A stretch of DNA of 64,000 nucleotides, from the NCBI GenBank assembly GCA_029006155.1, contig JAQXGF010000069.1, positions 1-64,000 of the forward strand, read 5' to 3'. Under the pieces are notes generated by a model. It was not told where the DNA came from. It did no database searches and was given only the letters and a program-made list of their open reading frames with translations. This DNA is from Lachnospiraceae bacterium (GTDB lineage: Bacteria; Bacillota; Clostridia; Lachnospirales; Lachnospiraceae). This document shows positions 1 through 64,000 of this stretch, in pieces. The translations under genes were made by a program, and so were the position numbers. Each line of letters starts with the position of its first letter. Position 1 is the first letter of the stretch.

Positions 1-1
1 A

Positions 2-490
2 AAATGTTTTAATTCTTTTATGGCTCATTATGGAAAGTTTAAAAATGTAAAGAATTATATTGCGATTGTCGGGAGTAAGAATGATCAGGAAAAGGCAGGA
101 TACTATGGTGAGAAGATTGTGCTGAAATGTCAGGAATTTGGTCTTAATACCTGCTGGGTAGCGATGACGCATGGAAAATCAAAAGCACAAATAAAAAGAG
201 GACAGAAACTGCTGATTATTATTTCTCTGGGGTATGGTGAAACACAGGGAGTTCCACATAAAAGCAAGAGTATAAAGGAACTTGGAAAGGCAGACCAGAG
301 TACGGAATGGTTTGAAAGAGGTATGGAGGCCGTAAGCCTGGCACCTACTGCCGTAAATCAGCAGAAGTTTCTTTTTGAACTGAAAAATGGAAATGTTACA
401 GCAAAAAATCTTGGAGGATTTTATTCTAAGATTGATCTTGGAATTGTCAAATATCACTTTGAAGCAGTAACCGGGCATGAGGTAAAGTGA
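2..490 (+). CDS. Nitroreductase family protein, 5' end outside window
   Basis: The reading frame is open to the left edge, so the first ATG at position 20 is probably internal and the protein starts upstream. The visible 160 or so residues resemble the C-terminal two thirds of small FMN-dependent nitroreductases, with a NYIAIVG strand, an Ala-Gly-Tyr-rich helix, GLNTCW, and a C-terminal APTAVNQQ segment followed by a DLGIVKYHFE helix. Such enzymes use NAD(P)H and FMN to reduce nitro compounds or quinones; the substrate here is unknown. Codon use is AT-rich, like the next few genes and unlike mutS onward. Confidence 0.75.
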   Translation, partial: KCFNSFMAHYGKFKNVKNYIAIVGSKNDQEKAGYYGEKIVLKCQEFGLNTCWVAMTHGKSKAQIKRGQKLLIIISLGYGETQGVPHKSKSIKELGKADQSTEWFERGMEAVSLAPTAVNQQKFLFELKNGNVTAKNLGGFYSKIDLGIVKYHFEAVTGHEVK

Positions 491-555
491 TACATACCAA
501 GAAAGACATAGATAAACTGTATTTAAAGCTTTGTTAAAATAAAGTACATGGATTT

Positions 556-1206
556 ATGGATGATAGCGTAATGGATATATATAGATATGGAAGCGATCAG
601 GCTTCCGTTGTCCTGATTCAGATGGTAGGAGAACATGATCTTCCTGGGATAGAACAGGAAATTATGGAAATTTCCAGACTGACAGATGCGGATTTTCAAC
701 TGATAGCAATGAAAGTGAATAACTGGAATCATGATTTGGCTCCCTGGAATGCAGATGCGGTATTTGGAAAAGAAGAATTTGGCGATGGCGCAAAAGACAC
801 TCTTGAGAAGGTTCTGACGTTATGTACAGATTCAAATAAAAATTACTGTATTGGCGGATATTCCATGGCAGGATTATTTGCTCTGTGGACGGCAAGCCAG
901 ACAAATCAATTTGACGGTATTGCAGCGGCCTCCCCGTCTATCTGGTTTCCGGGATTTTTGGAATACATGAAACAACAGAAGATACAAAGTAACTGTGTCT
1001 ATCTGAGCCTTGGAAATAAAGAGGAAAAGACCAAAAACCCTGTCATGGCGCAGGTGGGTAATTGTATACGACAGGCATATACATGGATGCATGAAGAAGG
1101 AATGCGATGCACACTGGAGTGGAATCAGGGCGGTCATTTTAAAGAGCCAGGATTGCGGACAGCCAAAGCCTTTGCCTGGGTAATGAACAATTTGAGCCTT
1201 TCTTAG
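556..1206 (+). CDS. Alpha/beta hydrolase, esterase-like
   Basis: This 216-residue protein has the serine-hydrolase nucleophile elbow GYSMAG, with the probable nucleophile at Ser103, and a C-terminal GGHF motif with the probable catalytic His at 194. These are the hallmarks of the alpha/beta-hydrolase esterase group. There is no signal peptide, so it should act in the cytoplasm. The ribosome site before the ATG at 556 is weak; the ATG at 571 is an alternative. It stands alone between the nitroreductase and a secreted protein. The substrate cannot be inferred. Confidence 0.65.
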   Translation: MDDSVMDIYRYGSDQASVVLIQMVGEHDLPGIEQEIMEISRLTDADFQLIAMKVNNWNHDLAPWNADAVFGKEEFGDGAKDTLEKVLTLCTDSNKNYCIGGYSMAGLFALWTASQTNQFDGIAAASPSIWFPGFLEYMKQQKIQSNCVYLSLGNKEEKTKNPVMAQVGNCIRQAYTWMHEEGMRCTLEWNQGGHFKEPGLRTAKAFAWVMNNLSLS

Positions 1207-1474
1207 AGGAAATCTAAATGACCGGAGAAATGATGTGACAGGCATAATGCTGTTCTACGAATGCAGATCGTGATAAACGGCACGATATATGAAAATTTTG
1301 CGGAGGTGGTATAAAAGTTGACATCAACTTTTGCAACATTATCTCAAATCAGAAGAATTAGTACTAGAGATGCATGGTTGACCATTTACAAATTTACCAT
1401 TCGCACGACGTTTAAAATTGACACAAGTATACTTTAAAAGTATAATCAAAGGAACATCGAAAGGGGCAAAGATC
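1207..1474 (+). other. Intergenic leader with palindrome
   Basis: This 268-base gap contains no gene I recognise. It carries a perfect inverted repeat at 1313-1332 (AAAAGTTGA, two bases, TCAACTTTT), which could be an operator or a small cruciform. A consensus promoter lies near its right end. Confidence 0.5.
1418..1446 (+). promoter_or_regulatory. Sigma-A type promoter of the Ig-like protein gene
   Basis: A perfect -35 TTGACA (1418-1423) and a perfect -10 TATAAT (1441-1446) are separated by 17 bases. Transcription would start near 1453, just before the AAGGGG ribosome site of the gene at 1475. Confidence 0.8.
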
Positions 1475-2401
1475 ATGAAAACAAGCAGAAAAAATCTATC
1501 ATTTATTTTTGTACTATCACTGATTCTGACTTTATTTGTCGGTATAGTGCCTGTGCAGGCGGCAACTGCAAAATCCGGTAAAGTCGTTGTAACTGTTCCA
1601 AATATTACTCTGTATGTTGGCGACAGCCAGAACAACAGTACGCCAATCACTGTAAAGTATAACGATAAGAAGGTAACAGACGGCATCAAATACAGTACAA
1701 GCAATAAGAAAATTGCAACGGTAAAGAAAGGCAAAATTGTTGCTTCAAAAAAAGGTACTGCAACGATTTCTGTAAAATACAAAAATAAGACCTGCCGTTT
1801 CAAAGTCACGGTAAAAAATGCAGCTCTTCATTTAAATCAAAAGACATTATCCTTACAGAAAGGCACGCCATATACGTTTAAAGCATACGCAAACAATACA
1901 CAGCTGAAAGCAACTTCTGTAAAATGGACAACGAGCAATAAGAAAATTGTTTCTGTAAGTAAAAATGGAACAATCAAAGCACTCAAAAATGGTAAAGCAG
2001 TTATCACAGCGAAAACAAGCTTCGGGACTGCAAAATGTACAGTAACAGTATCCGCGCATCAGCACACTTGGGTAGACCATATGGCTACCAAGGAGGTGGC
2101 GAGGACTGTGTACCACGATGCTGTGTACGAAACGGTTACCATTCCTGCAGTTACTAAGCTCCAGATTCAGTGTGTAAGTTGCGGTCAATGGTTTGATAGC
2201 CTTGATGAACTGGAATGGCATCAAGTTGTTGATACCAACGGTAAATGCAGTGGTATTGATGGAAGTCTTACTCGTGATGTTGTCATTACCCCTGCACATA
2301 CTGAGAAAAAGCTTGTCAAGGAGGCTTACGACGAGACCGTCTACGATACGCAGACTTACGTCGATTACCAGTACTGCTCTGGCTGTGGTCAGCGCAAATA
2401 G
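1475..2401 (+). CDS. Secreted protein with two Big2 Ig-like domains and Cys pairs
   Basis: The start is the ATG at 1475, preceded by AAGGGG; the frame is open further upstream to 1418 but that lies in the promoter. Residues 1-29 form a signal peptide ending in PVQA. Two tandem bacterial Ig-like (Big_2) domains follow, each with the Tyr/Trp-x-(S/T)-S-N-K-K-I and KGTA(T/V)I-type strands. The last 115 residues contain CVSCG, a distant Cys and CSGCG near the end, a zinc-ribbon-like pattern unusual outside the membrane. No LPXTG or membrane anchor is present, so it is probably released or held non-covalently at the wall. Its ligand is unknown. Confidence 0.75.
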   Translation: MKTSRKNLSFIFVLSLILTLFVGIVPVQAATAKSGKVVVTVPNITLYVGDSQNNSTPITVKYNDKKVTDGIKYSTSNKKIATVKKGKIVASKKGTATISVKYKNKTCRFKVTVKNAALHLNQKTLSLQKGTPYTFKAYANNTQLKATSVKWTTSNKKIVSVSKNGTIKALKNGKAVITAKTSFGTAKCTVTVSAHQHTWVDHMATKEVARTVYHDAVYETVTIPAVTKLQIQCVSCGQWFDSLDELEWHQVVDTNGKCSGIDGSLTRDVVITPAHTEKKLVKEAYDETVYDTQTYVDYQYCSGCGQRK

Positions 2402-2505
2402 TTGCTGCTCTTGAGGACTGGTGGGGATTTTCTCCAGCAATTCTTTCCGGCAAAAAGAATATAGGGCGTGTGAAAAAATGAGAATTTTGGAGCACGCTCC
2501 TTTTT

Positions 2506-2697
2506 ATGCCGAATCGTAGAAACTACATCAATATTTACATGCAGCGTTCCTTAGTTAAGGCGGTTGAACGATATCCCGAAGAAACGATGATACCCAAAAC
2601 AGTAATTCTGGAAAAAGCTGTTCAGGAATATCTGAAACGGAACAATGCGAAAGCTTTTCGGAGCCTTATATGGCCTTTCTTCGCCATTCAGCCTTGA
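2506..2697 (+). CDS. Small protein, possible ribbon-helix-helix type
   Basis: This 63-residue frame starts with a basic strand-like segment (NYINIYMQ) followed by two predicted helices, the second ending in AVQEYLKRN, which is reminiscent of short ribbon-helix-helix DNA-binding proteins. There is no clear ribosome site, and a short GGAG/CTCC hairpin followed by T's lies directly before the ATG, so translation is uncertain. The C-terminal part looks non-native and it may be a remnant. Confidence 0.35.
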   Translation: MPNRRNYINIYMQRSLVKAVERYPEETMIPKTVILEKAVQEYLKRNNAKAFRSLIWPFFAIQP

Positions 2698-2716
2698 AAA
2701 TTTGGGCTTTTTTTGT
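2690..2716 (+). terminator. Weak terminator before mutS
   Basis: An AGCC/GGCT stem with an AT-rich loop is followed by seven T's. The stem is short, so efficiency is doubtful. It lies between the AT-rich accessory block and the mutS leader. Confidence 0.4.
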
Positions 2717-2831
2717 TACAATGAAGTTCGTTTTGAAGAGATATAGATAATATTAGGAAGATTTCCGTATTTTTGATAATAGTATATAGACGGATAAAGG
2801 GACGGAAAAGCCTGTAAATACGAGGAAAGTT

Positions 2832-5570
2832 ATGAAAAATAGAACTAGGAAGACACAGACAAGCGAGTTAACGCAGTCGATACAGCACAAATATATTGAA
2901 GTTAGCGGAAAAAGGATATGCTGTGACACTATTACACCGATGCTTCAATGTTGGATTGAAACTAAGGAAAAATATCAGGATTGCATCCTTTTTTACCGCC
3001 TTGGAGATTTTTACGAAATGTTTTTTGACGATGCATTGATTGCCTCGAAAGAATTGGAAATCACTCTCACCGGGAAGGACTGTGGGCTTGAGGAGCGGGC
3101 TCCGATGTGTGGGGTGCCGTATCATGCGGTGGATGCGTATCTGAATAAGCTTGTCTCAAAGGGGTATAAGGTAGCGATTTGTGAGCAGCTGGAGGATCCG
3201 AAGCAGGCGAAGGGGCTTGTGAAGCGGGATGTCATTCGTGTTGTGACGCCGGGGACGAATCTGGATGCGCAGGCGCTTGATGAGACCCGGAATAATTATC
3301 TGATGTGTATTGTCTGCATGGAGGATCGCTATGGTCTGGCTGTTGCAGACATTTCTACGGGCGAATATCTCGTGACGGAGCTGGACAGTGAGAAAAAGCT
3401 GCTCGATGAGATCAATAAATTTTCTCCGTCGGAGATTATCTGCAATCATTCTTTTTACGTCAGTGGTGTGGACATTGAAGATATGAAGGAACGGCTGCAT
3501 ATTTCGGTCTTTTCCCTGGATTCGTGGTACTTTGATGACGCTTTATGTGCGCGGAATCTGATGGAGCATTTTCATGTCTCTTCTTTGAGCGGACTTGGGC
3601 TGGATGCGTATAGCTGCGGCATTATCGCGGCAGGGGCGCTTTTGCAGTACCTGATCGAGACGCAGAAGACTTCGATTGCGAATCTGACTTCTCTGACTCC
3701 GTATTCGATTTCCAAATATATGGTGCTGGACAGCTCGACACGCCGGAATCTGGAGCTCTGTGAGACATTGCGTGAAAAAAATAAGCGCGGCTCTCTGCTC
3801 TGGGTGCTGGATAAGACGAAGACGGCAATGGGAGCGCGGCTGCTTCGCCGGTATCTGGAACAGCCATTGATCGAAAAAGAAGAGATCATGCAACGGTTGG
3901 ATGCAGTAGAAGAGCTGAAAAATAATGCGATCACGCGGGAGGAACTGCGGGAATATTTGAACCCGGTCTATGATCTGGAACGTCTCATCAGCCGGATCAG
4001 TTATCAGACAGCCAATCCGCGTGATCTTGTTGCGTTTAAGACGTCGCTGTCCATGCTGCCACACATCAAGTATATTATGAAAAGTCTGCAGTCGCCTCTG
4101 CTTGTGCAGCTGCAGGAGGAACTGGATGAGCTGGCGGATCTGTTTGCCCTCGTGGATGCAGCGATTGTGGAAGAACCTCCGATCAGCATCCGGGATGGCG
4201 GATTTATCAAAGAAGGATATAATGAGGAAGTCGACCGACTCCGGCAGGCAAAGACAGAAGGTAAGTCCTGGCTGGCAAAGCTGGAGGCTGAGGAGCGGGA
4301 AAAGACCGGAATCAAAACGATGAAGGTCAAGTATAATAAAGTGTTCGGATATTATCTGGAAGTGACGAATTCCTATAAGGATATGGTGCCGGACTACTAC
4401 ACGCGCAAGCAGACATTGACAAACGCGGAGCGCTATATCACGCCGGAACTCAAAGAGCTGGAGGAGACGATCCTTGGCTCTGAGGATAAGCTGACGGCAC
4501 TGGAATATGACCTTTACGTTGAGGTCCGTGGAAAAATCGCAGATGAGATTCTGCGCATTCAGAAGACGGCGCATGCCATTGCGGGTGTGGATGTTTTTGC
4601 GTCGCTGGCGCTCGTCGCAGAGCGGGGCAATTATGTGAAGCCGTCGATCAATGAAAAGGGCATTCTGGATATTAAAAATGGCCGCCATCCGGTCGTGGAA
4701 AAAATGATTCCGAATGACATGTTCATCGCAAATGATACGTATCTGGATAATGGCAAGAGCCGGATCTCGATCATCACCGGCCCGAACATGGCAGGAAAAT
4801 CGACGTATATGCGTCAGACGGCCCTGATCGTGCTCATGGCACAGATCGGCAGCTTTGTCCCGGCGGATGCGGCGAAGATCGGACTGGTCGACCGGATCTT
4901 TACGAGGGTCGGCGCGTCGGATGATCTGGCGAGCGGACAGAGTACGTTCATGGTGGAAATGACAGAGGTGGCGAACATCCTGCGCAATGCGACGCGCAAC
5001 AGCCTGCTCATTCTCGATGAGATCGGACGCGGCACGAGCACTTTTGATGGTCTGAGCATCGCATGGGCGGTCGTGGAGTATATCAGCAATCCAAAGCTGC
5101 TCGGAGCAAAGACGCTCTTTGCGACGCATTACCACGAACTGACGGAGCTGGAGGGCAAGCTGCCGGGCGTGAATAATTACTGCATCGCAGTAAAGGAGAA
5201 CGGCGATGATATCGTATTTCTGCGCAAGATCATTCAGGGCGGCGCGGACAAGAGCTACGGGATTCAGGTCGCGAAGCTGGCAGGCGTTCCGGATATGGTG
5301 ATCGAGCGGGCAAAAGAGCTCGCTGAGGAGCTGACAAACGCGGATATCACGGTGCATGTGCAGGGCGGCGATGCGGAGAGCCAGAAAGCAAAAAAGACAA
5401 AGACACAAAAATACGATCAGGTGGATCTGGATCAGATGTCGCTGTTTGATACCGTGAGTGATTCGGATGTGTTAAAGGAGCTGCAGGAGCTCGAAGTGTC
5501 CACGATGACACCGATTGACGCGCTTAATACCCTGTATCGATTACAGAATAAGCTGAAGAACCGCTGGTAG
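2832..5570 (+). CDS. mutS: DNA mismatch repair protein MutS
   Basis: MutS recognises mismatches and recruits MutL. The mismatch-reading Phe-x-Glu motif is at F60-Y-E62, Walker A GPNMAGKST at about 650-658 and Walker B LLILDE at about 725-730, followed by the GRGTSTFDG signature. At 912 residues it is longer than most MutS because about 36 residues precede the usual start region (TPMLQ at residue 35 onward). The ATG at 2832 has a good GAGGAAAG site, whereas the internal ATG at 2940 has none, so the extension is probably made. It is followed by mutL after 11 bases. The first 200 or so bases are more AT-rich than the rest. Confidence 0.97.
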   Translation: MKNRTRKTQTSELTQSIQHKYIEVSGKRICCDTITPMLQCWIETKEKYQDCILFYRLGDFYEMFFDDALIASKELEITLTGKDCGLEERAPMCGVPYHAVDAYLNKLVSKGYKVAICEQLEDPKQAKGLVKRDVIRVVTPGTNLDAQALDETRNNYLMCIVCMEDRYGLAVADISTGEYLVTELDSEKKLLDEINKFSPSEIICNHSFYVSGVDIEDMKERLHISVFSLDSWYFDDALCARNLMEHFHVSSLSGLGLDAYSCGIIAAGALLQYLIETQKTSIANLTSLTPYSISKYMVLDSSTRRNLELCETLREKNKRGSLLWVLDKTKTAMGARLLRRYLEQPLIEKEEIMQRLDAVEELKNNAITREELREYLNPVYDLERLISRISYQTANPRDLVAFKTSLSMLPHIKYIMKSLQSPLLVQLQEELDELADLFALVDAAIVEEPPISIRDGGFIKEGYNEEVDRLRQAKTEGKSWLAKLEAEEREKTGIKTMKVKYNKVFGYYLEVTNSYKDMVPDYYTRKQTLTNAERYITPELKELEETILGSEDKLTALEYDLYVEVRGKIADEILRIQKTAHAIAGVDVFASLALVAERGNYVKPSINEKGILDIKNGRHPVVEKMIPNDMFIANDTYLDNGKSRISIITGPNMAGKSTYMRQTALIVLMAQIGSFVPADAAKIGLVDRIFTRVGASDDLASGQSTFMVEMTEVANILRNATRNSLLILDEIGRGTSTFDGLSIAWAVVEYISNPKLLGAKTLFATHYHELTELEGKLPGVNNYCIAVKENGDDIVFLRKIIQGGADKSYGIQVAKLAGVPDMVIERAKELAEELTNADITVHVQGGDAESQKAKKTKTQKYDQVDLDQMSLFDTVSDSDVLKELQELEVSTMTPIDALNTLYRLQNKLKNRW

Positions 5571-5581
5571 GAGGTGGTACT

Positions 5582-7801
5582 TTGAACGAGATCGTTTTAT
5601 TGAGTCAGGATACGATCGATAAAATCGCGGCCGGTGAGGTCGTAGAGCGTCCGGCTTCGGTTGTAAAGGAGCTTGTAGAAAATGCGGTGGATGCCGGGGC
5701 AAATGCTGTGACTGTAGAGATCCGGGACGGCGGTACCTCGCTTGTGCGTATCACAGATAATGGCTGCGGCATTCCGAAGGAGCAGGTACGCATCGCCTAT
5801 ATGCAGCATGCGACGAGTAAAATCCGAAAGGTGGAGGATCTGCTGACATCCGGTACTCTTGGTTTCCGGGGTGAGGCACTTTCGAGTATTGCGGCAGTCA
5901 GTCAGGTGGAGATGATCACAAAGACGGCCGGCAGCCTGACCGGGGTGCGCTATGTCATTGAGGGCGGCACCGAAAAGTCTTTGGAAGAGATCGGTGCGCC
6001 GGAGGGGACGACATTCCTCGTGCACAATCTTTTCTATAATACACCTGCCCGGAAGAAGTTCCTCAAATCCGCATCGTCCGAAGCGGGCTATGTGAGTGAT
6101 CTGCTGGAGCGCATGGCTCTGTCACATCCGAACATCTCGTTTAAATTTATCAGCAATCGGGATACGAAGCTGCATACGTCCGGCAACTGCAATCTGAAGG
6201 ACATCATTTACAGCATTTATGGGCGGGATATCGCAGCAAATCTGGTGACAGCGGAGGCAGATTATGGGAATATCAAGATTCATGGCTTTATCGGAAAGCC
6301 GGTGATCTCCAGAGGCAACCGGAATTATGAGAATTATTTTGTCAACGGGCGTTATGTGAAGAGCACGATCATCGCGCGGGCGATCGAGGATGCCTACAAA
6401 GCGTTTATGATGAGTCATCGGTATCCGTTTACGGTACTGCAGATCGAGGTCAATACCGAAGAAGTAGATGTCAACGTGCATCCGCAGAAGCTGGAAGTGC
6501 GCTTTGCCAATCAGCAGGAGATTTATGAGAAGGTATTACAGACCGTAAAGGAAGCATTGCTCGGCAAAGAGCTGATCCCGGAGTTCACGATCGACGGGCC
6601 GAAGAAGCCTGCCGGGGAAAAAGCGCCGGGGAGCAGACCGGCTGGCGGTAATACAAGTGAAGGGCAGAACAGTATTGCTGGAACAGGTGCACATAGTGAA
6701 CGAGAGCGTGCTCAGAGCGGAAGTAGCGGCGGTCAGGAAAGTACTTTGGGCAGATCTGATAGACGAGAGCGTGCTCAGAGCGATAGAAATGAGCAGAGCG
6801 GTGCTGTGCGTTACCCGGAGCCGTTTGAGAAAATCCGCAGCCAGCTGATTGCGGAGGCGAACAGTCCGTATGAGATCAAATATCCGCAGCGGGATCGGCG
6901 TGGAGGCTTGATGAAGCCGGTGACGGGAAGCATCGTAGCGGGGCAGACACGGGATGCTCAGGCAGATAGCGGGCAGCAGATGGCTGAGCACGGAAAACAA
7001 ATGTCAGAGTCAGCCGATCATGTATCTGCAGGAGTATCACAGGACGCAAATGCTCAGGCAGATATAGCGCCTTCTGCAGCACCACTTCCAGACCGTATGC
7101 AGCCGGATACTCCTGTAGCGCAGGCACTTGCCGAGGACATTGCGCGTCAGAAGGAAGAAGAAGCAGAGCGCAAGGGTGTTCAGATGGAGCTGTTTTCGAA
7201 TAAGCTGCTCACAGAGGAAAGCCGTGCTCATCACAAGCTGATCGGGCAGGTGTTTGACACGTACTGGATCGTGGAGTTTGAGGAGAAGATGTATATCATC
7301 GATCAGCACGCCGCGCATGAAAAGGTGATGTATGAGCGTTTCATGAAACAGTACCGGGAGAAGCGCCAGACATCCCAGATGGTTACGCCGCCGGTCATCG
7401 TGACCTTAAGTCTGCAAGAAGAGACGCTTCTGAAACGGCATCTTTCGGAATTTCAGGCGGTCGGCTTTGAGATCGAACCGTTCGGTGGACGGGAGTATGC
7501 GATCAGTGCAGTTCCGGATAACCTGTACGGGCTCGCGAGCCGGGAGCTGTTTCTGGAGATTCTCGACGGATTGTCGGATGTGTCGGAACGCGCTTCGGAT
7601 CAGATTGTGCTGGAAAAGATCGCGTCGATGTCCTGCAAGGCAGCGGTAAAGGGAAACAGCCATCTGAGCGCGGCGGAGGCGGATGCGCTGATCGGCGAGC
7701 TGCTCACTTTGGAGAATCCGTACAATTGTCCACACGGGCGTCCGACGATCATCACGATGACGAAATATGAGATGGAGAAAAAATTCAAACGGGTATTATA
7801 G
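5582..7801 (+). CDS. mutL: DNA mismatch repair endonuclease MutL
   Basis: The start is TTG at 5582 behind GGAGG; the protein begins exactly where the conserved GHKL ATPase motifs require (IAAGEVVERPASVVKE, DNGCGI, GFRGEAL). The C-terminal domain has the metal-binding nicking motif DQHAAHEKVMYE (about 574-585) and CPHGRPT, so this is the endonuclease type used by bacteria without MutH. The linker (about 340-530) is low-complexity and contains two copies of an ERERAQS/RRERAQS segment encoded by a near-identical 19-base repeat. It is co-transcribed with mutS and miaA. Confidence 0.97.
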   Translation: MNEIVLLSQDTIDKIAAGEVVERPASVVKELVENAVDAGANAVTVEIRDGGTSLVRITDNGCGIPKEQVRIAYMQHATSKIRKVEDLLTSGTLGFRGEALSSIAAVSQVEMITKTAGSLTGVRYVIEGGTEKSLEEIGAPEGTTFLVHNLFYNTPARKKFLKSASSEAGYVSDLLERMALSHPNISFKFISNRDTKLHTSGNCNLKDIIYSIYGRDIAANLVTAEADYGNIKIHGFIGKPVISRGNRNYENYFVNGRYVKSTIIARAIEDAYKAFMMSHRYPFTVLQIEVNTEEVDVNVHPQKLEVRFANQQEIYEKVLQTVKEALLGKELIPEFTIDGPKKPAGEKAPGSRPAGGNTSEGQNSIAGTGAHSERERAQSGSSGGQESTLGRSDRRERAQSDRNEQSGAVRYPEPFEKIRSQLIAEANSPYEIKYPQRDRRGGLMKPVTGSIVAGQTRDAQADSGQQMAEHGKQMSESADHVSAGVSQDANAQADIAPSAAPLPDRMQPDTPVAQALAEDIARQKEEEAERKGVQMELFSNKLLTEESRAHHKLIGQVFDTYWIVEFEEKMYIIDQHAAHEKVMYERFMKQYREKRQTSQMVTPPVIVTLSLQEETLLKRHLSEFQAVGFEIEPFGGREYAISAVPDNLYGLASRELFLEILDGLSDVSERASDQIVLEKIASMSCKAAVKGNSHLSAAEADALIGELLTLENPYNCPHGRPTIITMTKYEMEKKFKRVL
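6701..6782 (+). repeat. Short repeat in the MutL linker
   Basis: The 19-base sequence cgagagcgtgctcagagcg occurs at 6701-6719 and again at 6764-6782, both in the same frame inside mutL. It encodes ERAQS-type linker residues and is a plausible site for slippage or recombination-mediated length change. Confidence 0.7.
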
Positions 7802-7809
7802 GGAGCATT

Positions 7810-8787
7810 ATGGAAGAGAGTAGAAAGAAGGAAGCGGTGGATGCGGGAAAACTGGTCATTCTTACCGGCCCGACGGCGGTCGGAAAGACTGCACTGTCGG
7901 TAGCACTTGCAAAAAAAATCGGTGGTGAGATCATTTCCGCAGATTCCATGCAGGTCTACCGCGGGATGGACATTGGCTCTGCAAAAGTGACAAGAGAAGA
8001 GATGCAGGGGGTTCCGCATTTCCTGATCAATGAATTTGATCCGGCGGAGGAATTTCATGTCGTGCGCTTTCAGGAGTATGCGAAGCGCTATATCCGGGAG
8101 ATTCAGAGCCGCGGACATATCCCGATTCTGGTCGGCGGTACCGGATTTTATATTCAGGCAGTTCTGTATGATATTGATTTTACAGAAAATGGAAGTGATC
8201 ACAGCTACCGGGAAGGACTGGAAGCACTGGCGAAGGAACGCGGGGCAGAGCATTTACATGCAATGCTTGCGGCAGTGGATCCGGCATCTGCAGAGGCGAT
8301 TCATGCGAACAATGTCAAGCGGGTCATCCGTGCGCTGGAATTTTATCAGGAGACCGGGGAACGAATTTCCGAGCACAATGAGGCAGAGCGTCAGAAAGCG
8401 TCGCCTTACCGGTTTGCATATTTCGTGCTCAATGATGCGCGTGACCGGATTTATGCGAATATCGACCGGCGTGTCGATCGGATGCTTGAGCACGGACTCG
8501 TGGACGAAGTGCGGCGCCTGCAGGCGCAGGGCTGCACCAGAGACATGGTATCGATGCAGGGACTTGGCTATAAAGAGATTTTGGATTATCTGGATGGGCG
8601 CTGTTCCTATGAAGAGGCTGTCCGCATTTTGAAACGGGATACGCGGCATTTCGCCAAGCGCCAGATCACATGGTTCAAGCGGGAACGTGATGTGACCTGG
8701 GTCAATAAGCAGGAGATCGGCTACGAGCCGCAGCAGCTGATGGCGTATATGCTCCCGGAGCTTGCAAAGCGTGGGATTTATAGATAA
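7810..8787 (+). CDS. miaA: tRNA dimethylallyltransferase MiaA
   Basis: MiaA adds the dimethylallyl group to A37 of tRNAs reading UNN codons. The P-loop GPTAVGKT is at residues 20-27, followed by ISADSMQVYRGMDIGSAK and the DPASA/IHANNVKRVIRALE motifs typical of the family. The length of 325 residues is normal. It starts 8 bases after mutL with GGGAG ahead of the ATG and belongs to the mutSL operon. The usual partner miaB is not present upstream of mutS in this window. Confidence 0.96.
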   Translation: MEESRKKEAVDAGKLVILTGPTAVGKTALSVALAKKIGGEIISADSMQVYRGMDIGSAKVTREEMQGVPHFLINEFDPAEEFHVVRFQEYAKRYIREIQSRGHIPILVGGTGFYIQAVLYDIDFTENGSDHSYREGLEALAKERGAEHLHAMLAAVDPASAEAIHANNVKRVIRALEFYQETGERISEHNEAERQKASPYRFAYFVLNDARDRIYANIDRRVDRMLEHGLVDEVRRLQAQGCTRDMVSMQGLGYKEILDYLDGRCSYEEAVRILKRDTRHFAKRQITWFKRERDVTWVNKQEIGYEPQQLMAYMLPELAKRGIYR

Positions 8788-8810
8788 CATAGAAACACAG
8801 GAGAAAACAC

Positions 8811-10100
8811 ATGAAACAATTATATGGATCACTTGGAATCAGCAAAGAGGTATACGAATATGGAGAGAGTATCCTCGAAACGCTGAAGGAACGTTTCGCA
8901 GCGATTGATGAGACTGCGGAGTACAATCAGCTCAAGGTCATTGCAGCGATGCAGAAGGCACACGTCAGTGCGGAATGCTTTAATACATCGAGCGGCTACG
9001 GATATGACGATATCGGAAGAGATACGCTGGAGGAGGTCTATGCAGCGGCATTTCATACGGAGGCGGCGCTGGTACGCCCGCAGATCACCTGTGGTACGCA
9101 TGCGCTGGCGATCGCGCTGGCCGGCAACCTGCGCCCGGGCGATGAGCTGCTGTCCATTTCCGGAAAGCCGTATGATACGTTAGAGGAAGTCATCGGCATC
9201 CGCCCGTCTTGCGGAAGCCTTGCAGAGTACGGCGTGACCTACGCGCAGGTCGATCTTCTGGCAGACGGAAGCTTTGACTATGAGGGGATCGAGAAAGCGT
9301 TGCGTCCGCAGACCCGCCTGATTGAGATTCAGCGCTCCAAAGGCTATCAGACCCGCCCGACACTGTCCGTTGCACAGATTGGAGAGGCGATCGCATTTAT
9401 CAAAGAGCGCCGGCCGGATATCATTGTGATGGTAGACAACTGCTACGGGGAGTTTGTCGAACGCCTCGAGCCGAGCGACTTTGATGCGGATATGATCGTT
9501 GGATCTCTGATCAAAAATCCGGGCGGCGGACTTGCTCCGATCGGCGGCTACATCGCAGGCACGAAGGAATGTGTGGAACGGGCCGCGTACCGCCTTACCT
9601 GTCCGGGGCTCGGCAAGGAGGTAGGCGCATCGCTTGGTGTTATGCGCTCTTTTTATCAGGGATTTTTCCTTGCACCGACGGTGACAGCAGCCGCTTTAAA
9701 GGGTGCAATTTTTGCGGCGAATGTCTACGAACGACTCGGATTTAAAGTCGTCCCGAACGGCAGCGAATCCCGCCACGACATCATTCAGGCAGTAGAGTTT
9801 GGATTCCCGGAGGGGCTGACGTCCTTCTGTGAAGGGATTCAGGCAGCAGCGCCGGTCGACAGCTACGTGACACCGGAGCCGTGGGCGATGCCGGGCTATG
9901 ACAGCGATGTCATTATGGCAGCCGGCGCATTTATCCAGGGATCCTCGATCGAGCTGAGTGCGGACGGCCCGCTGAAGCCACCGTATGCGGTCTATTTCCA
10001 GGGGGGACTGACCTGGCCGCATGCAAAGCTCGGTATTCTGATGTCACTTCAGAAGCTGTACGAAAAGGGACATGTCACGCTTCCTGTGAAGCAGCAGTAA
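8811..10100 (+). CDS. PLP-dependent methionine gamma-lyase-like protein (YnbB family)
   Basis: This 429-residue protein matches the PLP fold-type I family that includes B. subtilis YnbB and 'aluminium resistance' proteins. The Schiff-base lysine is likely K235 in GSLIKNPGGG; VMVDNCYGEF supplies the PLP-ring Asp. It is known to sit beside mutSL/miaA or hfq in Firmicutes, as here. The true reaction is not established; a Cys/Met-type lyase is the usual suggestion. GGAG lies ahead of the ATG. Confidence 0.88.
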   Translation: MKQLYGSLGISKEVYEYGESILETLKERFAAIDETAEYNQLKVIAAMQKAHVSAECFNTSSGYGYDDIGRDTLEEVYAAAFHTEAALVRPQITCGTHALAIALAGNLRPGDELLSISGKPYDTLEEVIGIRPSCGSLAEYGVTYAQVDLLADGSFDYEGIEKALRPQTRLIEIQRSKGYQTRPTLSVAQIGEAIAFIKERRPDIIVMVDNCYGEFVERLEPSDFDADMIVGSLIKNPGGGLAPIGGYIAGTKECVERAAYRLTCPGLGKEVGASLGVMRSFYQGFFLAPTVTAAALKGAIFAANVYERLGFKVVPNGSESRHDIIQAVEFGFPEGLTSFCEGIQAAAPVDSYVTPEPWAMPGYDSDVIMAAGAFIQGSSIELSADGPLKPPYAVYFQGGLTWPHAKLGILMSLQKLYEKGHVTLPVKQQ

Positions 10101-10115
10101 GGAAAGGAGTTTTCC

Positions 10116-10970
10116 ATGATTGAATTTTTAAAAGCATTTCTGTTTGGTATCGTAGAGGGCATTACCGAGTGGCTGCCGATCAGCAGCACCGGTCATATGA
10201 TTCTGTTGAATGAGTTTGTGAAGCTGGATGTCTCGGAGGCATTTTACAGTATGTTTGAGGTCGTCATTCAGCTCGGTGCAATTCTTGCAGTCGTTGTCCT
10301 GTTCTGGAAAGATATTTTTCCGTTTAGAAAGCCGACCGGGAGGCGGAGACGTCGTTCGACGCGAGGCATTATGCGTTATGTGAAGACCGATATCATGCTT
10401 TTGTGGTGCAAGATTCTGGTATCCTGCGTGCCGGCAGCGATCGTCGGGATTTTGTTTAATGATTTCTTTGAAGCACTGTTTTATAACTACATTACGGTAG
10501 CAATTATGCTGATCCTGTTCGGCGTTTTGTTTATCATTGTAGAAACGGTACATAAGGGAAAGCCGTCGAAGATCAATTCCCTGTCGGAGCTGTCCTTCCA
10601 GACGGCATTTGTGATCGGACTTTTCCAGCTGATCGCAGCGATTTTTCCGGGCACATCCCGCTCCGGTGCGACCATCGTCGGCGCGCTGATGATCGGTGTC
10701 TCCCGTACCGTTGCAGCAGAATTTACCTTCTTCCTCGCGATCCCGGTCATGTTCGGTGCGAGCCTTCTGAAGCTGTGGAAATTCGGACTGGCATTTACGT
10801 CGACGGAGCTTGCGATCCTGCTGATCGGTATGGTCACGGCGTTTGTATCTTCGCTGTTTATCATCCGGTTCCTGCTGGGATATATCAAGAAGCACGATTT
10901 CAAGGTGTTTGGATATTACCGGATTATTCTTGGCGTGCTGGTGTTGGGATATTTCTTCCTGATTGCATAG
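10116..10970 (+). CDS. uppP: Undecaprenyl-diphosphatase UppP
   Basis: UppP recycles the lipid carrier of wall synthesis by dephosphorylating undecaprenyl diphosphate at the membrane. The two signature motifs are visible: EGITEWLPISSTGHM near residue 13 and PGTSRSGATI near 180. About eight hydrophobic segments are present and the 284-residue length is typical. It begins 15 bases after the YnbB-like gene and ends the operon at a hairpin. This enzyme class also confers low-level bacitracin tolerance. Confidence 0.95.
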   Translation: MIEFLKAFLFGIVEGITEWLPISSTGHMILLNEFVKLDVSEAFYSMFEVVIQLGAILAVVVLFWKDIFPFRKPTGRRRRRSTRGIMRYVKTDIMLLWCKILVSCVPAAIVGILFNDFFEALFYNYITVAIMLILFGVLFIIVETVHKGKPSKINSLSELSFQTAFVIGLFQLIAAIFPGTSRSGATIVGALMIGVSRTVAAEFTFFLAIPVMFGASLLKLWKFGLAFTSTELAILLIGMVTAFVSSLFIIRFLLGYIKKHDFKVFGYYRIILGVLVLGYFFLIA

Positions 10971-10987
10971 AAGGTTATTAGAAAAAC

Positions 10988-11030
10988 TTACGGTCGGGTT
11001 TCGGCAGGAGAAGTCGAAGCCCGGCCGTAA
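10988..11030 (+). terminator. Hairpin terminator after uppP
   Basis: A 16-pair stem (TTACGG... with ...CCGTAA, two G-U pairs) encloses an 11-base loop and is followed by a short TTT. On the opposite strand the flanking A-tract becomes a better U-tract. Confidence 0.6.
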
Positions 11031-11057
11031 TTTGCGGGAGAATTCCTTATGATCCTA

Positions 11058-11143
11058 CAAGTAGCGAAGCTAGGCCCCGCAGCAGGACCCCGCAGCAAAG
11101 CTGCAGAGATGAGCTGCAGGGATAGATTGCGAATATCCGCTTT
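11058..11143 (+). repeat. Dispersed intergenic repeat, copy 1
   Basis: This copy contains CAAGTAGCGAAGC (11058-11070), AGCAAAGCTGCA..GATGAGCTGCA (11094-11117) and GATTGCGAATATCCG (11125-11139). The first and third blocks recur at 57220-57248, and the middle block recurs inverted at 13678-13704. It lies between genes and has GC-rich self-complementary parts. Confidence 0.65.
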
Positions 11144-11188
11144 GACAATCGAAATCAGTTTTTGGAATAGACTGGGGAGGAAAAGAAC

Positions 11189-12472
11189 ATGGAAACTCAG
11201 AATCGTGTAATCATAGTGGGGGCGGGCGCGTCCGGCCTGATGGCGGCGATCACAGCGGCCAGAAATGGGGCAAAGGTGACTGTGCTCGAAGCGATGGACC
11301 GGCCTGGAAAGAAGCTTCTGACGACCGGGAACGGGCGGTGTAATCTGACGAATATGGATCCGGGGCTGCCGGGACGGTATCATGGGGCTGCCGGATCCTT
11401 TGTGCAGCCGGTGTTAGAGCAGTTTGATGCGCAGAACGTACGTGGATTTTTCGGAGAGATTGGCCTGCTTACTATTGAGAAAAACGGGTATGTTTATCCG
11501 TATACGAATCAGGCATCTTCGGTGCTGGAGGTGCTGCTGGCAGAGCTGCGCAGATGGAAGGTAAAGCTGAAGCTGACGGAAAAGGTTGAAGCGATTTCCT
11601 GCGCGGACCGTATCTGGAAGGTGCAGACGGGCACGTGGACGTATGAGGCGGAGCGCCTGATTCTTAGCTGCGGATCGAAGTGCGCGCCGACGACCGGTTC
11701 TGACGGGAGCGGCTATCAGCTGGCAAAAATGGTGGGGCTGAAGCTCATACCGGTCGTCCCAGCGCTGACACCGCTGCTCTGCGAGGGGAAGGCTCCGGCG
11801 CTGGCGGCCGGCGTGCGCGGTATGGCGGAGGTATCGCTGTGGCAGTGCCAAAAGCAGGACGGGAGACAGGTGCATGCGGAAAAACATTGGACGCTTGTCG
11901 CTTCTGAGCAGGGAGAAGTGCAGTGGACAAAATACGGAATTTCCGGAATCGCAGTCTTTCAGCTTTCTAGGTATGTTGCAGCTGCAAAAGGAACCAGGGT
12001 ATTTCGGATTACGCTTGACCTGTTGAAGCCTTATCTGGAAGAGCGCAAAATAGAACGGGAAGCGTTGCAGGGCATGCTCTGGCAACGTGCAGGGCAGCTC
12101 CCGTCGGAGCCGGTCGGGATGCTGATGCGCGGGATTTTGAATGAAAAACTGATTCCACTGATGCTCGACCAGGCAGGGATCCGGTCGAAAATGCGCTGTC
12201 AGGAACTTACAGAAAAAGAGCTTTTCACACTGTTGGATATATGCAGCAGTTATCCGCTTGAGGTCAGTGGTACGAAGAGCTTTGATGTCTGCCAGGTATG
12301 TGCGGGCGGGATAGACACCACACAGATTTCTCCGGAGACAATGGAATGCAGACGCCTTCCGGGCCTGTATGTGACGGGCGAACTGCTCGATGTGGATGGA
12401 CCGTGCGGGGGCTATAATCTGCAGTGGGCATGGGCAAGCGGGTATGTTGCGGGAAAGAACGCAGCCTCCTGA
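11189..12472 (+). CDS. NAD(P)/FAD-dependent oxidoreductase, HI0933/YhiN family
   Basis: The N-terminus has the FAD dinucleotide-binding motif GAGASG (residues 10-15) and the family signature GKKLLTTGNGRCN. The C-terminal part carries TGELLDVDGPCGGYNLQWAWASG, which closes the FAD site. The 427-residue length is normal. The family is widespread but the substrate is unknown. A GGGAGG ribosome site precedes the ATG at 11189. Confidence 0.9.
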   Translation: METQNRVIIVGAGASGLMAAITAARNGAKVTVLEAMDRPGKKLLTTGNGRCNLTNMDPGLPGRYHGAAGSFVQPVLEQFDAQNVRGFFGEIGLLTIEKNGYVYPYTNQASSVLEVLLAELRRWKVKLKLTEKVEAISCADRIWKVQTGTWTYEAERLILSCGSKCAPTTGSDGSGYQLAKMVGLKLIPVVPALTPLLCEGKAPALAAGVRGMAEVSLWQCQKQDGRQVHAEKHWTLVASEQGEVQWTKYGISGIAVFQLSRYVAAAKGTRVFRITLDLLKPYLEERKIEREALQGMLWQRAGQLPSEPVGMLMRGILNEKLIPLMLDQAGIRSKMRCQELTEKELFTLLDICSSYPLEVSGTKSFDVCQVCAGGIDTTQISPETMECRRLPGLYVTGELLDVDGPCGGYNLQWAWASGYVAGKNAAS

Positions 12473-12664
12473 ATGCGTGAATGCACGGTGTAAATTGTTT
12501 CCAAAACAGTGAAATTTTAGAAAAAACAAAGGAAAAAGACACAAATTAATCGAAAATTGAACACAATTGCGACACATTTTCTTCGTATCATGTTCCCAGC
12601 TTGAAGGAAAGGAATTCAGAAATATCCTTCCGGCAAACAACAGTAAGAAAGGATTTGATTCAAG

Positions 12665-13567
12665 ATGAAACGTAATTATGTAGCATTACTCCTGGGACTG
12701 GCACTTACCGTTTCTTCCATGGGCGTCTATGCAAGTGAGGGTACGACGGAAGCCGCTACCGAAACGACCACAGAGGCAACTACCGGAGCTGCTACCGCAG
12801 CAGTCAGCAAAGATGAAAGCGCAGATGCAGAGGCCATTGTCGGACAGGTGACAAAAGTTTCTGCAGATTCTATTACGATAACAAAGGGTGTTCTCACAGC
12901 AAATGATGAAGAGACAGAGGCTGATACAGAGAGCACGACGGATACAGAAGCGACGACCGAAGCAGCATCCGAGGATACCACGGAAGCCACATCCGAAGCT
13001 ACGACGGAGGCTGGTTCTGAGGCGACGACCGAAGAGGCTTCTTCTGGGACATCCTTTACCCTGACCCTGACGAATGAGTCACTGACCTATAATTTTGCAG
13101 ATGATGCAAAGCTTGGCGAGCTGGCACAGACCGAGAATATCGAGGTAAAGGCAGCAGACAGTGCTTCCGAGTCATCTACGACCGAAGCGGCTACCGAAAA
13201 GGCAACCGAGGCAGTATCTGAGAAGGCAACCGAGGCTGCATCGGAAGATACGACCGAAGCTGCAACGGAAGCGACGACCGAGGCAACAACGGAGGCAGTA
13301 TCAGAGGATACGACAGAGGCTTCTACCGAGGTTTCTGAAGACGGCACCATCTCCATTTCGACAGACGGCATTATGGAGGGCGACATCGTATCCATCCAGC
13401 TGAACAGTGATGGAACCGTTGCAAGCCTTACGATCCTTGCATATGGCACAGGCACAGTTGTCGGCGGTGCAGATGAGGATACGGAGATTTCTCTGACCGA
13501 AGCTGCAACGGAAGCTGCAGATGCTTCTGCTGATACCGAAGCTACAACGGAAGCGGTAACAGAGTAA
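12665..13567 (+). CDS. Secreted Thr/Glu/Ala-rich low-complexity protein
   Basis: Residues 1-23 form a signal peptide ending VYA. The mature part alternates low-complexity T-E-A-T-T-E repeats (about 26-45, 80-125, 165-225 and 275-300) with three short beta-like segments: IVGQVTKVSADSITIT, SFTLTLTNESLTYNF and DIVSIQLNSDGTVASLTIL. The beta segments could together form one small domain of the DUF5666 kind that has been split by the acidic linkers. There is no membrane anchor or sorting signal. It is monocistronic and ends at a strong terminator. The function is unknown. Confidence 0.7.
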   Translation: MKRNYVALLLGLALTVSSMGVYASEGTTEAATETTTEATTGAATAAVSKDESADAEAIVGQVTKVSADSITITKGVLTANDEETEADTESTTDTEATTEAASEDTTEATSEATTEAGSEATTEEASSGTSFTLTLTNESLTYNFADDAKLGELAQTENIEVKAADSASESSTTEAATEKATEAVSEKATEAASEDTTEAATEATTEATTEAVSEDTTEASTEVSEDGTISISTDGIMEGDIVSIQLNSDGTVASLTILAYGTGTVVGGADEDTEISLTEAATEAADASADTEATTEAVTE

Positions 13568-13622
13568 GCGCAGGACAGACAGTTTATTCTTTTTCATACA
13601 TTTTCCCTCTAAAATAAAAATC

Positions 13623-13660
13623 AGAACCGGATCATACCCCTCATGTGATCCGGTTCTTTC
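13623..13660 (+). terminator. Strong hairpin terminator
   Basis: A perfect 12-pair stem AGAACCGGATCA/TGATCCGGTTCT (13623-13634, 13646-13657) is followed by TTC TATATA. It closes the Thr/Glu-rich protein gene. Confidence 0.75.
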
Positions 13661-13677
13661 TATATATAAGGAGTCTT

Positions 13678-13704
13678 TGCAGCTCATCCTTGCAGCTTTG
13701 CTAC
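13678..13704 (-). repeat. Dispersed intergenic repeat, inverted partial copy
   Basis: Read on the minus strand this is GTAGCAAAGCTGCAAGGATGAGCTGCA, matching 11094-11117 except at two central bases. Confidence 0.55.
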
Positions 13705-13804
13705 CGGATGCGTTGTCCCTGAAAAGAAAGGTTGACTTCACAAGACAAAAAAAGTGTGATAAAATCGGTTTGCTCAAAAACAGGAGAACAGGAGCGAATC
13801 ATAG

Positions 13805-15442
13805 ATGAAAATAAAAACAGTAATACGAATCAGTGAGCTGAAGCTTCCGATTACCCATACAGAAGCAGAGCTTGAAAAAGAGATACAGAAAGTCCTTCGT
13901 CTGAAAAAACAGCCATTTACTTATGAATGCATGCGTCAGTCGGTGGACGCACGGAAAAAACCGGAGTTGTTTTATGTCTACACGGTCGATGTTGAGACGG
14001 CGCAGGCTGCGACGGTCGTAAAGCGTCTTCATAACCGGAAGATCACACTGACCGAAAAGAAGGAATATTCCTTTCCTTATCAAAATGTCACAGAAGCAAA
14101 AGAGAGCGCTTACCCACCGGTGGTGGCAGGCAGTGGACCGGCCGGACTGTTCTGCGCGCTGATGCTTGCACGTGCAGGGCTTTGCCCGATCGTGCTGGAG
14201 CGCGGGGAGGCAGTCGAGCAGCGTGTACAGGATGTGGAGACATTCTGGAAGACCGGTGTGCTGAATCCGAACTCAAATGTCCAGTTTGGCGAAGGCGGAG
14301 CAGGCACCTTTTCCGATGGAAAGCTGAATACGCTGATCAAGGATCCGGATGGGAAGATCCATTTTGTCCTGAATGAATTTGTAAAGGCGGGCGCTGATCC
14401 TTCTATTTTATATTACTATAAGCCGCACATCGGGACAGATGTGCTCGTATCGGTCGTGCGACATATCCGGAAGGAGATCGAGTCGCTGGGCGGCAGATTC
14501 CGGTTCGGAAGCTGCCTGACCGGAATTTGCAGACAGGAATCGGGCACGCGCTATCAGCTGGAAATCAATGGCAAAGAGAAGATGCAAACGGATGAGCTGG
14601 TGCTGGCAATCGGTCACAGTGCACGGGATACATTTGAGATGCTGCAGGCACTTGGCATGACGATGCAGCCAAAAGCATTCGCGGTCGGGCTTCGTATGGA
14701 ACATCCGCAGGAGCGGATCAATGAGGCGATGTATGGGACACCGGTCTGTGAACCACTGGGGGCGGCGCCGTATAAGGTGACGCATAAATGTGCGGACGGG
14801 CGCGGTGTGTATTCGTTCTGCATGTGTCCAGGCGGATACGTTGTCAATGCTTCTTCGGAGCCGGGCCGGCTGGCTGTGAATGGCATGAGCTACAGCGACC
14901 GTGGAAGCCGCAATGCGAACAGTGCGATTGTCGTGACCGTCACACCGGAAGATTATGAGGCAAACGATGTGCTGGACGGGATGCATTTTCAGAGGCATCT
15001 GGAAGAAGCGGCATACCGCTGTGCATCTGGGAAAATACCGGTAGAGACATTTGGCGATTTCCGGGAAGGGGTGCAAAAGCCGACAGCGCCGTCAGAGAAA
15101 GATGCGATGCAGCCGCAGGTAAAAGGGGAATATGCGTATGCCAATGTGCGCCAGATCCTGCCGGAATCTCTGAATCTGGCACTGATCGAGGGGATCGAGG
15201 CGTTCGGGCATCGGATTCCAGGATTTGACGATCCACAGGCACTGTTGCTTGGCGTCGAGAGCCGGACATCGTCCCCGGTGCGGATTTTACGGGATCCTTC
15301 CTGCCAGGCAGAGCAGTTTCCTGGCATTTATCCGTGCGGTGAGGGCGCAGGATATGCAGGAGGAATCACCTCGGCTGCGATTGATGGAATACGGGTGGCA
15401 GAAGCGGTATGTGCAGGCGCGAAACTGGTAAGAAAAATTTAA
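13805..15442 (+). CDS. FAD-dependent oxidoreductase of the COG2509 type
   Basis: A basic N-terminal domain of about 95 residues is followed by the FAD-binding motif GSGPAGL near 109, then NVQFGEGGAGTFSDGKLNT, which is diagnostic for this uncharacterised family. The C-terminal GEGAGYAGGITSAAIDG completes the FAD fold. The protein is 545 residues and probably cytoplasmic. CAGGAG precedes the ATG. A TG-extended -10 (TGATAAAAT, 13757-13765) is the likely promoter. The substrate is unknown. Confidence 0.88.
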   Translation: MKIKTVIRISELKLPITHTEAELEKEIQKVLRLKKQPFTYECMRQSVDARKKPELFYVYTVDVETAQAATVVKRLHNRKITLTEKKEYSFPYQNVTEAKESAYPPVVAGSGPAGLFCALMLARAGLCPIVLERGEAVEQRVQDVETFWKTGVLNPNSNVQFGEGGAGTFSDGKLNTLIKDPDGKIHFVLNEFVKAGADPSILYYYKPHIGTDVLVSVVRHIRKEIESLGGRFRFGSCLTGICRQESGTRYQLEINGKEKMQTDELVLAIGHSARDTFEMLQALGMTMQPKAFAVGLRMEHPQERINEAMYGTPVCEPLGAAPYKVTHKCADGRGVYSFCMCPGGYVVNASSEPGRLAVNGMSYSDRGSRNANSAIVVTVTPEDYEANDVLDGMHFQRHLEEAAYRCASGKIPVETFGDFREGVQKPTAPSEKDAMQPQVKGEYAYANVRQILPESLNLALIEGIEAFGHRIPGFDDPQALLLGVESRTSSPVRILRDPSCQAEQFPGIYPCGEGAGYAGGITSAAIDGIRVAEAVCAGAKLVRKI

Positions 15443-15476
15443 GCTTCTGGGTGTGTACTTTGGAAAAATTTTATGG

Positions 15477-15482
15477 TAGAAT
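15477..15482 (+). promoter_or_regulatory. Possible extended -10 promoter of the radC-mre operon
   Basis: TGG-TAGAAT forms an extended -10 about 68 bases before radC; no convincing -35 is seen. Confidence 0.35.
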
Positions 15483-15549
15483 ATTTCAATGGTTCTATTT
15501 TCAAAGAGGAAAATTGTGCCATCTGGGCGAGTGAGAGTATGGAAAACGA

Positions 15550-16272
15550 ATGAAAAATGAGAATTATACAGCAGGAAGCACGATGAAGCATCTTCCAGAG
15601 GAGGAGCGCCCCTATGAGAAATGTCTGGCATGGGGAGCGGAGCGCCTCAGTGATGCGGAGCTGATTGCTGTGATTTTGCGAACTGGTTCCAAAGGCGTAT
15701 CTGCACTGGAGCTGTCAAGAAACGTACTCGCTCAGGATAAAAAAGGGCTTCTTGGCATCTACCACATGTCGATTTCTGATTTACAGAAGATCCGCGGACT
15801 CGGAAAGGTGAAGGCGATACAGCTCAAATGTATCGCAGAGCTTTCGAGGCGGATATCACGGGCGGGGATTTCCGAATCCATTTCCTTTCATGACCCGGCT
15901 GCGGTCGCAGAATATTATATGGAAGCGCTGAGGCATGAGGAGCAGGAGGTTCTTGTTCTTGCGATGCTGAACAGCAAGGGGAAGCTGATCAGGGATACCA
16001 TAATTTCCAAGGGAACCGTCAATGCTTCTCTGATTTCTCCGCGCGAAATTTTCATCGAAGCCATCCGGCAGCAGGCGGTCAGCATTCTGCTGCTGCACAA
16101 TCATCCGAGCGGCGTTCCTGACCCGAGCAGGGATGACGTTCTGCTGACAGAGCGGGTCAAGAGGGCGGGCGCGATGCTTGGCATTGAGCTGCTGGACCAT
16201 ATCATCATCGGGGACAGGCAGGCCGTCAGCATGAGGGAGCAGGGGTTCTGGCTGAATACAGAAACGCAGTGA
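15550..16272 (+). CDS. radC: RadC / JAB domain protein
   Basis: This is a 240-residue RadC-family protein with an N-terminal helix-hairpin-helix region (LGKVKAIQLKC) and a C-terminal JAMM/MPN metal site HNHPSG...D with His183 and His185. The historic DNA-repair role is not supported experimentally; the true function remains open. It precedes mreB by 10 bases, the usual arrangement in Clostridia and Bacilli. In-frame ATG codons at 15550 and 15583 are possible starts. Confidence 0.93.
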   Translation: MKNENYTAGSTMKHLPEEERPYEKCLAWGAERLSDAELIAVILRTGSKGVSALELSRNVLAQDKKGLLGIYHMSISDLQKIRGLGKVKAIQLKCIAELSRRISRAGISESISFHDPAAVAEYYMEALRHEEQEVLVLAMLNSKGKLIRDTIISKGTVNASLISPREIFIEAIRQQAVSILLLHNHPSGVPDPSRDDVLLTERVKRAGAMLGIELLDHIIIGDRQAVSMREQGFWLNTETQ

Positions 16273-16282
16273 GGGGAAAAGA

Positions 16283-17302
16283 ATGCTGTTTCAGAAAGTA
16301 TGTGCTGTGGATCTTGGCACTGATACGATCAAAATCAAAGATAAAAACGGAAAAAAATTTCTGTACGATAAGAATGTAGTGGCACTTCGCAACGACCGGG
16401 ATATACTGGCGGTCGGCAGCGCTGCCTATGAAATATACGAGAAGAACCCGAGGGATGTACAGGTCGTCTGGCCGATGACGAACGGTGTGATCGCCAATCT
16501 GACGGAGGCGGAGATCGTGCTTTCTCATTTGCTGAAAAGCTTCTCCGGAATCCTGCACCGGGATATGACGCTGTATATCGCAGTGCCAAGCGATGTCACA
16601 CAGGTGGAGAAGCGGGCTTTTTTCCAGGTCATGCGCGGCAAGATCGGCGCGGGACGGATCCGGCTGATCGATAAAGGGATCGCAGATGCGGTGAGCGCGG
16701 AGCTGCCGGTGCTCTCCTCACGGGGACATATGGTTGTAAATATTGGCGGCGATACGACGGAGATTTCCGTGATCGCCTCCGGCAAGGTCATTTTATCGCA
16801 GACCTTAAAGATCGGCGGAAGAAGGCTGGATGAGGACATCAGCACGATGGTACGCCGGAAGTTCAATCTGAGTATTGGGCAGAAGAGTGCGGAAGCACTC
16901 AAAAACAATCTTGCATTTATGATCAACGGCCCACGTCTGGAGCAGAAGGTGTTCGGTATTCATACGCTGTCGGGTCTTCCGAAGTCCGATATGATTCCGT
17001 CGCTGGCGGTGAGTGTAGCGATCATCGACAGCGTAGATATGATCGTCGAAGCGATCAGTTCCATATTCAATCGGGTACCGCCGCAATTGATGAAGGATAT
17101 CACGCGCGAGGGCATTTACCTGAGCGGAGGTGTTTCCATGATTCAGAATCTGCCGGAATATATCCGAAAGGAGCTGGGGATTCCGATCCACCATATTCAG
17201 GATCCGAAGAACAGCACGGTGCGGGGGCTGGTGGAAATCATCAATAATAAAGATCTGCGGCAGTGCACGTACACGCTGAAAGATCTGGCGGGAATGAGAT
17301 AA
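16283..17302 (+). CDS. mreB: Rod-shape protein MreB (divergent actin homologue)
   Basis: MreB polymerises under the membrane and guides the elongation machinery. Actin-family motifs are visible: phosphate-1 DLGTDTIKI near residue 10, phosphate-2 VVNIGGDTTEISV near 152, and the adenosine motif YLSGGVSMIQNLP near 277. It is more divergent than canonical MreB, for example in the N-terminal region after DLGT. At 339 residues it is full length. It heads the mreBCD-pbp2 segment, 10 bases after radC. Confidence 0.93.
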   Translation: MLFQKVCAVDLGTDTIKIKDKNGKKFLYDKNVVALRNDRDILAVGSAAYEIYEKNPRDVQVVWPMTNGVIANLTEAEIVLSHLLKSFSGILHRDMTLYIAVPSDVTQVEKRAFFQVMRGKIGAGRIRLIDKGIADAVSAELPVLSSRGHMVVNIGGDTTEISVIASGKVILSQTLKIGGRRLDEDISTMVRRKFNLSIGQKSAEALKNNLAFMINGPRLEQKVFGIHTLSGLPKSDMIPSLAVSVAIIDSVDMIVEAISSIFNRVPPQLMKDITREGIYLSGGVSMIQNLPEYIRKELGIPIHHIQDPKNSTVRGLVEIINNKDLRQCTYTLKDLAGMR

Positions 17303-17314
17303 GGCAGGTTGACT

Positions 17315-18271
17315 ATGAAAAAAAAGACAAATGACAATTTGAAAAATAAATATCTTCTGATTGGACTGAGTGTGTTTTGCGTCGCACTGATTGTGCTGTC
17401 CTTTTTCGAAGGGGATGCGGTCGCGCCGGTCAGACAGGTCAGCGGATTTGTGATCACACCGATTCAGAAGGGCATCAACGGGTTTGGTTCGTGGCTGTCG
17501 GGTCTCACCGACAATTTTGACGACGCGGTGACGCTGCGGGCAAAAAATGAAGACCTGCAGGCGAAGGTGGATACGCTCACCGAGGAGAACAGCCAGCTGG
17601 TACAGGACAAAGAGGAGCTGACCCGACTGCGTGAACTGTACAATCTGGATCAGCAGTATGCAGACTATGAAAAGGTCGGCGCACGGGTAATCGCAAAAGA
17701 GCCGGGCAACTGGTTTCAGCTGTTCACGATCGATAAAGGCAGCAATGATGGCATTCAGAAAGATGCGAATGTCATTTCCGGCGGCGGACTGGTCGGAATC
17801 GTGACGGAAGTAGGACCGAACTGGGCGACCGTCCGGTCGATCATCGATGACAACAGCAATGTCAGCGCGATGGTATCGACGACCTCGGATCAGTGTATCA
17901 TTGCCGGAGATCTCCGGCTGATCGACGAAGGTTCTCTGAATCTGGTCAAACTGACCGACACGGACAATAAAGTGCATGTCGGGGATAAGGTTGTGACATC
18001 CTATATCAGTGAGAAGTTCCTTCCGGGTATCCTGATCGGTTACATCAGCGAGCTGAACAATGATTCCAACAATCTGACAAAGTCCGGATATATTACACCA
18101 GTCGTCGATTTCCGGCATTTGCAGGAAGTGCTCGTCATTCTGGAGCTGAAAAATTATGTGCCGTCAGATTCGGTATCTCCGACCGATGGCACAGCGGATG
18201 CGGCTGGTGATGCGGCATCTGCAGCGGATCCACAGGCGGAGACAGAGACTGAGACACAGGCGGCAGAATAG
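17315..18271 (+). CDS. mreC: Rod-shape protein MreC
   Basis: MreC is a bitopic membrane protein linking MreB to wall synthases outside the membrane. A basic cytoplasmic tail precedes one membrane segment at about 11-30, then a coiled coil (about 66-105) and the beta-rich MreC core with GGGLVGIVTEVG. The C-terminus is an Ala/Thr/Glu-rich tail. The ATG at 17315 is preferred because AAGGCAGG ends seven bases upstream; the TTG at 17309 would abut that site. Confidence 0.92.
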   Translation: MKKKTNDNLKNKYLLIGLSVFCVALIVLSFFEGDAVAPVRQVSGFVITPIQKGINGFGSWLSGLTDNFDDAVTLRAKNEDLQAKVDTLTEENSQLVQDKEELTRLRELYNLDQQYADYEKVGARVIAKEPGNWFQLFTIDKGSNDGIQKDANVISGGGLVGIVTEVGPNWATVRSIIDDNSNVSAMVSTTSDQCIIAGDLRLIDEGSLNLVKLTDTDNKVHVGDKVVTSYISEKFLPGILIGYISELNNDSNNLTKSGYITPVVDFRHLQEVLVILELKNYVPSDSVSPTDGTADAAGDAASAADPQAETETETQAAE

Positions 18272-18291
18272 GAAAGGAGCAGACACCAAGC

Positions 18292-18810
18292 ATGAGACGA
18301 AAGCTGACGATGGCCATTCTGATTTTGGTCAGCATTATTTTACAGTCTACGGTTTGCCAGATGATTTCCATCGCATCGATCAAGCCGAATCTGCTCATTA
18401 TCCTGACGGTTTCTTTTGGCCTGATGCGTGGGAAAAAGTCCGGTATGCTGACCGGATTCTTCTGCGGGCTGCTGACGGATATTTTTTTCAACAGCATTAT
18501 TGGGTTCAATGCGCTGATCTATCTTTGGGTTGGGTATTTCAGCGGATACTTTTATCGCATTTTTTATGACGATGATATCAAGACGCCGCTGTTTCTGATT
18601 TCGATTTCCGATCTGATATACGGGATCGTACAGTATGGCTTTATGTTTCTGATGAGAGGGAGAATCCATTTTTTCCGCTACCTTGGGCGTGTGATTTTGC
18701 CGGAGGTGCTTTATACATTGATACTGACCATTGTACTTTACCGGCTTTTTTACTGGATCAACCAGAAGCTGAGTATGACTGACGGAGGAGGTGCAGACAG
18801 CTTTGTTTAA
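18292..18810 (+). CDS. mreD: Rod-shape protein MreD
   Basis: This small integral membrane protein of 172 residues has about five hydrophobic segments and sits in the expected place between mreC and the class B PBP. AGGAAAGGAG lies 10 or so bases ahead of the ATG. Sequence conservation in this family is low, so position is a main part of the identification. Its end overlaps the start of the next gene, implying coupled translation. Confidence 0.88.
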   Translation: MRRKLTMAILILVSIILQSTVCQMISIASIKPNLLIILTVSFGLMRGKKSGMLTGFFCGLLTDIFFNSIIGFNALIYLWVGYFSGYFYRIFYDDDIKTPLFLISISDLIYGIVQYGFMFLMRGRIHFFRYLGRVILPEVLYTLILTIVLYRLFYWINQKLSMTDGGGADSFV

Positions 18811-21742
18811 AGACATCAGGAAACGGGCATCGAGGGTGATTCCACCGAGACTTGTGGTGCTGCTTGTCGTCATTGTACTGATGGCGGCGATTCTGATTGA
18901 ACGACTGTTTTATCTGCAGATTGTACAGGGAGAAAGTTATCAGGAAAATTTTTCCCTTTCTATTAAAAAGGAGCGTACCTTAAAAAGTTCCCGTGGAAAT
19001 ATTTACGACCGGAACGGAAAAGCGATTGCATACAATGAGCTTTCTTACTGTGTCACCTTTGAAGACAGTGAGACGTATAATACGACGCATGAGAAGAACC
19101 TTGCCCTGAACAGTATTTTGTACCATGTCATTAAAATGATTGAGGAGCAGGGAGATTCGATCGTAGACGACTTTGAGATCGGGCAGGCCGATGACGGTTC
19201 CTGGGAGTATACGGTATCCGGTTTTACTCTGAACCGGTTTAAGGCGGATCTGTTTGGACAGGCACAGATCTCGGATCTGAAAAAGGAGCAGCTGGAGATC
19301 AGCGCAGAAGATCTGATGACGCAGCTGTGTGATAAGGATCATTATGGGCTGCTTGATCCGAAGATTACCGATGCGGAGCGGAAGGAATATGATCTTCCGG
19401 AGAGCTACACGGATCATGAAATCCTGCAACTCGTATCCCTGCGCGCGGCGATCGCGGCGAACAGCTTCCAGCGTTACCAGGCAGTGACGATTGCGAAGGA
19501 CGTCAGTGAGCAGACCGTTGCACGGATTATGGAAAATGCAGCAGATTTCCCGGGCATTGACATCTCGGAGGAATATCGCAGAGTGTATGCGGATGCAGAG
19601 TATCTGGCACCGCTGATTGGCTATACCGGAAAGATTTCCGCAGAGGAGCTGGAGGAACTCAAAAAAGAAGATGACAGCTACGATGCGACGGATATCGTCG
19701 GCAAGACCGGACTGGAGAGTGTGCTGGAGACGACCCTGCAAGGGGACAAGGGCTCGGAGACGCTCTACGTCGATAATATGGGCCGGACGCTGGAGGTGGC
19801 TTCCCGTGTGGAGCCGCAGGCGGGAAATGACGTTATCCTGACGATCGATATGGATCTGCAGAAAGCCGCCTATCAGATTCTGGAACAGTATATCGCCGGA
19901 ATCATCTGCGCAAAGCTGGCCGATACGGAAGAGTTCAACGCAGACCTCGTCGAGTCGGCTGACCAGATCTGGATTCCGGTCTATGATGTCTACTATGCAC
20001 TGTTCGAGAACAATGTGCTGGATGTGGGACACTTAAAAGCGGACGATGCGACCGCCAATGAGCAGGAAGTGTACAATGCCTTTCTCGTAAAGGCATCGGA
20101 GATTTTCGCAACGATCAAAAACGAGCTGCTCAGTGATACGCCGACGGCCTACAAGGATCTGGAGGAAGAGTATCAGGCATACGAGTCCTACATCGTCAAC
20201 AATATGCTGATGGCGGATACCGGTATCCTGGATTCTGACGCAATCGACAAGACGGATCTCGTCTACAAGGAGTGGACGGAGGATGAGACGATCAGCCTGA
20301 AGGAATTCCTGACTTATGCGATTCAGCAGAACTGGCTCGATATCACAAAGATCACGAGTGACACGGAATATATGGATACCAACGAGATGTTCTCGGCGCT
20401 TGCAGATTATATTTCTACGTATCTGTATGACGATGACAATTTTTGCAAACAGGTATACCGCTATCTGTTGAAGGAAGAGCGAATCAATGAAGCAGAGATC
20501 TGCCTGTTGCTGTTTGACCAGGGTGTGCTGGACATGGATACGACTGCTTATCAGCAGCTCTCCAATGGCTCGTTAAGCGGATTTGATTTTATTTACCAGA
20601 AGATCTACAATCTGGAGATCCGTCCGTCCCAGCTGGCTTTGAATCCTTGTTCCGGGTCCCTTGTGCTGACGGATCCGAACAGTGGAGAGACGTTAGCCTG
20701 TGTTACCTATCCGGGCTACGATAATAACCGGCTCGCGAATGAGATGGATTCGGATTACTTTACAAAGCTGAACATGGATAAGTCTTCCCCGTTCTACAGC
20801 CGTGCGACGCAGGAGGCGATTGCACCGGGATCTACATTTAAGATCGTGACAGCGACGGCGGGCTATATGGAAGGTGTAATCAGCCTTGGGGAAGGCATCA
20901 ACTGTACCGGTAAGTTCAACATCCCTCCGTTTGATGAGCAGCCGATCAACTGCTGGAATATCTACGGACATGGTGTGGAGACGTTGCAGACCGCGATTCG
21001 GGATTCGTGTAACTATTTCTTTAATACGATCGGTTACCGTCTCGGCACGATGAACGGCGATTACTCCGATGAGGAGGGTATCCAGAAGCTGCAGAAATAT
21101 GCACAGATGTACGGACTGGATGCAAAATCCGGGCTGGAGGTGCCGGAGACGACACCGCATGTATCGGATCAGGACGCAGCACGTTCTGCGATGGGACAGT
21201 CCACGCATCTGTATACGACGGCAGGACTGGCGCGGTATGTGAGCACGATTGCGAACAGCGGCACCTGCTATGATCTGACACTTGTAAAGTCGATCACGGA
21301 CTCGGCGGGAAGTGTCCTTGAGGACAACAGTGCAAAAGTCCACAACACCTTTGAGCTTCCGCAGGAGCTTTGGGATACGATCCATGCCGGAATGCGCGGT
21401 GTGGTACAGAACCATGCGGCATTCAGTGCGACCAATGCCCCGGCCTTTAACGGGACGAACGGTCTGGCAGTAGCCGGTAAGACCGGTACGGCACAGCAGA
21501 GCAAGGACAAGCCGAACCACGGACTGTTCATCGGCTATGCACCGTATGATAATCCGGAGATCGCGCTTGCCGTACGTATCACGAACGGTTATTCTTCCGG
21601 AAATGCAGCGCTTGTCGCAAGGGATGTCATTTCTTATTACTTCAAGCTGCAGGATGAGAGTGAACTGATTACCGGACATGCATCGGCATCGTACGATTCT
21701 TACAATACTTCCGGTACGTCGGCAGCCGCATTTGCGGACTAA
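18803..21742 (+). CDS. mrdA: Penicillin-binding protein 2 (elongation transpeptidase)
   Basis: This class B PBP cross-links peptidoglycan during elongation with RodA. One N-terminal membrane segment (about 14-35) is followed by the dimerisation domain, and the transpeptidase motifs are S677-TFK, S735-C-N and K893-TG. At about 979 residues it is some 300 longer than E. coli PBP2; much of the excess is an acidic helical insertion between about 380 and 600, just before the catalytic domain. TTG at 18803 is the likely start (AGGAGG 11 bases upstream); GTG at 18791 overlaps that site. It overlaps mreD by 8 bases. Confidence 0.93.
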   Translation: MFKDIRKRASRVIPPRLVVLLVVIVLMAAILIERLFYLQIVQGESYQENFSLSIKKERTLKSSRGNIYDRNGKAIAYNELSYCVTFEDSETYNTTHEKNLALNSILYHVIKMIEEQGDSIVDDFEIGQADDGSWEYTVSGFTLNRFKADLFGQAQISDLKKEQLEISAEDLMTQLCDKDHYGLLDPKITDAERKEYDLPESYTDHEILQLVSLRAAIAANSFQRYQAVTIAKDVSEQTVARIMENAADFPGIDISEEYRRVYADAEYLAPLIGYTGKISAEELEELKKEDDSYDATDIVGKTGLESVLETTLQGDKGSETLYVDNMGRTLEVASRVEPQAGNDVILTIDMDLQKAAYQILEQYIAGIICAKLADTEEFNADLVESADQIWIPVYDVYYALFENNVLDVGHLKADDATANEQEVYNAFLVKASEIFATIKNELLSDTPTAYKDLEEEYQAYESYIVNNMLMADTGILDSDAIDKTDLVYKEWTEDETISLKEFLTYAIQQNWLDITKITSDTEYMDTNEMFSALADYISTYLYDDDNFCKQVYRYLLKEERINEAEICLLLFDQGVLDMDTTAYQQLSNGSLSGFDFIYQKIYNLEIRPSQLALNPCSGSLVLTDPNSGETLACVTYPGYDNNRLANEMDSDYFTKLNMDKSSPFYSRATQEAIAPGSTFKIVTATAGYMEGVISLGEGINCTGKFNIPPFDEQPINCWNIYGHGVETLQTAIRDSCNYFFNTIGYRLGTMNGDYSDEEGIQKLQKYAQMYGLDAKSGLEVPETTPHVSDQDAARSAMGQSTHLYTTAGLARYVSTIANSGTCYDLTLVKSITDSAGSVLEDNSAKVHNTFELPQELWDTIHAGMRGVVQNHAAFSATNAPAFNGTNGLAVAGKTGTAQQSKDKPNHGLFIGYAPYDNPEIALAVRITNGYSSGNAALVARDVISYYFKLQDESELITGHASASYDSYNTSGTSAAAFAD

Positions 21743-21786
21743 ACGTTTGATTTACCAGAACTGGAACATGGAAAGAGGGAGTGGCA

Positions 21787-22464
21787 ATGAGCCAAAGTGC
21801 GGTAATTTTAAAGAGCAATCCTTACGGGCTGGTTCTGAATCTGAATTCAGACCTCCCGTTCGAGGAGCTGCGAAAGGCGGTCGGAGAAAAGTTCCGGGAA
21901 TCTGCCGGGTTCTTTAAAAATGCAAAGCTGGCGCTCACCTTTCGGGGCAGAGCCCTTACCAAAGAGGAAGAAAACCAACTGGTAGAAGAAGTTGTGGGGA
22001 ATTCCAGAATACAGGTGGTCTGCATCGTCGATGAAGAAAAGCAGTCCGCTGAGTTTTACCGGCGAGCAGTTGAGAAGTCACTGGAAAAGAAGAAGGAAGA
22101 GGACGGATATTTTTACCGTGGAACCTTACGCTCCGGTCAGGAACTGGAGACCGAGACGAGCGTTGTGGTGATCGGCGATGTGAACCCAGGGGCACGCATC
22201 ATCTCAAAAGGCAATATTGTCGTGCTCGGCTGCTGTATGGGAGATATTTATGCAGGTGCAGGCGGCGACCGCAGCTGCTTTGTGGCTGCACTTACGATGA
22301 AGCCCATGCAGGTGCGCATTGCGGATAAGCGGGCGCGCAGTGCAATCGTGAAGAAGAAGGATACCGGGGAGTATCCGCTTGATCCGAAGATGGCTTATAT
22401 CAAAGACGACCATCTGCAGTTCAAGCCGATCACGAGTGAAAATCTGTGTGAATATCTGACATGA
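21787..22464 (+). CDS. minC: Septum site-determining protein MinC
   Basis: MinC inhibits FtsZ polymerisation away from midcell. The N-terminal FtsZ-binding domain is followed by the right-handed beta-helix domain with GDVNPGARIISKGNIVVLGCCMGDIYAGA, which binds MinD. The ATG at 21787 is favoured, with GAGGGAG about six bases upstream; GTG at 21781 lies inside that site. Length 225 residues is normal. It is the first of minC-minD-minE. Confidence 0.94.
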   Translation: MSQSAVILKSNPYGLVLNLNSDLPFEELRKAVGEKFRESAGFFKNAKLALTFRGRALTKEEENQLVEEVVGNSRIQVVCIVDEEKQSAEFYRRAVEKSLEKKKEEDGYFYRGTLRSGQELETETSVVVIGDVNPGARIISKGNIVVLGCCMGDIYAGAGGDRSCFVAALTMKPMQVRIADKRARSAIVKKKDTGEYPLDPKMAYIKDDHLQFKPITSENLCEYLT

Positions 22465-22518
22465 GGATAAGATACAGCACGCGGCAAAATAATGGCAGGC
22501 AAAGCGGAGGGATGGTAT

Positions 22519-23310
22519 ATGAGTCAGGTAATCGTAATTACATCCGGAAAAGGCGGAGTCGGAAAGACGACATCGACAGCGAACATCGGAACGGGGCTTG
22601 CCCGTCTGAATAAAAAAGTGGTTCTGATCGATACGGACATCGGGCTGCGAAATCTGGATGTCGTGATGGGACTGGAAAACCGGATCATCTACAATCTGGT
22701 AGACGTCATTGAGGGGAATTGCCGCATCCGTCAGGCGCTGATCAAGGATAAGCATTATCCGAATCTGTATCTGCTCCCGTCGGCACAGACACGCGACAAA
22801 AGTGCGGTCAGCCCGGAGCAGATGATCAAGCTCGTAGACGGACTGAAACCATTGTTTGACTATATTCTTCTGGACTGCCCGGCGGGGATCGAGCAGGGAT
22901 TCCGCAACGCGATCGCGGCAGCAGATCAGGCAATTGTCGTGACGACGCCGGAAGTATCAGCGATCCGGGATGCGGACCGCATCATCGGGCTTCTGGAGGC
23001 AGATGGCATGCGGAAGATCGATCTGGTGCTGAACCGCATCCGCGTGGATATGGTGGAACGCGGAGAGATGATGTCGATCGAGGATGTGCTGGAGATCCTG
23101 GCGATCAATCTGCTCGGAGCGATCCCGGATGAAGAGAGCATCGTCGTGGCGGCGAACCATGGCGAACCAGTCGTCGGCAGTGATACGCTGGCGGGCCAGG
23201 CGTATCTGAATATCGCCCGGCGTCTGACCGGCGAGACGGTTCCGCTTCTGGAGCTGCAGCAGAGGACATCACTTTTGCAGCGGATGTCCGCGTTCTTCAA
23301 AAAGAAGTAG
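22519..23310 (+). CDS. minD: Septum site-determining ATPase MinD
   Basis: MinD is the membrane-associated ParA-type ATPase that carries MinC and is displaced by MinE. The deviant Walker A GKGGVGKTT is at residues 10-18 and the C-terminus ends in the amphipathic membrane-targeting helix LLQRMSAFFKKK. The ATG at 22519 with GGAGGG upstream gives the conserved N-terminus MSQVIVITSGKGG; the earlier in-frame ATG at 22492 is not supported. Confidence 0.97.
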   Translation: MSQVIVITSGKGGVGKTTSTANIGTGLARLNKKVVLIDTDIGLRNLDVVMGLENRIIYNLVDVIEGNCRIRQALIKDKHYPNLYLLPSAQTRDKSAVSPEQMIKLVDGLKPLFDYILLDCPAGIEQGFRNAIAAADQAIVVTTPEVSAIRDADRIIGLLEADGMRKIDLVLNRIRVDMVERGEMMSIEDVLEILAINLLGAIPDEESIVVAANHGEPVVGSDTLAGQAYLNIARRLTGETVPLLELQQRTSLLQRMSAFFKKK

Positions 23311-23319
23311 GAGGCTAAA

Positions 23320-23562
23320 ATGAATATTTGCAGGTATGCGCAGGTCCGTTCCGGTGCGGTCGCACGGGCGCGGGCAGAGCTGACGATTGCTTCAGACAGG
23401 CTTGACTGCAGTCAGGAAGAGTTACATAAGATGCGGAAGGAGATTGTAAATATTCTTTCAAGATACCTGAATCTGGACAGTGACCGCTTTGAAGTGCGGA
23501 TGGACATTGTCTATGAGATAAAGCAAGGAGTACAGGATGTTAAAACAATACAGATTAAGTGA
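23320..23562 (+). CDS. minE: Cell division topological specificity factor MinE
   Basis: This 80-residue protein has the anti-MinCD helix region (VARARAELTIASDR) and the C-terminal beta-rich topological specificity domain with EIVNILSRYL and FEVRMDIVYEIKQG. With MinD it forms the oscillating or gradient system. It starts 9 bases after minD, and its 3' end overlaps rodA by 26 bases. Confidence 0.93.
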   Translation: MNICRYAQVRSGAVARARAELTIASDRLDCSQEELHKMRKEIVNILSRYLNLDSDRFEVRMDIVYEIKQGVQDVKTIQIK

Positions 23563-24637
23563 TTATCGCTTCCGTCTGATCCTGTGGGTCGTCGCATTGT
23601 CGATTCTCGGAATCCTGATTATCGGGAGTGCGGATGCGGATTTTCAGAAAAAACAGATATACGGACTGATTCTTGGCGTCGTTGCGATGGTGTTTGTCTC
23701 GTTGTTCGACTATACATGGATTCTGAATTTTTACTGGCTGATCTACCTTTTGAGCGCAGGATTGCTCGGGATGGTACTGATGTTTGGTGTCAACCGGAAC
23801 GGTGCGACACGCTGGATCAATATCGGGTTTCAGTTTCAGCCGTCTGATGTGGCGAAAATACTTCTGATTTTGTTTTTTGCCAAATTTTTTGAAGTTCACG
23901 AAGATGAGATCAGCAAATTCCGAATGATTGTACTGTCCCTTCTTCTGATTGGGGTACAGCTGTTTCTGATTTACAAGGAGCCGGATCTTTCCACGACGAT
24001 TACGGTAGCCGGGGTATTCTGTGTCCTGCTTTTTGTATCGGGTTTAAGCTATCGGATCGTTCTCGGTGTGCTGGCAGTGCTGGTGCCAATTGCGATCATT
24101 CTGATGAGCGTACTGATCCAGCCGGATCAGCAGGGCAGTGGCAATTATCAGCTGAAGCGTGTCTATGCATGGCTGCGTCCGGACGAGTATCCGGATGATG
24201 CGAGACAGCAGCAGAACTCGATCAAGGCGATCGGTTCCGGCCAGCTCTACGGAAAGGGACTGAACAATGACGATGTAGGTTCCGTCAAAAATGGTAACTT
24301 TATCTCAGAGCCACAGACGGACTTTATCTTTGCTGTGGCAGGAGAGGAACTCGGGTTCCTTGGCTGCTGCATCATCATTCTGCTGGAATTTCTGATTGCG
24401 CTGGAATGTCTTCTCATTGGAAGGAGGGCCAAAGTGCTGTCGGGGACACTGATTGGATGCGGGATGTCCGCACTGGTCTTTTTCCAGACCTTTATCAACA
24501 TTTCAGTTACAACGGGACTGATGCCGAATACGGGTATCACGCTTCCCTTTGTGAGCTATGGTCTGACTTCACTGGTCAGCTTCTGTATCGGAATCGGACT
24601 GGTACTGAATGTAGGACTTCAGACCCGCAAATATTAA
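23537..24637 (+). CDS. rodA: Peptidoglycan glycosyltransferase RodA (SEDS family)
   Basis: RodA polymerises glycan strands with PBP2. About ten membrane helices are visible, along with SEDS signatures GATRWINIGFQFQPSD, GNYQLKRVYAWL, FIFAVAGEELGFLG and TGLMPNTGITLPFVSYGLTS. The 366-residue length is normal. Its start lies inside minE with AAGGAG six bases upstream, so synthesis is probably coupled to MinE. Confidence 0.96.
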   Translation: MLKQYRLSDYRFRLILWVVALSILGILIIGSADADFQKKQIYGLILGVVAMVFVSLFDYTWILNFYWLIYLLSAGLLGMVLMFGVNRNGATRWINIGFQFQPSDVAKILLILFFAKFFEVHEDEISKFRMIVLSLLLIGVQLFLIYKEPDLSTTITVAGVFCVLLFVSGLSYRIVLGVLAVLVPIAIILMSVLIQPDQQGSGNYQLKRVYAWLRPDEYPDDARQQQNSIKAIGSGQLYGKGLNNDDVGSVKNGNFISEPQTDFIFAVAGEELGFLGCCIIILLEFLIALECLLIGRRAKVLSGTLIGCGMSALVFFQTFINISVTTGLMPNTGITLPFVSYGLTSLVSFCIGIGLVLNVGLQTRKY

Positions 24638-24670
24638 TACTTCTGCAGTTTATTAAAGGAGGCCAAACGA

Positions 24671-25066
24671 ATGAATGTAGCATTTGTCGCACATGATTCA
24701 AAGAAAAAGATGATGCAGAATCTCTGCATTGCGTATCGCAGCATTCTTGCAAAGCATACGCTTTATGCCACCGGGACGACCGGACGTCTGATCGAAGAGG
24801 TCACGAATCTGAATATCCATAAATTTCTTGCCGGACACATCGGAGGTGAGGAACAGCTTGGAGCGATGATCGACCAGAATCAGATCGACCTTGTGATCTT
24901 TTTCCGGGATCCGCTAAATGCACGGCACAACGAGCCGGATATCAATAAGGCCATCCGCCTGTGCGACATCCACAATGTCCCGCTGGCGACAAATATCGCA
25001 TCTGCAGAGATGCTTCTGAAATCACTGGAGCGAGGAGATCTTGAGTGGCGTGAGATGTACAAATAA
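24671..25066 (+). CDS. mgsA: Methylglyoxal synthase
   Basis: MgsA converts dihydroxyacetone phosphate to methylglyoxal and phosphate, a glycolytic bypass under phosphate limitation. The family motifs VAHDSKKKMM, ATGTTGRLIEE, GGEEQLGAMI and FFRDPLNARHNEPDI are intact in 131 residues. It follows rodA by 33 bases, a typical position in Lachnospiraceae, and overlaps the carboxypeptidase gene by 26 bases. AAAGGAGG precedes the ATG. Confidence 0.96.
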   Translation: MNVAFVAHDSKKKMMQNLCIAYRSILAKHTLYATGTTGRLIEEVTNLNIHKFLAGHIGGEEQLGAMIDQNQIDLVIFFRDPLNARHNEPDINKAIRLCDIHNVPLATNIASAEMLLKSLERGDLEWREMYK

Positions 25067-26141
25067 AAACGAACAGCCGGCCGGCTATACGGCACGGGAG
25101 TGGGCGCGCATTCAGCAAAGAGAAGCGCAGGAGGCGAAAAGACAGCGAAAGCTGATCCTTGTGCTGCTTCTGCTCTTTTTGCTGACGGCGCTGATGGGCT
25201 TTCTGGTCTACTATTTTGTATTCCGTTCCCATGATTATGAACTATTTTCTCCATATGACCGGACGGATCCGGTGCTGAGTTCCGGGAGCAGTCTTCTGAC
25301 CGGGAATACCGCAGATGCATTTGCGGCAGATCTGTGTGTGGCTTCCGGGGATGTGAACAGCGCAGCGCTGACGCTGGATGCGTATTCGGCAGGATTGTTT
25401 GACGTGAATCACGAGCGCACCGTCTATGCGAAAGATATTTTTACAAAGCGTTCCCCTGCGAGTATCACGAAAGTCATGACGGCGCTTGTCGCACTGAAAT
25501 ATGGAAATCTGGACGATCTGGTCACGGTCACTTCGACGGCGGCGGACATCGAGTACGGGTCTTCCGTCTGCGACATCAAAGAAGGGGAAGTGTATTCCCT
25601 TCGGCAGCTGCTCTACGGTATGATGATCGCTTCCGGAAATGATGCTGCGATGATGATTGCAGAGCATGTGGGAGGATCGGTCGATCATTTTGTCGAGATG
25701 ATGAACGAGGAAGCGGCAGCCATTGGTGCGACGAGCTCGCATTTTATGAATCCACATGGCCTGACGAATTCGGAGCATTATACATCGGTCTATGATATTT
25801 ATCTGATTTACAATGAAGCGCTTACGTATGACATCTTTCAGGATATCATCAGCCGTAAAAATTATTATGCGGAGTATACGAGAAGTGATGGCAGTGCGGG
25901 ATCGGTGACCTGGGAGTCGACGAACCATTACTTTACAAACGAAGCGGAAGCCCCGGACGATGTCGTGATTTACGGCGGCAAGACCGGTACGACGGACGAT
26001 GCAGGTGCGTGTCTGTCGCTGCTTTCCAAGGATTTATACGGAAATCCATACCTGTCGATTATCCTTCATGCCAACGATAAAGATGACCTGTATCAGGAGA
26101 TGAATCAGGTATTATCCCTAATTAGTGCTACAGATTCGTGA
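25041..26141 (+). CDS. D-alanyl-D-alanine carboxypeptidase (PBP5 / DacF family)
   Basis: This membrane-anchored serine peptidase trims the terminal D-Ala of wall peptides. A cytoplasmic tail is followed by one membrane segment at about 34-58 and the peptidase domain with S141-ITK, S198-GN and K314-TGT. The usual C-terminal beta domain and amphipathic anchor are absent; the N-terminal helix replaces the anchor. Starts TTG at 25041 and GTG at 25050 are both possible after GAGGAG. It ends the wall/division operon. Confidence 0.9.
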   Translation: MSGVRCTNKNEQPAGYTAREWARIQQREAQEAKRQRKLILVLLLLFLLTALMGFLVYYFVFRSHDYELFSPYDRTDPVLSSGSSLLTGNTADAFAADLCVASGDVNSAALTLDAYSAGLFDVNHERTVYAKDIFTKRSPASITKVMTALVALKYGNLDDLVTVTSTAADIEYGSSVCDIKEGEVYSLRQLLYGMMIASGNDAAMMIAEHVGGSVDHFVEMMNEEAAAIGATSSHFMNPHGLTNSEHYTSVYDIYLIYNEALTYDIFQDIISRKNYYAEYTRSDGSAGSVTWESTNHYFTNEAEAPDDVVIYGGKTGTTDDAGACLSLLSKDLYGNPYLSIILHANDKDDLYQEMNQVLSLISATDS

Positions 26142-26178
26142 ATTATGTATAAATAGACGATAAATTTGCAATTAGGTG

Positions 26179-26207
26179 TTGTAATTTATGTGAAAATAGT
26201 CTATAAT
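26179..26207 (+). promoter_or_regulatory. Promoter of the P-loop protein gene
   Basis: TTGTAA (26179-26184), 17 bases, TATAAT (26202-26207) gives transcription start near 26214, 36 bases before the ATG at 26250. Confidence 0.75.
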
Positions 26208-26249
26208 TACATCACGAATATTTATCCGCTACCAAAGGAGGAGATTACC

Positions 26250-26669
26250 ATGATACAGTTAATCGTAGGCGCAAAAGGAAAAGGAAAAACAAAAATCTTA
26301 CTTGACAAGGTAAACACCGAGGTGAAGGATGCTCACGGCAGTATCGTATATCTGGATAAGAGTCCGAAGCATATGTACGAGCTGAACAACAAGATCCGTC
26401 TCATCGATGTTTCCGGATTCGAGCTGGAGTCCAGCGGCGAGTTCATCGGATTTATTTACGGAATTCTTTCTCAGGATCACGATCTGGAGCAGATGTATCT
26501 TGACAGCTTCCTGAAGATTTCGCTCACAGATGCGGCGACGGCCAATGACCTGCTCCGCAAGCTGGATAAGATCAGCGAGAAGTTCGGCGTGACATTTGTC
26601 ATCAGCATTTCCCTTGAGGGCGCCGATATAGCGGAAGATTTGAAGAAGTATATGATTGCGGAATTATAA
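26250..26669 (+). CDS. Small P-loop ATP-binding protein
   Basis: This 139-residue protein starts MIQLIVGAKGKGKTK, so a P-loop lies at residues 7-14. A Walker B-like hydrophobic strand IRLIDVSG follows, but no recognisable hexameric ATPase or PilT domain is present although such proteins are often labelled PilT-like. AAAGGAGG sits ahead of the ATG. It is monocistronic, with its own promoter and a strong terminator. The function is unknown; conservation in Lachnospiraceae next to the division cluster suggests a house-keeping role. Confidence 0.75.
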   Translation: MIQLIVGAKGKGKTKILLDKVNTEVKDAHGSIVYLDKSPKHMYELNNKIRLIDVSGFELESSGEFIGFIYGILSQDHDLEQMYLDSFLKISLTDAATANDLLRKLDKISEKFGVTFVISISLEGADIAEDLKKYMIAEL

Positions 26670-26691
26670 AAGCGATAAGGCTACATAAGCG

Positions 26692-26722
26692 GAGCTGCTG
26701 CAGGTAATGCAGCAGCTCTTTT
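26692..26722 (+). terminator. Terminator between convergent genes
   Basis: A perfect 11-pair stem GAGCTGCTGCA/TGCAGCAGCTC with a five-base loop is followed by TTTT. It can serve both the P-loop gene and the convergent DUF378 gene. Confidence 0.8.
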
Positions 26723-26733
26723 GCTGTGAGTCC

Positions 26734-26946
26734 TTACATCTGCTCTGAGCCCATCTCCGTCACTCTTCCGTATAAGCTCAGGAGATACAATCCGGAGATG
26801 CCGACCAGTGTGTAGATGACTCTGGAGAGCCAGGTCATATTTCCGAAGAGCAGGCTGACCAGATCCAGCCGGAAAAGGCCGATCAGCCCCCAGTTTACTG
26901 CGCCAATGATGACAAGTGTCAGTGCCGTATAGTCCAATCCTTTCAT
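26734..26946 (-). CDS. DUF378 family membrane protein
   Basis: This 70-residue protein has two hydrophobic segments with the DUF378 signature LTLVIIGAVNWGLIGLF and a second helix VIYTLVGISGLYLL. An AAAGGAGGA ribosome site precedes the ATG on the minus strand. It is alone on this strand, between the P-loop gene and the HlyD-like gene. The role of the family is unknown. Confidence 0.88.
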   Translation of the reverse strand: MKGLDYTALTLVIIGAVNWGLIGLFRLDLVSLLFGNMTWLSRVIYTLVGISGLYLLSLYGRVTEMGSEQM

Positions 26947-27040
26947 TTGGATTCCTCCTTTTTTGAATCGCTGATGAATGCAGTAGCATTGTATCTATGG
27001 TCAGTATATCCTGAAAAATGGATTTTATGCAAAACAACGG

Positions 27041-27069
27041 TTGTCTCGATCGGACATACATGGTAAAAT
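27041..27069 (+). promoter_or_regulatory. Promoter of the HlyD-like/sepF operon
   Basis: TTGTCT (27041-27046), 17 bases, and TGG-TAAAAT (-10 at 27064-27069) form a good extended promoter 35 bases before the TTG start. Confidence 0.65.
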
Positions 27070-27103
27070 AAAAAAGATATGTTGATTTTCGGAGGTTTTC
27101 TGA

Positions 27104-28465
27104 TTGTTCAAATCTAAAAAAAATGAGAAGATAACAAAATATAAGAGATATTCTTTTTTTAATATCGGGACACTCCTGTTTGGGATTGTATTTATTTATC
27201 TCATCATCTGTGTTTTTATGTATCTGACAGAGTCTCACATCACAGCCTATGAGGTCACCCGTGGTTCGATTACGGGAAATTACCGGTTTCATGCATTTTC
27301 CCTGCGGGATGAGACGGTTGTCAATGCGACGCAGTCCGGTACGGTACGGTATTACGTGCGTGAGGGTGCGAAGGCGTCTGCGGGGAGCGCGGTATGCTCC
27401 GTCAATGAATCGGGGACGACGGCTCCGGTCAGTTACAGCACATTTTCCATGAGCAGTGATGAGGCAAAACGCATTCAGAATCTGCTTTCCAGTTTTACGA
27501 TCAACTTCAGCAGCAATGCCTTTCAGAGTACGTATGACACGAAGTCCAATGTCCAGACCGCGCTGGCAGAAATGCTTCAGGGACTGGATGAGGCGCCGGC
27601 TTATGTGCAGAACCAGTGCACGGCGCCACAGGCAGGATTTATTTTGTATAATACAGACGGATATGAGTCTATGACCGAGGCACAGATCACGTCGGAGGTA
27701 TTTGACCAGAGCAGCTATCATGCGACGAGCCTCCGGCAGAACGCGGCCGTGACAGCGGGCAATCCGGTCTTTAAAGAAGTGACGAGCGAAGAATGGGCGC
27801 TGTACTTTCCGTTGAGTGAGAAGCTGCATACAGAGCTGGTAGACGCCACAAAGCTGCAGTTCCGTTTTCTGAAAGACAATGTGACATTTACGGCACCGTT
27901 TTCGATCATCCAGAATGGATCCGAGTATTTTGGAAAGATTTCCATGAGCAATTCTCTTGTGCGCTATGCATCGGACCGGTATCTGGAGATCGAGCTGATC
28001 ATGAATAAAAAGACTGGATTGAAGATCCCGGAGTCAGCGCTCGTACAGCGTGACTTTTATGCGATCCCGGAAGAATACGTGATCAAAAATGCAGGAACAG
28101 ACAGCGAAGTGACGCTGAAGGTGGAGTATGCCGAGTCCGGGGAGACCACCTATGTGACGGCCAACGTTTATAAATACGATTCGGAAGCAAACGCCTATCT
28201 CGTTGACCGGCAGCTTTTTTCGCTCGGGGATGCGATCCTCATGGATAATTCAGCGAAGCGCATGCAGCTTCAGGAGGATGATGAGGAGACACTCTATGGC
28301 GTTTATAATATCAATAAGGGCTATGCGGTGTTCCGTGAGGTCACGATCATGGATGAAAATGAGGAGTACTGCATAGTAGAGAGCAATAATACCTATGGGC
28401 TTGCCGCGTATGACTATATTGTCCTGCGGGCGGATGAGGTCACGGAAGACCAGATCGTATATTAG
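27104..28465 (+). CDS. HlyD-like membrane fusion protein
   Basis: The start is TTG at 27104, eight bases after GGAGG. A basic cytoplasmic N-terminus is followed by one membrane helix (about 23-43), then an extracellular part with a lipoyl-like beta segment (GTVRYYVREGAKASAGSAVCSV) and a long helical insert, resembling adaptor subunits of export systems. No transporter or outer-membrane gene is adjacent. In Lachnospiraceae this gene commonly heads the yggS-sepF operon, so a wall or division role is more likely than export. It is followed by yggS after 18 bases. Confidence 0.75.
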   Translation: MFKSKKNEKITKYKRYSFFNIGTLLFGIVFIYLIICVFMYLTESHITAYEVTRGSITGNYRFHAFSLRDETVVNATQSGTVRYYVREGAKASAGSAVCSVNESGTTAPVSYSTFSMSSDEAKRIQNLLSSFTINFSSNAFQSTYDTKSNVQTALAEMLQGLDEAPAYVQNQCTAPQAGFILYNTDGYESMTEAQITSEVFDQSSYHATSLRQNAAVTAGNPVFKEVTSEEWALYFPLSEKLHTELVDATKLQFRFLKDNVTFTAPFSIIQNGSEYFGKISMSNSLVRYASDRYLEIELIMNKKTGLKIPESALVQRDFYAIPEEYVIKNAGTDSEVTLKVEYAESGETTYVTANVYKYDSEANAYLVDRQLFSLGDAILMDNSAKRMQLQEDDEETLYGVYNINKGYAVFREVTIMDENEEYCIVESNNTYGLAAYDYIVLRADEVTEDQIVY

Positions 28466-28483
28466 CAAAGGAGTGTATTATCT

Positions 28484-29179
28484 ATGGTAAAAGAAAATCT
28501 GTCCATTGTGGAGCAGAATATACAGAAGGCGTGTGCGCGTTCCGGGAGGGACCGCAGCGAGGTACAGCTGATCGCAGTCAGCAAGACAAAGCCGGTCGAG
28601 ATGCTGATGGAGGCATATGACTGCCAGATCCGCGATTTTGGTGAGAACAAGCCACAGGAGATCCGGGAAAAATTCCCGCAGCTGCCAGAGGATATCCGCT
28701 GGCACATGATCGGCCATCTGCAGCGCAATAAAATCAAATATATCATTGATAAAGTGTGTATGATCCATTCGATCGAATCTGTCCGTCTGGCGGAGGCAGT
28801 CAGCGAGGAGGCGGCGAAGCACGGGCGGGTGATTCCGGTACTCGTGGAGGTCAATATGGCAGGCGAGGAGACGAAGTTCGGAATTCGCCCGGAGGAGACG
28901 GAAGCGTTTATCCGGGAGATCAGCGTACTTCCGAATATTCAGGTAAATGGGCTGATGACGATCGCGCCGTATACGGAAAATCCGGAGGATAACCGGATCT
29001 ATTTCCGCAATTTGAAAAAATTATATGTTGACATAAAAGAGAAAAACATTGATAATGTGGTTATGTCTAATCTCAGCATGGGAATGACCGGTGACTATGA
29101 GGTAGCGATTGAAGAGGGCGCGACGATGGTGCGTGTCGGTACCGGTATTTTCGGCGAGCGGTTTTATGGCCAGATATAA
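28484..29179 (+). CDS. PLP homeostasis protein YggS
   Basis: YggS/YlmE proteins bind pyridoxal phosphate and balance vitamin B6 and amino acid pools. The PLP lysine is K34 in AVSKTKP; the motifs FGENKPQE, WHMIGHLQRNK and SNLSMGMTGDYEVAIEEGATMVRVGTGIFG are all present. The 231-residue length is normal. It precedes sepF, as ylmE does in Bacillus. Confidence 0.94.
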   Translation: MVKENLSIVEQNIQKACARSGRDRSEVQLIAVSKTKPVEMLMEAYDCQIRDFGENKPQEIREKFPQLPEDIRWHMIGHLQRNKIKYIIDKVCMIHSIESVRLAEAVSEEAAKHGRVIPVLVEVNMAGEETKFGIRPEETEAFIREISVLPNIQVNGLMTIAPYTENPEDNRIYFRNLKKLYVDIKEKNIDNVVMSNLSMGMTGDYEVAIEEGATMVRVGTGIFGERFYGQI

Positions 29180-29209
29180 AGTCAGAAAAGTCAGATAGGA
29201 GAGAACGGA

Positions 29210-29803
29210 ATGGGAGTTTTAGATAAATTTTTAAATGCAATGAAACTGAACGACGATGAAGACCTTGAGGGCGAAGGCTATCTGGATGACGATTACGAAG
29301 ATGAGGATTATGAGGAAGAGCGTCCGAAGAAGCGGATTTTGAGCAGCAAGTATGAAGATGATGAGGAGGACGAGCCGGAAGAAGCACCGCAGCGCGCAGA
29401 GCGTGAGCGAAAGGCCGAGACCGGAAGCACACCGTCGAGACAGAAGCCGCGCGTGGTAAAGTCCAATCCATCCAATCCGAAGATTTCTCAGATGCGTCCA
29501 CGCAAGGGCAGCGGCATGGAGGTCTGTGTGATCAAGCCGCGGAGCATGGAAGACACGCATGAGATCACGGAGACGCTGCAGGAGAACTGCACGGTCGTCC
29601 TGAATATGGAGGGAATCGATATGGATCTGGCACAGCGGATCATTGATTTCTCTTCCGGTTCCTGCTATGCGCTGCACGGCGGGCTTTTGAAGATCAGCAA
29701 TTATATCTTTATCATTACGCCAAAGGGTGTGGATATTTCCGGCGATTTTCAGGAAGTGCTGACCGGGGCCATCGGAGTGCCGGCCTATGAGGCAAGGTTC
29801 TGA
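29210..29803 (+). CDS. sepF: Cell division protein SepF
   Basis: SepF bundles FtsZ and tethers it to the membrane. The short N-terminal membrane-binding helix MGVLDKFLNAM is followed by a long acidic/basic linker (about 15-100) and the globular domain with SMEDTHEITETLQENCTVVLNMEGID and the GG-containing turn. The 197-residue length is within range, the linker being on the long side. It lies between yggS and ylmH. Confidence 0.95.
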   Translation: MGVLDKFLNAMKLNDDEDLEGEGYLDDDYEDEDYEEERPKKRILSSKYEDDEEDEPEEAPQRAERERKAETGSTPSRQKPRVVKSNPSNPKISQMRPRKGSGMEVCVIKPRSMEDTHEITETLQENCTVVLNMEGIDMDLAQRIIDFSSGSCYALHGGLLKISNYIFIITPKGVDISGDFQEVLTGAIGVPAYEARF

Positions 29804-29857
29804 CCGGAAACCATTTGATTGGAGCATTCAGCAGGGATGATTTGATGAACTCGAGGA

Positions 29858-30634
29858 ATGAACAAAATGAATAAGGAAGAAGAATTACTGTCAAAGCGTA
29901 TTCAGGAGCTGGCGCGGCTTGCGGATGTCAAGTATTGTCCCACCTATACCGACTTTCTGAATTTAAATGAACAGAATATTCTGCAGCAGACCCTTCCGAA
30001 GCTGGCCTATGTACAGGTGGCGTGCTTTGGAGGGTACGAAGGAGCAGAGCGTCAGATCGCAGCATTTGTGCCTGATGCTCTTTCTTATCGTATGGAGGAA
30101 TTTCAGGACTATCCGATCTCCTGCATTCGGATCCAGCCGAAACATGCAAAGTTTGCAGAGGATTTGAGCCACCGCGACGTATTAGGCGCGCTGATGCATC
30201 TTGGGATCGACCGCTGCAAGATGGGAGATATTGCAATGTGCGATGGTGTCTGCTACCTTTTCTGTCACACGTCACTTGCGGAGCTGATTGCGGGTGAGCT
30301 GACAAAGGTGCGGCATACCACGGTCGCCTGCAGTATCTGCCAGCCGGGCGATTTTACGTATCAGCCGAAGGTGAAGGAGCTTATGGGAACGGTCGCTTCG
30401 ATTCGTCTGGATGCGGTGATGTCGGTCGCATTTCAGGCGTCCCGCAGCAGCCTTTTATCTCTGATCGAGGGAGGCATGGTATTTGTAAATGGAAGACTGA
30501 TCACGACGAATGCCTACACGCCCAAAGAAGGAGATCTGATCTCTGCCCGCGGTGAAGGAAAGTTTCGGTATGCAGGGGCAGAAAAAGAGACAAAGAAGGG
30601 TCGGATTCTGATCCGGGTAGAGAAGTATGTATAA
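29858..30634 (+). CDS. YlmH family S4-domain RNA-binding protein
   Basis: The N-terminal two domains of YlmH precede a C-terminal S4 RNA-binding domain (about 182-245, SLIEGGMVFVNGRLITTNAYTPKEGDLISARGEGKF). YlmH homologues act on stalled 50S-peptidyl-tRNA complexes in ribosome rescue in B. subtilis. The ATG at 29858 is assumed; the ATG at 29867 is better spaced from GAGG. It follows sepF as in Bacillus, but divIVA, normally next, is absent. Confidence 0.88.
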   Translation: MNKMNKEEELLSKRIQELARLADVKYCPTYTDFLNLNEQNILQQTLPKLAYVQVACFGGYEGAERQIAAFVPDALSYRMEEFQDYPISCIRIQPKHAKFAEDLSHRDVLGALMHLGIDRCKMGDIAMCDGVCYLFCHTSLAELIAGELTKVRHTTVACSICQPGDFTYQPKVKELMGTVASIRLDAVMSVAFQASRSSLLSLIEGGMVFVNGRLITTNAYTPKEGDLISARGEGKFRYAGAEKETKKGRILIRVEKYV

Positions 30635-30715
30635 GAAACGGCGACCAATGACGTTTGTATCGCAGACAGAATGAAATCTGCATCTATATAAAATACAGAA
30701 AACAGGAGAATAATT

Positions 30716-31819
30716 ATGGCAAAGACAGCAGTAAACAGACTTACAGTAAAGACCGAGGGAAATGCACCTTATGACATCTGTCTGAAGGATTCTTTTTCTT
30801 CGCTGGCACAGGAACTGGATGGGATCGGTTGTGGCGGTCGCAGACTCTGCATCGTATCGGATTCGAGCGTAGCAGATCTGTATCTGGAGGAAGTGACAGA
30901 AGAAGCAAAAAAATGTGGAAAAGAAGTCATTTCCTTTGTATTTCCGGCGGGAGAGCAGAGTAAGACGCTTGCTACGGTTCAGCAGCTTTACGAGACGCTG
31001 ATTCAGGCGGGCTTTGACCGGAAGGATTATCTGCTGGCGCTTGGCGGCGGTGTCGTCGGTGATCTGACGGGCTATGCGGCGGCGACCTACCTACGCGGAA
31101 TTCGTTTTGTGCAGATTCCGACGAGCCTGCTGGCGCAGATCGACAGCAGTGTAGGCGGAAAGACCGGCGTGGATTTTGACCAGTATAAAAATATGGTCGG
31201 AGCATTCCATCAGCCGTCCCTTGTCTACATCAATGTCCCGGTACTGAAGACACTGCCGGATGACCAGCTTGCGAGCGGTGTCGGTGAGCTGCTCAAATAT
31301 GGCCTGAGTTTTGATGCTGATTTTTATGAATGGTGCATTGAACATATGGAAGAGATCGAAGAGCGCGATCCGGAGACGATGACCTACCTCATCGCGAAGT
31401 GCTGCGACCTGAAGAAGTACATTGTCGAGAAAGATCCGACGGAAAAGGGCGACCGTGCACTTTTGAATTTTGGTCATACGATCGGCCATGCGATTGAGAA
31501 GCTTAAGAATTTTACCCTGTCCCACGGAGCCTGCGTCGCACTCGGTACGGTAGCGGCAGCCTATATTTCCTGGCAGAGAGGCTATCTGGATGAGGATGAG
31601 TTTTATGAGATTCGTGATATGAACGTCGGATTCGGGCTTCCGATTTCCTTTGACGGGATTTCCGTGGACGATATTATTGCGGCGACGAAGAGCGACAAGA
31701 AAATGGATGCAGGACAGATCCGGTTCATTTTGCTGAAGAAGCTTGGCAAGGCGCAGATCGTCACCGATGTGACGGAGGCGGAGATGCGAGAGGCGATCAA
31801 GAGTCTGAAGGCAGACTAA
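30716..31819 (+). CDS. aroB: 3-dehydroquinate synthase
   Basis: AroB is the second enzyme of the shikimate pathway, closing DAHP to 3-dehydroquinate with NAD and a divalent metal. Motifs GGGVVGDLTGYAAATYLRG, IPTSLLAQIDSSVGGKTG and the metal-binding His254/His258 in GHTIGH are intact; 367 residues is normal. It sits in the place usually held by divIVA between ylmH and lspA and is not near other aro genes. ACAGGAG precedes the ATG. Confidence 0.96.
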   Translation: MAKTAVNRLTVKTEGNAPYDICLKDSFSSLAQELDGIGCGGRRLCIVSDSSVADLYLEEVTEEAKKCGKEVISFVFPAGEQSKTLATVQQLYETLIQAGFDRKDYLLALGGGVVGDLTGYAAATYLRGIRFVQIPTSLLAQIDSSVGGKTGVDFDQYKNMVGAFHQPSLVYINVPVLKTLPDDQLASGVGELLKYGLSFDADFYEWCIEHMEEIEERDPETMTYLIAKCCDLKKYIVEKDPTEKGDRALLNFGHTIGHAIEKLKNFTLSHGACVALGTVAAAYISWQRGYLDEDEFYEIRDMNVGFGLPISFDGISVDDIIAATKSDKKMDAGQIRFILLKKLGKAQIVTDVTEAEMREAIKSLKAD

Positions 31820-31834
31820 GCAGGAGAGGATACC

Positions 31835-32350
31835 ATGAAGAGACCAGAAAAAAGCCTGCGGATGTATCTGGCGGGCGTCGCATTGTTTGGATTGCTGGTC
31901 GTGCTGGATCAGCTCACAAAGTATGCAGCGGAGGCGTATCTGAAAGGGATCGGCACGAAACCGGTCATTCCTGGCGTCTTTGAACTGTTTTATCTGCAGA
32001 ACCGCGGAGCAGCCTTTGGGATTCTGGCGAATCAGCAGTGGGTATTCGTGATGATCGCACTCGTGATGGTCGCCGTGGCCATCTATGTATATGCATACCT
32101 TCCGGTGGATCCGCACTTTCTGGCGATGCGGATCTGTACCGTGCTGATCGCGGCTGGGGCGGCCGGGAACATGATCGACCGTCTGCTGCACCGGTACGTC
32201 ATTGATTTTCTGTATGTATCGCTCATCGACTTTCCGGTTTTTAATGTCGCAGACTGCTATGTAGTCGTCGGGGCGCTGCTTTTGATTGTTCTGATTTTTA
32301 CGCTGTATCGGAACGACAATTTTGAGTGCCTGAATCCGGGGAAAGAGTAA
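31835..32350 (+). CDS. lspA: Lipoprotein signal peptidase
   Basis: LspA removes signal peptides from diacylated prolipoproteins. The 171-residue protein has four membrane helices and the catalytic aspartates D124 (VIDF) and D140 (FNVAD), with the NRGAAFGIL and NMIDR motifs. It follows aroB by 15 bases with GGAGAGG ahead of the ATG. Confidence 0.95.
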   Translation: MKRPEKSLRMYLAGVALFGLLVVLDQLTKYAAEAYLKGIGTKPVIPGVFELFYLQNRGAAFGILANQQWVFVMIALVMVAVAIYVYAYLPVDPHFLAMRICTVLIAAGAAGNMIDRLLHRYVIDFLYVSLIDFPVFNVADCYVVVGALLLIVLIFTLYRNDNFECLNPGKE

Positions 32351-32356
32351 GGAACA

Positions 32357-32382
32357 GAAGGGTTTTATATGGTAAAGTAATG
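32357..32382 (+). promoter_or_regulatory. Three-codon minicistron that may set rluD translation
   Basis: The only good ribosome site here, GAAGGG at 32357-32362, points to ATG GTA AAG TAA at 32369-32380. Its stop overlaps the rluD start as TAATG, so ribosomes would have to terminate and restart to make RluD. The rluD ATG itself has no properly spaced ribosome site. Confidence 0.5.
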
Positions 32383-33297
32383 GCAGAGAAAGAACAGATT
32401 ATAATAACGCCAACAGAAGCGGGAGTACGGATTGACCGGCTCCTCGCGGAGCGTTTCCCGGAGCTGACCCGCTCCTATATTCAGAAAATGATCAGGGAGG
32501 AAGCAGTGCTTGTAAATGAAAAGCCGATCCGTGCCAGCTATAAGGCAGCAGAGGGGGATGTGATTTACCTGACGCTTCCGGAGCCGGAACCGCTTGCAAT
32601 CGAGCCGGAAAACATTCCACTCGATATTCTTTATGAGGACGCAGACCTGCTCGTGGTCAATAAGCCAAAAGGGATGGTCGTCCATCCGGCGGCAGGACAT
32701 TACAGTGGTACACTCGTGAATGCGGTCCTGTATCACTGTGGGGACTCGTTATCCGGGATCAACGGGGTACTGCGTCCGGGAATCGTGCATCGCATCGACC
32801 AGAATACGACCGGATCCCTGATTATCTGCAAAAATGACCGCGCACATCAGAGCATTGCCGCACAACTCAAAGTGCATTCCATTACGCGCAAATACCGTGC
32901 GATCGTACATGGGCGGCTGACGGAAGATGGAGTGATCCACACAACGATCGGGCGTCATCCGCAGAATCGCAAATTGATGGCAGTCAATGTCCCGAACGGA
33001 AAAGATGCGGTCACGCACTATCGGGTGCTGGAGACATTTGACCAGTTTACCTACATCGAGTGCCAGCTGGAGACCGGACGGACCCATCAGATCCGGGTGC
33101 ATATGAAGAGCATCGGACATCCGATCCTCGGCGACGATGTCTACGGTCCGGCGAAGTGTCCGTTTGCCGGGCTGGAAGGACAAACCCTCCATGCGATGAC
33201 GATCGGATTTCTTCACCCTACGACCGGGGAATATATGGAGTTCGAGGCGCCGCTGCCGGAGTATTTTGAGCGATTGCTGGAGAAGTTAAGAAGATAG
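32380..33297 (+). CDS. rluD: Pseudouridine synthase of the RluD family
   Basis: An S4 domain (about 12-75) precedes the RluA-type catalytic domain with HRIDQNTTG (catalytic Asp) and the TGRTHQIRVHMKSIGHPILGD motif. RluD-type enzymes modify helix 69 of 23S rRNA; exact sites cannot be read from sequence. The ATG at 32380 gives the conserved N-terminus; a GTG at 32326 lies within lspA. It is the last gene of the sepF-lspA operon. Confidence 0.93.
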   Translation: MAEKEQIIITPTEAGVRIDRLLAERFPELTRSYIQKMIREEAVLVNEKPIRASYKAAEGDVIYLTLPEPEPLAIEPENIPLDILYEDADLLVVNKPKGMVVHPAAGHYSGTLVNAVLYHCGDSLSGINGVLRPGIVHRIDQNTTGSLIICKNDRAHQSIAAQLKVHSITRKYRAIVHGRLTEDGVIHTTIGRHPQNRKLMAVNVPNGKDAVTHYRVLETFDQFTYIECQLETGRTHQIRVHMKSIGHPILGDDVYGPAKCPFAGLEGQTLHAMTIGFLHPTTGEYMEFEAPLPEYFERLLEKLRR

Positions 33298-33304
33298 ATT
33301 GCTG

Positions 33305-33865
33305 TTAGCTTACTATATGATTCAATATGAGCACCAGCCCGACGACCAGCGCCACAAAACAGATTTTTCGTAATACCCAATACGCCTCATACCGTCCAAG
33401 AATGGCACGCAGTACCCAGATTCCGGCACTGCGGCCTTTTTTTGTATTGCAGCGTCGGCAGGAGGGGGCGAGGTTGCGCACATCGTTGACATCTTCAATG
33501 TGAAGCAACCGCAGCCAGAAGTCGTTGCCGGTCTTGGCGCGGTAAACAGGATAGATATGGTCGATGCACAGCTTTTTATCCGGAATACGGCGATGGCAGT
33601 ACCGGCAGCGATAGCCGCCAAGCGGCCTTGGGTAGTACGAAAAAAAATCTCGACGGTAGTGATCGCTTCTGCCGAGATTCTCCGGATAGATCCGTTTCAG
33701 TTCATAATGCCGTCTGCGACAGATGCGGCGGATCTTGCGTTCTTTGCGCTCCTCGGCCTGGATCCGGTACATATTTTTTCCGGTGCGGCGGACCGACGGG
33801 AAGCGCCGGAAGGCTTTTCGCGGATCCTTCCGGGAACGCTCTGTCGTGTAAATTTCAAAATACAT
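33305..33865 (-). CDS. HNH endonuclease domain protein with C-terminal membrane segment
   Basis: The 186-residue protein has a very basic N-terminal 80 residues, then an HNH core: CRYC (C87, C90), D102-H103, N131 and CRRC (C136, C139). The last 20 residues (ICFVALVVGLVLILNHIVS) are strongly hydrophobic, which is unusual for an HNH enzyme. It lies directly downstream of dtd (7-base gap) on the minus strand and ends 8 bases from convergent rluD. Whether it is a homing or host nuclease is unknown. Confidence 0.75.
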   Translation of the reverse strand: MYFEIYTTERSRKDPRKAFRRFPSVRRTGKNMYRIQAEERKERKIRRICRRRHYELKRIYPENLGRSDHYRRDFFSYYPRPLGGYRCRYCHRRIPDKKLCIDHIYPVYRAKTGNDFWLRLLHIEDVNDVRNLAPSCRRCNTKKGRSAGIWVLRAILGRYEAYWVLRKICFVALVVGLVLILNHIVS

Positions 33866-33872
33866 TGTTTTA

Positions 33873-34310
33873 TCAGCTCTCCAGCAGGATCGTAAACGGG
33901 CCGTCGTTGCACAGCCGCACTTTCATATCCGCGCCAAAGCTTCCGGTCTGGACGACCGGGATCTGCTTGCGGCATTCAGCGATGATGTACTCATAGAGTT
34001 CCTCGGCCTTTTTCGGATCACCGGCTTCCGTAAAGGAAGGGCGGTTGCCATGTTTGCAGTTTGCATAGAGTGTAAACTGCGAGACGAGCAGAAGTCCGCC
34101 ATTGACATCTTTTAAGGACAGATTGGTCTTGCCATTTTCATCGGAAAAAATGCGCAGGTTGATCATTTTTTTGATGAGACGGTCAGCCTCTACGGTCGTG
34201 TCTTCCTGCCCGACGCCGATCAGCACCAGATATCCGTCTTTGATTTCTCCAATGATTTTTTCATCGACTTCTACAGAAGCCTCCGTTACACGCTGTATCA
34301 CAAATTTCAT
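33873..34310 (-). CDS. dtd: D-aminoacyl-tRNA deacylase
   Basis: Dtd hydrolyses D-amino acids (and Gly from tRNA-Ala) from mischarged tRNAs. The signature SQFTLYA and the cross-subunit motif NDGPFT (usually GPVT) are present, and the 145-residue length is exact for the family. AAGGAG lies ahead of its ATG on the minus strand. Confidence 0.95.
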
Positions 34311-34382
34311 ACTGTAAAATCTCCTTGTTTGTTAGTTTCGCGAGCCATCCATGTAGGATCCTTGCAATTTGCTTTCGGTCAG

Positions 34383-34410
34383 ATTTTATCATAATCGGAA
34401 GGATTTGCAA
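34383..34410 (-). promoter_or_regulatory. Promoter of dtd
   Basis: On the minus strand TTGCAA (34410-34405), 16 bases, TAAAAT (34388-34383) precedes dtd by about 72 bases. Confidence 0.5.
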
Positions 34411-34482
34411 AGTGCGGAGTTAGTGATGATTGGATACCTATATGCAGATGGTATTGTAAATGGCTTCCGACGGATACCTAGA

Positions 34483-34511
34483 TTGACGTAGGCGAGAAGG
34501 TGTGTTATCGT
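34483..34511 (+). promoter_or_regulatory. Promoter of the ttcA-like gene
   Basis: TTGACG (34483-34488), 17 bases, TATCGT (34506-34511). A nine-base direct repeat GGATACCTA (34434-34442 and 34472-34480) lies just upstream and could bind a regulator. Confidence 0.5.
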
Positions 34512-34550
34512 TTCCTGAGAATAGCTGATACATAGAAGGGAGCCACATTT

Positions 34551-35324
34551 ATGAAGTTACAGCGCCTGCTGAGCCTGACCCGTCAGGCCATTGATGAATT
34601 TCAGATGATCGAGGAGGGCGATAAGATCGCGGTCGGGATTTCCGGGGGAAAGGACAGCCTGACGCTTCTTTATGCCTTAAGTTATCTGCGGCGGTTCTAC
34701 CCGAAACATTTTACGATCGAAGCGATCACGGTGCATCCGGGATACGAAGGATTTGACCTCTCGCCGGTACAGGCACTTTGCGACGAGCTGGAGGTGCGCT
34801 ATACCATCGTGCACACCCAGATTGCCCAGATTCTGTTCGAGGCCCGGAAAGAGACGCATCCATGCGCGCTCTGTGCAAAGCTCCGCAAGGGCGCATTCAA
34901 TGAAAAGGCGCTGGAACTGGGATGCAATAAGATCGCCTATGCGCATCACAAAAATGATGTTGTGGAAACATTCCTGATGTCCCTGATTATGGAAGGGCGG
35001 ATTTATACGTTTTCCCCGGTGACCCATCTGGATCGGACCGGGCTGACTCTGATCCGCCCGCTGATCTTCGTCGAGGAGCCGGACGTGAAAGGGTTTACAA
35101 AGAAATATCAGCTTCCGGTCGTCAAGAATCCGTGCCCGGTCGACGGCTATACACAGCGCCAGTATATGAAAGAACTGCTCGCAAATCTGAACCGGGATCA
35201 TCACGGTGCGTTGAACCGCATTTTTACGGCTATCTTAAACGGAAACCTGCCGGACTGGGTGATGGCGCGTGCAGGCGGGAAGATCGTTGCAAATGGAAGT
35301 ACTGACAGCGAGAGGGACCATTGA
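34551..35324 (+). CDS. TtcA-like tRNA thiolation ATP pyrophosphatase
   Basis: The PP-loop SGGKDS is at about residues 31-36, followed by CALC and a third Cys in NPCPVDG, the Fe-S ligands of the TtcA/TtuA group. These enzymes thiolate tRNA bases such as C32 after adenylation. The 257 residues cover the whole domain. AGGGAG precedes the ATG. It is divergent from dtd, so two tRNA-quality genes share one intergenic region. Confidence 0.9.
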   Translation: MKLQRLLSLTRQAIDEFQMIEEGDKIAVGISGGKDSLTLLYALSYLRRFYPKHFTIEAITVHPGYEGFDLSPVQALCDELEVRYTIVHTQIAQILFEARKETHPCALCAKLRKGAFNEKALELGCNKIAYAHHKNDVVETFLMSLIMEGRIYTFSPVTHLDRTGLTLIRPLIFVEEPDVKGFTKKYQLPVVKNPCPVDGYTQRQYMKELLANLNRDHHGALNRIFTAILNGNLPDWVMARAGGKIVANGSTDSERDH

Positions 35325-35354
35325 AAAATTTTCAGAGAAAAATAGAAAAACCTC

Positions 35355-35382
35355 TTGACAGAATCCCGCGAAAGGATATAAT
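35355..35382 (+). promoter_or_regulatory. Promoter of the zinc/cadmium efflux cassette
   Basis: Consensus TTGACA (35355-35360) and TATAAT (35377-35382) are separated by 16 bases. The operator palindrome starts 10 bases after the -10, over the expected transcription start. Confidence 0.85.
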
Positions 35383-35391
35383 GGAATCAAA

Positions 35392-35413
35392 CATATGAAT
35401 AATTGTTCATATG
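35392..35413 (+). promoter_or_regulatory. ArsR/SmtB-type operator
   Basis: A perfect inverted repeat CATATGAA-TAATTG-TTCATATG covers the predicted transcription start. It has the layout of ArsR/SmtB/CzrA operators (TGAA...TTCA arms around an AT-rich six-base centre). The cassette encodes a matching sensor at 37907. Confidence 0.8.
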
Positions 35414-35457
35414 AACGAGAAATAAAAACAATTAAATAAAAAGAGAGGGTTATTACT

Positions 35458-35676
35458 ATGAAAAAGACGTACAAGATCGATGTAGACTGCGCAAACTGTG
35501 CAAACAAGATGGAAGAGGCAGCTAAGGCTACCGCAGGCGTAAAGGATGCTACCGTGAACTTCATGATGCTGAAGATGATCGTAGAGTTTGAGGACGGTCA
35601 GGATCCGAAGAGTGTTATGAAGGAAGTCCTGAAAAACTGCAAAAAGGTAGAGGACGACTGCGAGATCTATCTGTAA
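35458..35676 (+). CDS. Heavy-metal-associated (HMA) domain protein
   Basis: This 72-residue protein is a single ferredoxin-like HMA domain with the metal-binding pair CANC at residues 11-14. Such domains bind Zn, Cd or Cu and pass them to P-type ATPases. The ATPase encoded next lacks its own N-terminal HMA domain, so this protein probably supplies it in trans. A strong AGAGAGGG site precedes the ATG and the gene follows the palindromic operator. Confidence 0.92.
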   Translation: MKKTYKIDVDCANCANKMEEAAKATAGVKDATVNFMMLKMIVEFEDGQDPKSVMKEVLKNCKKVEDDCEIYL

Positions 35677-35743
35677 GATCCATTCACTGGGAAGCCAGAG
35701 GAGCAGACATAATGTCTGCACAGCGAAAAGAAAAGTGACAGAC

Positions 35744-35780
35744 AATACCTCCGGCATTTGCAGTACATGCCGGAGGTATT
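35744..35780 (+). terminator. Strong hairpin between HMA and ATPase genes
   Basis: A perfect 14-pair stem AATACCTCCGGCAT/ATGCCGGAGGTATT with a nine-base loop lies in the 276-base gap between the HMA gene and the ATPase. The T-tract is poor, so it may be a partial terminator or an RNA-stability element that makes the small protein more abundant than the pump. No other gene is seen in this gap. Confidence 0.6.
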
Positions 35781-35952
35781 CCTTACAAGAGATCAGTTAG
35801 CGAAGACGAAGAACATTTGCCAGAAGTTTTCAGGATGAGCGGTGAAAACTGAGTTTTCCGACGACTGGGCAGCAGATGTTCTGGTCGAATCAAAACAGGC
35901 AGTGTCAGGCGGCCTGTGAAAAACTGAGTCAAGAATAACGGGAGGGTATGCT

Positions 35953-37821
35953 ATGAATAAGAAGCAGAAAAAGATGCTGGCGCGTATTATTATTTCAGCG
36001 GCACTGATTGTTCTGTTTTCCATGCTTCCGATAGATGGATATGTAGAATTTGTGCTGTTTATGGTTCCGTACCTTGTGATTGGCTATGATATTCTGAAGA
36101 AAGCGTGGAAGGGAATTCTGAACCGTCAGGTATTTGATGAGAATTTCCTGATGGCGGTCGCGACGATCGGTGCGATTCTGTTAAGAGACTATAAAGAAGG
36201 CGTAGCCGTAATGCTGTTTTATCAGATCGGTGAGCTGTTCCAGAGCTATGCCGTCGGAAAGAGCCGCAGAAATATCAGTGAGCTGATGGATATCCGTCCG
36301 GACTATGCGAACGTAGAGACGGATGGTAAACTGGAAAAAGTAGATCCGGATGAAGTGGCAGTCGGGACGATCATCGTCGTACAGCCGGGGGAGAAGATCC
36401 CGATCGACGGGATCGTGACCGAGGGAAAGACTTCTCTGAATACAAGCGCACTGACCGGAGAGAGTCTGCCGCGTGAAGTCGCGGAGGGTGATGAGGTCAT
36501 CAGCGGATGCATCAATATGAGTGGACTGATCCGCATCCGGACGACAAAAGAGTTCGGCGAGTCGACGGTATCCAAGATTCTGGAGCTTATGGAGAACTCC
36601 AGCTCTTTAAAGTCCAGATCTGAGAATTTTATCTCAAAATTTGCAAAGTATTATACACCGGCCGTCTGCTATGGTGCGCTGGCACTGGCATTTCTTCCGC
36701 CACTTGTACGGATGATCTTTATGGGACTGTCTCCGATGTGGGGCGACTGGATTTACCGTGCATTGACGTTCCTTGTTATCAGCTGCCCGTGTGCCCTTGT
36801 CATCAGTATTCCACTTGGCTTCTTTGCCGGCATCGGCGGGGCAAGTAAAGCAGGAGTGCTCGTAAAAGGATCCAATTATCTGGAGGCGCTTTCTCAGACA
36901 AAGACGGTCGTATTTGACAAGACTGGCACCATGACAGAGGGTGTTTTCGAGGTGAATGGGGTTCACCACAGCAAGATGGCGGATCAGAAGCTGCTGGAGT
37001 ATGCAGCTTTGGCAGAGAGCGCATCCTCGCATCCGATCAGCAAGAGCCTGCAGAAGGCATGCCAAAAGCCACTGGACCGTACCAGAGTGACTGATATTGA
37101 GGAGATTGGTGGAAACGGCATCACTGCGAAGGTAGACGGAATTCCGGTTGCAGTTGGAAATGCAAAGCTGATGGAGCGTATTGGCGTGACCCCGATGGAT
37201 TGCCATCACGTGGGAACCGTCGTGCATGTAGCAGTAAACGGTGAGTACGAGGGTCATATCCTGATCTCTGACCGGATCAAACCACATGCAAAGCAGGCAA
37301 TTGAGAACCTGAAAAAAGCAGGTGTTACCCGTACCGTCATGCTGACCGGAGACCGGAAGCGTGTGGCAGATTCCGTTGCGGCGGAGCTTGGCATTGATGA
37401 AGTACACAGTGAGCTGCTCCCGGCGGACAAGGTATCCCGCGTGGAAGAGCTGCTCTCGAAAAAGGGTGAGAAAGAGACGCTGGCGTTTGTCGGTGACGGC
37501 ATCAACGACGCGCCGGTACTGTCCCGCGCTGACATCGGTATCGCGATGGGCGCTATGGGAAGTGATGCGGCGATTGAAGCGGCAGATATCGTGCTGATGG
37601 ATGATGATCCGCTGAAGATCGCGACTGCAATCCGGATTTCCAAACGCTGCCTGCGGATTGTCTATGAGAATATTTACTTTGCAATCGGCATTAAGCTGAT
37701 TTGCCTGCTGCTTGGCGCACTCGGTATTGCAAACATGTGGATGGCGATTTTTGCAGATGTCGGAGTTATGATTCTGGCTGTGCTTAATGCGATCCGGACG
37801 CTGTTTGTGAAGAACATGTAG
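35953..37821 (+). CDS. Heavy-metal P1B-type ATPase, Zn2+/Cd2+ exporting type
   Basis: The 622-residue pump has the ion-channel motif S277-CPC, the phosphorylation site D322-KTGT, the HP pair in ASSHPIS, and the hinge GDGINDAPVLSRADIGIAMG. The CPC plus a Lys in the last helix and a GVMILAVLNA ending fit the Zn/Cd/Pb group (CadA/ZntA). The usual N-terminal HMA domain is missing. GGGAGGG precedes the ATG. It is flanked by a free HMA protein and an ArsR sensor. Confidence 0.93.
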   Translation: MNKKQKKMLARIIISAALIVLFSMLPIDGYVEFVLFMVPYLVIGYDILKKAWKGILNRQVFDENFLMAVATIGAILLRDYKEGVAVMLFYQIGELFQSYAVGKSRRNISELMDIRPDYANVETDGKLEKVDPDEVAVGTIIVVQPGEKIPIDGIVTEGKTSLNTSALTGESLPREVAEGDEVISGCINMSGLIRIRTTKEFGESTVSKILELMENSSSLKSRSENFISKFAKYYTPAVCYGALALAFLPPLVRMIFMGLSPMWGDWIYRALTFLVISCPCALVISIPLGFFAGIGGASKAGVLVKGSNYLEALSQTKTVVFDKTGTMTEGVFEVNGVHHSKMADQKLLEYAALAESASSHPISKSLQKACQKPLDRTRVTDIEEIGGNGITAKVDGIPVAVGNAKLMERIGVTPMDCHHVGTVVHVAVNGEYEGHILISDRIKPHAKQAIENLKKAGVTRTVMLTGDRKRVADSVAAELGIDEVHSELLPADKVSRVEELLSKKGEKETLAFVGDGINDAPVLSRADIGIAMGAMGSDAAIEAADIVLMDDDPLKIATAIRISKRCLRIVYENIYFAIGIKLICLLLGALGIANMWMAIFADVGVMILAVLNAIRTLFVKNM

Positions 37822-37836
37822 TTACACTTTTCCCTG

Positions 37837-37875
37837 CTTCAAGTCTGGATTTGCAAAGATGAAGCTGGGATTAGT
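37837..37875 (+). other. Hairpin between ATPase and ArsR genes
   Basis: CCCTGCTTCA pairs with TGAAGCTGGG (one mismatch) around an 18-base loop. There is no U-tract, so it is probably an mRNA structure in the operon. Confidence 0.4.
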
Positions 37876-37906
37876 CTGATATAACATATAGAAGGGATGC
37901 AACGCT

Positions 37907-38269
37907 ATGGCGGAAAAAGATACAGGATGCTGTGAAGTGACAGAAGTGCATGAGAATCTCCTGAGAATCGTCCGGGATACGATGCCGGAGGAGACGGAGC
38001 TGTACGATCTGGCAGAGCTGTTTAAGATATTTGGCGATTCGACGCGGATCCGGATTCTGTTTGTGCTCTTTGAGGCGGAAGTGTGTGTCTGCGATCTGGC
38101 GGCAGCACTGAATATGACACAGTCGGCGATCTCCCACCAGCTTCGGATTCTGAAGCAGAGCCGTCTGGTGAAGAGCCGAAGAGAAGGAAAGTCCGTATTT
38201 TACTCGCTTGCCGATGAGCATGTCCGGACAATCATCTCACAGGGGCAGGAACACATCGAGGAAAATTAG
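37907..38269 (+). CDS. ArsR/SmtB family zinc-type metalloregulator
   Basis: This 120-residue winged-helix repressor has both classical metal sites. The alpha-5 site D103-x-H105 ... H116-x-x-E119 keeps the exact spacing of CzrA/SmtB (Zn sensors), and the alpha-3 C60-V-C62 with an N-terminal C8-C9 resembles CadC (Cd/Pb). It should repress the cassette at the 35392-35413 operator and release on metal binding. GAAGGGA precedes the ATG. Its stop overlaps the convergent gene by four bases. Confidence 0.93.
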   Translation: MAEKDTGCCEVTEVHENLLRIVRDTMPEETELYDLAELFKIFGDSTRIRILFVLFEAEVCVCDLAAALNMTQSAISHQLRILKQSRLVKSRREGKSVFYSLADEHVRTIISQGQEHIEEN

Positions 38270-38763
38270 TGTATCCGCTTTAATACCTCTTCGGTCAGAA
38301 GACCGATGATAAGGCCGGTCAGAAGACCGGAGAGAAGCAGTACCGGAGTATAAAAAAGAAGGGTCGTGCGCCCCACCAGCCACATGGCGAGGAGGAGCTG
38401 GCCGATATTATGAGAAATGCCGCCGAGCACGCTGATCATCCGCGGGGATGCATCGGTATGTGTTTTGGCGGCATTCATGCATAGCAGGCTGAGTGTCGCG
38501 CCGCAGAGGCTGTAGAAGATCCCAAAGGCGTTTCCGAACAGTGCGCCGACGATCAGAATGCGCAATGCGGAGACGAGTGCTGCCTCCTTTAACGAATACC
38601 GCATCAGAATATAGAGCACGGAGAGGTTTGCCAGTCCGAGTTTTATCCCGGGTATGCCGGCGAAGACAGGAAGCAGCGATTCAATATAGCCGAAAATCGC
38701 ACCGAGGGCGGTAAAGAGCCCCATGCGGGCAAGTTTTTGATTTAAGGGTTCATTTTGAGTCAT
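38266..38763 (-). CDS. Gx transporter / Hpre_diP_synt_I family membrane protein
   Basis: The start ATG at 38763 (minus strand) with GGAGAA eight bases upstream gives a 165-residue protein of about five membrane helices. GIPGIKLGLANLSVLYILMRY is the signature of the family once called heptaprenyl diphosphate synthase component I, now seen as ECF S-component-like. The substrate is unknown. Usual partners (FMN-binding or NusG-like proteins) are not adjacent. It converges on the arsR gene. Confidence 0.85.
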   Translation of the reverse strand: MTQNEPLNQKLARMGLFTALGAIFGYIESLLPVFAGIPGIKLGLANLSVLYILMRYSLKEAALVSALRILIVGALFGNAFGIFYSLCGATLSLLCMNAAKTHTDASPRMISVLGGISHNIGQLLLAMWLVGRTTLLFYTPVLLLSGLLTGLIIGLLTEEVLKRIH

Positions 38764-39073
38764 GTAGCGTTCTCCATTTGTATAGTTTATAGTATAGTTG
38801 GATGCTTGAATATTTGTAGTAACAACGACTGATAGAATTGTATCATGCCACTCCCAAAAACACAACGTTGACCACATATTTACAGCTTGCGTTTGCAGGC
38901 TGTTTTCTTTATACTAAATTCATAGAACCGTTCTGAGTTCTGGTTCTGTATGATACAGTTTTGGGTTTCTGAAACTGTTTTGCACAGAACTGAATTAACG
39001 GCTGTAATCTTCTTGTAAAATCAAGTTTGAAAAGATTGCGGAAAATATATAAGAAAACGGGAGGTTTACACTT
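38764..39073 (+). other. Intergenic region upstream of the beta-galactosidase
   Basis: This 310-base gap lies between divergent genes. It contains a plus-strand intrinsic terminator at 38882-38910 (ACAGCTTGC/GCAGGCTGT, GTTT loop, TTTTCTTT) and an AGAACC/GGTTCT inverted repeat at 38924-38947, then AT-rich leader with GGGAGG before the ATG at 39074. The terminator points toward the galactosidase although no plus-strand gene ends here. No clear -35/-10 pair was found. Confidence 0.5.
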
Positions 39074-41101
39074 ATGGACAAATTACTGTATGGCGTTGCC
39101 TACTACGACGAATACATGCCGTATGACCGCCTTGCGGAGGATGTAAAGATGATGAAGGCGGCGAATATCAATGTCGTGCGGATTGCGGAGTCGACGTGGA
39201 GTACGCATGAGCCGCAGGAGGGCGTGTTTGACTTTCATCATGTGACGCGCGTGCTGGATGCGATGGAGGAAGCCGGCATCTCAGTCATCGTCGGCACACC
39301 GACCTATGCGATTCCGACCTGGATGGTAAAGGCACATCCGGACATTCTGGCGACGACGAAGCAGGGGCCGGGGATTTACGGCGCACGCCAGATCATGGAC
39401 ATCACACATCCGGCGTACCTGTTCTATGCGGAGCGGATCATCCGGAAACTGATGGAAGTAACGGCGCACCGTAAATGCGTCATCGGCTTTCAGCTTGACA
39501 ATGAGACGAAGTATTATGACACGGCGGGACGTCACGTGCAGGAGCGGTTTGTCAAATATCTGCGCGAAAAGTTCCACGATGACCTGAGTGCGATGAACGA
39601 AGCATTTGGCCTCGATTACTGGAGCAACCGGATCAATGCCTGGGAGGATTTCCCGGATGTGCGCGGTACGATCAACGGCAGCCTTGGCGCGGAATTTGAA
39701 AAGTTCCGGCGCACACTGGTCGATGAATTTCTGATGTGGCAGTCCGGCATTGTGAAGGAATATGCCCGAGAGGATCAGTTTATCACGCACAATTTTGACT
39801 TTGACTGGAAGGGCTATTCCTATGGCGTACAGCCGATGGTGGATCAGGTACATGCGTCGCGTGCGCTGACTGTGGCAGGATGCGATATTTATCATCCGAC
39901 GCAGGATTTCCTCACCGGGAAGGAGATCGCATTTGGCGGAGACCTGACCCGCTCGCTGAAAAAGGATAATTATTTTGTGCTTGAGACTGAGGCACAGGGA
40001 TTTCCGCAGTGGATGCCGTATGATGGACAGCTGCGGCTGCAGGCGTTTAGCCATCTGGCATCCGGTGCCGATATGGTCGAATACTGGCACTGGCATTCCA
40101 TCCATAATTCTTTTGAGACATACTGGAAAGGACTGCTGAGCCATGACTTTAAGGAAAACGAGACATACCGCGCAGCAAAGCAGATCGGCCGCGAATTTGC
40201 GGAGCTTGGCGAGCATCTGATTCATCTGAAAAAGCACAACCGGGTCGCACTGCTGCTCTCAAATGAGTCGCTCACCGCGCTGGACTGGTTCCCGATCCGG
40301 GTAAAGGAGGACGGCAGCAAATTCCGGTATAATGATGTGGTGCGTTATATTTACGACGCACTCTATGAGATGAATGTGGAGTGCAACATGCTCTGGCCGG
40401 AGTCGGAGGAACTGTCGGACTATGATCTGCTGATCCTTCCGGCGTTGTATACGGCAGATGAACAGCTGTTGCAGCGCATTGCGGACTATGTGGAGCAGGG
40501 CGGACATGTGCTGGCGACCTTTAAGACTGCATTTACGGACGAAAATGTAAAGGTATATTCGGATGCGCAGCCGCACATACTGAATCAGTGCTTTGGCATC
40601 TCTTACAGCCATTTCACGTATCCGAATCATCTGCAGCTGGCTACCGATCACTATTCCTGTGAGAAGAGAGAGGTCCTGGGCTTTTTGGAACTGCTCCATG
40701 TCGAACAGGATACGGTGCAGGTACTTGCCAGATACGATCATCCGAGCTGGGGACGCTTTGCGGCGGTGACACGGAATACCTATGGAAAAGGGACGGCGAC
40801 CTACCTTGCCTGCCAGACGACGGATGTGATGCTGAAGGAGATTCTCGCAGATACGCTGGACGATGCCGGAATCAAAGACGTGGCAGACAGACCGGCGTTT
40901 CCGGTTATCCTCCGTACCGGCACCAATCCGCTTGGCAAAGAGATCGCATACTATCTGAATTATTCGCCGGAGGAGCAAACGGTCGTATATCAGGGCGCAG
41001 ACGGCGTGGAGCTGTTTGGAGGCACAACAGTAAAGGCGAAAGAGACTTTGCATATCCCGGCGTGGGATCTGAAGGTTATCGAGCGGCAGGTACGACGGTA
41101 A
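39074..41101 (+). CDS. Beta-galactosidase, glycoside hydrolase family 42
   Basis: A TIM-barrel domain, an alpha/beta trimerisation domain (about 395-600) and a small C-terminal beta domain make up 675 residues, as in GH42 enzymes. The acid/base is E144 in QLDNET and the nucleophile is E304 or E306 in VLETEAQG. There is no signal peptide, so it acts on imported galactosides or galacto-oligosaccharides. It is monocistronic; no transporter or LacI gene is next to it. GGGAGG lies before the ATG. Confidence 0.94.
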   Translation: MDKLLYGVAYYDEYMPYDRLAEDVKMMKAANINVVRIAESTWSTHEPQEGVFDFHHVTRVLDAMEEAGISVIVGTPTYAIPTWMVKAHPDILATTKQGPGIYGARQIMDITHPAYLFYAERIIRKLMEVTAHRKCVIGFQLDNETKYYDTAGRHVQERFVKYLREKFHDDLSAMNEAFGLDYWSNRINAWEDFPDVRGTINGSLGAEFEKFRRTLVDEFLMWQSGIVKEYAREDQFITHNFDFDWKGYSYGVQPMVDQVHASRALTVAGCDIYHPTQDFLTGKEIAFGGDLTRSLKKDNYFVLETEAQGFPQWMPYDGQLRLQAFSHLASGADMVEYWHWHSIHNSFETYWKGLLSHDFKENETYRAAKQIGREFAELGEHLIHLKKHNRVALLLSNESLTALDWFPIRVKEDGSKFRYNDVVRYIYDALYEMNVECNMLWPESEELSDYDLLILPALYTADEQLLQRIADYVEQGGHVLATFKTAFTDENVKVYSDAQPHILNQCFGISYSHFTYPNHLQLATDHYSCEKREVLGFLELLHVEQDTVQVLARYDHPSWGRFAAVTRNTYGKGTATYLACQTTDVMLKEILADTLDDAGIKDVADRPAFPVILRTGTNPLGKEIAYYLNYSPEEQTVVYQGADGVELFGGTTVKAKETLHIPAWDLKVIERQVRR

Positions 41102-41141
41102 AGGGAAATAACGATCAGATAAAAGAAACACAGTCGATGAT

Positions 41142-41184
41142 ACAGGGGCTGTCGCAATTTTCTTATTGCGGCAGCCCTGTTTTT
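41142..41184 (+). terminator. Terminator after the beta-galactosidase
   Basis: ACAGGGGCTGTCGCAA pairs with TTGCGGCAGCCCTGT (one bulge) and is followed by TTTT. Confidence 0.8.
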
Positions 41185-41208
41185 ATGCTTGGCTCGTTAA
41201 AAAAATAC

Positions 41209-41237
41209 TTGACAGAATCACTGAGTTATATTATCAT
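41209..41237 (+). promoter_or_regulatory. Promoter of the DUF2325/DUF3793 genes
   Basis: TTGACA (41209-41214), 17 bases, TATCAT (41232-41237), with transcription start expected near 41244. Confidence 0.8.
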
Positions 41238-41244
41238 AACAGCA

Positions 41245-41260
41245 GTTAGAAAAAGCTAAT
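41245..41260 (+). promoter_or_regulatory. Putative iron-regulon operator, TTAG-N6-CTAA
   Basis: GTTAGAAAAAGCTAAT lies at the predicted transcription start. The same TTAG-six-CTAA arrangement with near-identical flanks occurs at 51536-51551 before the AraC/ABC operon. Confidence 0.5.
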
Positions 41261-41290
41261 AAAAATCAGACACCCATACGGAGGATACAT

Positions 41291-41572
41291 ATGAGCGTTG
41301 TAATTATAGGTGGTAATGAACGAATGGTCTGTCAGTATTCTGACATCTGCAAGGGCTTCGGCTGCAAAGCGAAGGTGTTTGCAAAGGAAAATGGTCCGAT
41401 CCGCAAGAAGATCGGCAATCCGGATCTTCTGATCCTGTTTACGAATACCGTTTCCCATAAGATGGTGCTGGCAGCAGCTCAGGAAGCAAAGCGCAACAAC
41501 ATCCCGGTAGCACGGATCCATACGAGCAGCGCAGCCGCATTAAAGGGCGTGCTCAATGAGTACTGTGCATGA
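41291..41572 (+). CDS. DUF2325 domain protein
   Basis: The 93-residue protein starts SVVIIGGNERM and has alternating strands and helices in a small Rossmann-like fold, with two Cys (CQYSDIC). DUF2325 proteins occur next to iron and flavodoxin genes in anaerobes but have no proven function. GGAGG precedes the ATG. It is the first gene after the promoter and is followed by DUF3793 after 52 bases. Confidence 0.88.
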   Translation: MSVVIIGGNERMVCQYSDICKGFGCKAKVFAKENGPIRKKIGNPDLLILFTNTVSHKMVLAAAQEAKRNNIPVARIHTSSAAALKGVLNEYCA

Positions 41573-41624
41573 TAAATATCCGTGAAACGGAAATACTGTA
41601 GAAAACGGGCAAAAGGAGGCTGCC

Positions 41625-42185
41625 ATGCTGGAAGAATATCTGATCGGAAACTGTTCTCCGACGCTTGCATCACTGAAGACGGCAAATCTGTTCAGTATGC
41701 CATATACATCCGAGGAGGAGCTGACAGAGCAGATCGCGTTCTGGAATGCACAGATGGAAGGAAAAGGGCTTTCTGTCCTTTTGCTGCGGCAGCGTGCAGC
41801 AACTGCACTTGTCTATGTGTGCCGGAAAGTACGGCTGCAGGAAAATTTATCAAAACCGGGCGTGCTGCATTTCCTGAAAAAGTATGGATATCGCAATGCG
41901 GATGCCGATGACGCACTGGCGCATTTAAAGGAGCGTTTGTCCGAGCTGGAAGGAGAAGGATTCCCACATGAGATCGGGATTTTTCTTGACTATCCGCTGG
42001 GCGATGTCATCGGCTTTATTGAAAATGCAGGCCGGAATTTTAAATGTTCCGGATGCTGGAAGGTCTACTGCAATGAATGCGAGGCCGTAAAACAGTTCGC
42101 CAGATATAAAAAATGCAGGGATGTCTATCTGAGGCTCTGGCAGCAGGGAAGAAGAAGTGTTCTGCAGCTCACCGTAGCTGCATGA
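41625..42185 (+). CDS. DUF3793 family protein
   Basis: The 186-residue protein has the family pattern GNCSPTLASLKTANLF near the start, and FPHEIGIFLDYPLGDVIGFI followed by CSGCWKVYCN toward the end. DUF3793 genes usually accompany flavodoxin and Feo genes in Clostridia; the function is unknown, but the Cys-rich C-terminus suggests a metal or redox role. AAAGGAGG lies ahead of the ATG. Confidence 0.9.
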   Translation: MLEEYLIGNCSPTLASLKTANLFSMPYTSEEELTEQIAFWNAQMEGKGLSVLLLRQRAATALVYVCRKVRLQENLSKPGVLHFLKKYGYRNADADDALAHLKERLSELEGEGFPHEIGIFLDYPLGDVIGFIENAGRNFKCSGCWKVYCNECEAVKQFARYKKCRDVYLRLWQQGRRSVLQLTVAA

Positions 42186-42310
42186 CATAAATCAGATATT
42201 TCACAGCCAACTGTGGAATACCTGCTCCGCGTAAAAAGGCACGTCTATCGGGCGTGTTATCTGTAAAAGCGGAGACATATTTACAAAAATAAAAGAAAGA
42301 GGTAGAGAAA

Positions 42311-42733
42311 ATGAGCAAGATCGCAGTGGTATACTGGAGTGGAACAGGCAACACAGAGGCAATGGCAAATGAAGTGGCTGAGGGCGCAAAGAGCGCAGGC
42401 GCAGAGGTAGAAGTATTCACCCCGGATACCTTTACCGCAGACAAGATGGATGCGTATGACGCAGTCGCATTTGGATGCCCGGCGATGGGTGCCGAGGAGC
42501 TCGAAGATACCGAATTTGAGCCGATGTTCAAAGAGTGTGAAGCAAAGCTTTCGGGCAAGAAGATCGCACTGTTTGGTTCTTATGGATGGGGCGACGGCGA
42601 GTGGATGCGCACCTGGGAGGAGACCTGCAAGAGCGCAGGCGCAGAGCTGGCACACGAATCCGTGATCTGTACAGAGGAGCCGGATGACGACGCGAAGTCC
42701 GCCTGCCAGGAACTTGGTAAGGCACTTGCATAA
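42311..42733 (+). CDS. Flavodoxin
   Basis: This 140-residue short-chain flavodoxin carries the FMN-phosphate loop SGTGNTE at residues 10-16 and the ring-contact loops GCPAMGAEELED and GSYGWGDGEW. Flavodoxins replace ferredoxin as electron carriers when iron is scarce, which fits its place between DUF3793 and feo genes. AGAAAGAGG precedes the ATG. Confidence 0.96.
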   Translation: MSKIAVVYWSGTGNTEAMANEVAEGAKSAGAEVEVFTPDTFTADKMDAYDAVAFGCPAMGAEELEDTEFEPMFKECEAKLSGKKIALFGSYGWGDGEWMRTWEETCKSAGAELAHESVICTEEPDDDAKSACQELGKALA

Positions 42734-42757
42734 AATGTTAGTTTTGCACAATAAGAC

Positions 42758-42786
42758 AATGGCGAACCGCACTAAGGTTCGCTATT
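42758..42786 (+). terminator. Hairpin after the flavodoxin gene
   Basis: AATGGCGAACC pairs with GGTTCGCTATT (one G-U) around a seven-base loop. The following U-tract is weak. Confidence 0.6.
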
Positions 42787-42820
42787 ACTGATAAAAGATG
42801 AAAAAAGCCAATAAAACTTG

Positions 42821-42849
42821 TTGACATCTAACGTAAATGAGCATAAACT
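42821..42849 (+). promoter_or_regulatory. Promoter of the feo operon
   Basis: TTGACA (42821-42826), 17 bases, TAAACT (42844-42849). Transcription would start near 42856. Confidence 0.65.
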
Positions 42850-42855
42850 AACGTA
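42828..42855 (+). promoter_or_regulatory. Direct repeat CTAACGTA across the feo promoter
   Basis: CTAACGTA occurs at 42828-42835 and 42848-42855, exactly 20 bases apart (two helical turns), one in the spacer and one over the -10 and start. A protein bound here would block RNA polymerase. Confidence 0.55.
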
Positions 42856-42914
42856 GGAAACAAAGAAATGAAAAAATCCATCAATAAGACATGGATGAAC
42901 TGAAGGAGGATGAA

Positions 42915-43127
42915 ATGATGCCGCTTACAATGGCAAATGTCGGAGAGACGAATGTGATCAAGAAGATCGGTGGAAAAGAAGAGACACGCCGGTTCCTTGA
43001 GAATCTCGGATTTGTAGTCGGGGGCGTTGTTACCGTAATTTCTGAAGTGGGTGGTAACATTATCGTCAACGTCAAGGATTCCCGTGTAGCGATCGGCACG
43101 GATATGGCCAATAAAATTCTTGTCTGA
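42915..43127 (+). CDS. feoA: FeoA-type protein, first copy
   Basis: A small SH3-like FeoA domain with GGKEETRRFLENLGFVVGGVVTVISEVGGNIIVNVKDSRVAIGTDMA. FeoA proteins bind the cytoplasmic part of FeoB and are needed for Fe2+ uptake. The ATG at 42915 is chosen because AAGGAGG ends five bases upstream; the in-frame ATG at 42891 has no such site. A second feoA follows after 29 bases. Confidence 0.9.
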   Translation: MMPLTMANVGETNVIKKIGGKEETRRFLENLGFVVGGVVTVISEVGGNIIVNVKDSRVAIGTDMANKILV

Positions 43128-43156
43128 TTCATATTGAAGGAAAGAAGGAGAGAAAC

Positions 43157-43378
43157 ATGAAGACATTAAGAGAAGTTGCCTGTGGTCAGACCGTTACGGT
43201 AAAACGGCTGCACGGCGAGGGACCGGTAAAGAGACGTATCATGGACATGGGCATCACAAAGGGTGTTCCGGTTTATGTAAGAAAGGTTGCTCCGCTTGGA
43301 GATCCTGTAGAGGTCACAGTCCGCGGCTATGAGCTTTCCTTAAGAAAAGCGGACGCGGAGATGATCGAGGTTGAATAA
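43157..43378 (+). CDS. feoA: FeoA-type protein, second copy
   Basis: This 73-residue FeoA has the more canonical pattern GEGPVKRRIMDMGITKGVPVYVRKVAPLGDPVEVTVRGYELSLRKADAEMI. It differs clearly from the first copy, so the two probably contact different faces of FeoB or each other. AAGAAGGAGAG precedes the ATG; feoB begins 46 bases downstream. Confidence 0.94.
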   Translation: MKTLREVACGQTVTVKRLHGEGPVKRRIMDMGITKGVPVYVRKVAPLGDPVEVTVRGYELSLRKADAEMIEVE

Positions 43379-43424
43379 GCTGATTTCATTGAAAAAGACT
43401 ATGACAGAAAGAGGGAATTGAGAA

Positions 43425-45920
43425 ATGGCAATCAAAATCGCATTGGCCGGCAACCCGAACTGTGGTAAGACTACCCTGTTCAACGCACTGACCGGATCCA
43501 ATCAGTTTGTAGGTAACTGGCCGGGTGTTACGGTCGAGAAAAAGGAAGGTAAGCTGAAAGGTCATAAGGATGTAATCATCATGGACCTGCCGGGTATCTA
43601 CTCCCTTTCTCCGTATACACTGGAGGAAGTAGTAGCAAGAAACTACCTGATCGGTGACCGTCCGGATGCAATCATCAACATCATCGACGGAACAAACATC
43701 GAGCGTAACCTGTACCTGTCCACGCAGATCATGGAGCTCGGTATTCCGGTGATCATGGCGATCAACATGATGGATATCGTAGAGAAGAACGGCGACAAGA
43801 TTCATACTGACAAGCTGAGCAAGCGCCTTGGCTGTGAGGTCGTTGAGATCTCCGCTCTGAAGGGTACCGGTATCCAGAAGGCAGCAGAGAAGGCCGTTTC
43901 CATCGCACAGAAGAAGAACGCATTCAATTCCGTACATGAATTCGCACCGGAAGTCGAGTCCGTGATCGACCGCGTCGCAGCAAAGCTGAACGGCATTCCG
44001 GAGGAGCAGAAGCGTTTCTTCGCGATCAAGCTTCTGGAGAAAGATGACAAGATTCAGGCACAGATGACATCGGTACCGGATGTATCTGCTGAGATCAAAG
44101 AGCTCGAAGATAAGTTCGATGACGATACCGAAAGTATCATCACAAATGAGCGTTATGTGTACATATCTTCCATCATCGGGGAGTGTGTGACAAAGAAGCA
44201 TGGCAAAGAAAAGCTGACCACTTCCGACAAGATCGATAAGATCGTGACGAACCGCTGGCTGGCGCTTCCGATCTTCGCAGTCGTTATGTACATCGTATAC
44301 TATGTATCCGTTACGACCGTCGGCGGCATCGCAACAGACTGGGCAAACGACGGCGTATTCGGAGATGGATGGTTCCTTGCAGGCGTGGGCAGAAGCTCTT
44401 TTGATGAAGATACCGAAGAGTTCGATGATGCATCCGCAATCGTAACTGCATTCGCTGAGGATGCAGGCAATGACAGCGTCGTAGAAGCTCTGGATGCAGA
44501 GTCCGATGACTTTGACGCAGATGCAGCGACCGCAGCACTCAAAGAGTTCGCTCCGACCGTTGCTGAAGATGCAAGCGTTACTTACACCGTAGAAGATGAA
44601 GAGACGCTCGCTGAAGAAGAGAAAACGGCTACCGGCAAAGATTTCGCAGACGCTGCCGCTGTTATGGAGAAATGGAACTGTGAAGCTCCGGATCCGGCAA
44701 ATGGCTATGGCGTATGGATTCCGGGTATCCCGGTACTGCTTGAGAATGTGCTTTCTGCAGCAGGCGTATCCGATGGATGGCTGCATGGCCTGATTATGGA
44801 TGGTATCGTAGCCGGTGTCGGCGCAGTACTTGGATTCGTTCCGCAGATCCTGATCCTGTTTATCTTCCTTGCCTTCCTTGAGGGCTGTGGTTACATGGCA
44901 CGTGTTGCTTTCATCATGGACCGTATCTTCCGTAAGTTCGGTCTTTCCGGAAAATCCTTCATCCCGATGCTGATCGGTAGTGGATGTGGTATCCCGGGTA
45001 TCATGGCTTCCAGAACGATCGAGAATGACCATGACCGTAAGATGACCATCATGACGACGACCTTTATCCCGTGTGGTGCAAAGGTTCCGTTTATCGCAAT
45101 GATCGCAGGCGCAATCTTCGGTGGCGCACCGTGGGTAGCTCCGTCCGCATATTTCCTTGGTATCGCAGCAATCATCTGCTCCGGTATCATCCTGAAGAAG
45201 ACAAAGCTCTTCTCCGGTGACCCGGCTCCGTTCGTTATGGAGCTGCCGGCTTACCATCTGCCGACCGTTGGCAGCGTACTTCGCAGCATGTGGGAGCGTG
45301 GCTGGTCCTTCATCAAGAAGGCAGGTACCATCATCCTGTGCTCTACCATCGTAATCTGGTTTGCAACATATTTTGGAGTCGTAGATGGCAAGTTCCAGAT
45401 GCTCTCTGAGGATCAGATCGACTACAGCATCCTTGCAGTAATCGGAAACGCAATCAGCTGGCTCTTCATCCCGCAGGGCTGGGGCAACTGGCAGGCAGCT
45501 GTGGCTTCTATCACAGGACTTGTCGCAAAGGAGAACATCGTTGGTACACTTGGTATTCTGTACGGTGGCGGAGACGGAAGCGTATACGCAGAGATGGCTT
45601 CCAAGTTTACCGCAGTTACCGCATACAGCTTCATGGCATTCAACCTTCTGTGCGCACCGTGCTTCGCAGCAATGGGTGCAATCAAGCGTGAGATGAACAA
45701 CATCAAGTGGTTCTGGATCGCGGTTGGATATCAGTGTGGCCTTGCATATCTTGTATCTCTTTGCATCGCAAGAATCGGTATGCTTGTAACCGGCGCAGGA
45801 TTCAGCGTATGGACGATCATCGCATTCGTAATCGTGATCGGATTCCTGTATCTGCTGTTCCGTCCGTACAACGAGGCAAAGACCCTGAAGATGGATGTTA
45901 ATGTTTCAAAAGCAAAATAA
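43425..45920 (+). CDS. feoB: Ferrous iron transport GTPase FeoB
   Basis: The N-terminal G domain has G1 GNPNCGKTT (9-17), G3 DLPG and G4 NMMD, followed by a helical GDI-like domain and a membrane part with two Gate motifs (GCGIPGI and PCGAKVPF). At 831 residues it is longer than usual: about 100 residues rich in Asp, Glu and Ala (about 325-425) are inserted in the loop after the first membrane helix, predicted to face outside. Codon use is strongly biased, suggesting high expression. Confidence 0.97.
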   Translation: MAIKIALAGNPNCGKTTLFNALTGSNQFVGNWPGVTVEKKEGKLKGHKDVIIMDLPGIYSLSPYTLEEVVARNYLIGDRPDAIINIIDGTNIERNLYLSTQIMELGIPVIMAINMMDIVEKNGDKIHTDKLSKRLGCEVVEISALKGTGIQKAAEKAVSIAQKKNAFNSVHEFAPEVESVIDRVAAKLNGIPEEQKRFFAIKLLEKDDKIQAQMTSVPDVSAEIKELEDKFDDDTESIITNERYVYISSIIGECVTKKHGKEKLTTSDKIDKIVTNRWLALPIFAVVMYIVYYVSVTTVGGIATDWANDGVFGDGWFLAGVGRSSFDEDTEEFDDASAIVTAFAEDAGNDSVVEALDAESDDFDADAATAALKEFAPTVAEDASVTYTVEDEETLAEEEKTATGKDFADAAAVMEKWNCEAPDPANGYGVWIPGIPVLLENVLSAAGVSDGWLHGLIMDGIVAGVGAVLGFVPQILILFIFLAFLEGCGYMARVAFIMDRIFRKFGLSGKSFIPMLIGSGCGIPGIMASRTIENDHDRKMTIMTTTFIPCGAKVPFIAMIAGAIFGGAPWVAPSAYFLGIAAIICSGIILKKTKLFSGDPAPFVMELPAYHLPTVGSVLRSMWERGWSFIKKAGTIILCSTIVIWFATYFGVVDGKFQMLSEDQIDYSILAVIGNAISWLFIPQGWGNWQAAVASITGLVAKENIVGTLGILYGGGDGSVYAEMASKFTAVTAYSFMAFNLLCAPCFAAMGAIKREMNNIKWFWIAVGYQCGLAYLVSLCIARIGMLVTGAGFSVWTIIAFVIVIGFLYLLFRPYNEAKTLKMDVNVSKAK

Positions 45921-45947
45921 TCAAATGATGCAGTAAAGTGGACGCAG

Positions 45948-45984
45948 GCCGGTGCCCCGTTACGCGAAAGCGCCGGGAACCGGC
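45948..45984 (+). other. Structured RNA hairpin after feoB
   Basis: GCCGGT/ACCGGC forms the outer stem, CCC/GGG continues it, and CGC-GAAA-GCG forms a GNRA-capped tip. There is no U-tract, so it may be a 3'-end stabiliser or a cis element for the small gene that follows. Confidence 0.45.
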
Positions 45985-46063
45985 TGTGTCTGTATTACAG
46001 GAATCGAATGGATTGCTGTTTCAAAGAGCAATGAGAAATGGCAGATGCCATGGAGGTAGAAAA

Positions 46064-46204
46064 ATGGGAACAATTATAGTAGGACTTGTTCTGGTGGCGA
46101 TTGTCGGTCTGGCAGTCCGCAGTATGGTAAAAGATAAAAAAGCAGGAAAGTCCATTCAGTGTGGCGGCGACTGCAAACACTGCGGAGGAGGCCATTGCCA
46201 CTGA
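46064..46204 (+). CDS. FeoB-associated Cys-rich membrane protein
   Basis: This 46-residue protein starts at the ATG behind TGGAGGTAG. One membrane helix (about 3-20) is followed by KDKKAGK and a Cys/His cluster CGGDCKHCGGGHCH. This is the typical small partner found directly after feoB in Firmicutes and probably binds iron at the cytoplasmic face. Confidence 0.9.
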   Translation: MGTIIVGLVLVAIVGLAVRSMVKDKKAGKSIQCGGDCKHCGGGHCH

Positions 46205-46255
46205 GTAGACCGTACCCCAAAGGAACCGGGGATTTTCCGGAGGAGGTTGCAAAGA

Positions 46256-46612
46256 GTGAGAAACGTAAACAGGGTGGATGAGACAGAGAACATCCGTTAT
46301 GAAAAGACAAAAATGCAGAAAGAGCAGATCCTCAGCCGCCTGCGGGAGCAGGGATGCCGGATCACAAAACAGCGGCTGACGCTGCTGGACATTATTTTGG
46401 AAGAGGAATGTTCCTGCTGTAAGGAAATTTATTATAAGGCATCCATGAAGGATGCAGGGATCGGGATGGCGACGGTCTACCGCATGGTAAATATGCTCGA
46501 ACGCATCGGTGCGATCAGCCGGAAGAATCTCTACCGGGTTTCCTGCGAAGAGCTGTGCGGCGTGAATAAAGCCTGCCAGGTGGAGCTGAGCGATCATACG
46601 ATCTGTCAGCAT
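46256..46612 (+). pseudogene. Fur-family regulator, C-terminus lost (deletion scar)
   Basis: The GTG at 46256 (AGGAGG nine bases upstream) opens a frame with the Fur winged-helix domain: GCRITKQRLTLLDIIL, then GIGMATVYRMVNMLERIGAI, and CEELCGVNKAC. After VELSDHTIC near 46605 the Fur sequence stops and the frame runs through P-type ATPase DNA in the wrong phase to a stop at 46696. The dimerisation domain with its usual His/Cys ligands is therefore missing. The product would have an intact DNA-binding domain but no normal sensor domain. Confidence 0.8.
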
Positions 46613-47441
46613 CGCAGCCTGCCTGGAGGAGCATTTCCCGCACTCGATGGCGAAAGCAGTCGTGAATGCCGCAAAAGAGCGTCATCTGGATCATGAGGAG
46701 ATGCATTCCAAGGTGCAGTATATCGTCGCACATGGCATTTCCACGACGATCAATGGCAAGAAGGCGATCATCGGAAGCCATCACTTTGTATTTGAAGATG
46801 AACAGTGTACGATTCCGGAAGGCATGGAAGAGCGGTTTGCATCCTTGCCGGAAGAGTATTCGCATCTGTATCTCGCGCTGGAAGGACAGCTGGCGGCAGT
46901 CATCTGTATCGAGGATCCGCTGAGACCGGAAGCGGCAGAAGTCGTAAAGCAGCTGAAGGAATGTGGATTTGAGAAGATCGTCATGATGACCGGCGACAGT
47001 GACCGGACGGCAAAGGCAATTGCCCGCAAGGTCGGTGTCGACGAGTATTATTCGGAAGTACTTCCGGAGGATAAGGCGAACTTCGTCGAGAAAGAGAAGC
47101 AGGAAGGCCGTAAGGTCATCATGATCGGTGACGGCATCAACGACTCCCCGGCACTTTCCGCAGCGGATGTCGGCATTGCGATCAGCGACGGCGCGGAGAT
47201 CGCGCGTGAGATCGCAGATATCACGATCGGTGCAGATAATCTTCAGGAGATCGTGGCTCTGCGGATGCTGAGTACGGCACTGATGAAGCGCATCCACTGG
47301 AACTACCGGTTCATCGTCGGATTCAACTCCGGCCTGATCGGCCTTGGCGTAGCAGGTATTCTCCAGCCGACGACCTCGGCGCTGCTGCACAATACATCGA
47401 CGCTGATGATCGGGTTGAAGAGTATGCAGAATCTGCTGTAG
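46606..47441 (+). pseudogene. P-type metal ATPase, 3' third only (deletion scar)
   Basis: From about 46608 the frame reads SIAACLEEHFPHSMAKAVV and continues through the ATP-binding region, GDGINDSPALSAADVGIAIS, and the two C-terminal helices ending HNTSTLMIGLKSMQNLL. The membrane channel, CPC motif and phosphorylated DKTGT are absent, so it cannot transport. An ATG at 46647 could give a soluble 264-residue fragment. The missing part should be about 1.2-1.5 kb, removed together with the end of the fur-like gene. Confidence 0.85.
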
Positions 47442-47513
47442 TGTTGGGTGATTTGACTGCTGCCGATTTCTGTACAGCCTTATAATAAAACGATAAATGT
47501 AATTTGATTTATG

Positions 47514-47548
47514 ATCCCCTGCTGCAAATGCGGCAGGGGATTTTTTTT
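47514..47548 (+). terminator. Strong terminator after the ATPase remnant
   Basis: ATCCCCTGCTGC pairs with GCGGCAGGGGAT (one G-U) around AAAT, followed by eight T's. Confidence 0.9.
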
Positions 47549-47589
47549 AAAATTCCATTTTATTTAGAATTAGTTGGCATTTGCAAATA

Positions 47590-47604
47590 TGAGAAATATT
47601 CTCA
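47590..47604 (+). promoter_or_regulatory. Fur-box-like palindrome
   Basis: TGAGAAATATTCTCA resembles the 7-1-7 Fur/PerR consensus (TGATAAT-N-ATTATCA) at most positions. It lies 33 bases before the -10 element at 47637 and may regulate the small gene at 47715. Confidence 0.4.
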
Positions 47605-47636
47605 ACTAAAATACTTTCCTTTTCATTTTCACGTGC

Positions 47637-47655
47637 TATAATACTAACGGGTTAG
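47637..47655 (+). promoter_or_regulatory. -10 element with CTAAC/GTTAG palindrome
   Basis: TATAAT (47637-47642) is followed directly by CTAAC-GG-GTTAG (47644-47655) over the expected start site. The -35 region is poor. The half-sites match those at the feo promoter and at the two TTAG-N6-CTAA sites. Confidence 0.5.
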
Positions 47656-47714
47656 ATAATTCGAATGGCAGTACGGCAGCCCTATAGCCGCAGGAAAGAA
47701 AGGCAGGAGCAGGT

Positions 47715-47960
47715 ATGGGAAGATATTATCGTTTATCAAAAAAAGTGACCGAAGAGCAGGCAGCCGAGATTTTGCGGGAATTGAAGGAGCGCGACGATAT
47801 TAAACGTGCGATTATCACAGAAGAGCGGGACACGATGATCGTGGAGACGATCGACGGAGAGTATTTCAATGTGATGTACGCCGCTGTCAATATCTGCAGC
47901 CGGATCGCGGGCTGTGAGCTGTCATTTATGCATTTTGATACTGAGGGACTTGCTTCCTGA
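47715..47960 (+). CDS. Small conserved-looking protein, HMA-like fold without Cys pair
   Basis: I do not recognise this 81-residue protein as a named family. Its predicted strand-helix-strand-strand-helix-strand order, with VTEEQAAEILRELKERDDIKRAIITEERDTMIVET, resembles the HMA/ferredoxin-like fold, but the CxxC metal site is absent; two separated Cys occur in the last third. It is monocistronic behind an iron-type operator candidate, and an HMA protein follows. CAGGAG precedes the ATG. Confidence 0.7.
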   Translation: MGRYYRLSKKVTEEQAAEILRELKERDDIKRAIITEERDTMIVETIDGEYFNVMYAAVNICSRIAGCELSFMHFDTEGLAS

Positions 47961-48185
47961 TGGTGTAAAGATTTTATTTATAAATAACGAGATAGTTGTC
48001 TTTAAATAGTTAATTATAAATGGGCAAATCTGTAAAAGTGTGAATATATAATACGAACACTATATTTGCTTCATATTTCAAATCTCCGTATATAACAGAC
48101 TTGATTGTGCAGGCTTTCAAATTTGATCATTTATAGTATAATAGTTAAGTCAGGAATAAAATCGAAAGAAAGAGGATACAGAACT

Positions 48186-48443
48186 ATGACACAGATTACA
48201 TTAAAAATTGACGGCATGCAGTGTGGCATGTGCGAATCTCATATGAACGACGCAGTACGCGCCGCGTTTCCGGTAAAGAAAGTGACCTCCTCCCATTCCA
48301 AAGGGGAGACTGTCATCGTGACTGAGCAGGACATTCCGGATGAGGCGCTGAAAAGCACGATTGCAAAGACCGGCTATGAACTCGTATCGATCAGCCGTGC
48401 ACCGTATGAGAAGAAAGGCTTGTTTGGAAAGCTGTTTGGATAG
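48186..48443 (+). CDS. Heavy-metal-associated domain protein (CopZ-like)
   Basis: The ATG at 48186 with AAAGAGGA upstream gives an 85-residue HMA domain: TLKIDGMQCGMCESHMNDAV with CGMC as the metal site, and a C-terminal tail rich in Lys, Gly and Phe. The MxCxxC pattern fits copper chaperones. Any partner pump would be the broken ATPase upstream or one elsewhere. A TATAAT -10 lies near 48137. It ends at a branched terminator. Confidence 0.88.
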   Translation: MTQITLKIDGMQCGMCESHMNDAVRAAFPVKKVTSSHSKGETVIVTEQDIPDEALKSTIAKTGYELVSISRAPYEKKGLFGKLFG

Positions 48444-48483
48444 GTGCATTAGATTGCAAATATTCGCTCGACGAAATACAGAG

Positions 48484-48529
48484 GGCAGGATCTGAGGCCA
48501 GATATGGCGACGGATCCTGTCCATTTTTT
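48484..48529 (+). terminator. Terminator after the CopZ-like gene
   Basis: GGCAGGATC pairs with GATCCTGTC and encloses a second hairpin GCCA-GATA-TGGC; six T's follow from 48524. Confidence 0.75.
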
Positions 48530-48653
48530 ATTTCCCGGGTGGATAGTACTGTTCGGTACCGATTTTGATACGGATCGGAGGCTCTTCATGTTTTTGCCGT
48601 GCAGAATCATACATTTCGGGAATATACCATGATACAATGTAAGCATTAGACAT
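48528..48653 (-). CDS. Possible 41-residue protein, minus strand
   Basis: On the minus strand an ATG at 48653 opens a 41-codon frame reading MSNAYIVSWYIPEMYDS, then a charged stretch, then PPIRIKIGTEQYYPPGK before TAA. The composition, with many aromatic residues and an IRIKIGTE strand, looks coding rather than random. No ribosome site is visible and no family is recognised. It may be a small protein or the C-terminal remnant of a larger one. It converges on the CopZ-like gene and shares its terminator hairpin. Confidence 0.35.
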   Translation of the reverse strand: MSNAYIVSWYIPEMYDSARQKHEEPPIRIKIGTEQYYPPGK

Positions 48654-48737
48654 TTTTCGCGGGACTGATTACAATAAGACCTGATAAAGTAAAACGTAAG
48701 GTACAACAGTCGGGACATGTATCAGGAGGGAGTATCC

Positions 48738-50063
48738 ATGTTTTCCAATCAGGATTTGAAGAAATTAATTATCCCGCTCTTTCTGGAGCAGCTTTTGATG
48801 GCGCTCGTGGGGATCGCGGATGTGTTTGTGATCGGCTTTGTCGGTGAGGCGGCGGTGTCGGGTGTCTCGCTCGTCAACTCGTTTAACACGATTTTTCTGA
48901 ATCTCTTTACTGCGCTGGCTGCAGGCGGTGCCGTCGTGATCAGCCAGTATATCGGAAAGAAAGATACGGAACACGCGGGGCAGGCGGCGACGCAGCTTCT
49001 GACGGCATCTGCGCTTGTCTCGGTATTGCTCGCGGTGGTGATTCTTCTGACGAATGAATCCCTGATGCGGCTGATGTTCGGGCGGGTAGAGGACGATGTG
49101 ATGGAAGCGTGCGTCACCTATCTGCGGATCTCTGCCTATTCCTACCCGGCGCTTGCGATCTACAATGCAGGCGCGGCGCTGTACCGGAGCTTCGGAAAGA
49201 CGAGCACGACGATGTATCTGTCGATCATAGCGAATCTCATCAATGTCGTCGGAAACTGCATCGGTGTGTTCCTGTTCCATGCGGGCGTCGCGGGTGTCGC
49301 GTGGCCGTCGTTGCTCTCCCGGACTTTTTCTGCCGTCGTGATCACCTGGCTGTGCTTTTACGGAAAGAATCCGGTGCGTTATCTCAAGGCATGGGTATTC
49401 CGCTTGGACAGGGAGCTGCAGCGGCAGATTTTGCGGATTGCGGTTCCAAATGGCGTGGAGAGTGGCATTTTCCAGCTCGTAAAGGTCGCACTCTCGAGCG
49501 TCGTGGCACTGTTCGGGACGTACCAGATCGCGGCAAACGGCGTCGCACAGAGCATCTGGTCGCTGGCGGCACTCGTGTGCGTCGCAATGGGACCCGTATT
49601 TATCACGGTCATCGGACAGTGTATGGGTGCGGGCGATCCGGAGCAGGCAGAGCGGTATTTTCATAAGCTGCTGCGGATTTCCGTCGTCTTTGCAATTGGC
49701 TGGAATGCGCTGATCTTTGCAATCACGCCGATCTTTATGCGCTTTTACGCGCTGGAAGATGAGACAAAACGTCTGATCATCCTGCTCGTCCTGATTCACA
49801 ATATCAGTAACGCCATTGCCTTCCCGTTTGCAGATTCCCTTGGTAAAGGACTGCGCGCGACCGGCGATGTCAAATTTACGACCATCGTTTCGCTGGTGAC
49901 GACCATTGGCGTGCGGCTCGTATTTTCCATTCTGCTCGGCATTGGGCTGCATATGGGCGTGATCGGTATCGCGCTGGCCATGTGCCTGGACTGGAGCACG
50001 CGCGGTGTCATCTTCTGGTGGCGGCTGAAGCAGGGGAAGTGGAAGAGCTGCAAAGTCATTTAA
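48738..50063 (+). CDS. MATE family efflux protein
   Basis: Twelve hydrophobic segments, 441 residues and the MatE repeat pattern (LFLEQLLMALVGIADVFVIGFVGEAAVSGVSL in the first half, IAVPNGVESGIFQLVKVALSSVVALFG in the second) identify a Na+ or H+ driven multidrug/organic-cation exporter. The ATG at 48738 follows CAGGAGGGA; an earlier in-frame ATG at 48717 overlaps that site. The substrate is unknown. The gene is separate from the MarR-linked MATE at 61706. Confidence 0.92.
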   Translation: MFSNQDLKKLIIPLFLEQLLMALVGIADVFVIGFVGEAAVSGVSLVNSFNTIFLNLFTALAAGGAVVISQYIGKKDTEHAGQAATQLLTASALVSVLLAVVILLTNESLMRLMFGRVEDDVMEACVTYLRISAYSYPALAIYNAGAALYRSFGKTSTTMYLSIIANLINVVGNCIGVFLFHAGVAGVAWPSLLSRTFSAVVITWLCFYGKNPVRYLKAWVFRLDRELQRQILRIAVPNGVESGIFQLVKVALSSVVALFGTYQIAANGVAQSIWSLAALVCVAMGPVFITVIGQCMGAGDPEQAERYFHKLLRISVVFAIGWNALIFAITPIFMRFYALEDETKRLIILLVLIHNISNAIAFPFADSLGKGLRATGDVKFTTIVSLVTTIGVRLVFSILLGIGLHMGVIGIALAMCLDWSTRGVIFWWRLKQGKWKSCKVI

Positions 50064-50219
50064 CGAGCCAAGCAAATCCCCTGATACAAAAAGATTTTTA
50101 GCTGCTATATCATAGCCAGTTTATGCTATAATTAAAACAAGCAGAAGTTAAGATGCCGCGCAGGAAAGAATTGGCAGAGGTATCGAAGTTTTACGAGTAA
50201 ATATATGGAGGAGTAATCA
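50064..50219 (+). promoter_or_regulatory. Leader of the aldo/keto reductase gene
   Basis: The region opens with CGAGCCAAGCAAATCCCCTGAT, related to the start of the branched element at 57101. An extended -10 promoter TGCTATAAT (50124-50132) follows, then a 15-codon open frame (ATG 50152) whose stop lies 21 bases before the reductase start. AGGAG precedes that start at 50220. Confidence 0.45.
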
Positions 50220-51365
50220 ATGAACACACGCAGATTAGGAAAGACCGGCCTGATGGTCAGTGAGATCGGGTTCGGTGGAGAATGGCTGGAGCGACATCCG
50301 GAGGAGGAAGGCATCGAGCTGATCCATTATGCATCTGAAAAAGGCATCAATATTCTGGACTGCTGGATGTCAGATCCGAAGTCCAGAGACATCATCGGAA
50401 AGGGAATCAAAGATAATCGCAGCCAGTGGTTTATTCAGGGGCATATCGGCTCGACGTGGAAGGATGAGCAGTATTTCCGGACACGCGACATGAAATACGT
50501 GCGTCCGGCATTTGAGGATCTGCTGCAGCGTCTGCAGACCGATTATATCGACCTTGGCATGATCCATTATGTGGATTCGGAAGAGGAGTGGGAGAATCTA
50601 CAGCACTCCGAATACATGGATTATGTGATGGAATTAAAGGCCACCGGCGTCATCCATCACATCGGGATGAGCTCGCATAACCCGAAGGTAGCGATCAAGG
50701 CCGCCGAGTCTGGCATTGTGGAGATGATTCTGTTCAGCATCAATCCGGCGTTTGATATGCTTCCGGCCAGTGAGAATATCGATACGATGTTTGCAGAGGA
50801 GTTCGATACGAGTTTGAAGGGCATCGACGCGGAGCGCGCAAAACTGTATCAGGTCTGTGAGCAGAACGATGTCGGAATCACAGTCATGAAAGGCTTTGCA
50901 GGCGGCCGCCTGTTTGATGAGAAGCGCTCTCCGTTCGGCGTGCGCCTGACACCGGTACAGTGTATTCATTATGCTCTGACCCGTCCGGCTGTCTGTTCCA
51001 TCATGTGCGGCTACGATACGAAAGAGCAGGTGGATGCTGCAGTTGCCTACGAGGCAGCTTCCGAAGAGGAGAAAAATTATGCAGCTGTGCTCGCGAATGC
51101 GCCGTTCCATTCCTATCGCGGAGAGTGTACGTATTGCGGACACTGCAAGCCGTGCGTCTCGAATCTGGACATCGCAATGATCAATAAATTCTATGATCTG
51201 GCGACGATGCAGCCGGAAGTTCCGGCGACGGTGCAGTCCCATTATGAACTGCTCGAGCACAAGGCTTCGGAATGTATCGCCTGTCATGCCTGTGAGACAC
51301 GCTGTCCGTTCGGAGTACCGATCGCGGAACGGATGGAGAAAACGGCAAAGCTGTTCGGATGCTGA
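50220..51365 (+). CDS. Aldo/keto reductase-like protein with ferredoxin-type C-terminus
   Basis: An aldo/keto reductase barrel (about 1-285) is joined to a C-terminal module with CTYCGHCKPC and CIACHACETRCPFGV, eight Cys that can hold two [4Fe-4S] clusters. The catalytic Tyr of the usual FDTA-x-x-YG motif is missing: the equivalent stretch is ILDCWMSDPKSRD. The catalytic Lys strand (normally TK) reads FIQGHIG. The enzyme may therefore not work as a classical NADPH reductase. It stands alone and ends at a good terminator. Confidence 0.85.
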   Translation: MNTRRLGKTGLMVSEIGFGGEWLERHPEEEGIELIHYASEKGINILDCWMSDPKSRDIIGKGIKDNRSQWFIQGHIGSTWKDEQYFRTRDMKYVRPAFEDLLQRLQTDYIDLGMIHYVDSEEEWENLQHSEYMDYVMELKATGVIHHIGMSSHNPKVAIKAAESGIVEMILFSINPAFDMLPASENIDTMFAEEFDTSLKGIDAERAKLYQVCEQNDVGITVMKGFAGGRLFDEKRSPFGVRLTPVQCIHYALTRPAVCSIMCGYDTKEQVDAAVAYEAASEEEKNYAAVLANAPFHSYRGECTYCGHCKPCVSNLDIAMINKFYDLATMQPEVPATVQSHYELLEHKASECIACHACETRCPFGVPIAERMEKTAKLFGC

Positions 51366-51377
51366 TTTTGAAAAAAC

Positions 51378-51419
51378 CTCCCTGGATAGAAGTAACTATT
51401 CTGTCCCGGGAGATTTTTT
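51378..51419 (+). terminator. Terminator after the aldo/keto reductase gene
   Basis: CTCCC-T-GGATAG pairs with CTGTCC-C-GGGAG (one mismatch) around an 11-base loop; ATTTTTT follows. Confidence 0.75.
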
Positions 51420-51516
51420 ACTGTACAGGAAATTGCGCACCAAGGCACTATTTTCCAAATTTCCGTCCAAATGGATTAGCGCCGACTATTTTGGTATGGA
51501 ACATGCACGCAATCCA

Positions 51517-51551
51517 TGCTATGATACTTACCAGAGTTAGGAAATGCTAAT
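51517..51551 (+). promoter_or_regulatory. Promoter and putative iron operator of the AraC/ABC operon
   Basis: An extended -10 TG-C-TATGAT (51517-51525) is followed by GTTAGGAAATGCTAAT (51536-51551), a TTAG-N6-CTAA site just downstream of the expected start. It matches 41245-41260 at 13 of 16 positions. Confidence 0.5.
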
Positions 51552-51571
51552 GAAAAGGAGGGAGAACGATC

Positions 51572-52552
51572 ATGGATGCTGTCGCCAGACTGGGAAGCAA
51601 TATTAAGACGGTGACACAAAATGAGAGCTGTGTCGTATTTACGATTTCGGACGAGACCGGAGAAGGCGTCATGACAGTCTATCAGGTACTGCCGGGGGTG
51701 ATGGTCTGCTTTTCCGATATGCATATGGAAAAATGCAAATCCGAGTTCGAGCTGAAGGCCGGGCAGAAGGTGTTCTGCATCGATCACTGCCGGGAGGGGC
51801 GGATCGAGATGGAAGTACAGCCTGGCGTATTCAGCATCATGCAGGAGAAGGAACTGCGGCTGGATAACCGGGAGCACCATAAAGGGATGGCCTGCTATCC
51901 GCTGAAGCACTATCATGGCGTGAGCATTTTTCTGGAGGTGGAGCAGGCGCAGGCCGCTTTTGATGAGATGTTCCATGGCTTTTCTGTGAAGCCCGAGCAG
52001 CTGCGCGAAAAATACTGCTGTTTTGAAAAGCCTTACGTGATCCGGGACGAGGAGAGCTTAAGCCGTCTGATCGCCAGCTTTTATCCGCGCAACATGGAGC
52101 ACCCGGAGCTGGCCAAGACGCGCGAATACTATCTGCTCAAGGTGGTCGAGCTGCTTTTGTACCTGAATGTACTTCCGGTCGAGTATGTCAAGGAAAACAA
52201 GCCTTACTATTATCGAACGCAGATGGAAAAGATTCGGGCGATCCATGCACAGATCACGACGGATCTGAAGTCACGTGTCACGATCGAGGAGCTGTCGCGC
52301 CAGTATGACATGCCACTGACGACCATGAAAAAATGCTTCCGCGAGATCTATGGAGACTCCATTTATTCCTATCAGAAGCGCTACCGCATCAATGTGGCGG
52401 CGAGCATGCTCTTGCAGGATGAAACACTGGAGATTCAGGAGCTTGCCTTGCAGATGGGATACGAGAATCCGGGCAAATTCTCCGCAGCGTTCCGCAACGT
52501 CATGGGTATTTCTCCGACCGAATACAGAATCAGGAAAGAAGGGATCGTATGA
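51572..52552 (+). CDS. AraC family transcriptional regulator
   Basis: The N-terminal 200 residues form an AraC-type sensing region (HYHGVSIFLEVEQA and other ligand-domain features), and residues about 225-326 carry two helix-turn-helix motifs ending NPGKFSAAFRNVMGISPTEYR. This resembles YbtA/PchR regulators that sense ferric siderophores. Its stop overlaps the ATG of the first ABC gene (ATGA), so the regulator is co-translated with the transporter it probably activates. AAAGGAGGGAG precedes the ATG. Confidence 0.9.
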   Translation: MDAVARLGSNIKTVTQNESCVVFTISDETGEGVMTVYQVLPGVMVCFSDMHMEKCKSEFELKAGQKVFCIDHCREGRIEMEVQPGVFSIMQEKELRLDNREHHKGMACYPLKHYHGVSIFLEVEQAQAAFDEMFHGFSVKPEQLREKYCCFEKPYVIRDEESLSRLIASFYPRNMEHPELAKTREYYLLKVVELLLYLNVLPVEYVKENKPYYYRTQMEKIRAIHAQITTDLKSRVTIEELSRQYDMPLTTMKKCFREIYGDSIYSYQKRYRINVAASMLLQDETLEIQELALQMGYENPGKFSAAFRNVMGISPTEYRIRKEGIV

Positions 52553-54294
52553 AACGAGTAATGGCTTATGCCGCAGGCAGTAAAAAGAGACTGGGGGCAT
52601 CCGTCATCCTGTCCGTCTTAAGTGTGATCAGTGGACTGCTGCCTTATTATTGCATTTACCGGGTGCTGAATTTGTATATCGCAAATCAGACGGAGCCGTC
52701 CGGGATCCTCAGGTGGTGCGGACTCGCCCTGCTGTTTTACCTGCTCCGCATCGTCTGCTTTTCCGCGTCGACGTGGATCTCACACATCGCAGCCTATCAT
52801 ATCCTGGAGGGGCTGCGCCTCCGGCTTGTAGAGCGGTTTTTGCATGCACCGCTCGGGGAAGTGCAGAAGCACAGCATCGGTGAGATCAAAAGTATCATGG
52901 TAGAAAAAATCGAGAGCATGGAGCCGCCGCTGGCCCACATGATTCCGGAGGGCTCCGGACACCTGCTCCTGCCGGTGATCAGCGTGATTGCACTTTGGAT
53001 GATCGACTGGCGGCTGGCGCTGGCATCACTCGTGACGGTTCCGCTCTCCTTTGTCTTTATGGCGCTGACGATGATGATCAGCGGAAAAAGCTTCAAGGAA
53101 TATGATACTTCCAATGCAACGATGAACAGCACGATCGTCGAATACGTGGAGGGCATCGAAGTCATCAAGGCATTCGGAAGAGCAGGCGTCTCCTATGAAA
53201 AATATGCCAATGCGATTTTAAACTATAAGAAATTTGTCGTAAAATGGCTGTCCTCGACGTGGATTACGATGAAAATGACGTTCGCACTGTTTCCATCCAC
53301 GCTGCTCGGTGTGCTGCCGATGGGACTGTACCTTGTACTGCACGATACGATCTCCATCTCAGAGCTGGCACTGGCCGTCATGCTTGCGATGTCAATGGTG
53401 ACGTCGTTTGCGAAGCTGGAGGTGTTCATGGAAGGCATCCGGGAGATGAATTTCAACATCGACAGCATTGAGAGCCTGCTGACGATGGAGGAACTGCCAG
53501 AGCCGGAGTCACCGGTGGCAGTCAAAGGTCACAGCGTTGTGCTTTCGGATGTCTGCTTTTCCTACAGCGGGAAAAAGGAAGCGGAAGTATTGCATCATAT
53601 TCAGCTGGACATGCCGGAGGGCAGCTATACGGCACTCGTCGGGCCAAGCGGCGGCGGAAAGTCAACGATCGCCAAGCTGATCGCCCGCTTCTGGGATGTG
53701 ACGGAGGGCACGATCACGATCGGCGGCGTGGACATCCGAAAGATGCCACTTGCACAGCTCTCCGGTCTGGTCAGCTTTGTGACGCAGGACAATTTCCTGT
53801 TTCGCTGCTCCATTCTGGAAAATATCCGGGTCGGACGTCCGGATGCGACCGATGAAGAAGTAAAGGAAGCTGCGCGTGCAGCCTGCTGTGAGGAATTCAT
53901 CGAAAAACTGCCGAAGGGGTATGATACGCTGGCCGGGGAAGCGGGCAAGCGGCTCTCCGGAGGAGAAAAGCAACGGATCGCCATCGCGCGGATGATGCTG
54001 AAAAATGCACCGATTGTCATTTTGGATGAGGCGACGGCATTTACCGACCCGGAAAACGAGGATCGGCTGCAGCAGAGCATCGCCGCTCTGACAAAGGGCA
54101 AGACACTGCTCGTGATCGCCCACCGTCTCTCTACGATCCAGAATGCGGACCAGATCGTCGTTTTAAAAGACGGACGGATCGAGGCAACGGGCACACAGGA
54201 AGAACTGCTTGCGACCTGCCCGCTGTATGAACGCATGTGGAAGGCACACATCGGCTCACGTACATGGGCCGTCAGCACAGGAGGTGAGAACTGA
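52549..54294 (+). CDS. ABC transporter half, siderophore-import type (YbtP/Q-like), subunit 1
   Basis: A six-helix exporter-fold membrane domain (about 1-320) is fused to an ATPase with Walker A GPSGGGKST (365-373), signature LSGGEKQR (469-476) and Walker B VILDEAT. Pairs like this next to an AraC regulator are the arrangement of yersiniabactin-type importers that use an exporter fold. The ATG overlaps the AraC stop and the TGA overlaps the next ATG. A drug exporter is an alternative reading. Confidence 0.9.
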   Translation: MKRVMAYAAGSKKRLGASVILSVLSVISGLLPYYCIYRVLNLYIANQTEPSGILRWCGLALLFYLLRIVCFSASTWISHIAAYHILEGLRLRLVERFLHAPLGEVQKHSIGEIKSIMVEKIESMEPPLAHMIPEGSGHLLLPVISVIALWMIDWRLALASLVTVPLSFVFMALTMMISGKSFKEYDTSNATMNSTIVEYVEGIEVIKAFGRAGVSYEKYANAILNYKKFVVKWLSSTWITMKMTFALFPSTLLGVLPMGLYLVLHDTISISELALAVMLAMSMVTSFAKLEVFMEGIREMNFNIDSIESLLTMEELPEPESPVAVKGHSVVLSDVCFSYSGKKEAEVLHHIQLDMPEGSYTALVGPSGGGKSTIAKLIARFWDVTEGTITIGGVDIRKMPLAQLSGLVSFVTQDNFLFRCSILENIRVGRPDATDEEVKEAARAACCEEFIEKLPKGYDTLAGEAGKRLSGGEKQRIAIARMMLKNAPIVILDEATAFTDPENEDRLQQSIAALTKGKTLLVIAHRLSTIQNADQIVVLKDGRIEATGTQEELLATCPLYERMWKAHIGSRTWAVSTGGEN

Positions 54295-56060
54295 TGTTCC
54301 GGACAGTAAAACGAATCATCACATGGTGCGGCAGCTTTCGCCGTAATCTTTACATTGGATTTCTGTTTTCCTTTTTCTCAAGCTGGTTTGCAGCGATGCC
54401 GGTCGCGTTGGCGGCCTGGCTGATCGGGACCTTAGCTGAGGATCTGCGCACCGGCACGGCGTTTGATGAAACCTGGGTGATGCGAAGCCTTCTGGTGATG
54501 CTTCTGCTCATTTTCCTGCGGTTTCTCTTTGACTACCTGCGGGCGCGCTTTCAGGAGGCGATCAGCTACGAGCTGATTGCACGGGACCGTCTGGCCGTGG
54601 GCGATGCATTGAAACGGGTGTCGCTTGGCTATTTTCAGACGAAGAGCACGGGAACGATCTTACATGCGATCACGACCGGGCTGCATACTTTAGAAAATAT
54701 GGGCATCCGCATGATCGACAATTTCGTCGGCGGGTATCTGAACTTTGCCTGCATTTTTCTCTGGCTGGCGTATCTCAACTGGAAAACGGCAGTGATCGCG
54801 CTGCTCGGTGTACTGGTATCGCTGGTTTGCATGGCGCAGATTTCGAAGTACAGTGCAAAAAATGCGCCGGTGCTGGCAAAGGCGAATAAGGATCTGACGT
54901 CGGCTACCCTGGAGTATGTGCGTGGGCTTCCGGTCGTCAAATCGTTCGGAAAAACCGGCGCTTCGATGGAGGCGATGCGACAGGCATGCCACGACAGCCG
55001 TGATATCAATCTGAAGATCGAGTGGGGCTACATTCCGTTTAATGCGCTGCATCTGATCGCTTTAAAGGTCGCGGCGGTCGCGATCGCAGCGGCAGCATTT
55101 TACCTGAACCGCAGCGGCGAGTTGGGATTTGTCTGGATGGTGCTGATTGTACTGTTATCGTTCAATGTCATGGCTTCCGTGGAGCCGATCGCGGACAGTG
55201 CACATGTGCTCGCCGTCATTGACGATGCATTGGACCATCTGGATGCCCTAAAGGGGGAGGAGTTTATCGACCGAGACGGAAAGGCACTCACACTGGACCG
55301 GTATGACATCCAGTTCCGGCATGTCAATTTCTCCTACGGTGAGGGGGAAGAGCGGCGGCAGATATTAAAGGATGTCAGCTTCTCGATCCCACAGAATACG
55401 ACGACGGCGATCGTCGGTCCGTCCGGAAGCGGCAAGACGACGATCTGCAACCTGATGGCCCGCTTCTACGATGTGGATAGCGGTGCGGTTCTGGTGGGCG
55501 GCCATGATGTGCGGCACCTGACGTGTGACAGCCTGCTTGAAAATTTCTCAATGGTATTTCAGAATGTCTATCTCTTTCACGACACGATCCGCAACAATAT
55601 TTGTTTCGGTAAGCCGGATGCGACCGAGGAGGAGATGATCGAGGCAGCGCAAAAAGCCTGCTGCCACGATTTCATCATGGCGCTTCCGGATGGCTATGAT
55701 ACGGTCGTAGGAGAGGGAGGCGGGAGCCTTTCCGGAGGAGAAAAGCAGCGCATCTCGATCGCGCGGGCGATTCTGAAGGATGCGCCGATCATCATTCTCG
55801 ACGAGGCGACGGCGAGCGTCGACCCGGAAAACGAGCATCTTATTCAGGCGGCGATCTCCGAGCTGACGAAGGGCAAAACGATCATCGCGATCGCCCACCG
55901 CCTCGCGACGATCGAGCAGGCCGATCAGATTCTGGTCGTAGATGACGGCCGGATCGTCCAGAGCGGCCGCCACGAGACACTTGCCAACGAGCCGGGACGG
56001 TATCGGGATTTCATCGAGATACGGAGGAAATCCGAGGGATGGGAGCTGGAGGGTGTCTGA
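54294..56060 (+). CDS. ABC transporter half, siderophore-import type, subunit 2
   Basis: The 588-residue partner has the same layout: membrane domain about 1-330, Walker A GPSGSGKTT (375-383), LSGGEKQR and IIILDEATASVDPE. Its start overlaps the stop of subunit 1 (TGATG), so the two are made in equal amounts and should form a heterodimer. Both halves keep all catalytic motifs. Confidence 0.9.
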   Translation: MFRTVKRIITWCGSFRRNLYIGFLFSFFSSWFAAMPVALAAWLIGTLAEDLRTGTAFDETWVMRSLLVMLLLIFLRFLFDYLRARFQEAISYELIARDRLAVGDALKRVSLGYFQTKSTGTILHAITTGLHTLENMGIRMIDNFVGGYLNFACIFLWLAYLNWKTAVIALLGVLVSLVCMAQISKYSAKNAPVLAKANKDLTSATLEYVRGLPVVKSFGKTGASMEAMRQACHDSRDINLKIEWGYIPFNALHLIALKVAAVAIAAAAFYLNRSGELGFVWMVLIVLLSFNVMASVEPIADSAHVLAVIDDALDHLDALKGEEFIDRDGKALTLDRYDIQFRHVNFSYGEGEERRQILKDVSFSIPQNTTTAIVGPSGSGKTTICNLMARFYDVDSGAVLVGGHDVRHLTCDSLLENFSMVFQNVYLFHDTIRNNICFGKPDATEEEMIEAAQKACCHDFIMALPDGYDTVVGEGGGSLSGGEKQRISIARAILKDAPIIILDEATASVDPENEHLIQAAISELTKGKTIIAIAHRLATIEQADQILVVDDGRIVQSGRHETLANEPGRYRDFIEIRRKSEGWELEGV

Positions 56061-56154
56061 CCGAATCTGGTAAATGCACGTTCTATTTGCATTCTGGATG
56101 AGAAACGGGTAAAATGAGAGCAGAAATCCGGAACAGGAAAGGCTGAAAGACTGT

Positions 56155-57102
56155 ATGAAGACCATATGTAAAAAAGGCTATGACGCAAGTTTGGCATCGC
56201 AAGTGAAAAAAATCGCTTCCTATCACCTTCCGGGCCTGTTTGAGTTTTATGAGCTGTACCGTGTATTCCTGCCGTTGTTTCGCTCGCATCGGGACTATTT
56301 TTATGACTGGTGTGAGATCGGTTCGATCTATGGAGCGCCATCGGACTGTATCTGGGGCGGAGGGCGGACCTCATTTGGAACGGCCGACCCGCGGGACGTG
56401 CTGGCGTTGATGCAGGAGTATGGCATTTCTTCTAGGCTGACTTTCAGCAATTCGCTGCTTCAGAAGGAGCATCTTGCAGACCAGAAGTGTAATGCGCTTT
56501 GCCAACTGTTTGCCCGCCAGGAACCACCGCAAAATGGCGTGATTGTCCACTCCGAACTGTTATTGGACTATCTGCAACGCACGTACCCGGAATTTTATTT
56601 TGTTTCGTCAACGACAAAGGTGCTGACGGCTTTTGCGCAGCTCACGGAGGAGCTGGATCGGGAGGCATTCCGCTATGTGGTGCCGGACTTCCGGCTGAAT
56701 AAACGGTTTGGGGAGCTTTCGCAGCTGTCGCAGCCACAGAAGGATAAGGTCGAATTTCTGTGCAATGAATGCTGCTGGTTCGGCTGCAAAGACCGAAAAT
56801 CCTGCTATGAAGCGGTCAGCCGCAAGAATCTCGGAGAGGCCGCGCCGGAACATCTCTGTACTGCGCTGAATGCAAGCGGCGGCTACCGCTTCTCAAAAGC
56901 GATGAAAAATCCGGGATTTATCGGTGTAAAAGACATTCAGGAATGCTATCTGCCAATGGGATTCTCCAATTTTAAAATCGAAGGCCGCGGACTTGGCAGC
57001 GCTCTGATTCTGGAATTTTTACTCCATTACCTGACCCGCCCGGAATATCAGCTGCAGGTTCGGGAGGAGGTTTACCTGGATAATATGCTGGATTTGTTTT
57101 AA
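56155..57102 (+). CDS. U32 peptidase-like Fe-S protein, uncharacterised
   Basis: The 315-residue protein ends with CNECCWFGCKDRKSCYEAVSRKNLGE followed later by NFKIEGRGLGSALILEFLLHYL. The Cys cluster and the FKIEGR segment resemble the C-terminal part of U32-family proteins (TrhP/RlhA/YhbU), which hydroxylate RNA using prephenate and an Fe-S cluster, but the N-terminal barrel is diverged. I infer an Fe-S enzyme of unknown substrate. It follows the ABC pair by 94 bases and may be co-transcribed. Confidence 0.55.
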   Translation: MKTICKKGYDASLASQVKKIASYHLPGLFEFYELYRVFLPLFRSHRDYFYDWCEIGSIYGAPSDCIWGGGRTSFGTADPRDVLALMQEYGISSRLTFSNSLLQKEHLADQKCNALCQLFARQEPPQNGVIVHSELLLDYLQRTYPEFYFVSSTTKVLTAFAQLTEELDREAFRYVVPDFRLNKRFGELSQLSQPQKDKVEFLCNECCWFGCKDRKSCYEAVSRKNLGEAAPEHLCTALNASGGYRFSKAMKNPGFIGVKDIQECYLPMGFSNFKIEGRGLGSALILEFLLHYLTRPEYQLQVREEVYLDNMLDLF

Positions 57103-57214
57103 CCGAATCAAGCAAGTCCCCTGCTTCAATTGCGCAAAGCAATAAACAGGGGGCTTGCTTGTATCAGGAGTGGTACAAGCCACTCCTGATAAGCTGCGAA
57201 GCAGCTATTCGGTT
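57101..57214 (+). other. Branched RNA/DNA element: one outer stem, three hairpins
   Basis: AACCGAAT (57101-57108) pairs perfectly with ATTCGGTT (57207-57214). Inside are three hairpins in a row: AAGCAAGTCCCCTG/CAGGGGGCTTGCTT (57110-57123/57147-57160), ATCAGGAGTGG/CCACTCCTGAT (57163-57173/57180-57190) and AGCTGC-GAA-GCAGCT (57192-57206). The outer stem starts inside the stop codon of the U32-like gene. The first hairpin is terminator-like but without a U-tract. Confidence 0.75.
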
Positions 57215-57219
57215 ATGAG

Positions 57220-57250
57220 CAAGTAGCGAAGCGGATTGCGAATATCCGTT
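57220..57250 (+). repeat. Dispersed intergenic repeat, copy 3
   Basis: CAAGTAGCGAAGC followed directly by GATTGCGAATATCCG-type sequence repeats the first and last blocks of 11058-11143, here without the middle block. A diverged GATTGCAAATATTCGCT occurs at 48452-48468. Confidence 0.65.
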
Positions 57251-57272
57251 TAACCAGATCAGCAGAATTTTG

Positions 57273-57301
57273 TTGACAATCGGGTCTATATTTGATAATA
57301 T
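57273..57301 (+). promoter_or_regulatory. Promoter of the Mn riboswitch operon
   Basis: TTGACA (57273-57278), 17 bases, TAATAT (57296-57301). Transcription would start near 57308, just ahead of the aptamer. Confidence 0.8.
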
Positions 57302-57314
57302 CTATCAAGTAATT

Positions 57315-57416
57315 GAATATTCCATGAGGGAGTAGTTAGCACGGACGTGTGATTTGTCAACATTCTGATTATAAAAGAGAGTATAATCTGGCAAATCTTA
57401 AATAATGAGACTCATG
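57315..57416 (+). ncRNA. Mn2+ riboswitch (yybP-ykoY family)
   Basis: The conserved core is present: GGGAGTAG (57328-57335) and GTCAACATTCTG (57356-57367), joined by a small hairpin CACG-GA-CGTG (57340-57349). A GATTATA/TATAATC hairpin (57367-57388) forms the second arm, and ATGAGAC leads to the closing strand. P1 is CATGAG (57323-57328) with CTCATG (57411-57416). This family binds Mn2+ where the two arms dock. It precedes a CaCA exchanger and a GDT1-family transporter, the classic target set. Confidence 0.9.
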
Positions 57417-57480
57417 TATATCGATGAATTGCCTGTGTAGGATACATTGGCGGATCGTTGATATACATGAGTCTTTTTTT
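57409..57480 (+). terminator. Riboswitch-controlled terminator
   Basis: GACTCATGTATATC (57409-57422) pairs perfectly over 14 bases with GATATACATGAGTC (57460-57473), followed by seven T's. The left arm includes CTCATG, the 3' strand of aptamer P1, so aptamer and terminator are mutually exclusive: Mn2+ binding should hold P1 and allow read-through. Confidence 0.9.
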
Positions 57481-57553
57481 ACCCGCCGGGTATACTTGTA
57501 ACAGCGGATGTTCGGCTGACGATACGGTTATGGAGGACGAAAAGGAGGAAGGT

Positions 57554-58555
57554 ATGGAGAATTTTATTAACAACGCCCCATTTGCGCTCGTACTTGTATT
57601 TCTTATAATCGGCTTTGTGCTGCTTATAAAAGGTGCGGACTTTTTTGTAGAGGGAAGCTCAAGTGTGGCAAAGCGACTGCATGTTCCTGCTATTATTATC
57701 GGACTTACCATTGTGGCAATGGGAACATCTCTTCCAGAGACGGCAGTCAGTGTATCGGCTGCGCTTACCGGTAATAATGAACTTGCGGTAAGTAATGTGG
57801 TTGGTTCCAACATATTCAATCTCATGGTTGTCATTGGCGTGTGTGCAATGATTGCCACCGTAAATGTCGCAAAGGAAACAGTAAAGAGAGATATTCCGTT
57901 TTCGCTTGTCTGTGCAGGGCTTTTGCTGCTTTTGGGGATTGCCGGATTTGGTGATAAGGCAGGCATGACACTTGGACATCTTGATGGGGTGATATTCCTG
58001 GGGGCATTTGCGGGATATATTTTCTACATGATTAAGATTGCATTAAAGGCGAGTAAAGAAGGGAAGAAGGTGGAGATAGAAGGTGGTTCCGAGGAAGAGA
58101 TCAAGTTGATTTCCGTGCCGCTGAGCATTCTGTTCATTCTTGGAGGGGCCCTTGCGATTGCGATTGGCGGGGATGTGACGGTAGATGCCGCATCGAGAAT
58201 CGCCAGTGACCTTGGAATGAGCCAGACACTGATCGGACTTACCATCGTCTCGATCGGAACTTCCCTTCCGGAACTGGTGACTTCCATCGTTGCAGCCAGA
58301 AAGAATGAGGTCGATATGGCACTTGGCAATGCGATTGGGTCCAATGTATTTAATATACTTATGGTACTTGGTATTGCATCTGCGATCAGCCCAATCAGCA
58401 TAATTACAGAAAATATCATTGATTTGTGCGTACTGATTGCATTTACTGTGTGCGTGTGGATCTTTGCCGGTACCAGAAAGAAAATCGGAAAAATCGAGGG
58501 ATTCTGCATGGTTGCACTTTATGCGGCATATGCGGCTTACATCATCATAAGATAA
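57554..58555 (+). CDS. CaCA-family cation exchanger (YrbG-like)
   Basis: The ATG at 57554 behind AAAGGAGGAAG gives 333 residues in two inverted five-helix halves, each with the alpha-repeat motifs: GTSLPETAVS with GSNIFNLMVV, and GTSLPELVTS with GSNVFNILMV. The family exchanges Na+ or H+ for Ca2+, and some members export Mn2+. Control by a Mn riboswitch points to Mn2+ or Ca2+/Mn2+ export here. GDT1 follows after 16 bases. Confidence 0.92.
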   Translation: MENFINNAPFALVLVFLIIGFVLLIKGADFFVEGSSSVAKRLHVPAIIIGLTIVAMGTSLPETAVSVSAALTGNNELAVSNVVGSNIFNLMVVIGVCAMIATVNVAKETVKRDIPFSLVCAGLLLLLGIAGFGDKAGMTLGHLDGVIFLGAFAGYIFYMIKIALKASKEGKKVEIEGGSEEEIKLISVPLSILFILGGALAIAIGGDVTVDAASRIASDLGMSQTLIGLTIVSIGTSLPELVTSIVAARKNEVDMALGNAIGSNVFNILMVLGIASAISPISIITENIIDLCVLIAFTVCVWIFAGTRKKIGKIEGFCMVALYAAYAAYIIIR

Positions 58556-58571
58556 AGTAGAAATCAGGACT

Positions 58572-59258
58572 ATGTTACTGTTTTTAAAGGTATTTTTTAC
58601 GGAATTTATAGCAGAGATGGGCGATAAAACACAGCTCATGCTGATCGCACTTACTTCGAAATACAAGTTAAAAGACATTATATTAGGGACGGCTGCCGCA
58701 ATCCTTGTACTGAATGGACTGGCCGTCCTTGCAGGCGGACTGGTCAGCGAATTCATTCCGGACTGGCTCATTAAGACAATCGCAGCTCTGGCATTTCTCT
58801 ATTTTGCAGCCTCTACGATTGCCGGCGAGGATGACGAGGAAGAAGAAGAAGGCGGCAAAACAAAAATCAAGTTCGCGCCACTTGCCGTTTTCTGCACCTT
58901 TTTCGTAGCAGAGCTTGGCGATAAGACACAGCTTACCGCGATCACATTTGCTGCAAATGAAGGTATGGCATCCGCATTTGTCGTATGGATCGGATGCTCC
59001 CTCGGACTTTTCGCGGCGGATATCCTTGGAATGCTGGTCGGCTATCTTTTAAAGAGCAAGACCCCAGAGGGACTGCTGAACACGCTTGCATTTGTAATAT
59101 TCTCCATCTTTGGCGTATATACCCTTTATCAGGGACTGAAGCTGATCAGCGCAGGTGTCTGTCCGATCCCGGTATGGCCGATACTGATCGTTGCGACGGT
59201 TGCTTTTGCTGCTTTGTGTGTCTGTCTTTTTATGAGAAGAGAAAAGAAAGCGAAATAA
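58572..59258 (+). CDS. GDT1/TMEM165 (UPF0016) family Mn2+ transporter
   Basis: Two copies of the E-x-G-D-K-(T/S) motif, EMGDKTQL near residue 16 and ELGDKTQL near 116, lie in two three-helix halves separated by an acidic loop EDDEEEEEGG. Bacterial members such as MneA/Mnx export Mn2+ and the motif binds the ion. It is the second gene under the Mn riboswitch. The ribosome site is weak (AGGA close to the ATG), so coupling to the upstream gene is likely. Confidence 0.93.
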   Translation: MLLFLKVFFTEFIAEMGDKTQLMLIALTSKYKLKDIILGTAAAILVLNGLAVLAGGLVSEFIPDWLIKTIAALAFLYFAASTIAGEDDEEEEEGGKTKIKFAPLAVFCTFFVAELGDKTQLTAITFAANEGMASAFVVWIGCSLGLFAADILGMLVGYLLKSKTPEGLLNTLAFVIFSIFGVYTLYQGLKLISAGVCPIPVWPILIVATVAFAALCVCLFMRREKKAK

Positions 59259-59354
59259 ATTTTTTCAATTATGGCATGGATCTTTTTATGACGGAATGGT
59301 ACAATAAAAAGTAACAAAATGGCAGATCCATAAGTGAAGAAAGGAAGCAAGCTC

Positions 59355-61052
59355 ATGAAATCAGTAATTTCCATTGGAAATCAGGATTTTGTATCCATTC
59401 GAAAAAATGACTGCTTTTATATCGATAAGACAGATTTTATCAGAGAATGGTGGGACAATCAGGACAGTGTTACCTTAATTACCCGTCCGAGAAGATTTGG
59501 CAAGACCTTGAATATGAGTACGGTGGAATATTTCTTTTCCATGAATCATTCAGAATGCAGCCAATATTTTGAAGGTCTGGCCATCTGGAAAGAAGAAAGA
59601 TTTCGTAAGCTTCAGGGAACATATCCGGTCATTTCCATTAGCTTTGCCGATATTAAGGCAACCACGTATGAGTCTGCAAGAAGGGCGGTTATCCGTAAGC
59701 TGGTGCGGTTATACAGTACATTCGAATTTATAAAATCCAGCACCGTATTGAATGAAAAAGACCGCGCATATTTCGATTCGGTTGAAGAAGAGATGTCGGA
59801 TGATGCAGCAGCAGTGGCGGTCAATTATATGTCGGATTATTTAAGCCGTTATTATGGAAAAAAGGTGATTATCCTTCTGGATGAGTATGATACCCCTTTA
59901 CAGGAAGCCTATATTCATGGGTATTGGGAGAAGCTTACGGCATTTATCCGAAGTCTGTTCAATTCCACATTTAAAACGAATCCATATATGGAACGGGGTC
60001 TGCTGACCGGAATTACGAGAGTCAGTAAAGAATCCATCTTTTCTGATCTGAATAATCTTGAGGTTGTAACAACAACATCCGAAAAGTACAGCAGCTCTTT
60101 TGGGTTCACAGAAGAAGAGGTTTTCCATGTGCTGGAAGAAAATGGCCTGTCCAAGGAAAAGGGAAACGTCTGCTACTGGTATGATGGATTTTCCTTCGGA
60201 AAACGGAAAGATATTTACAATCCATGGTCCATCACAAAATATCTGGATACAGGGGAATATGGAACTTATTGGGCAGACACCAGCGGAAATATGCTGATTT
60301 CCAATCTGATTCGTCAAAGTCCGGCGAAGATCAAGTCAGAGATGGAAGATTTAATAAATGGTGGCGTGATCCGCACAGAACTGGATGAACAGGTCATCTT
60401 TGAGCAGCTTGGAAGAAAGCGGGGCGCCATCTGGAGTCTTATGCTTGCCAGCGGTTATCTGAAAGTTGACCGATACGAGATGGACAACAGGACCGGAAAA
60501 CGTCAGTATGATCTGAAAGTTACCAATCACGAGACGATGCTGATGTTCGAGAAAATGATAGAGGACTGGTTCACAGAAGAGGAATCTGCATATGGTGATT
60601 TTAAAGATGCTCTGCTTGCAGGGGATCTGGATTATATGAACCAGTTTATGAATCAGATAGCGCTTCAGACATTCAGCAGTTTTGATGCGGGTGGAAAGCC
60701 GTCAGAGGAGCTCGAACCAGAAAGGTTTTACCACGGATTTGTTCTTGGACTGATTGTTGATTTGTCTGGAAAATACAGAATCACATCCAACAGGGAAAGT
60801 GGCTTTGGACGTTATGATGTAGTAATGGAACCATTGAAAGAACATCTGGATGCGATCATAATGGAGTTCAAAGTTCAGAACACCGCAAAAGAAAAGTCAT
60901 TGGAGCAGACCATGGAGAATGCACTGCATCAAATTCAGGAGAAACAATATGATGCAGAATTACTCGCCAGAGGAATCGCAAAGGAACGAATCAGACATTA
61001 TGGCTTTGCGTTTCGTGGAAAGAAAGTGCTGATTGGGTCGGATGCCGGATGA
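59355..61052 (+). CDS. AAA-ATPase-like / PD-(D/E)XK nuclease protein (PF09820 type)
   Basis: The ATG at 59355 with AAAGGAAG upstream starts MKSVISIGNQDFVSIRKNDCFYIDKT, the family hallmark. An AAA-like domain follows with TRPRRFGKTLNMS as P-loop and VIILLDEYDTPL as Walker B; the C-terminus has GRYDVVMEP...IIMEFKV, the catalytic core of a PD-(D/E)XK nuclease. These proteins occur in many paralogous copies in gut Clostridia and Bacteroidetes; the role is unproven, with defence or mobile-DNA roles suggested. It is more AT-rich than its neighbours. Confidence 0.88.
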   Translation: MKSVISIGNQDFVSIRKNDCFYIDKTDFIREWWDNQDSVTLITRPRRFGKTLNMSTVEYFFSMNHSECSQYFEGLAIWKEERFRKLQGTYPVISISFADIKATTYESARRAVIRKLVRLYSTFEFIKSSTVLNEKDRAYFDSVEEEMSDDAAAVAVNYMSDYLSRYYGKKVIILLDEYDTPLQEAYIHGYWEKLTAFIRSLFNSTFKTNPYMERGLLTGITRVSKESIFSDLNNLEVVTTTSEKYSSSFGFTEEEVFHVLEENGLSKEKGNVCYWYDGFSFGKRKDIYNPWSITKYLDTGEYGTYWADTSGNMLISNLIRQSPAKIKSEMEDLINGGVIRTELDEQVIFEQLGRKRGAIWSLMLASGYLKVDRYEMDNRTGKRQYDLKVTNHETMLMFEKMIEDWFTEEESAYGDFKDALLAGDLDYMNQFMNQIALQTFSSFDAGGKPSEELEPERFYHGFVLGLIVDLSGKYRITSNRESGFGRYDVVMEPLKEHLDAIIMEFKVQNTAKEKSLEQTMENALHQIQEKQYDAELLARGIAKERIRHYGFAFRGKKVLIGSDAG

Positions 61053-61134
61053 AAAAGCATAAGAAACGCTACAGAACATTTGAAAAATAGAAAAGACGGA
61101 GAAACAGAGTGATAAAGGCTTCGGATAATGAAAG

Positions 61135-61172
61135 CAGGGCATATGGAACAGAAATCCATATGCTCTGTTTTT
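61135..61172 (+). terminator. Terminator after the AAA/nuclease gene
   Basis: CAGGGCATATGGA pairs with TCCATATGCTCTG (one G-U) around seven bases; five T's follow. Confidence 0.8.
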
Positions 61173-61192
61173 ATGAAAAAGAGATTACCGGG

Positions 61193-61220
61193 TTGACAAA
61201 TCATCATTTTCCTATATAAT
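61193..61220 (+). promoter_or_regulatory. Promoter of the MarR-MATE operon
   Basis: TTGACA (61193-61198), 16 bases, TATAAT (61215-61220). A direct repeat GGTAA (61228-61232, 61241-61245) with AT-rich surroundings overlaps the start region and may be the MarR operator. Confidence 0.8.
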
Positions 61221-61263
61221 TATCTATGGTAATTAACAAAGGTAACTATACAGGAGAAGCGAT

Positions 61264-61716
61264 ATGACAAGTAAAACAATCAAACGGATGCTCGATGCCT
61301 GCTATCAGGCGAAGCGGGCAAGGGAGATGCTGCCGCCGCTGCCAAAGGGTGTGCTGCCTTCCTATATTCAATATCTGGAAGTGATTCAGATACTGGAGCA
61401 GGAGGGACATCGGGTGAAGGTATCGGATATCAGTGATGCGCTGAGCATTCCGCGGCCGGGTGTCACCAGAACGGTCAAGGAGATGGAGGCGAAGGGATAT
61501 TTGCGCAAGCTCACATCCCAGGAAGATGGGAGGATCACTTATATTTCCATCACGGAGGAAGGAAGCGCGCTGTCGAAGAAATACGATGAGGAGTATTTTA
61601 CCGATCTGGCATCCAGTATGGAGGATATCTCCGAAGCGGATGCCGAAGTCATGATCCGGACGATTGAAAAGTTTTATCAGATTATGTGTGAGAGGAGAAC
61701 CCAGTATGACAAATGA
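61264..61716 (+). CDS. MarR family transcriptional regulator
   Basis: This 150-residue winged-helix protein has the MarR recognition helix region VSDISDALSIPRPGVTRTVKEMEAKGYL and the wing SQEDGRITYISITEEG. Such proteins usually repress their own operon and are released by a small toxic ligand. It overlaps the MATE gene by 11 bases, so it probably controls that exporter. CAGGAGAAG precedes the ATG. Confidence 0.92.
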   Translation: MTSKTIKRMLDACYQAKRAREMLPPLPKGVLPSYIQYLEVIQILEQEGHRVKVSDISDALSIPRPGVTRTVKEMEAKGYLRKLTSQEDGRITYISITEEGSALSKKYDEEYFTDLASSMEDISEADAEVMIRTIEKFYQIMCERRTQYDK

Positions 61717-63046
61717 AAAAGCAGATTTTACACAGGGAAGTATTTTAAAGAAGCTGGTCGCCTTTATGATGCCGATTCTCGGCGCGCTGATTCTTCAGGC
61801 GGCTTATGGAGCCGTCGACCTGATCGTTGTCGGGCGCTATGGCTCGACTTCCGGGCTCTCGGCAGTCTCGACCGGCAGCCAGGTATTGAATCTCGTGACC
61901 TTTGCCGTCACACAGCTCGCGATGGGCATCACGGTGCTGATCGCCCGGTACCTGGGAGAGAAGCAGCCGCAGCAGATCGGCTCCGTCATCGGTGGCGCGA
62001 CGCTTGTGTTTGCAGGGATTTCGGTCGTGCTGTTTCTTCTGATGGTGGGCTTTGCACGCCCGATCTCCGTACTCATGCAGGCGCCGACAGAAGCGGTCGA
62101 CCTGACTACGATGTACGTGCGGATCTGCGGCAGCGGTATCTTTTTTATCGTGGCTTATAATGTATTATCCGCAATCTTCCGCGGACTGGGCGACAGCAAT
62201 TCTCCGCTGCTGTTCGTACTGGTAGCCTGTATCATCAATATCATCGGAGATCTGGTGCTCGTAGCCGGATTCCATCTGGATGCGGCAGGCGCGGCAGCGG
62301 CAACGGTTCTGGCTCAGGCGTGCAGCGTCGTCTTTGCGATCGGGATTCTGGTAAAGAAGCATCTGCCGTTTACGATTACCCGAAGCGATTTTAAATGGAA
62401 TGCGCAGTGTGGAAAATTTCTGAGAATCGGACTACCGCTCGCCTTTCAGGAAGTGCTGACGCAGATTTCCTTCCTCGCGCTGTGTGCGTTTGTCAACCGG
62501 CTTGGTCTGGAGGCATCCTCCGGCTACGGTGTGGCCTGCAAGATCGTAAGCTTTGCGATGCTCGTACCGAGCGCACTGATGCAGTCTCTGGCATCCTTCG
62601 TCTCACAGAATGTGGGAGCCGGAAAAGACAAGCGGGCAAGACAAACGATGTTTACCGGAATTGGCGTGGGCGTTGTCGTCGGCTGTCTGGTATTTTGTAT
62701 TGTCATGTTCAAGGGGGATCTGCTGGCCAGTATCTTTACGACGGACGCGGCAGTTATCCAGCGGGGATATGAATATCTGAAGGGCTTTGCCGCAGAGACG
62801 ATTATGACTGCATTCCTGTTCAGCATGATGGGATACTTCAACGGAAATAATAAGACCGTGTGGGTAATGACGCAGGGACTGATTCAGACACTTCTGATCC
62901 GTCTCCCGTTTGCCTATGTCATGAGCATCCAGCCGAATGCGAGCCTGACGATGATCGGCCTGGCAGCGCCGGTGTCGACGACGGTGGGCGTTGTGATGTG
63001 TGCCATCTATTACTGGCATATGAATCATAAAAAAGTAACGGCATAA
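61706..63046 (+). CDS. MATE family efflux protein, MarR-linked
   Basis: The ATG at 61706 (AGAGGAG nine bases upstream, within the marR end) gives 446 residues with twelve membrane helices and MatE motifs MMPILGALILQAAYGAVDLIVVGRYG and GLPLAFQEVLTQISFLALCAFVNRLG. It should extrude organic cations or drugs that the MarR protein senses. It is clearly different from the MATE at 48738. Confidence 0.93.
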   Translation: MTNEKADFTQGSILKKLVAFMMPILGALILQAAYGAVDLIVVGRYGSTSGLSAVSTGSQVLNLVTFAVTQLAMGITVLIARYLGEKQPQQIGSVIGGATLVFAGISVVLFLLMVGFARPISVLMQAPTEAVDLTTMYVRICGSGIFFIVAYNVLSAIFRGLGDSNSPLLFVLVACIINIIGDLVLVAGFHLDAAGAAAATVLAQACSVVFAIGILVKKHLPFTITRSDFKWNAQCGKFLRIGLPLAFQEVLTQISFLALCAFVNRLGLEASSGYGVACKIVSFAMLVPSALMQSLASFVSQNVGAGKDKRARQTMFTGIGVGVVVGCLVFCIVMFKGDLLASIFTTDAAVIQRGYEYLKGFAAETIMTAFLFSMMGYFNGNNKTVWVMTQGLIQTLLIRLPFAYVMSIQPNASLTMIGLAAPVSTTVGVVMCAIYYWHMNHKKVTA

Positions 63047-63066
63047 GAAGGATCCCTGTCCTTCTT
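63045..63066 (+). terminator. Hairpin at the end of the MATE gene
   Basis: AAGAAGGA pairs with TCCTTCTT around six bases, overlapping the stop codon. There is no long T-run. Confidence 0.5.
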
Positions 63067-63069
63067 CCG

Positions 63070-63144
63070 TCACAGTGGATGTCCAAATGAAACAGCGGCT
63101 TATCTCCTTCAATTGCTTTATAAATATCCAGCAATGTGATCTGC
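63070..63144 (-). pseudogene. Rrf2-family regulator fragment
   Basis: On the minus strand this stretch reads ITLLDIYKAIEGDKPLFHLD, which matches the conserved middle of Rrf2/YwnA-type regulators (I-(T/S)-LL-(D/E)-(I/V)-Y-(R/K)-A-(V/I)). Both ends are lost: the left side runs into the MATE terminator and the right side stops where the reductase fragment begins. Confidence 0.5.
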
Positions 63145-63295
63145 TGGATTTGCGGTTATCAATTACATCGGTTTTCACGATAAAGAAATGCTTTTGGCAG
63201 GTGGCCGTGGAGATACGAATGGCAAACCACAGATTGATAAAACAAGCCACTTAAAAGAAGCATATGAATTTTGGAAAACTGTATATGAAGAATAA
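63140..63295 (+). pseudogene. Flavin-reductase-like C-terminal fragment
   Basis: The frame from 63140 reads SAGFAVINYIGFHDKEMLL, then AGGRGDTNGKPQIDKTS, then LKEAYEFWKTVYEE and a TAA. The strand-loop-helix pattern and the K/A-Y-E ending resemble the C-terminus of NAD(P)H-dependent FMN reductase/flavodoxin-like proteins. There is no start codon or ribosome site and a TGA lies directly upstream in frame, so it is a remnant. Confidence 0.5.
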
Positions 63296-63411
63296 GAACA
63301 ATCGGATCTTGCTCTTGTGTTTTTATCCTTCTATATATCGAAACGCTGGGAGATAAAGAAAGAAAAATATTATATGGAGAGTTTAAGTTATAGAGAAAAG
63401 AACGTAGCATC

Positions 63412-63440
63412 TTGTCATATAAATTTTCAAGTGATATACT
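63412..63440 (+). promoter_or_regulatory. Promoter directly ahead of a terminator
   Basis: TTGTCA (63412-63417), 17 bases, TATACT (63435-63440). Transcription would start near 63447. Confidence 0.65.
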
Positions 63441-63451
63441 GAACACATAGA

Positions 63452-63494
63452 AAAACCGTGCGTTATCACAGTCTTGCATTGCGCACGGTTTTTT
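63452..63494 (+). terminator. Terminator or attenuator in the methyltransferase leader
   Basis: AAAACCGTGCG pairs perfectly over 11 bases with CGCACGGTTTT and is followed by more T's. It begins only about five bases after the predicted transcription start, so it would give a transcript of about 48 bases unless read through. It is symmetrical and could work in both directions. Confidence 0.75.
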
Positions 63495-63607
63495 AGAAAT
63501 CATAGGTTAGATACATCTAATACATAAGGTGATTTACAGAATACTCTGAAAGAGGACAGATTTCTATGAGAATAGAGATCCTAAAAAATAATGGAAGGCG
63601 ACAGATC

Positions 63608-64000
63608 ATGAAAGAAAAAGTGAATGTGACAGGTGTGCCGGAAACGATGATACAGACCCTGTATGCAAGAGCAAAAGAAACCAAAAAACAAAATGCAAAA
63701 ATCAAAGATGAGATTGCCGTAGAACTCATGAAAAATCTGGACTATGACTTTTCTATAGCAGATAAAGATAAAGCCATGAACTATGGTGTAATTGCAAGAA
63801 CAATTGTATTAGACCGGATGGTTAAGCAATATTTGAAGAAGCATGAAAATACAGTTGTTGTAAATCTTGCATGCGGACTGGATACCAGATGTTATCGGAT
63901 GAAGGGAAAATATCTGCGCTGGTACAATGTGGATTTGCCTGAGACTATGAAGATAAGGTGGCAGTTTCTTTCAGAAACAGGGCCGATATATCAGATTGCA
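63608..64000 (+). CDS. Class I SAM-dependent methyltransferase (LCM/PPM-like), 3' end outside window
   Basis: An open frame of 131 codons runs off the right edge. It starts MKEKVNVTGVPETM and contains the SAM-binding region VVVNLACGLDTRCYR, with YNVDLPETMKIR next, the pattern of the leucine carboxyl methyltransferase/O-methyltransferase family. GGAAGG lies nine bases before the ATG at 63608; the in-frame ATG at 63566 behind AGAGGA is an alternative. Codon use is AT-rich. The substrate is unknown. Confidence 0.85.
   Translation, partial: MKEKVNVTGVPETMIQTLYARAKETKKQNAKIKDEIAVELMKNLDYDFSIADKDKAMNYGVIARTIVLDRMVKQYLKKHENTVVVNLACGLDTRCYRMKGKYLRWYNVDLPETMKIRWQFLSETGPIYQIA

Follow-up and report, generated by a model that had tools for sequence, protein, structure and literature searches.

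A probable yybP-ykoY-type Mn2+ riboswitch with a P4-less three-way junction upstream of a CaCA-GDT1 operon in a Lachnospiraceae bacterium

The leader and its operon

The window analyzed here is a 64,000-nucleotide stretch of DNA from a Lachnospiraceae bacterium. On its forward strand, a promoter is followed by a structured leader and by the genes of two antiporters, a CaCA-family protein and a GDT1/UPF0016 protein. CaCA and GDT1 proteins are antiporters that are usually called calcium transporters. The features of the locus are the following (A2 is an alignment of 100 related elements, and R1 a model trained on relatives of the leader).

57273..57301, + strand: sigma-70-type promoter read from the sequence, TTGACA (57273-57278), 17 nt, TAATAT (57296-57301)
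57318..57418, + strand: aptamer, with the extent of its match to model R1 (95.0 bits; the 26 training sequences include the window)
57323..57328, + strand: 5' strand of P1.1, CATGAG, pairing with 57411-57416; the helix covaries in A2
57329..57334, + strand: 5' side of L1, GGAGTA, facing GAGA at 57407-57410; with the preceding G it reads GGGAGTA
57335..57338, + strand: 5' strand of P1.2, pairing with 57403-57406
57339..57350, + strand: P2 hairpin, 57339-57342 with 57347-57350, from the fold and the alignments
57351..57397, + strand: P3 arm, with P3.1 formed by 57351-57356 and 57392-57397
57357-57366 facing 57389-57391, + strand: L3 in the P3 arm
57367-57373 with 57382-57388, + strand: P3.2 in the P3 arm, from the single-sequence fold
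57398..57402, + strand: five-base linker UUAAA in place of helix P4 of the four-way junction
57407..57410, + strand: 3' side of L1, GAGA, giving GAGAC as in the L1/P1.1 strand of X. oryzae
57411..57416, + strand: 3' strand of P1.1, CTCATG, common to the left arm of the terminator
57408..57480, + strand: intrinsic terminator, arms 57408-57439 and 57443-57474, T7 at 57474-57480
57543..57548, + strand: ribosome-binding site AGGAGG, by eye
57554..58555, + strand: CaCA-family antiporter, 333 aa (PF01699, TIGR00367)
58572..59258, + strand: GDT1/UPF0016 divalent cation antiporter, 228 aa (PF01169), 16 nt after the CaCA gene

Direct reading of the sequence places promoter, aptamer core and terminator where a preliminary description of this DNA had put them. 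A promoter scan returned 2 promoter-like sites compared to 1.4 in shuffles, and on its own the window promoter is weak evidence; hexamers resembling -35 and -10 boxes were also seen by eye 5' of the element in two relatives (L002 and L005). The terminator had been described as 14 pairs followed by seven T's. The perfect 14 bp, in which GACTCATGTATATC (57409-57422) pairs with GATATACATGAGTC (57460-57473), and the seven T (57474-57480) could be confirmed, but the hairpin is in fact longer, with extended arms (57408-57439 and 57443-57474) that are 78% complementary. A simple terminator scan reported no terminator in the window leader, because its loop limit shuts out so long a hairpin. Rfam matches to mir-1277, mir-242 and similar families were taken as artefacts of this long hairpin and rejected.

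The 178-nt leader folds with -63.5 kcal/mol compared to -35.9 +/- 3.7 for 200 shuffles (z -7.46), none of which was as good. Folded by itself, the aptamer reaches a z of -1.21 and 27 of the 200 shuffles do as well. The fold excess of the leader thus comes mostly from the terminator, and since the aptamer is energetically unremarkable, its identification rests on features other than folding energy.

The CaCA protein scores 240.1 bits with TIGR00367 (curated cut-off 179.65) and carries two GTSLPE repeats, and the GDT1 protein matches PF01169 in two stretches with 123.4 bits (cut-off 27) and contains EMGDKT and ELGDKT in its translation; both therefore belong to their families. A search for a solved relative of the GDT1 protein by sequence gave none at E <= 0.01. 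The gene that follows the operon (59334-61052) encodes an AAA-ATPase-like/PDDEXK_9 protein (PF09820, PF08011), by annotation unrelated to metal transport.

Conservation of the aptamer and its place in the riboswitch family

A blastn search with positions 57300-57490 matched 64 of 150 genomes of the same family, the window's own included (E <= 0.1), and the motif order GGGAGTA..TCAACA..GAGAC was present in 28 of the 30 best loci. Twenty-six of these 28, without two long elements (L028 and L030), constitute alignment A1. MAFFT alignment and RNAalifold gave P1.1, P1.2, P2 and P3.1 arranged around L1 and L3, with P4 absent. Model R1 then matched 92 of 150 genomes of the same family and 120 of 391 of the same class (both at E <= 0.01) and 38 of 398 of the same phylum (E <= 0.001), each tally including the window's own genome. 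These tallies are lower bounds, as one genome (G110) was missed at first although a direct search gave 40.5 and 49.8 bits for its two elements. From the 115 counted family places 110 were fetched, the window and the training loci among them, and the five weakest were left out. A pattern scan of named contigs gave at least 119 further places, 118 of which R1 agrees with, and these may overlap with the other genome sample.

Covariation was found for P1.1, P1.2, P2 and P3.1 in both alignments. In A2, which is fitted to R1, 96.2% of the cells are paired and 18 of the 22 pairs show double changes, compared to at most 49.1% and 10 pairs in controls with slid partners. The unfitted MAFFT alignment A1 gave 97.5% paired cells and double changes at 11 of 22 pairs (slid controls at most 53.5% and 6). 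The P1 helix CATGAG/CTCATG of the preliminary description, here P1.1, is thereby upheld by sequence and covariation alike. The unpaired bases are conserved as well. GGGAGTA occurs in 98 of the 100 places aligned in A2 and GAGA, on the 3' side of L1 and adjoining P1.1, in 95. L3 lies within GTCAACATTCTG (57356-57367) and reads GTCAACA in the window; among relatives it varies somewhat (ATCGACA and others). The adenosine in this UCAACA context would be the Mn-binding one. When R1 was run over 10 kb around E. coli mntP, the mntP leader was the sole match (21.3 bits, E 2.9e-4), in an alignment that covers GGGGAGUAG and GUCAACAUACU, the latter opposite L3.

A P4 helix was found neither in the window nor in the 26 sequences of A1, where a five-base linker takes its place, and the window aptamer therefore lacks the four-way junction with P4 seen in the yybP-ykoY crystal structures. 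At the P4 site of A2 the linker has five or six bases in 99 of 100 sequences and seven in one, in an alignment fitted to a P4-less model that favours short linkers; in L139, a row that stems from the L030 place, a hairpin lies beyond the part that was fitted. By eye, L150-L152 combine a P4-like hairpin with the L1, L3 and terminator described here, and so do seven Clostridia places with weak RF00080 matches (L305, L308, L311, L312, L317, L320 and L324). P4 is a variable module. It was not treated as defining, because Clostridia with and without the P4-like hairpin share the other features and because the streptococcal mgtA riboswitch is itself described as a three-way junction. As judged from sequence, the aptamer is a P4-less three-way-junction form, and this form is not new in kind.

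The check named at the outset, whose failure was to count as refutation, was a match to the Rfam yybP-ykoY covariance model, RF00080, and it failed: with gathering and permissive thresholds no match was obtained in the window leader, even at E <= 10, and none anywhere in the window's own genome (E <= 10) or in 20 related loci. The missing match is not decisive, because P1 pairs are lacking from the model and even the known E. coli mntP switch stays below its cut-off (41.6 bits; cut-off 45). The printed alignment of RF00080 pairs three hairpins, read as P2, P3 and P4, and expects a long P4 loop. Searches under Infernal's stricter filters, with which some weak matches are lost, yielded matches in 16 of 150 same-family genomes (E <= 1) and in 37 of 391 same-class genomes (E <= 0.01), and in neither set did a single genome exceed the cut-off; it was passed in 2 genomes of a 14-genome control. 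As no same-class genome passes and P1 is absent from the model, the missing match in the window is attributed to the model; the 45-bit gathering cut-off belongs to the database and is no property of the RNA. Of the weak RF00080 matches, 8 of 17 in the family and 17 of 40 in the class fall on R1 places. This coincidence, the L1 and L3 cores and the match of R1 to E. coli mntP support the assignment to the yybP-ykoY family made in the preliminary description.

A second Rfam family, SSRC10 (RF02617), touches the same leaders. The window scores 23.1 bits with it, below the cut-off of 56. The SSRC10 model matches several leaders end to end, over aptamer and terminator, with 46.0 bits at best, and its matches among relatives include L014, G038:C9 and G099:C6. 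All 33 same-family places at E <= 0.1 lie under the cut-off; 17 of them coincide with R1, and the eight others that were fetched all score with R1 (24.4 to 49.8 bits). L3 of SSRC10 reads CGUCAAUACGG in place of GUCAACAUUCUG in the window. SSRC10 looks like a relative of these leaders and may be a Mn2+/Ca2+ riboswitch. It is filed as a Streptococcus sRNA, and in a table of its source it is flanked by a hypothetical gene, SPyM3_0439, and by SPyM3_0440, a putative calcium transporter, with the two genes on the given strand (PMC3675131). According to the same source it was detected with a complementary-strand probe, and candidates immediately upstream of genes had been removed (PMC3675131). Taken literally, this speaks against a leader role of SSRC10 in S. 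pyogenes and weakens its reading as the terminated leader of mgtA, so that the kinship is a lead.

The window's own genome contains a second element of this kind (G000:C30:40367-40471, minus strand; L365), which scores 27.5 bits with R1 and 25.9 bits with SSRC10. It has an SSRC10-like L3 (CGTCAGTACGG), GAGAC and an overlapping terminator of its own, precedes an OadB-like membrane protein gene and follows a cation-diffusion-facilitator-like gene (both by eye). Window 57105-57251 and L365 709-861 are copies of one repeat (about 150 nt, 92% identity); the former immediately precedes the window riboswitch, and the latter immediately follows the terminator of the second element. The window copy overlaps a weak match to Clostridiales-1 RNA (15.1 bits).

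Target genes, switching and the sensed metal

Next to the 110 family places the first gene encodes MntP (63), a P-type ATPase (20), a CaCA protein (12, of which four are distant at 51-145 bits), an ABC ATPase (7), MgtE (1), GDT1 (1) or another protein (6), so that one of the six named types follows in 104 of 110. The 118 named-contig places gave MntP 83, P-type ATPase 12, GDT1 5, CaCA 3, ABC 3, other 7 and contig end 5. The element is thus associated with Mn2+ homeostasis genes, and the next-gene counts bear out the exporter-type targets anticipated earlier. The order RNA, CaCA, GDT1 is found in the window genome, in G102 and G118 and on two named contigs, L275 and L261 (Lachnospiraceae bacterium), some of which may be the same organisms; L275 is 81% identical to the window over 1970 bases of DNA. 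These closest named relatives point to a Lachnospiraceae origin of the window.

Other neighbours were also noted. The ABC-transporter ATPases at L064, L077, L084, L085, L088, L118 and L143 (7/110; 3/118 in the named set) belong to one cluster, and to our knowledge they are no standard Mn2+ target. OadB-like genes, of the sodium-pump decarboxylase beta subunit type by eye, come next in L125, L200, L237 and G000:C30, and one target counted as other, in Raoultibacter (L219), appears TerC-like by eye.

The preliminary description had the terminator reuse the 3' strand of P1, and this stands in the sequence, where CTCATG is both the P1.1 3' strand and part of the terminator left arm. Of 106 scorable places (4 of 110 were unscorable), 70 have a terminator of at least 9 pairs that begins within P1.1, compared to 2 to 13 when the DNA downstream was put through ten single-base shuffles, a control that is easy to beat because such shuffles also disrupt T runs. 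In the remaining 36 scorable places a 9-pair overlapping terminator was not seen by the simple scan. Competition between the two helices is predicted from this overlap, whose recurrence across relatives suggests that metal most likely switches the operon ON. The polarity proposed at the outset, in which metal holds P1, blocks the terminator and turns the genes on, fits this comparative evidence.

The following course of events is proposed. At high Mn2+, and possibly also high Ca2+, an ion would bridge L1 and L3, whereupon the two arms would dock and P1.1 would be stabilized. With P1.1 formed, CTCATG would not be free to begin the terminator and polymerase would read through, leading to synthesis of the CaCA and GDT1 antiporters and to export of the metal. 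At low metal the terminator would form and the operon would be off.

Whether the CaCA protein carries Mn is addressed by linkage and by precedent. In 150 same-family genomes, 20 of 98 CaCA genes have an R1 match at most 2.5 kb upstream and the majority, 78, are unlinked, which is a point against the overall explanation, in a count that leaves out five partial rows and for which R1 places were entered only for relevant contigs. Linkage was found for 13 of 19 genes at 55% or more identity to the window protein and for 7 of 79 below (Fisher p 2.4e-7, in a test that ignores shared ancestry). A 21st CaCA gene (G071) stands behind an SSRC10-type element, and near the unlinked gene of highest identity (G138, 69%) R1 finds nothing. 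No difference in the ion-binding repeats was seen between RNA-linked and unlinked CaCA proteins, in a comparison where 7 of 30 loci gave no frame bearing both motifs, and specificity can therefore not be read from the sequence. For MntP, the window genome (89.7% complete) and G118 give a weak match only (30.2 bits; family cut-off 24.4) and G102 gives none; strong MntP is present in 8 of the 9 other RNA-CaCA genomes tested, the exception being G006, which is 67% complete.

A Bordetella CaCA protein controlled by a Mn2+-responsive yybP-ykoY riboswitch is reported to lower cell Mn (PMC8546581) and is listed among Mn exporters (PMC9936198), and of 333 screened bacteria that possess UPF0016/GDT1, 328 are reported to have it under this riboswitch (PMC7380456). 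By analogy, the CaCA protein is plausible as a Mn2+ exporter, and because of both precedents Mn export by the CaCA-GDT1 operon appears likely; Ca2+ may possibly be carried as well. The earlier suggestion that the CaCA protein is a likely Mn2+ or Mn2+/Ca2+ exporter thus stands as plausible, but its repeats, the same as in unlinked proteins, do not add to it.

Taken as a whole, positions 57318-57480 very probably hold a yybP-ykoY-type Mn2+ riboswitch with a P4-less three-way junction and a transcription-termination platform. An attenuator or terminator alone, with no metal-binding aptamer, would agree with a fold that is mostly terminator, but it can hardly be reconciled with helices that covary upstream of the terminator and with unpaired L1 and L3 bases that are near-invariant in 100 aligned places. 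Somewhat less remote, and still improbable, is a riboswitch-like leader for another metal or ligand that has only the core in common with yybP-ykoY: the absent RF00080 match and some targets odd for Mn2+ (the ABC ATPases and OadB-like genes) would suit it, but the L1 and L3 cores are retained, Mn exporter families dominate the targets and R1 recognizes E. coli mntP.

A stronger contender, though on balance we doubt it, concerns the ion itself: the RNA could be primarily a Ca2+ sensor or a dual Mn2+/Ca2+ sensor whose operon exports both, the three-way form marking a Ca2+/Mn2+ branch. The streptococcal mgtA aptamer is reported to form its three-way junction with Ca2+ or Mn2+ and to have a higher affinity for Ca2+ (PMC9495176), and Mn/Ca2+ sensing by this riboswitch is also described elsewhere (PMC11434433). 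The 20 P-type ATPases among the 110 family targets, which look Ca-type by sequence reading, and the 12 CaCA proteins point the same way. Against this, the commonest target in both samples is MntP, a dedicated Mn exporter family, and streptococcal mgtA transcription is reported to be activated more by Mn2+ (PMC9495176). The sensing of Mn2+ claimed in the preliminary description fits family and targets, but since the streptococcal three-way member binds Ca2+ too, 'Mn2+' may have to read 'Mn2+/Ca2+'.

Returning to the Mn2+ riboswitch, a wider proposal can be put forward tentatively. The P4-less form could be the dominant Mn2+/Ca2+ sensor of Clostridia, mostly missed by the standard model and with its own regulon of CaCA-GDT1, P-type ATPase, ABC and OadB-like genes, and in the lineage of the window export could proceed without an ordinary MntP, Mn2+ or Ca2+ prompting CaCA and GDT1 to clear both ions together.

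Comparison with known systems

The kind of system described here is already known; the present analysis adds an account of the standard model's failure, the P4-less form with its spread in Clostridia and a likely kinship with SSRC10. A literature search for Lachnospiraceae together with 'manganese riboswitch' found nothing that joins them. With P1 omitted from the library model, a metal riboswitch that is widespread seems to be annotated too rarely in a major bacterial class. The P4-less members offer a ready set for studying the selection of Mn2+ over Ca2+ by a three-way junction.

Among solved CaCA proteins the closest is NCX_Mj (MJ0091), which has both GTSLPE repeats and matches over nearly the whole length (E about 5e-36). 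In the second repeat the window protein has Asn (GSNVFNI) where the alignment shows Asp in NCX_Mj (GSNIADI), a residue that we take to be an ion ligand.

The four-way yybP-ykoY riboswitches (L. lactis yoaB, X. oryzae; RF00080 'Manganese') have in common with the window L1 (GGGAGUA/GAGA), L3 UCAACA and helices P1.1, P1.2, P2 and P3, as well as the P1.1 switch helix set against a terminator and Mn exporter targets. They possess P4, in contrast to the window with its UUAAA linker and lack of an RF00080 match. In X. oryzae, the 12 nt formed by the 3' half of L1 plus P1.1 are reported to start GAGACC, and the switching step is described as stabilization of P1.1 against the terminator (PMC6754395); the window counterpart of this strand is GAGACTCATG. 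Switching between P1.1 and terminator is likewise reported for L. lactis (PMC11087558).

By description, the streptococcal mgtA riboswitch is like the window a three-way junction, a transcriptional ON switch and upstream of a Mn2+/Ca2+ efflux target, which in Streptococcus is a P-type ATPase in contrast to the CaCA-GDT1 pair (PMC9495176). The Bordetella BP3410 leader resembles the window in that a yybP-ykoY riboswitch, there responsive to Mn2+, controls a CaCA protein; it is detected by Rfam, belongs to a different bacterial phylum and, in the part of the source available, goes without mention of a GDT1 partner (PMC8546581). Bordetella with a working CaCA protein is reported to contain about 5-fold less Mn by ICP-MS, and Clostridia would join it as evidence that some 'calcium' CaCA antiporters export Mn (PMC8546581).
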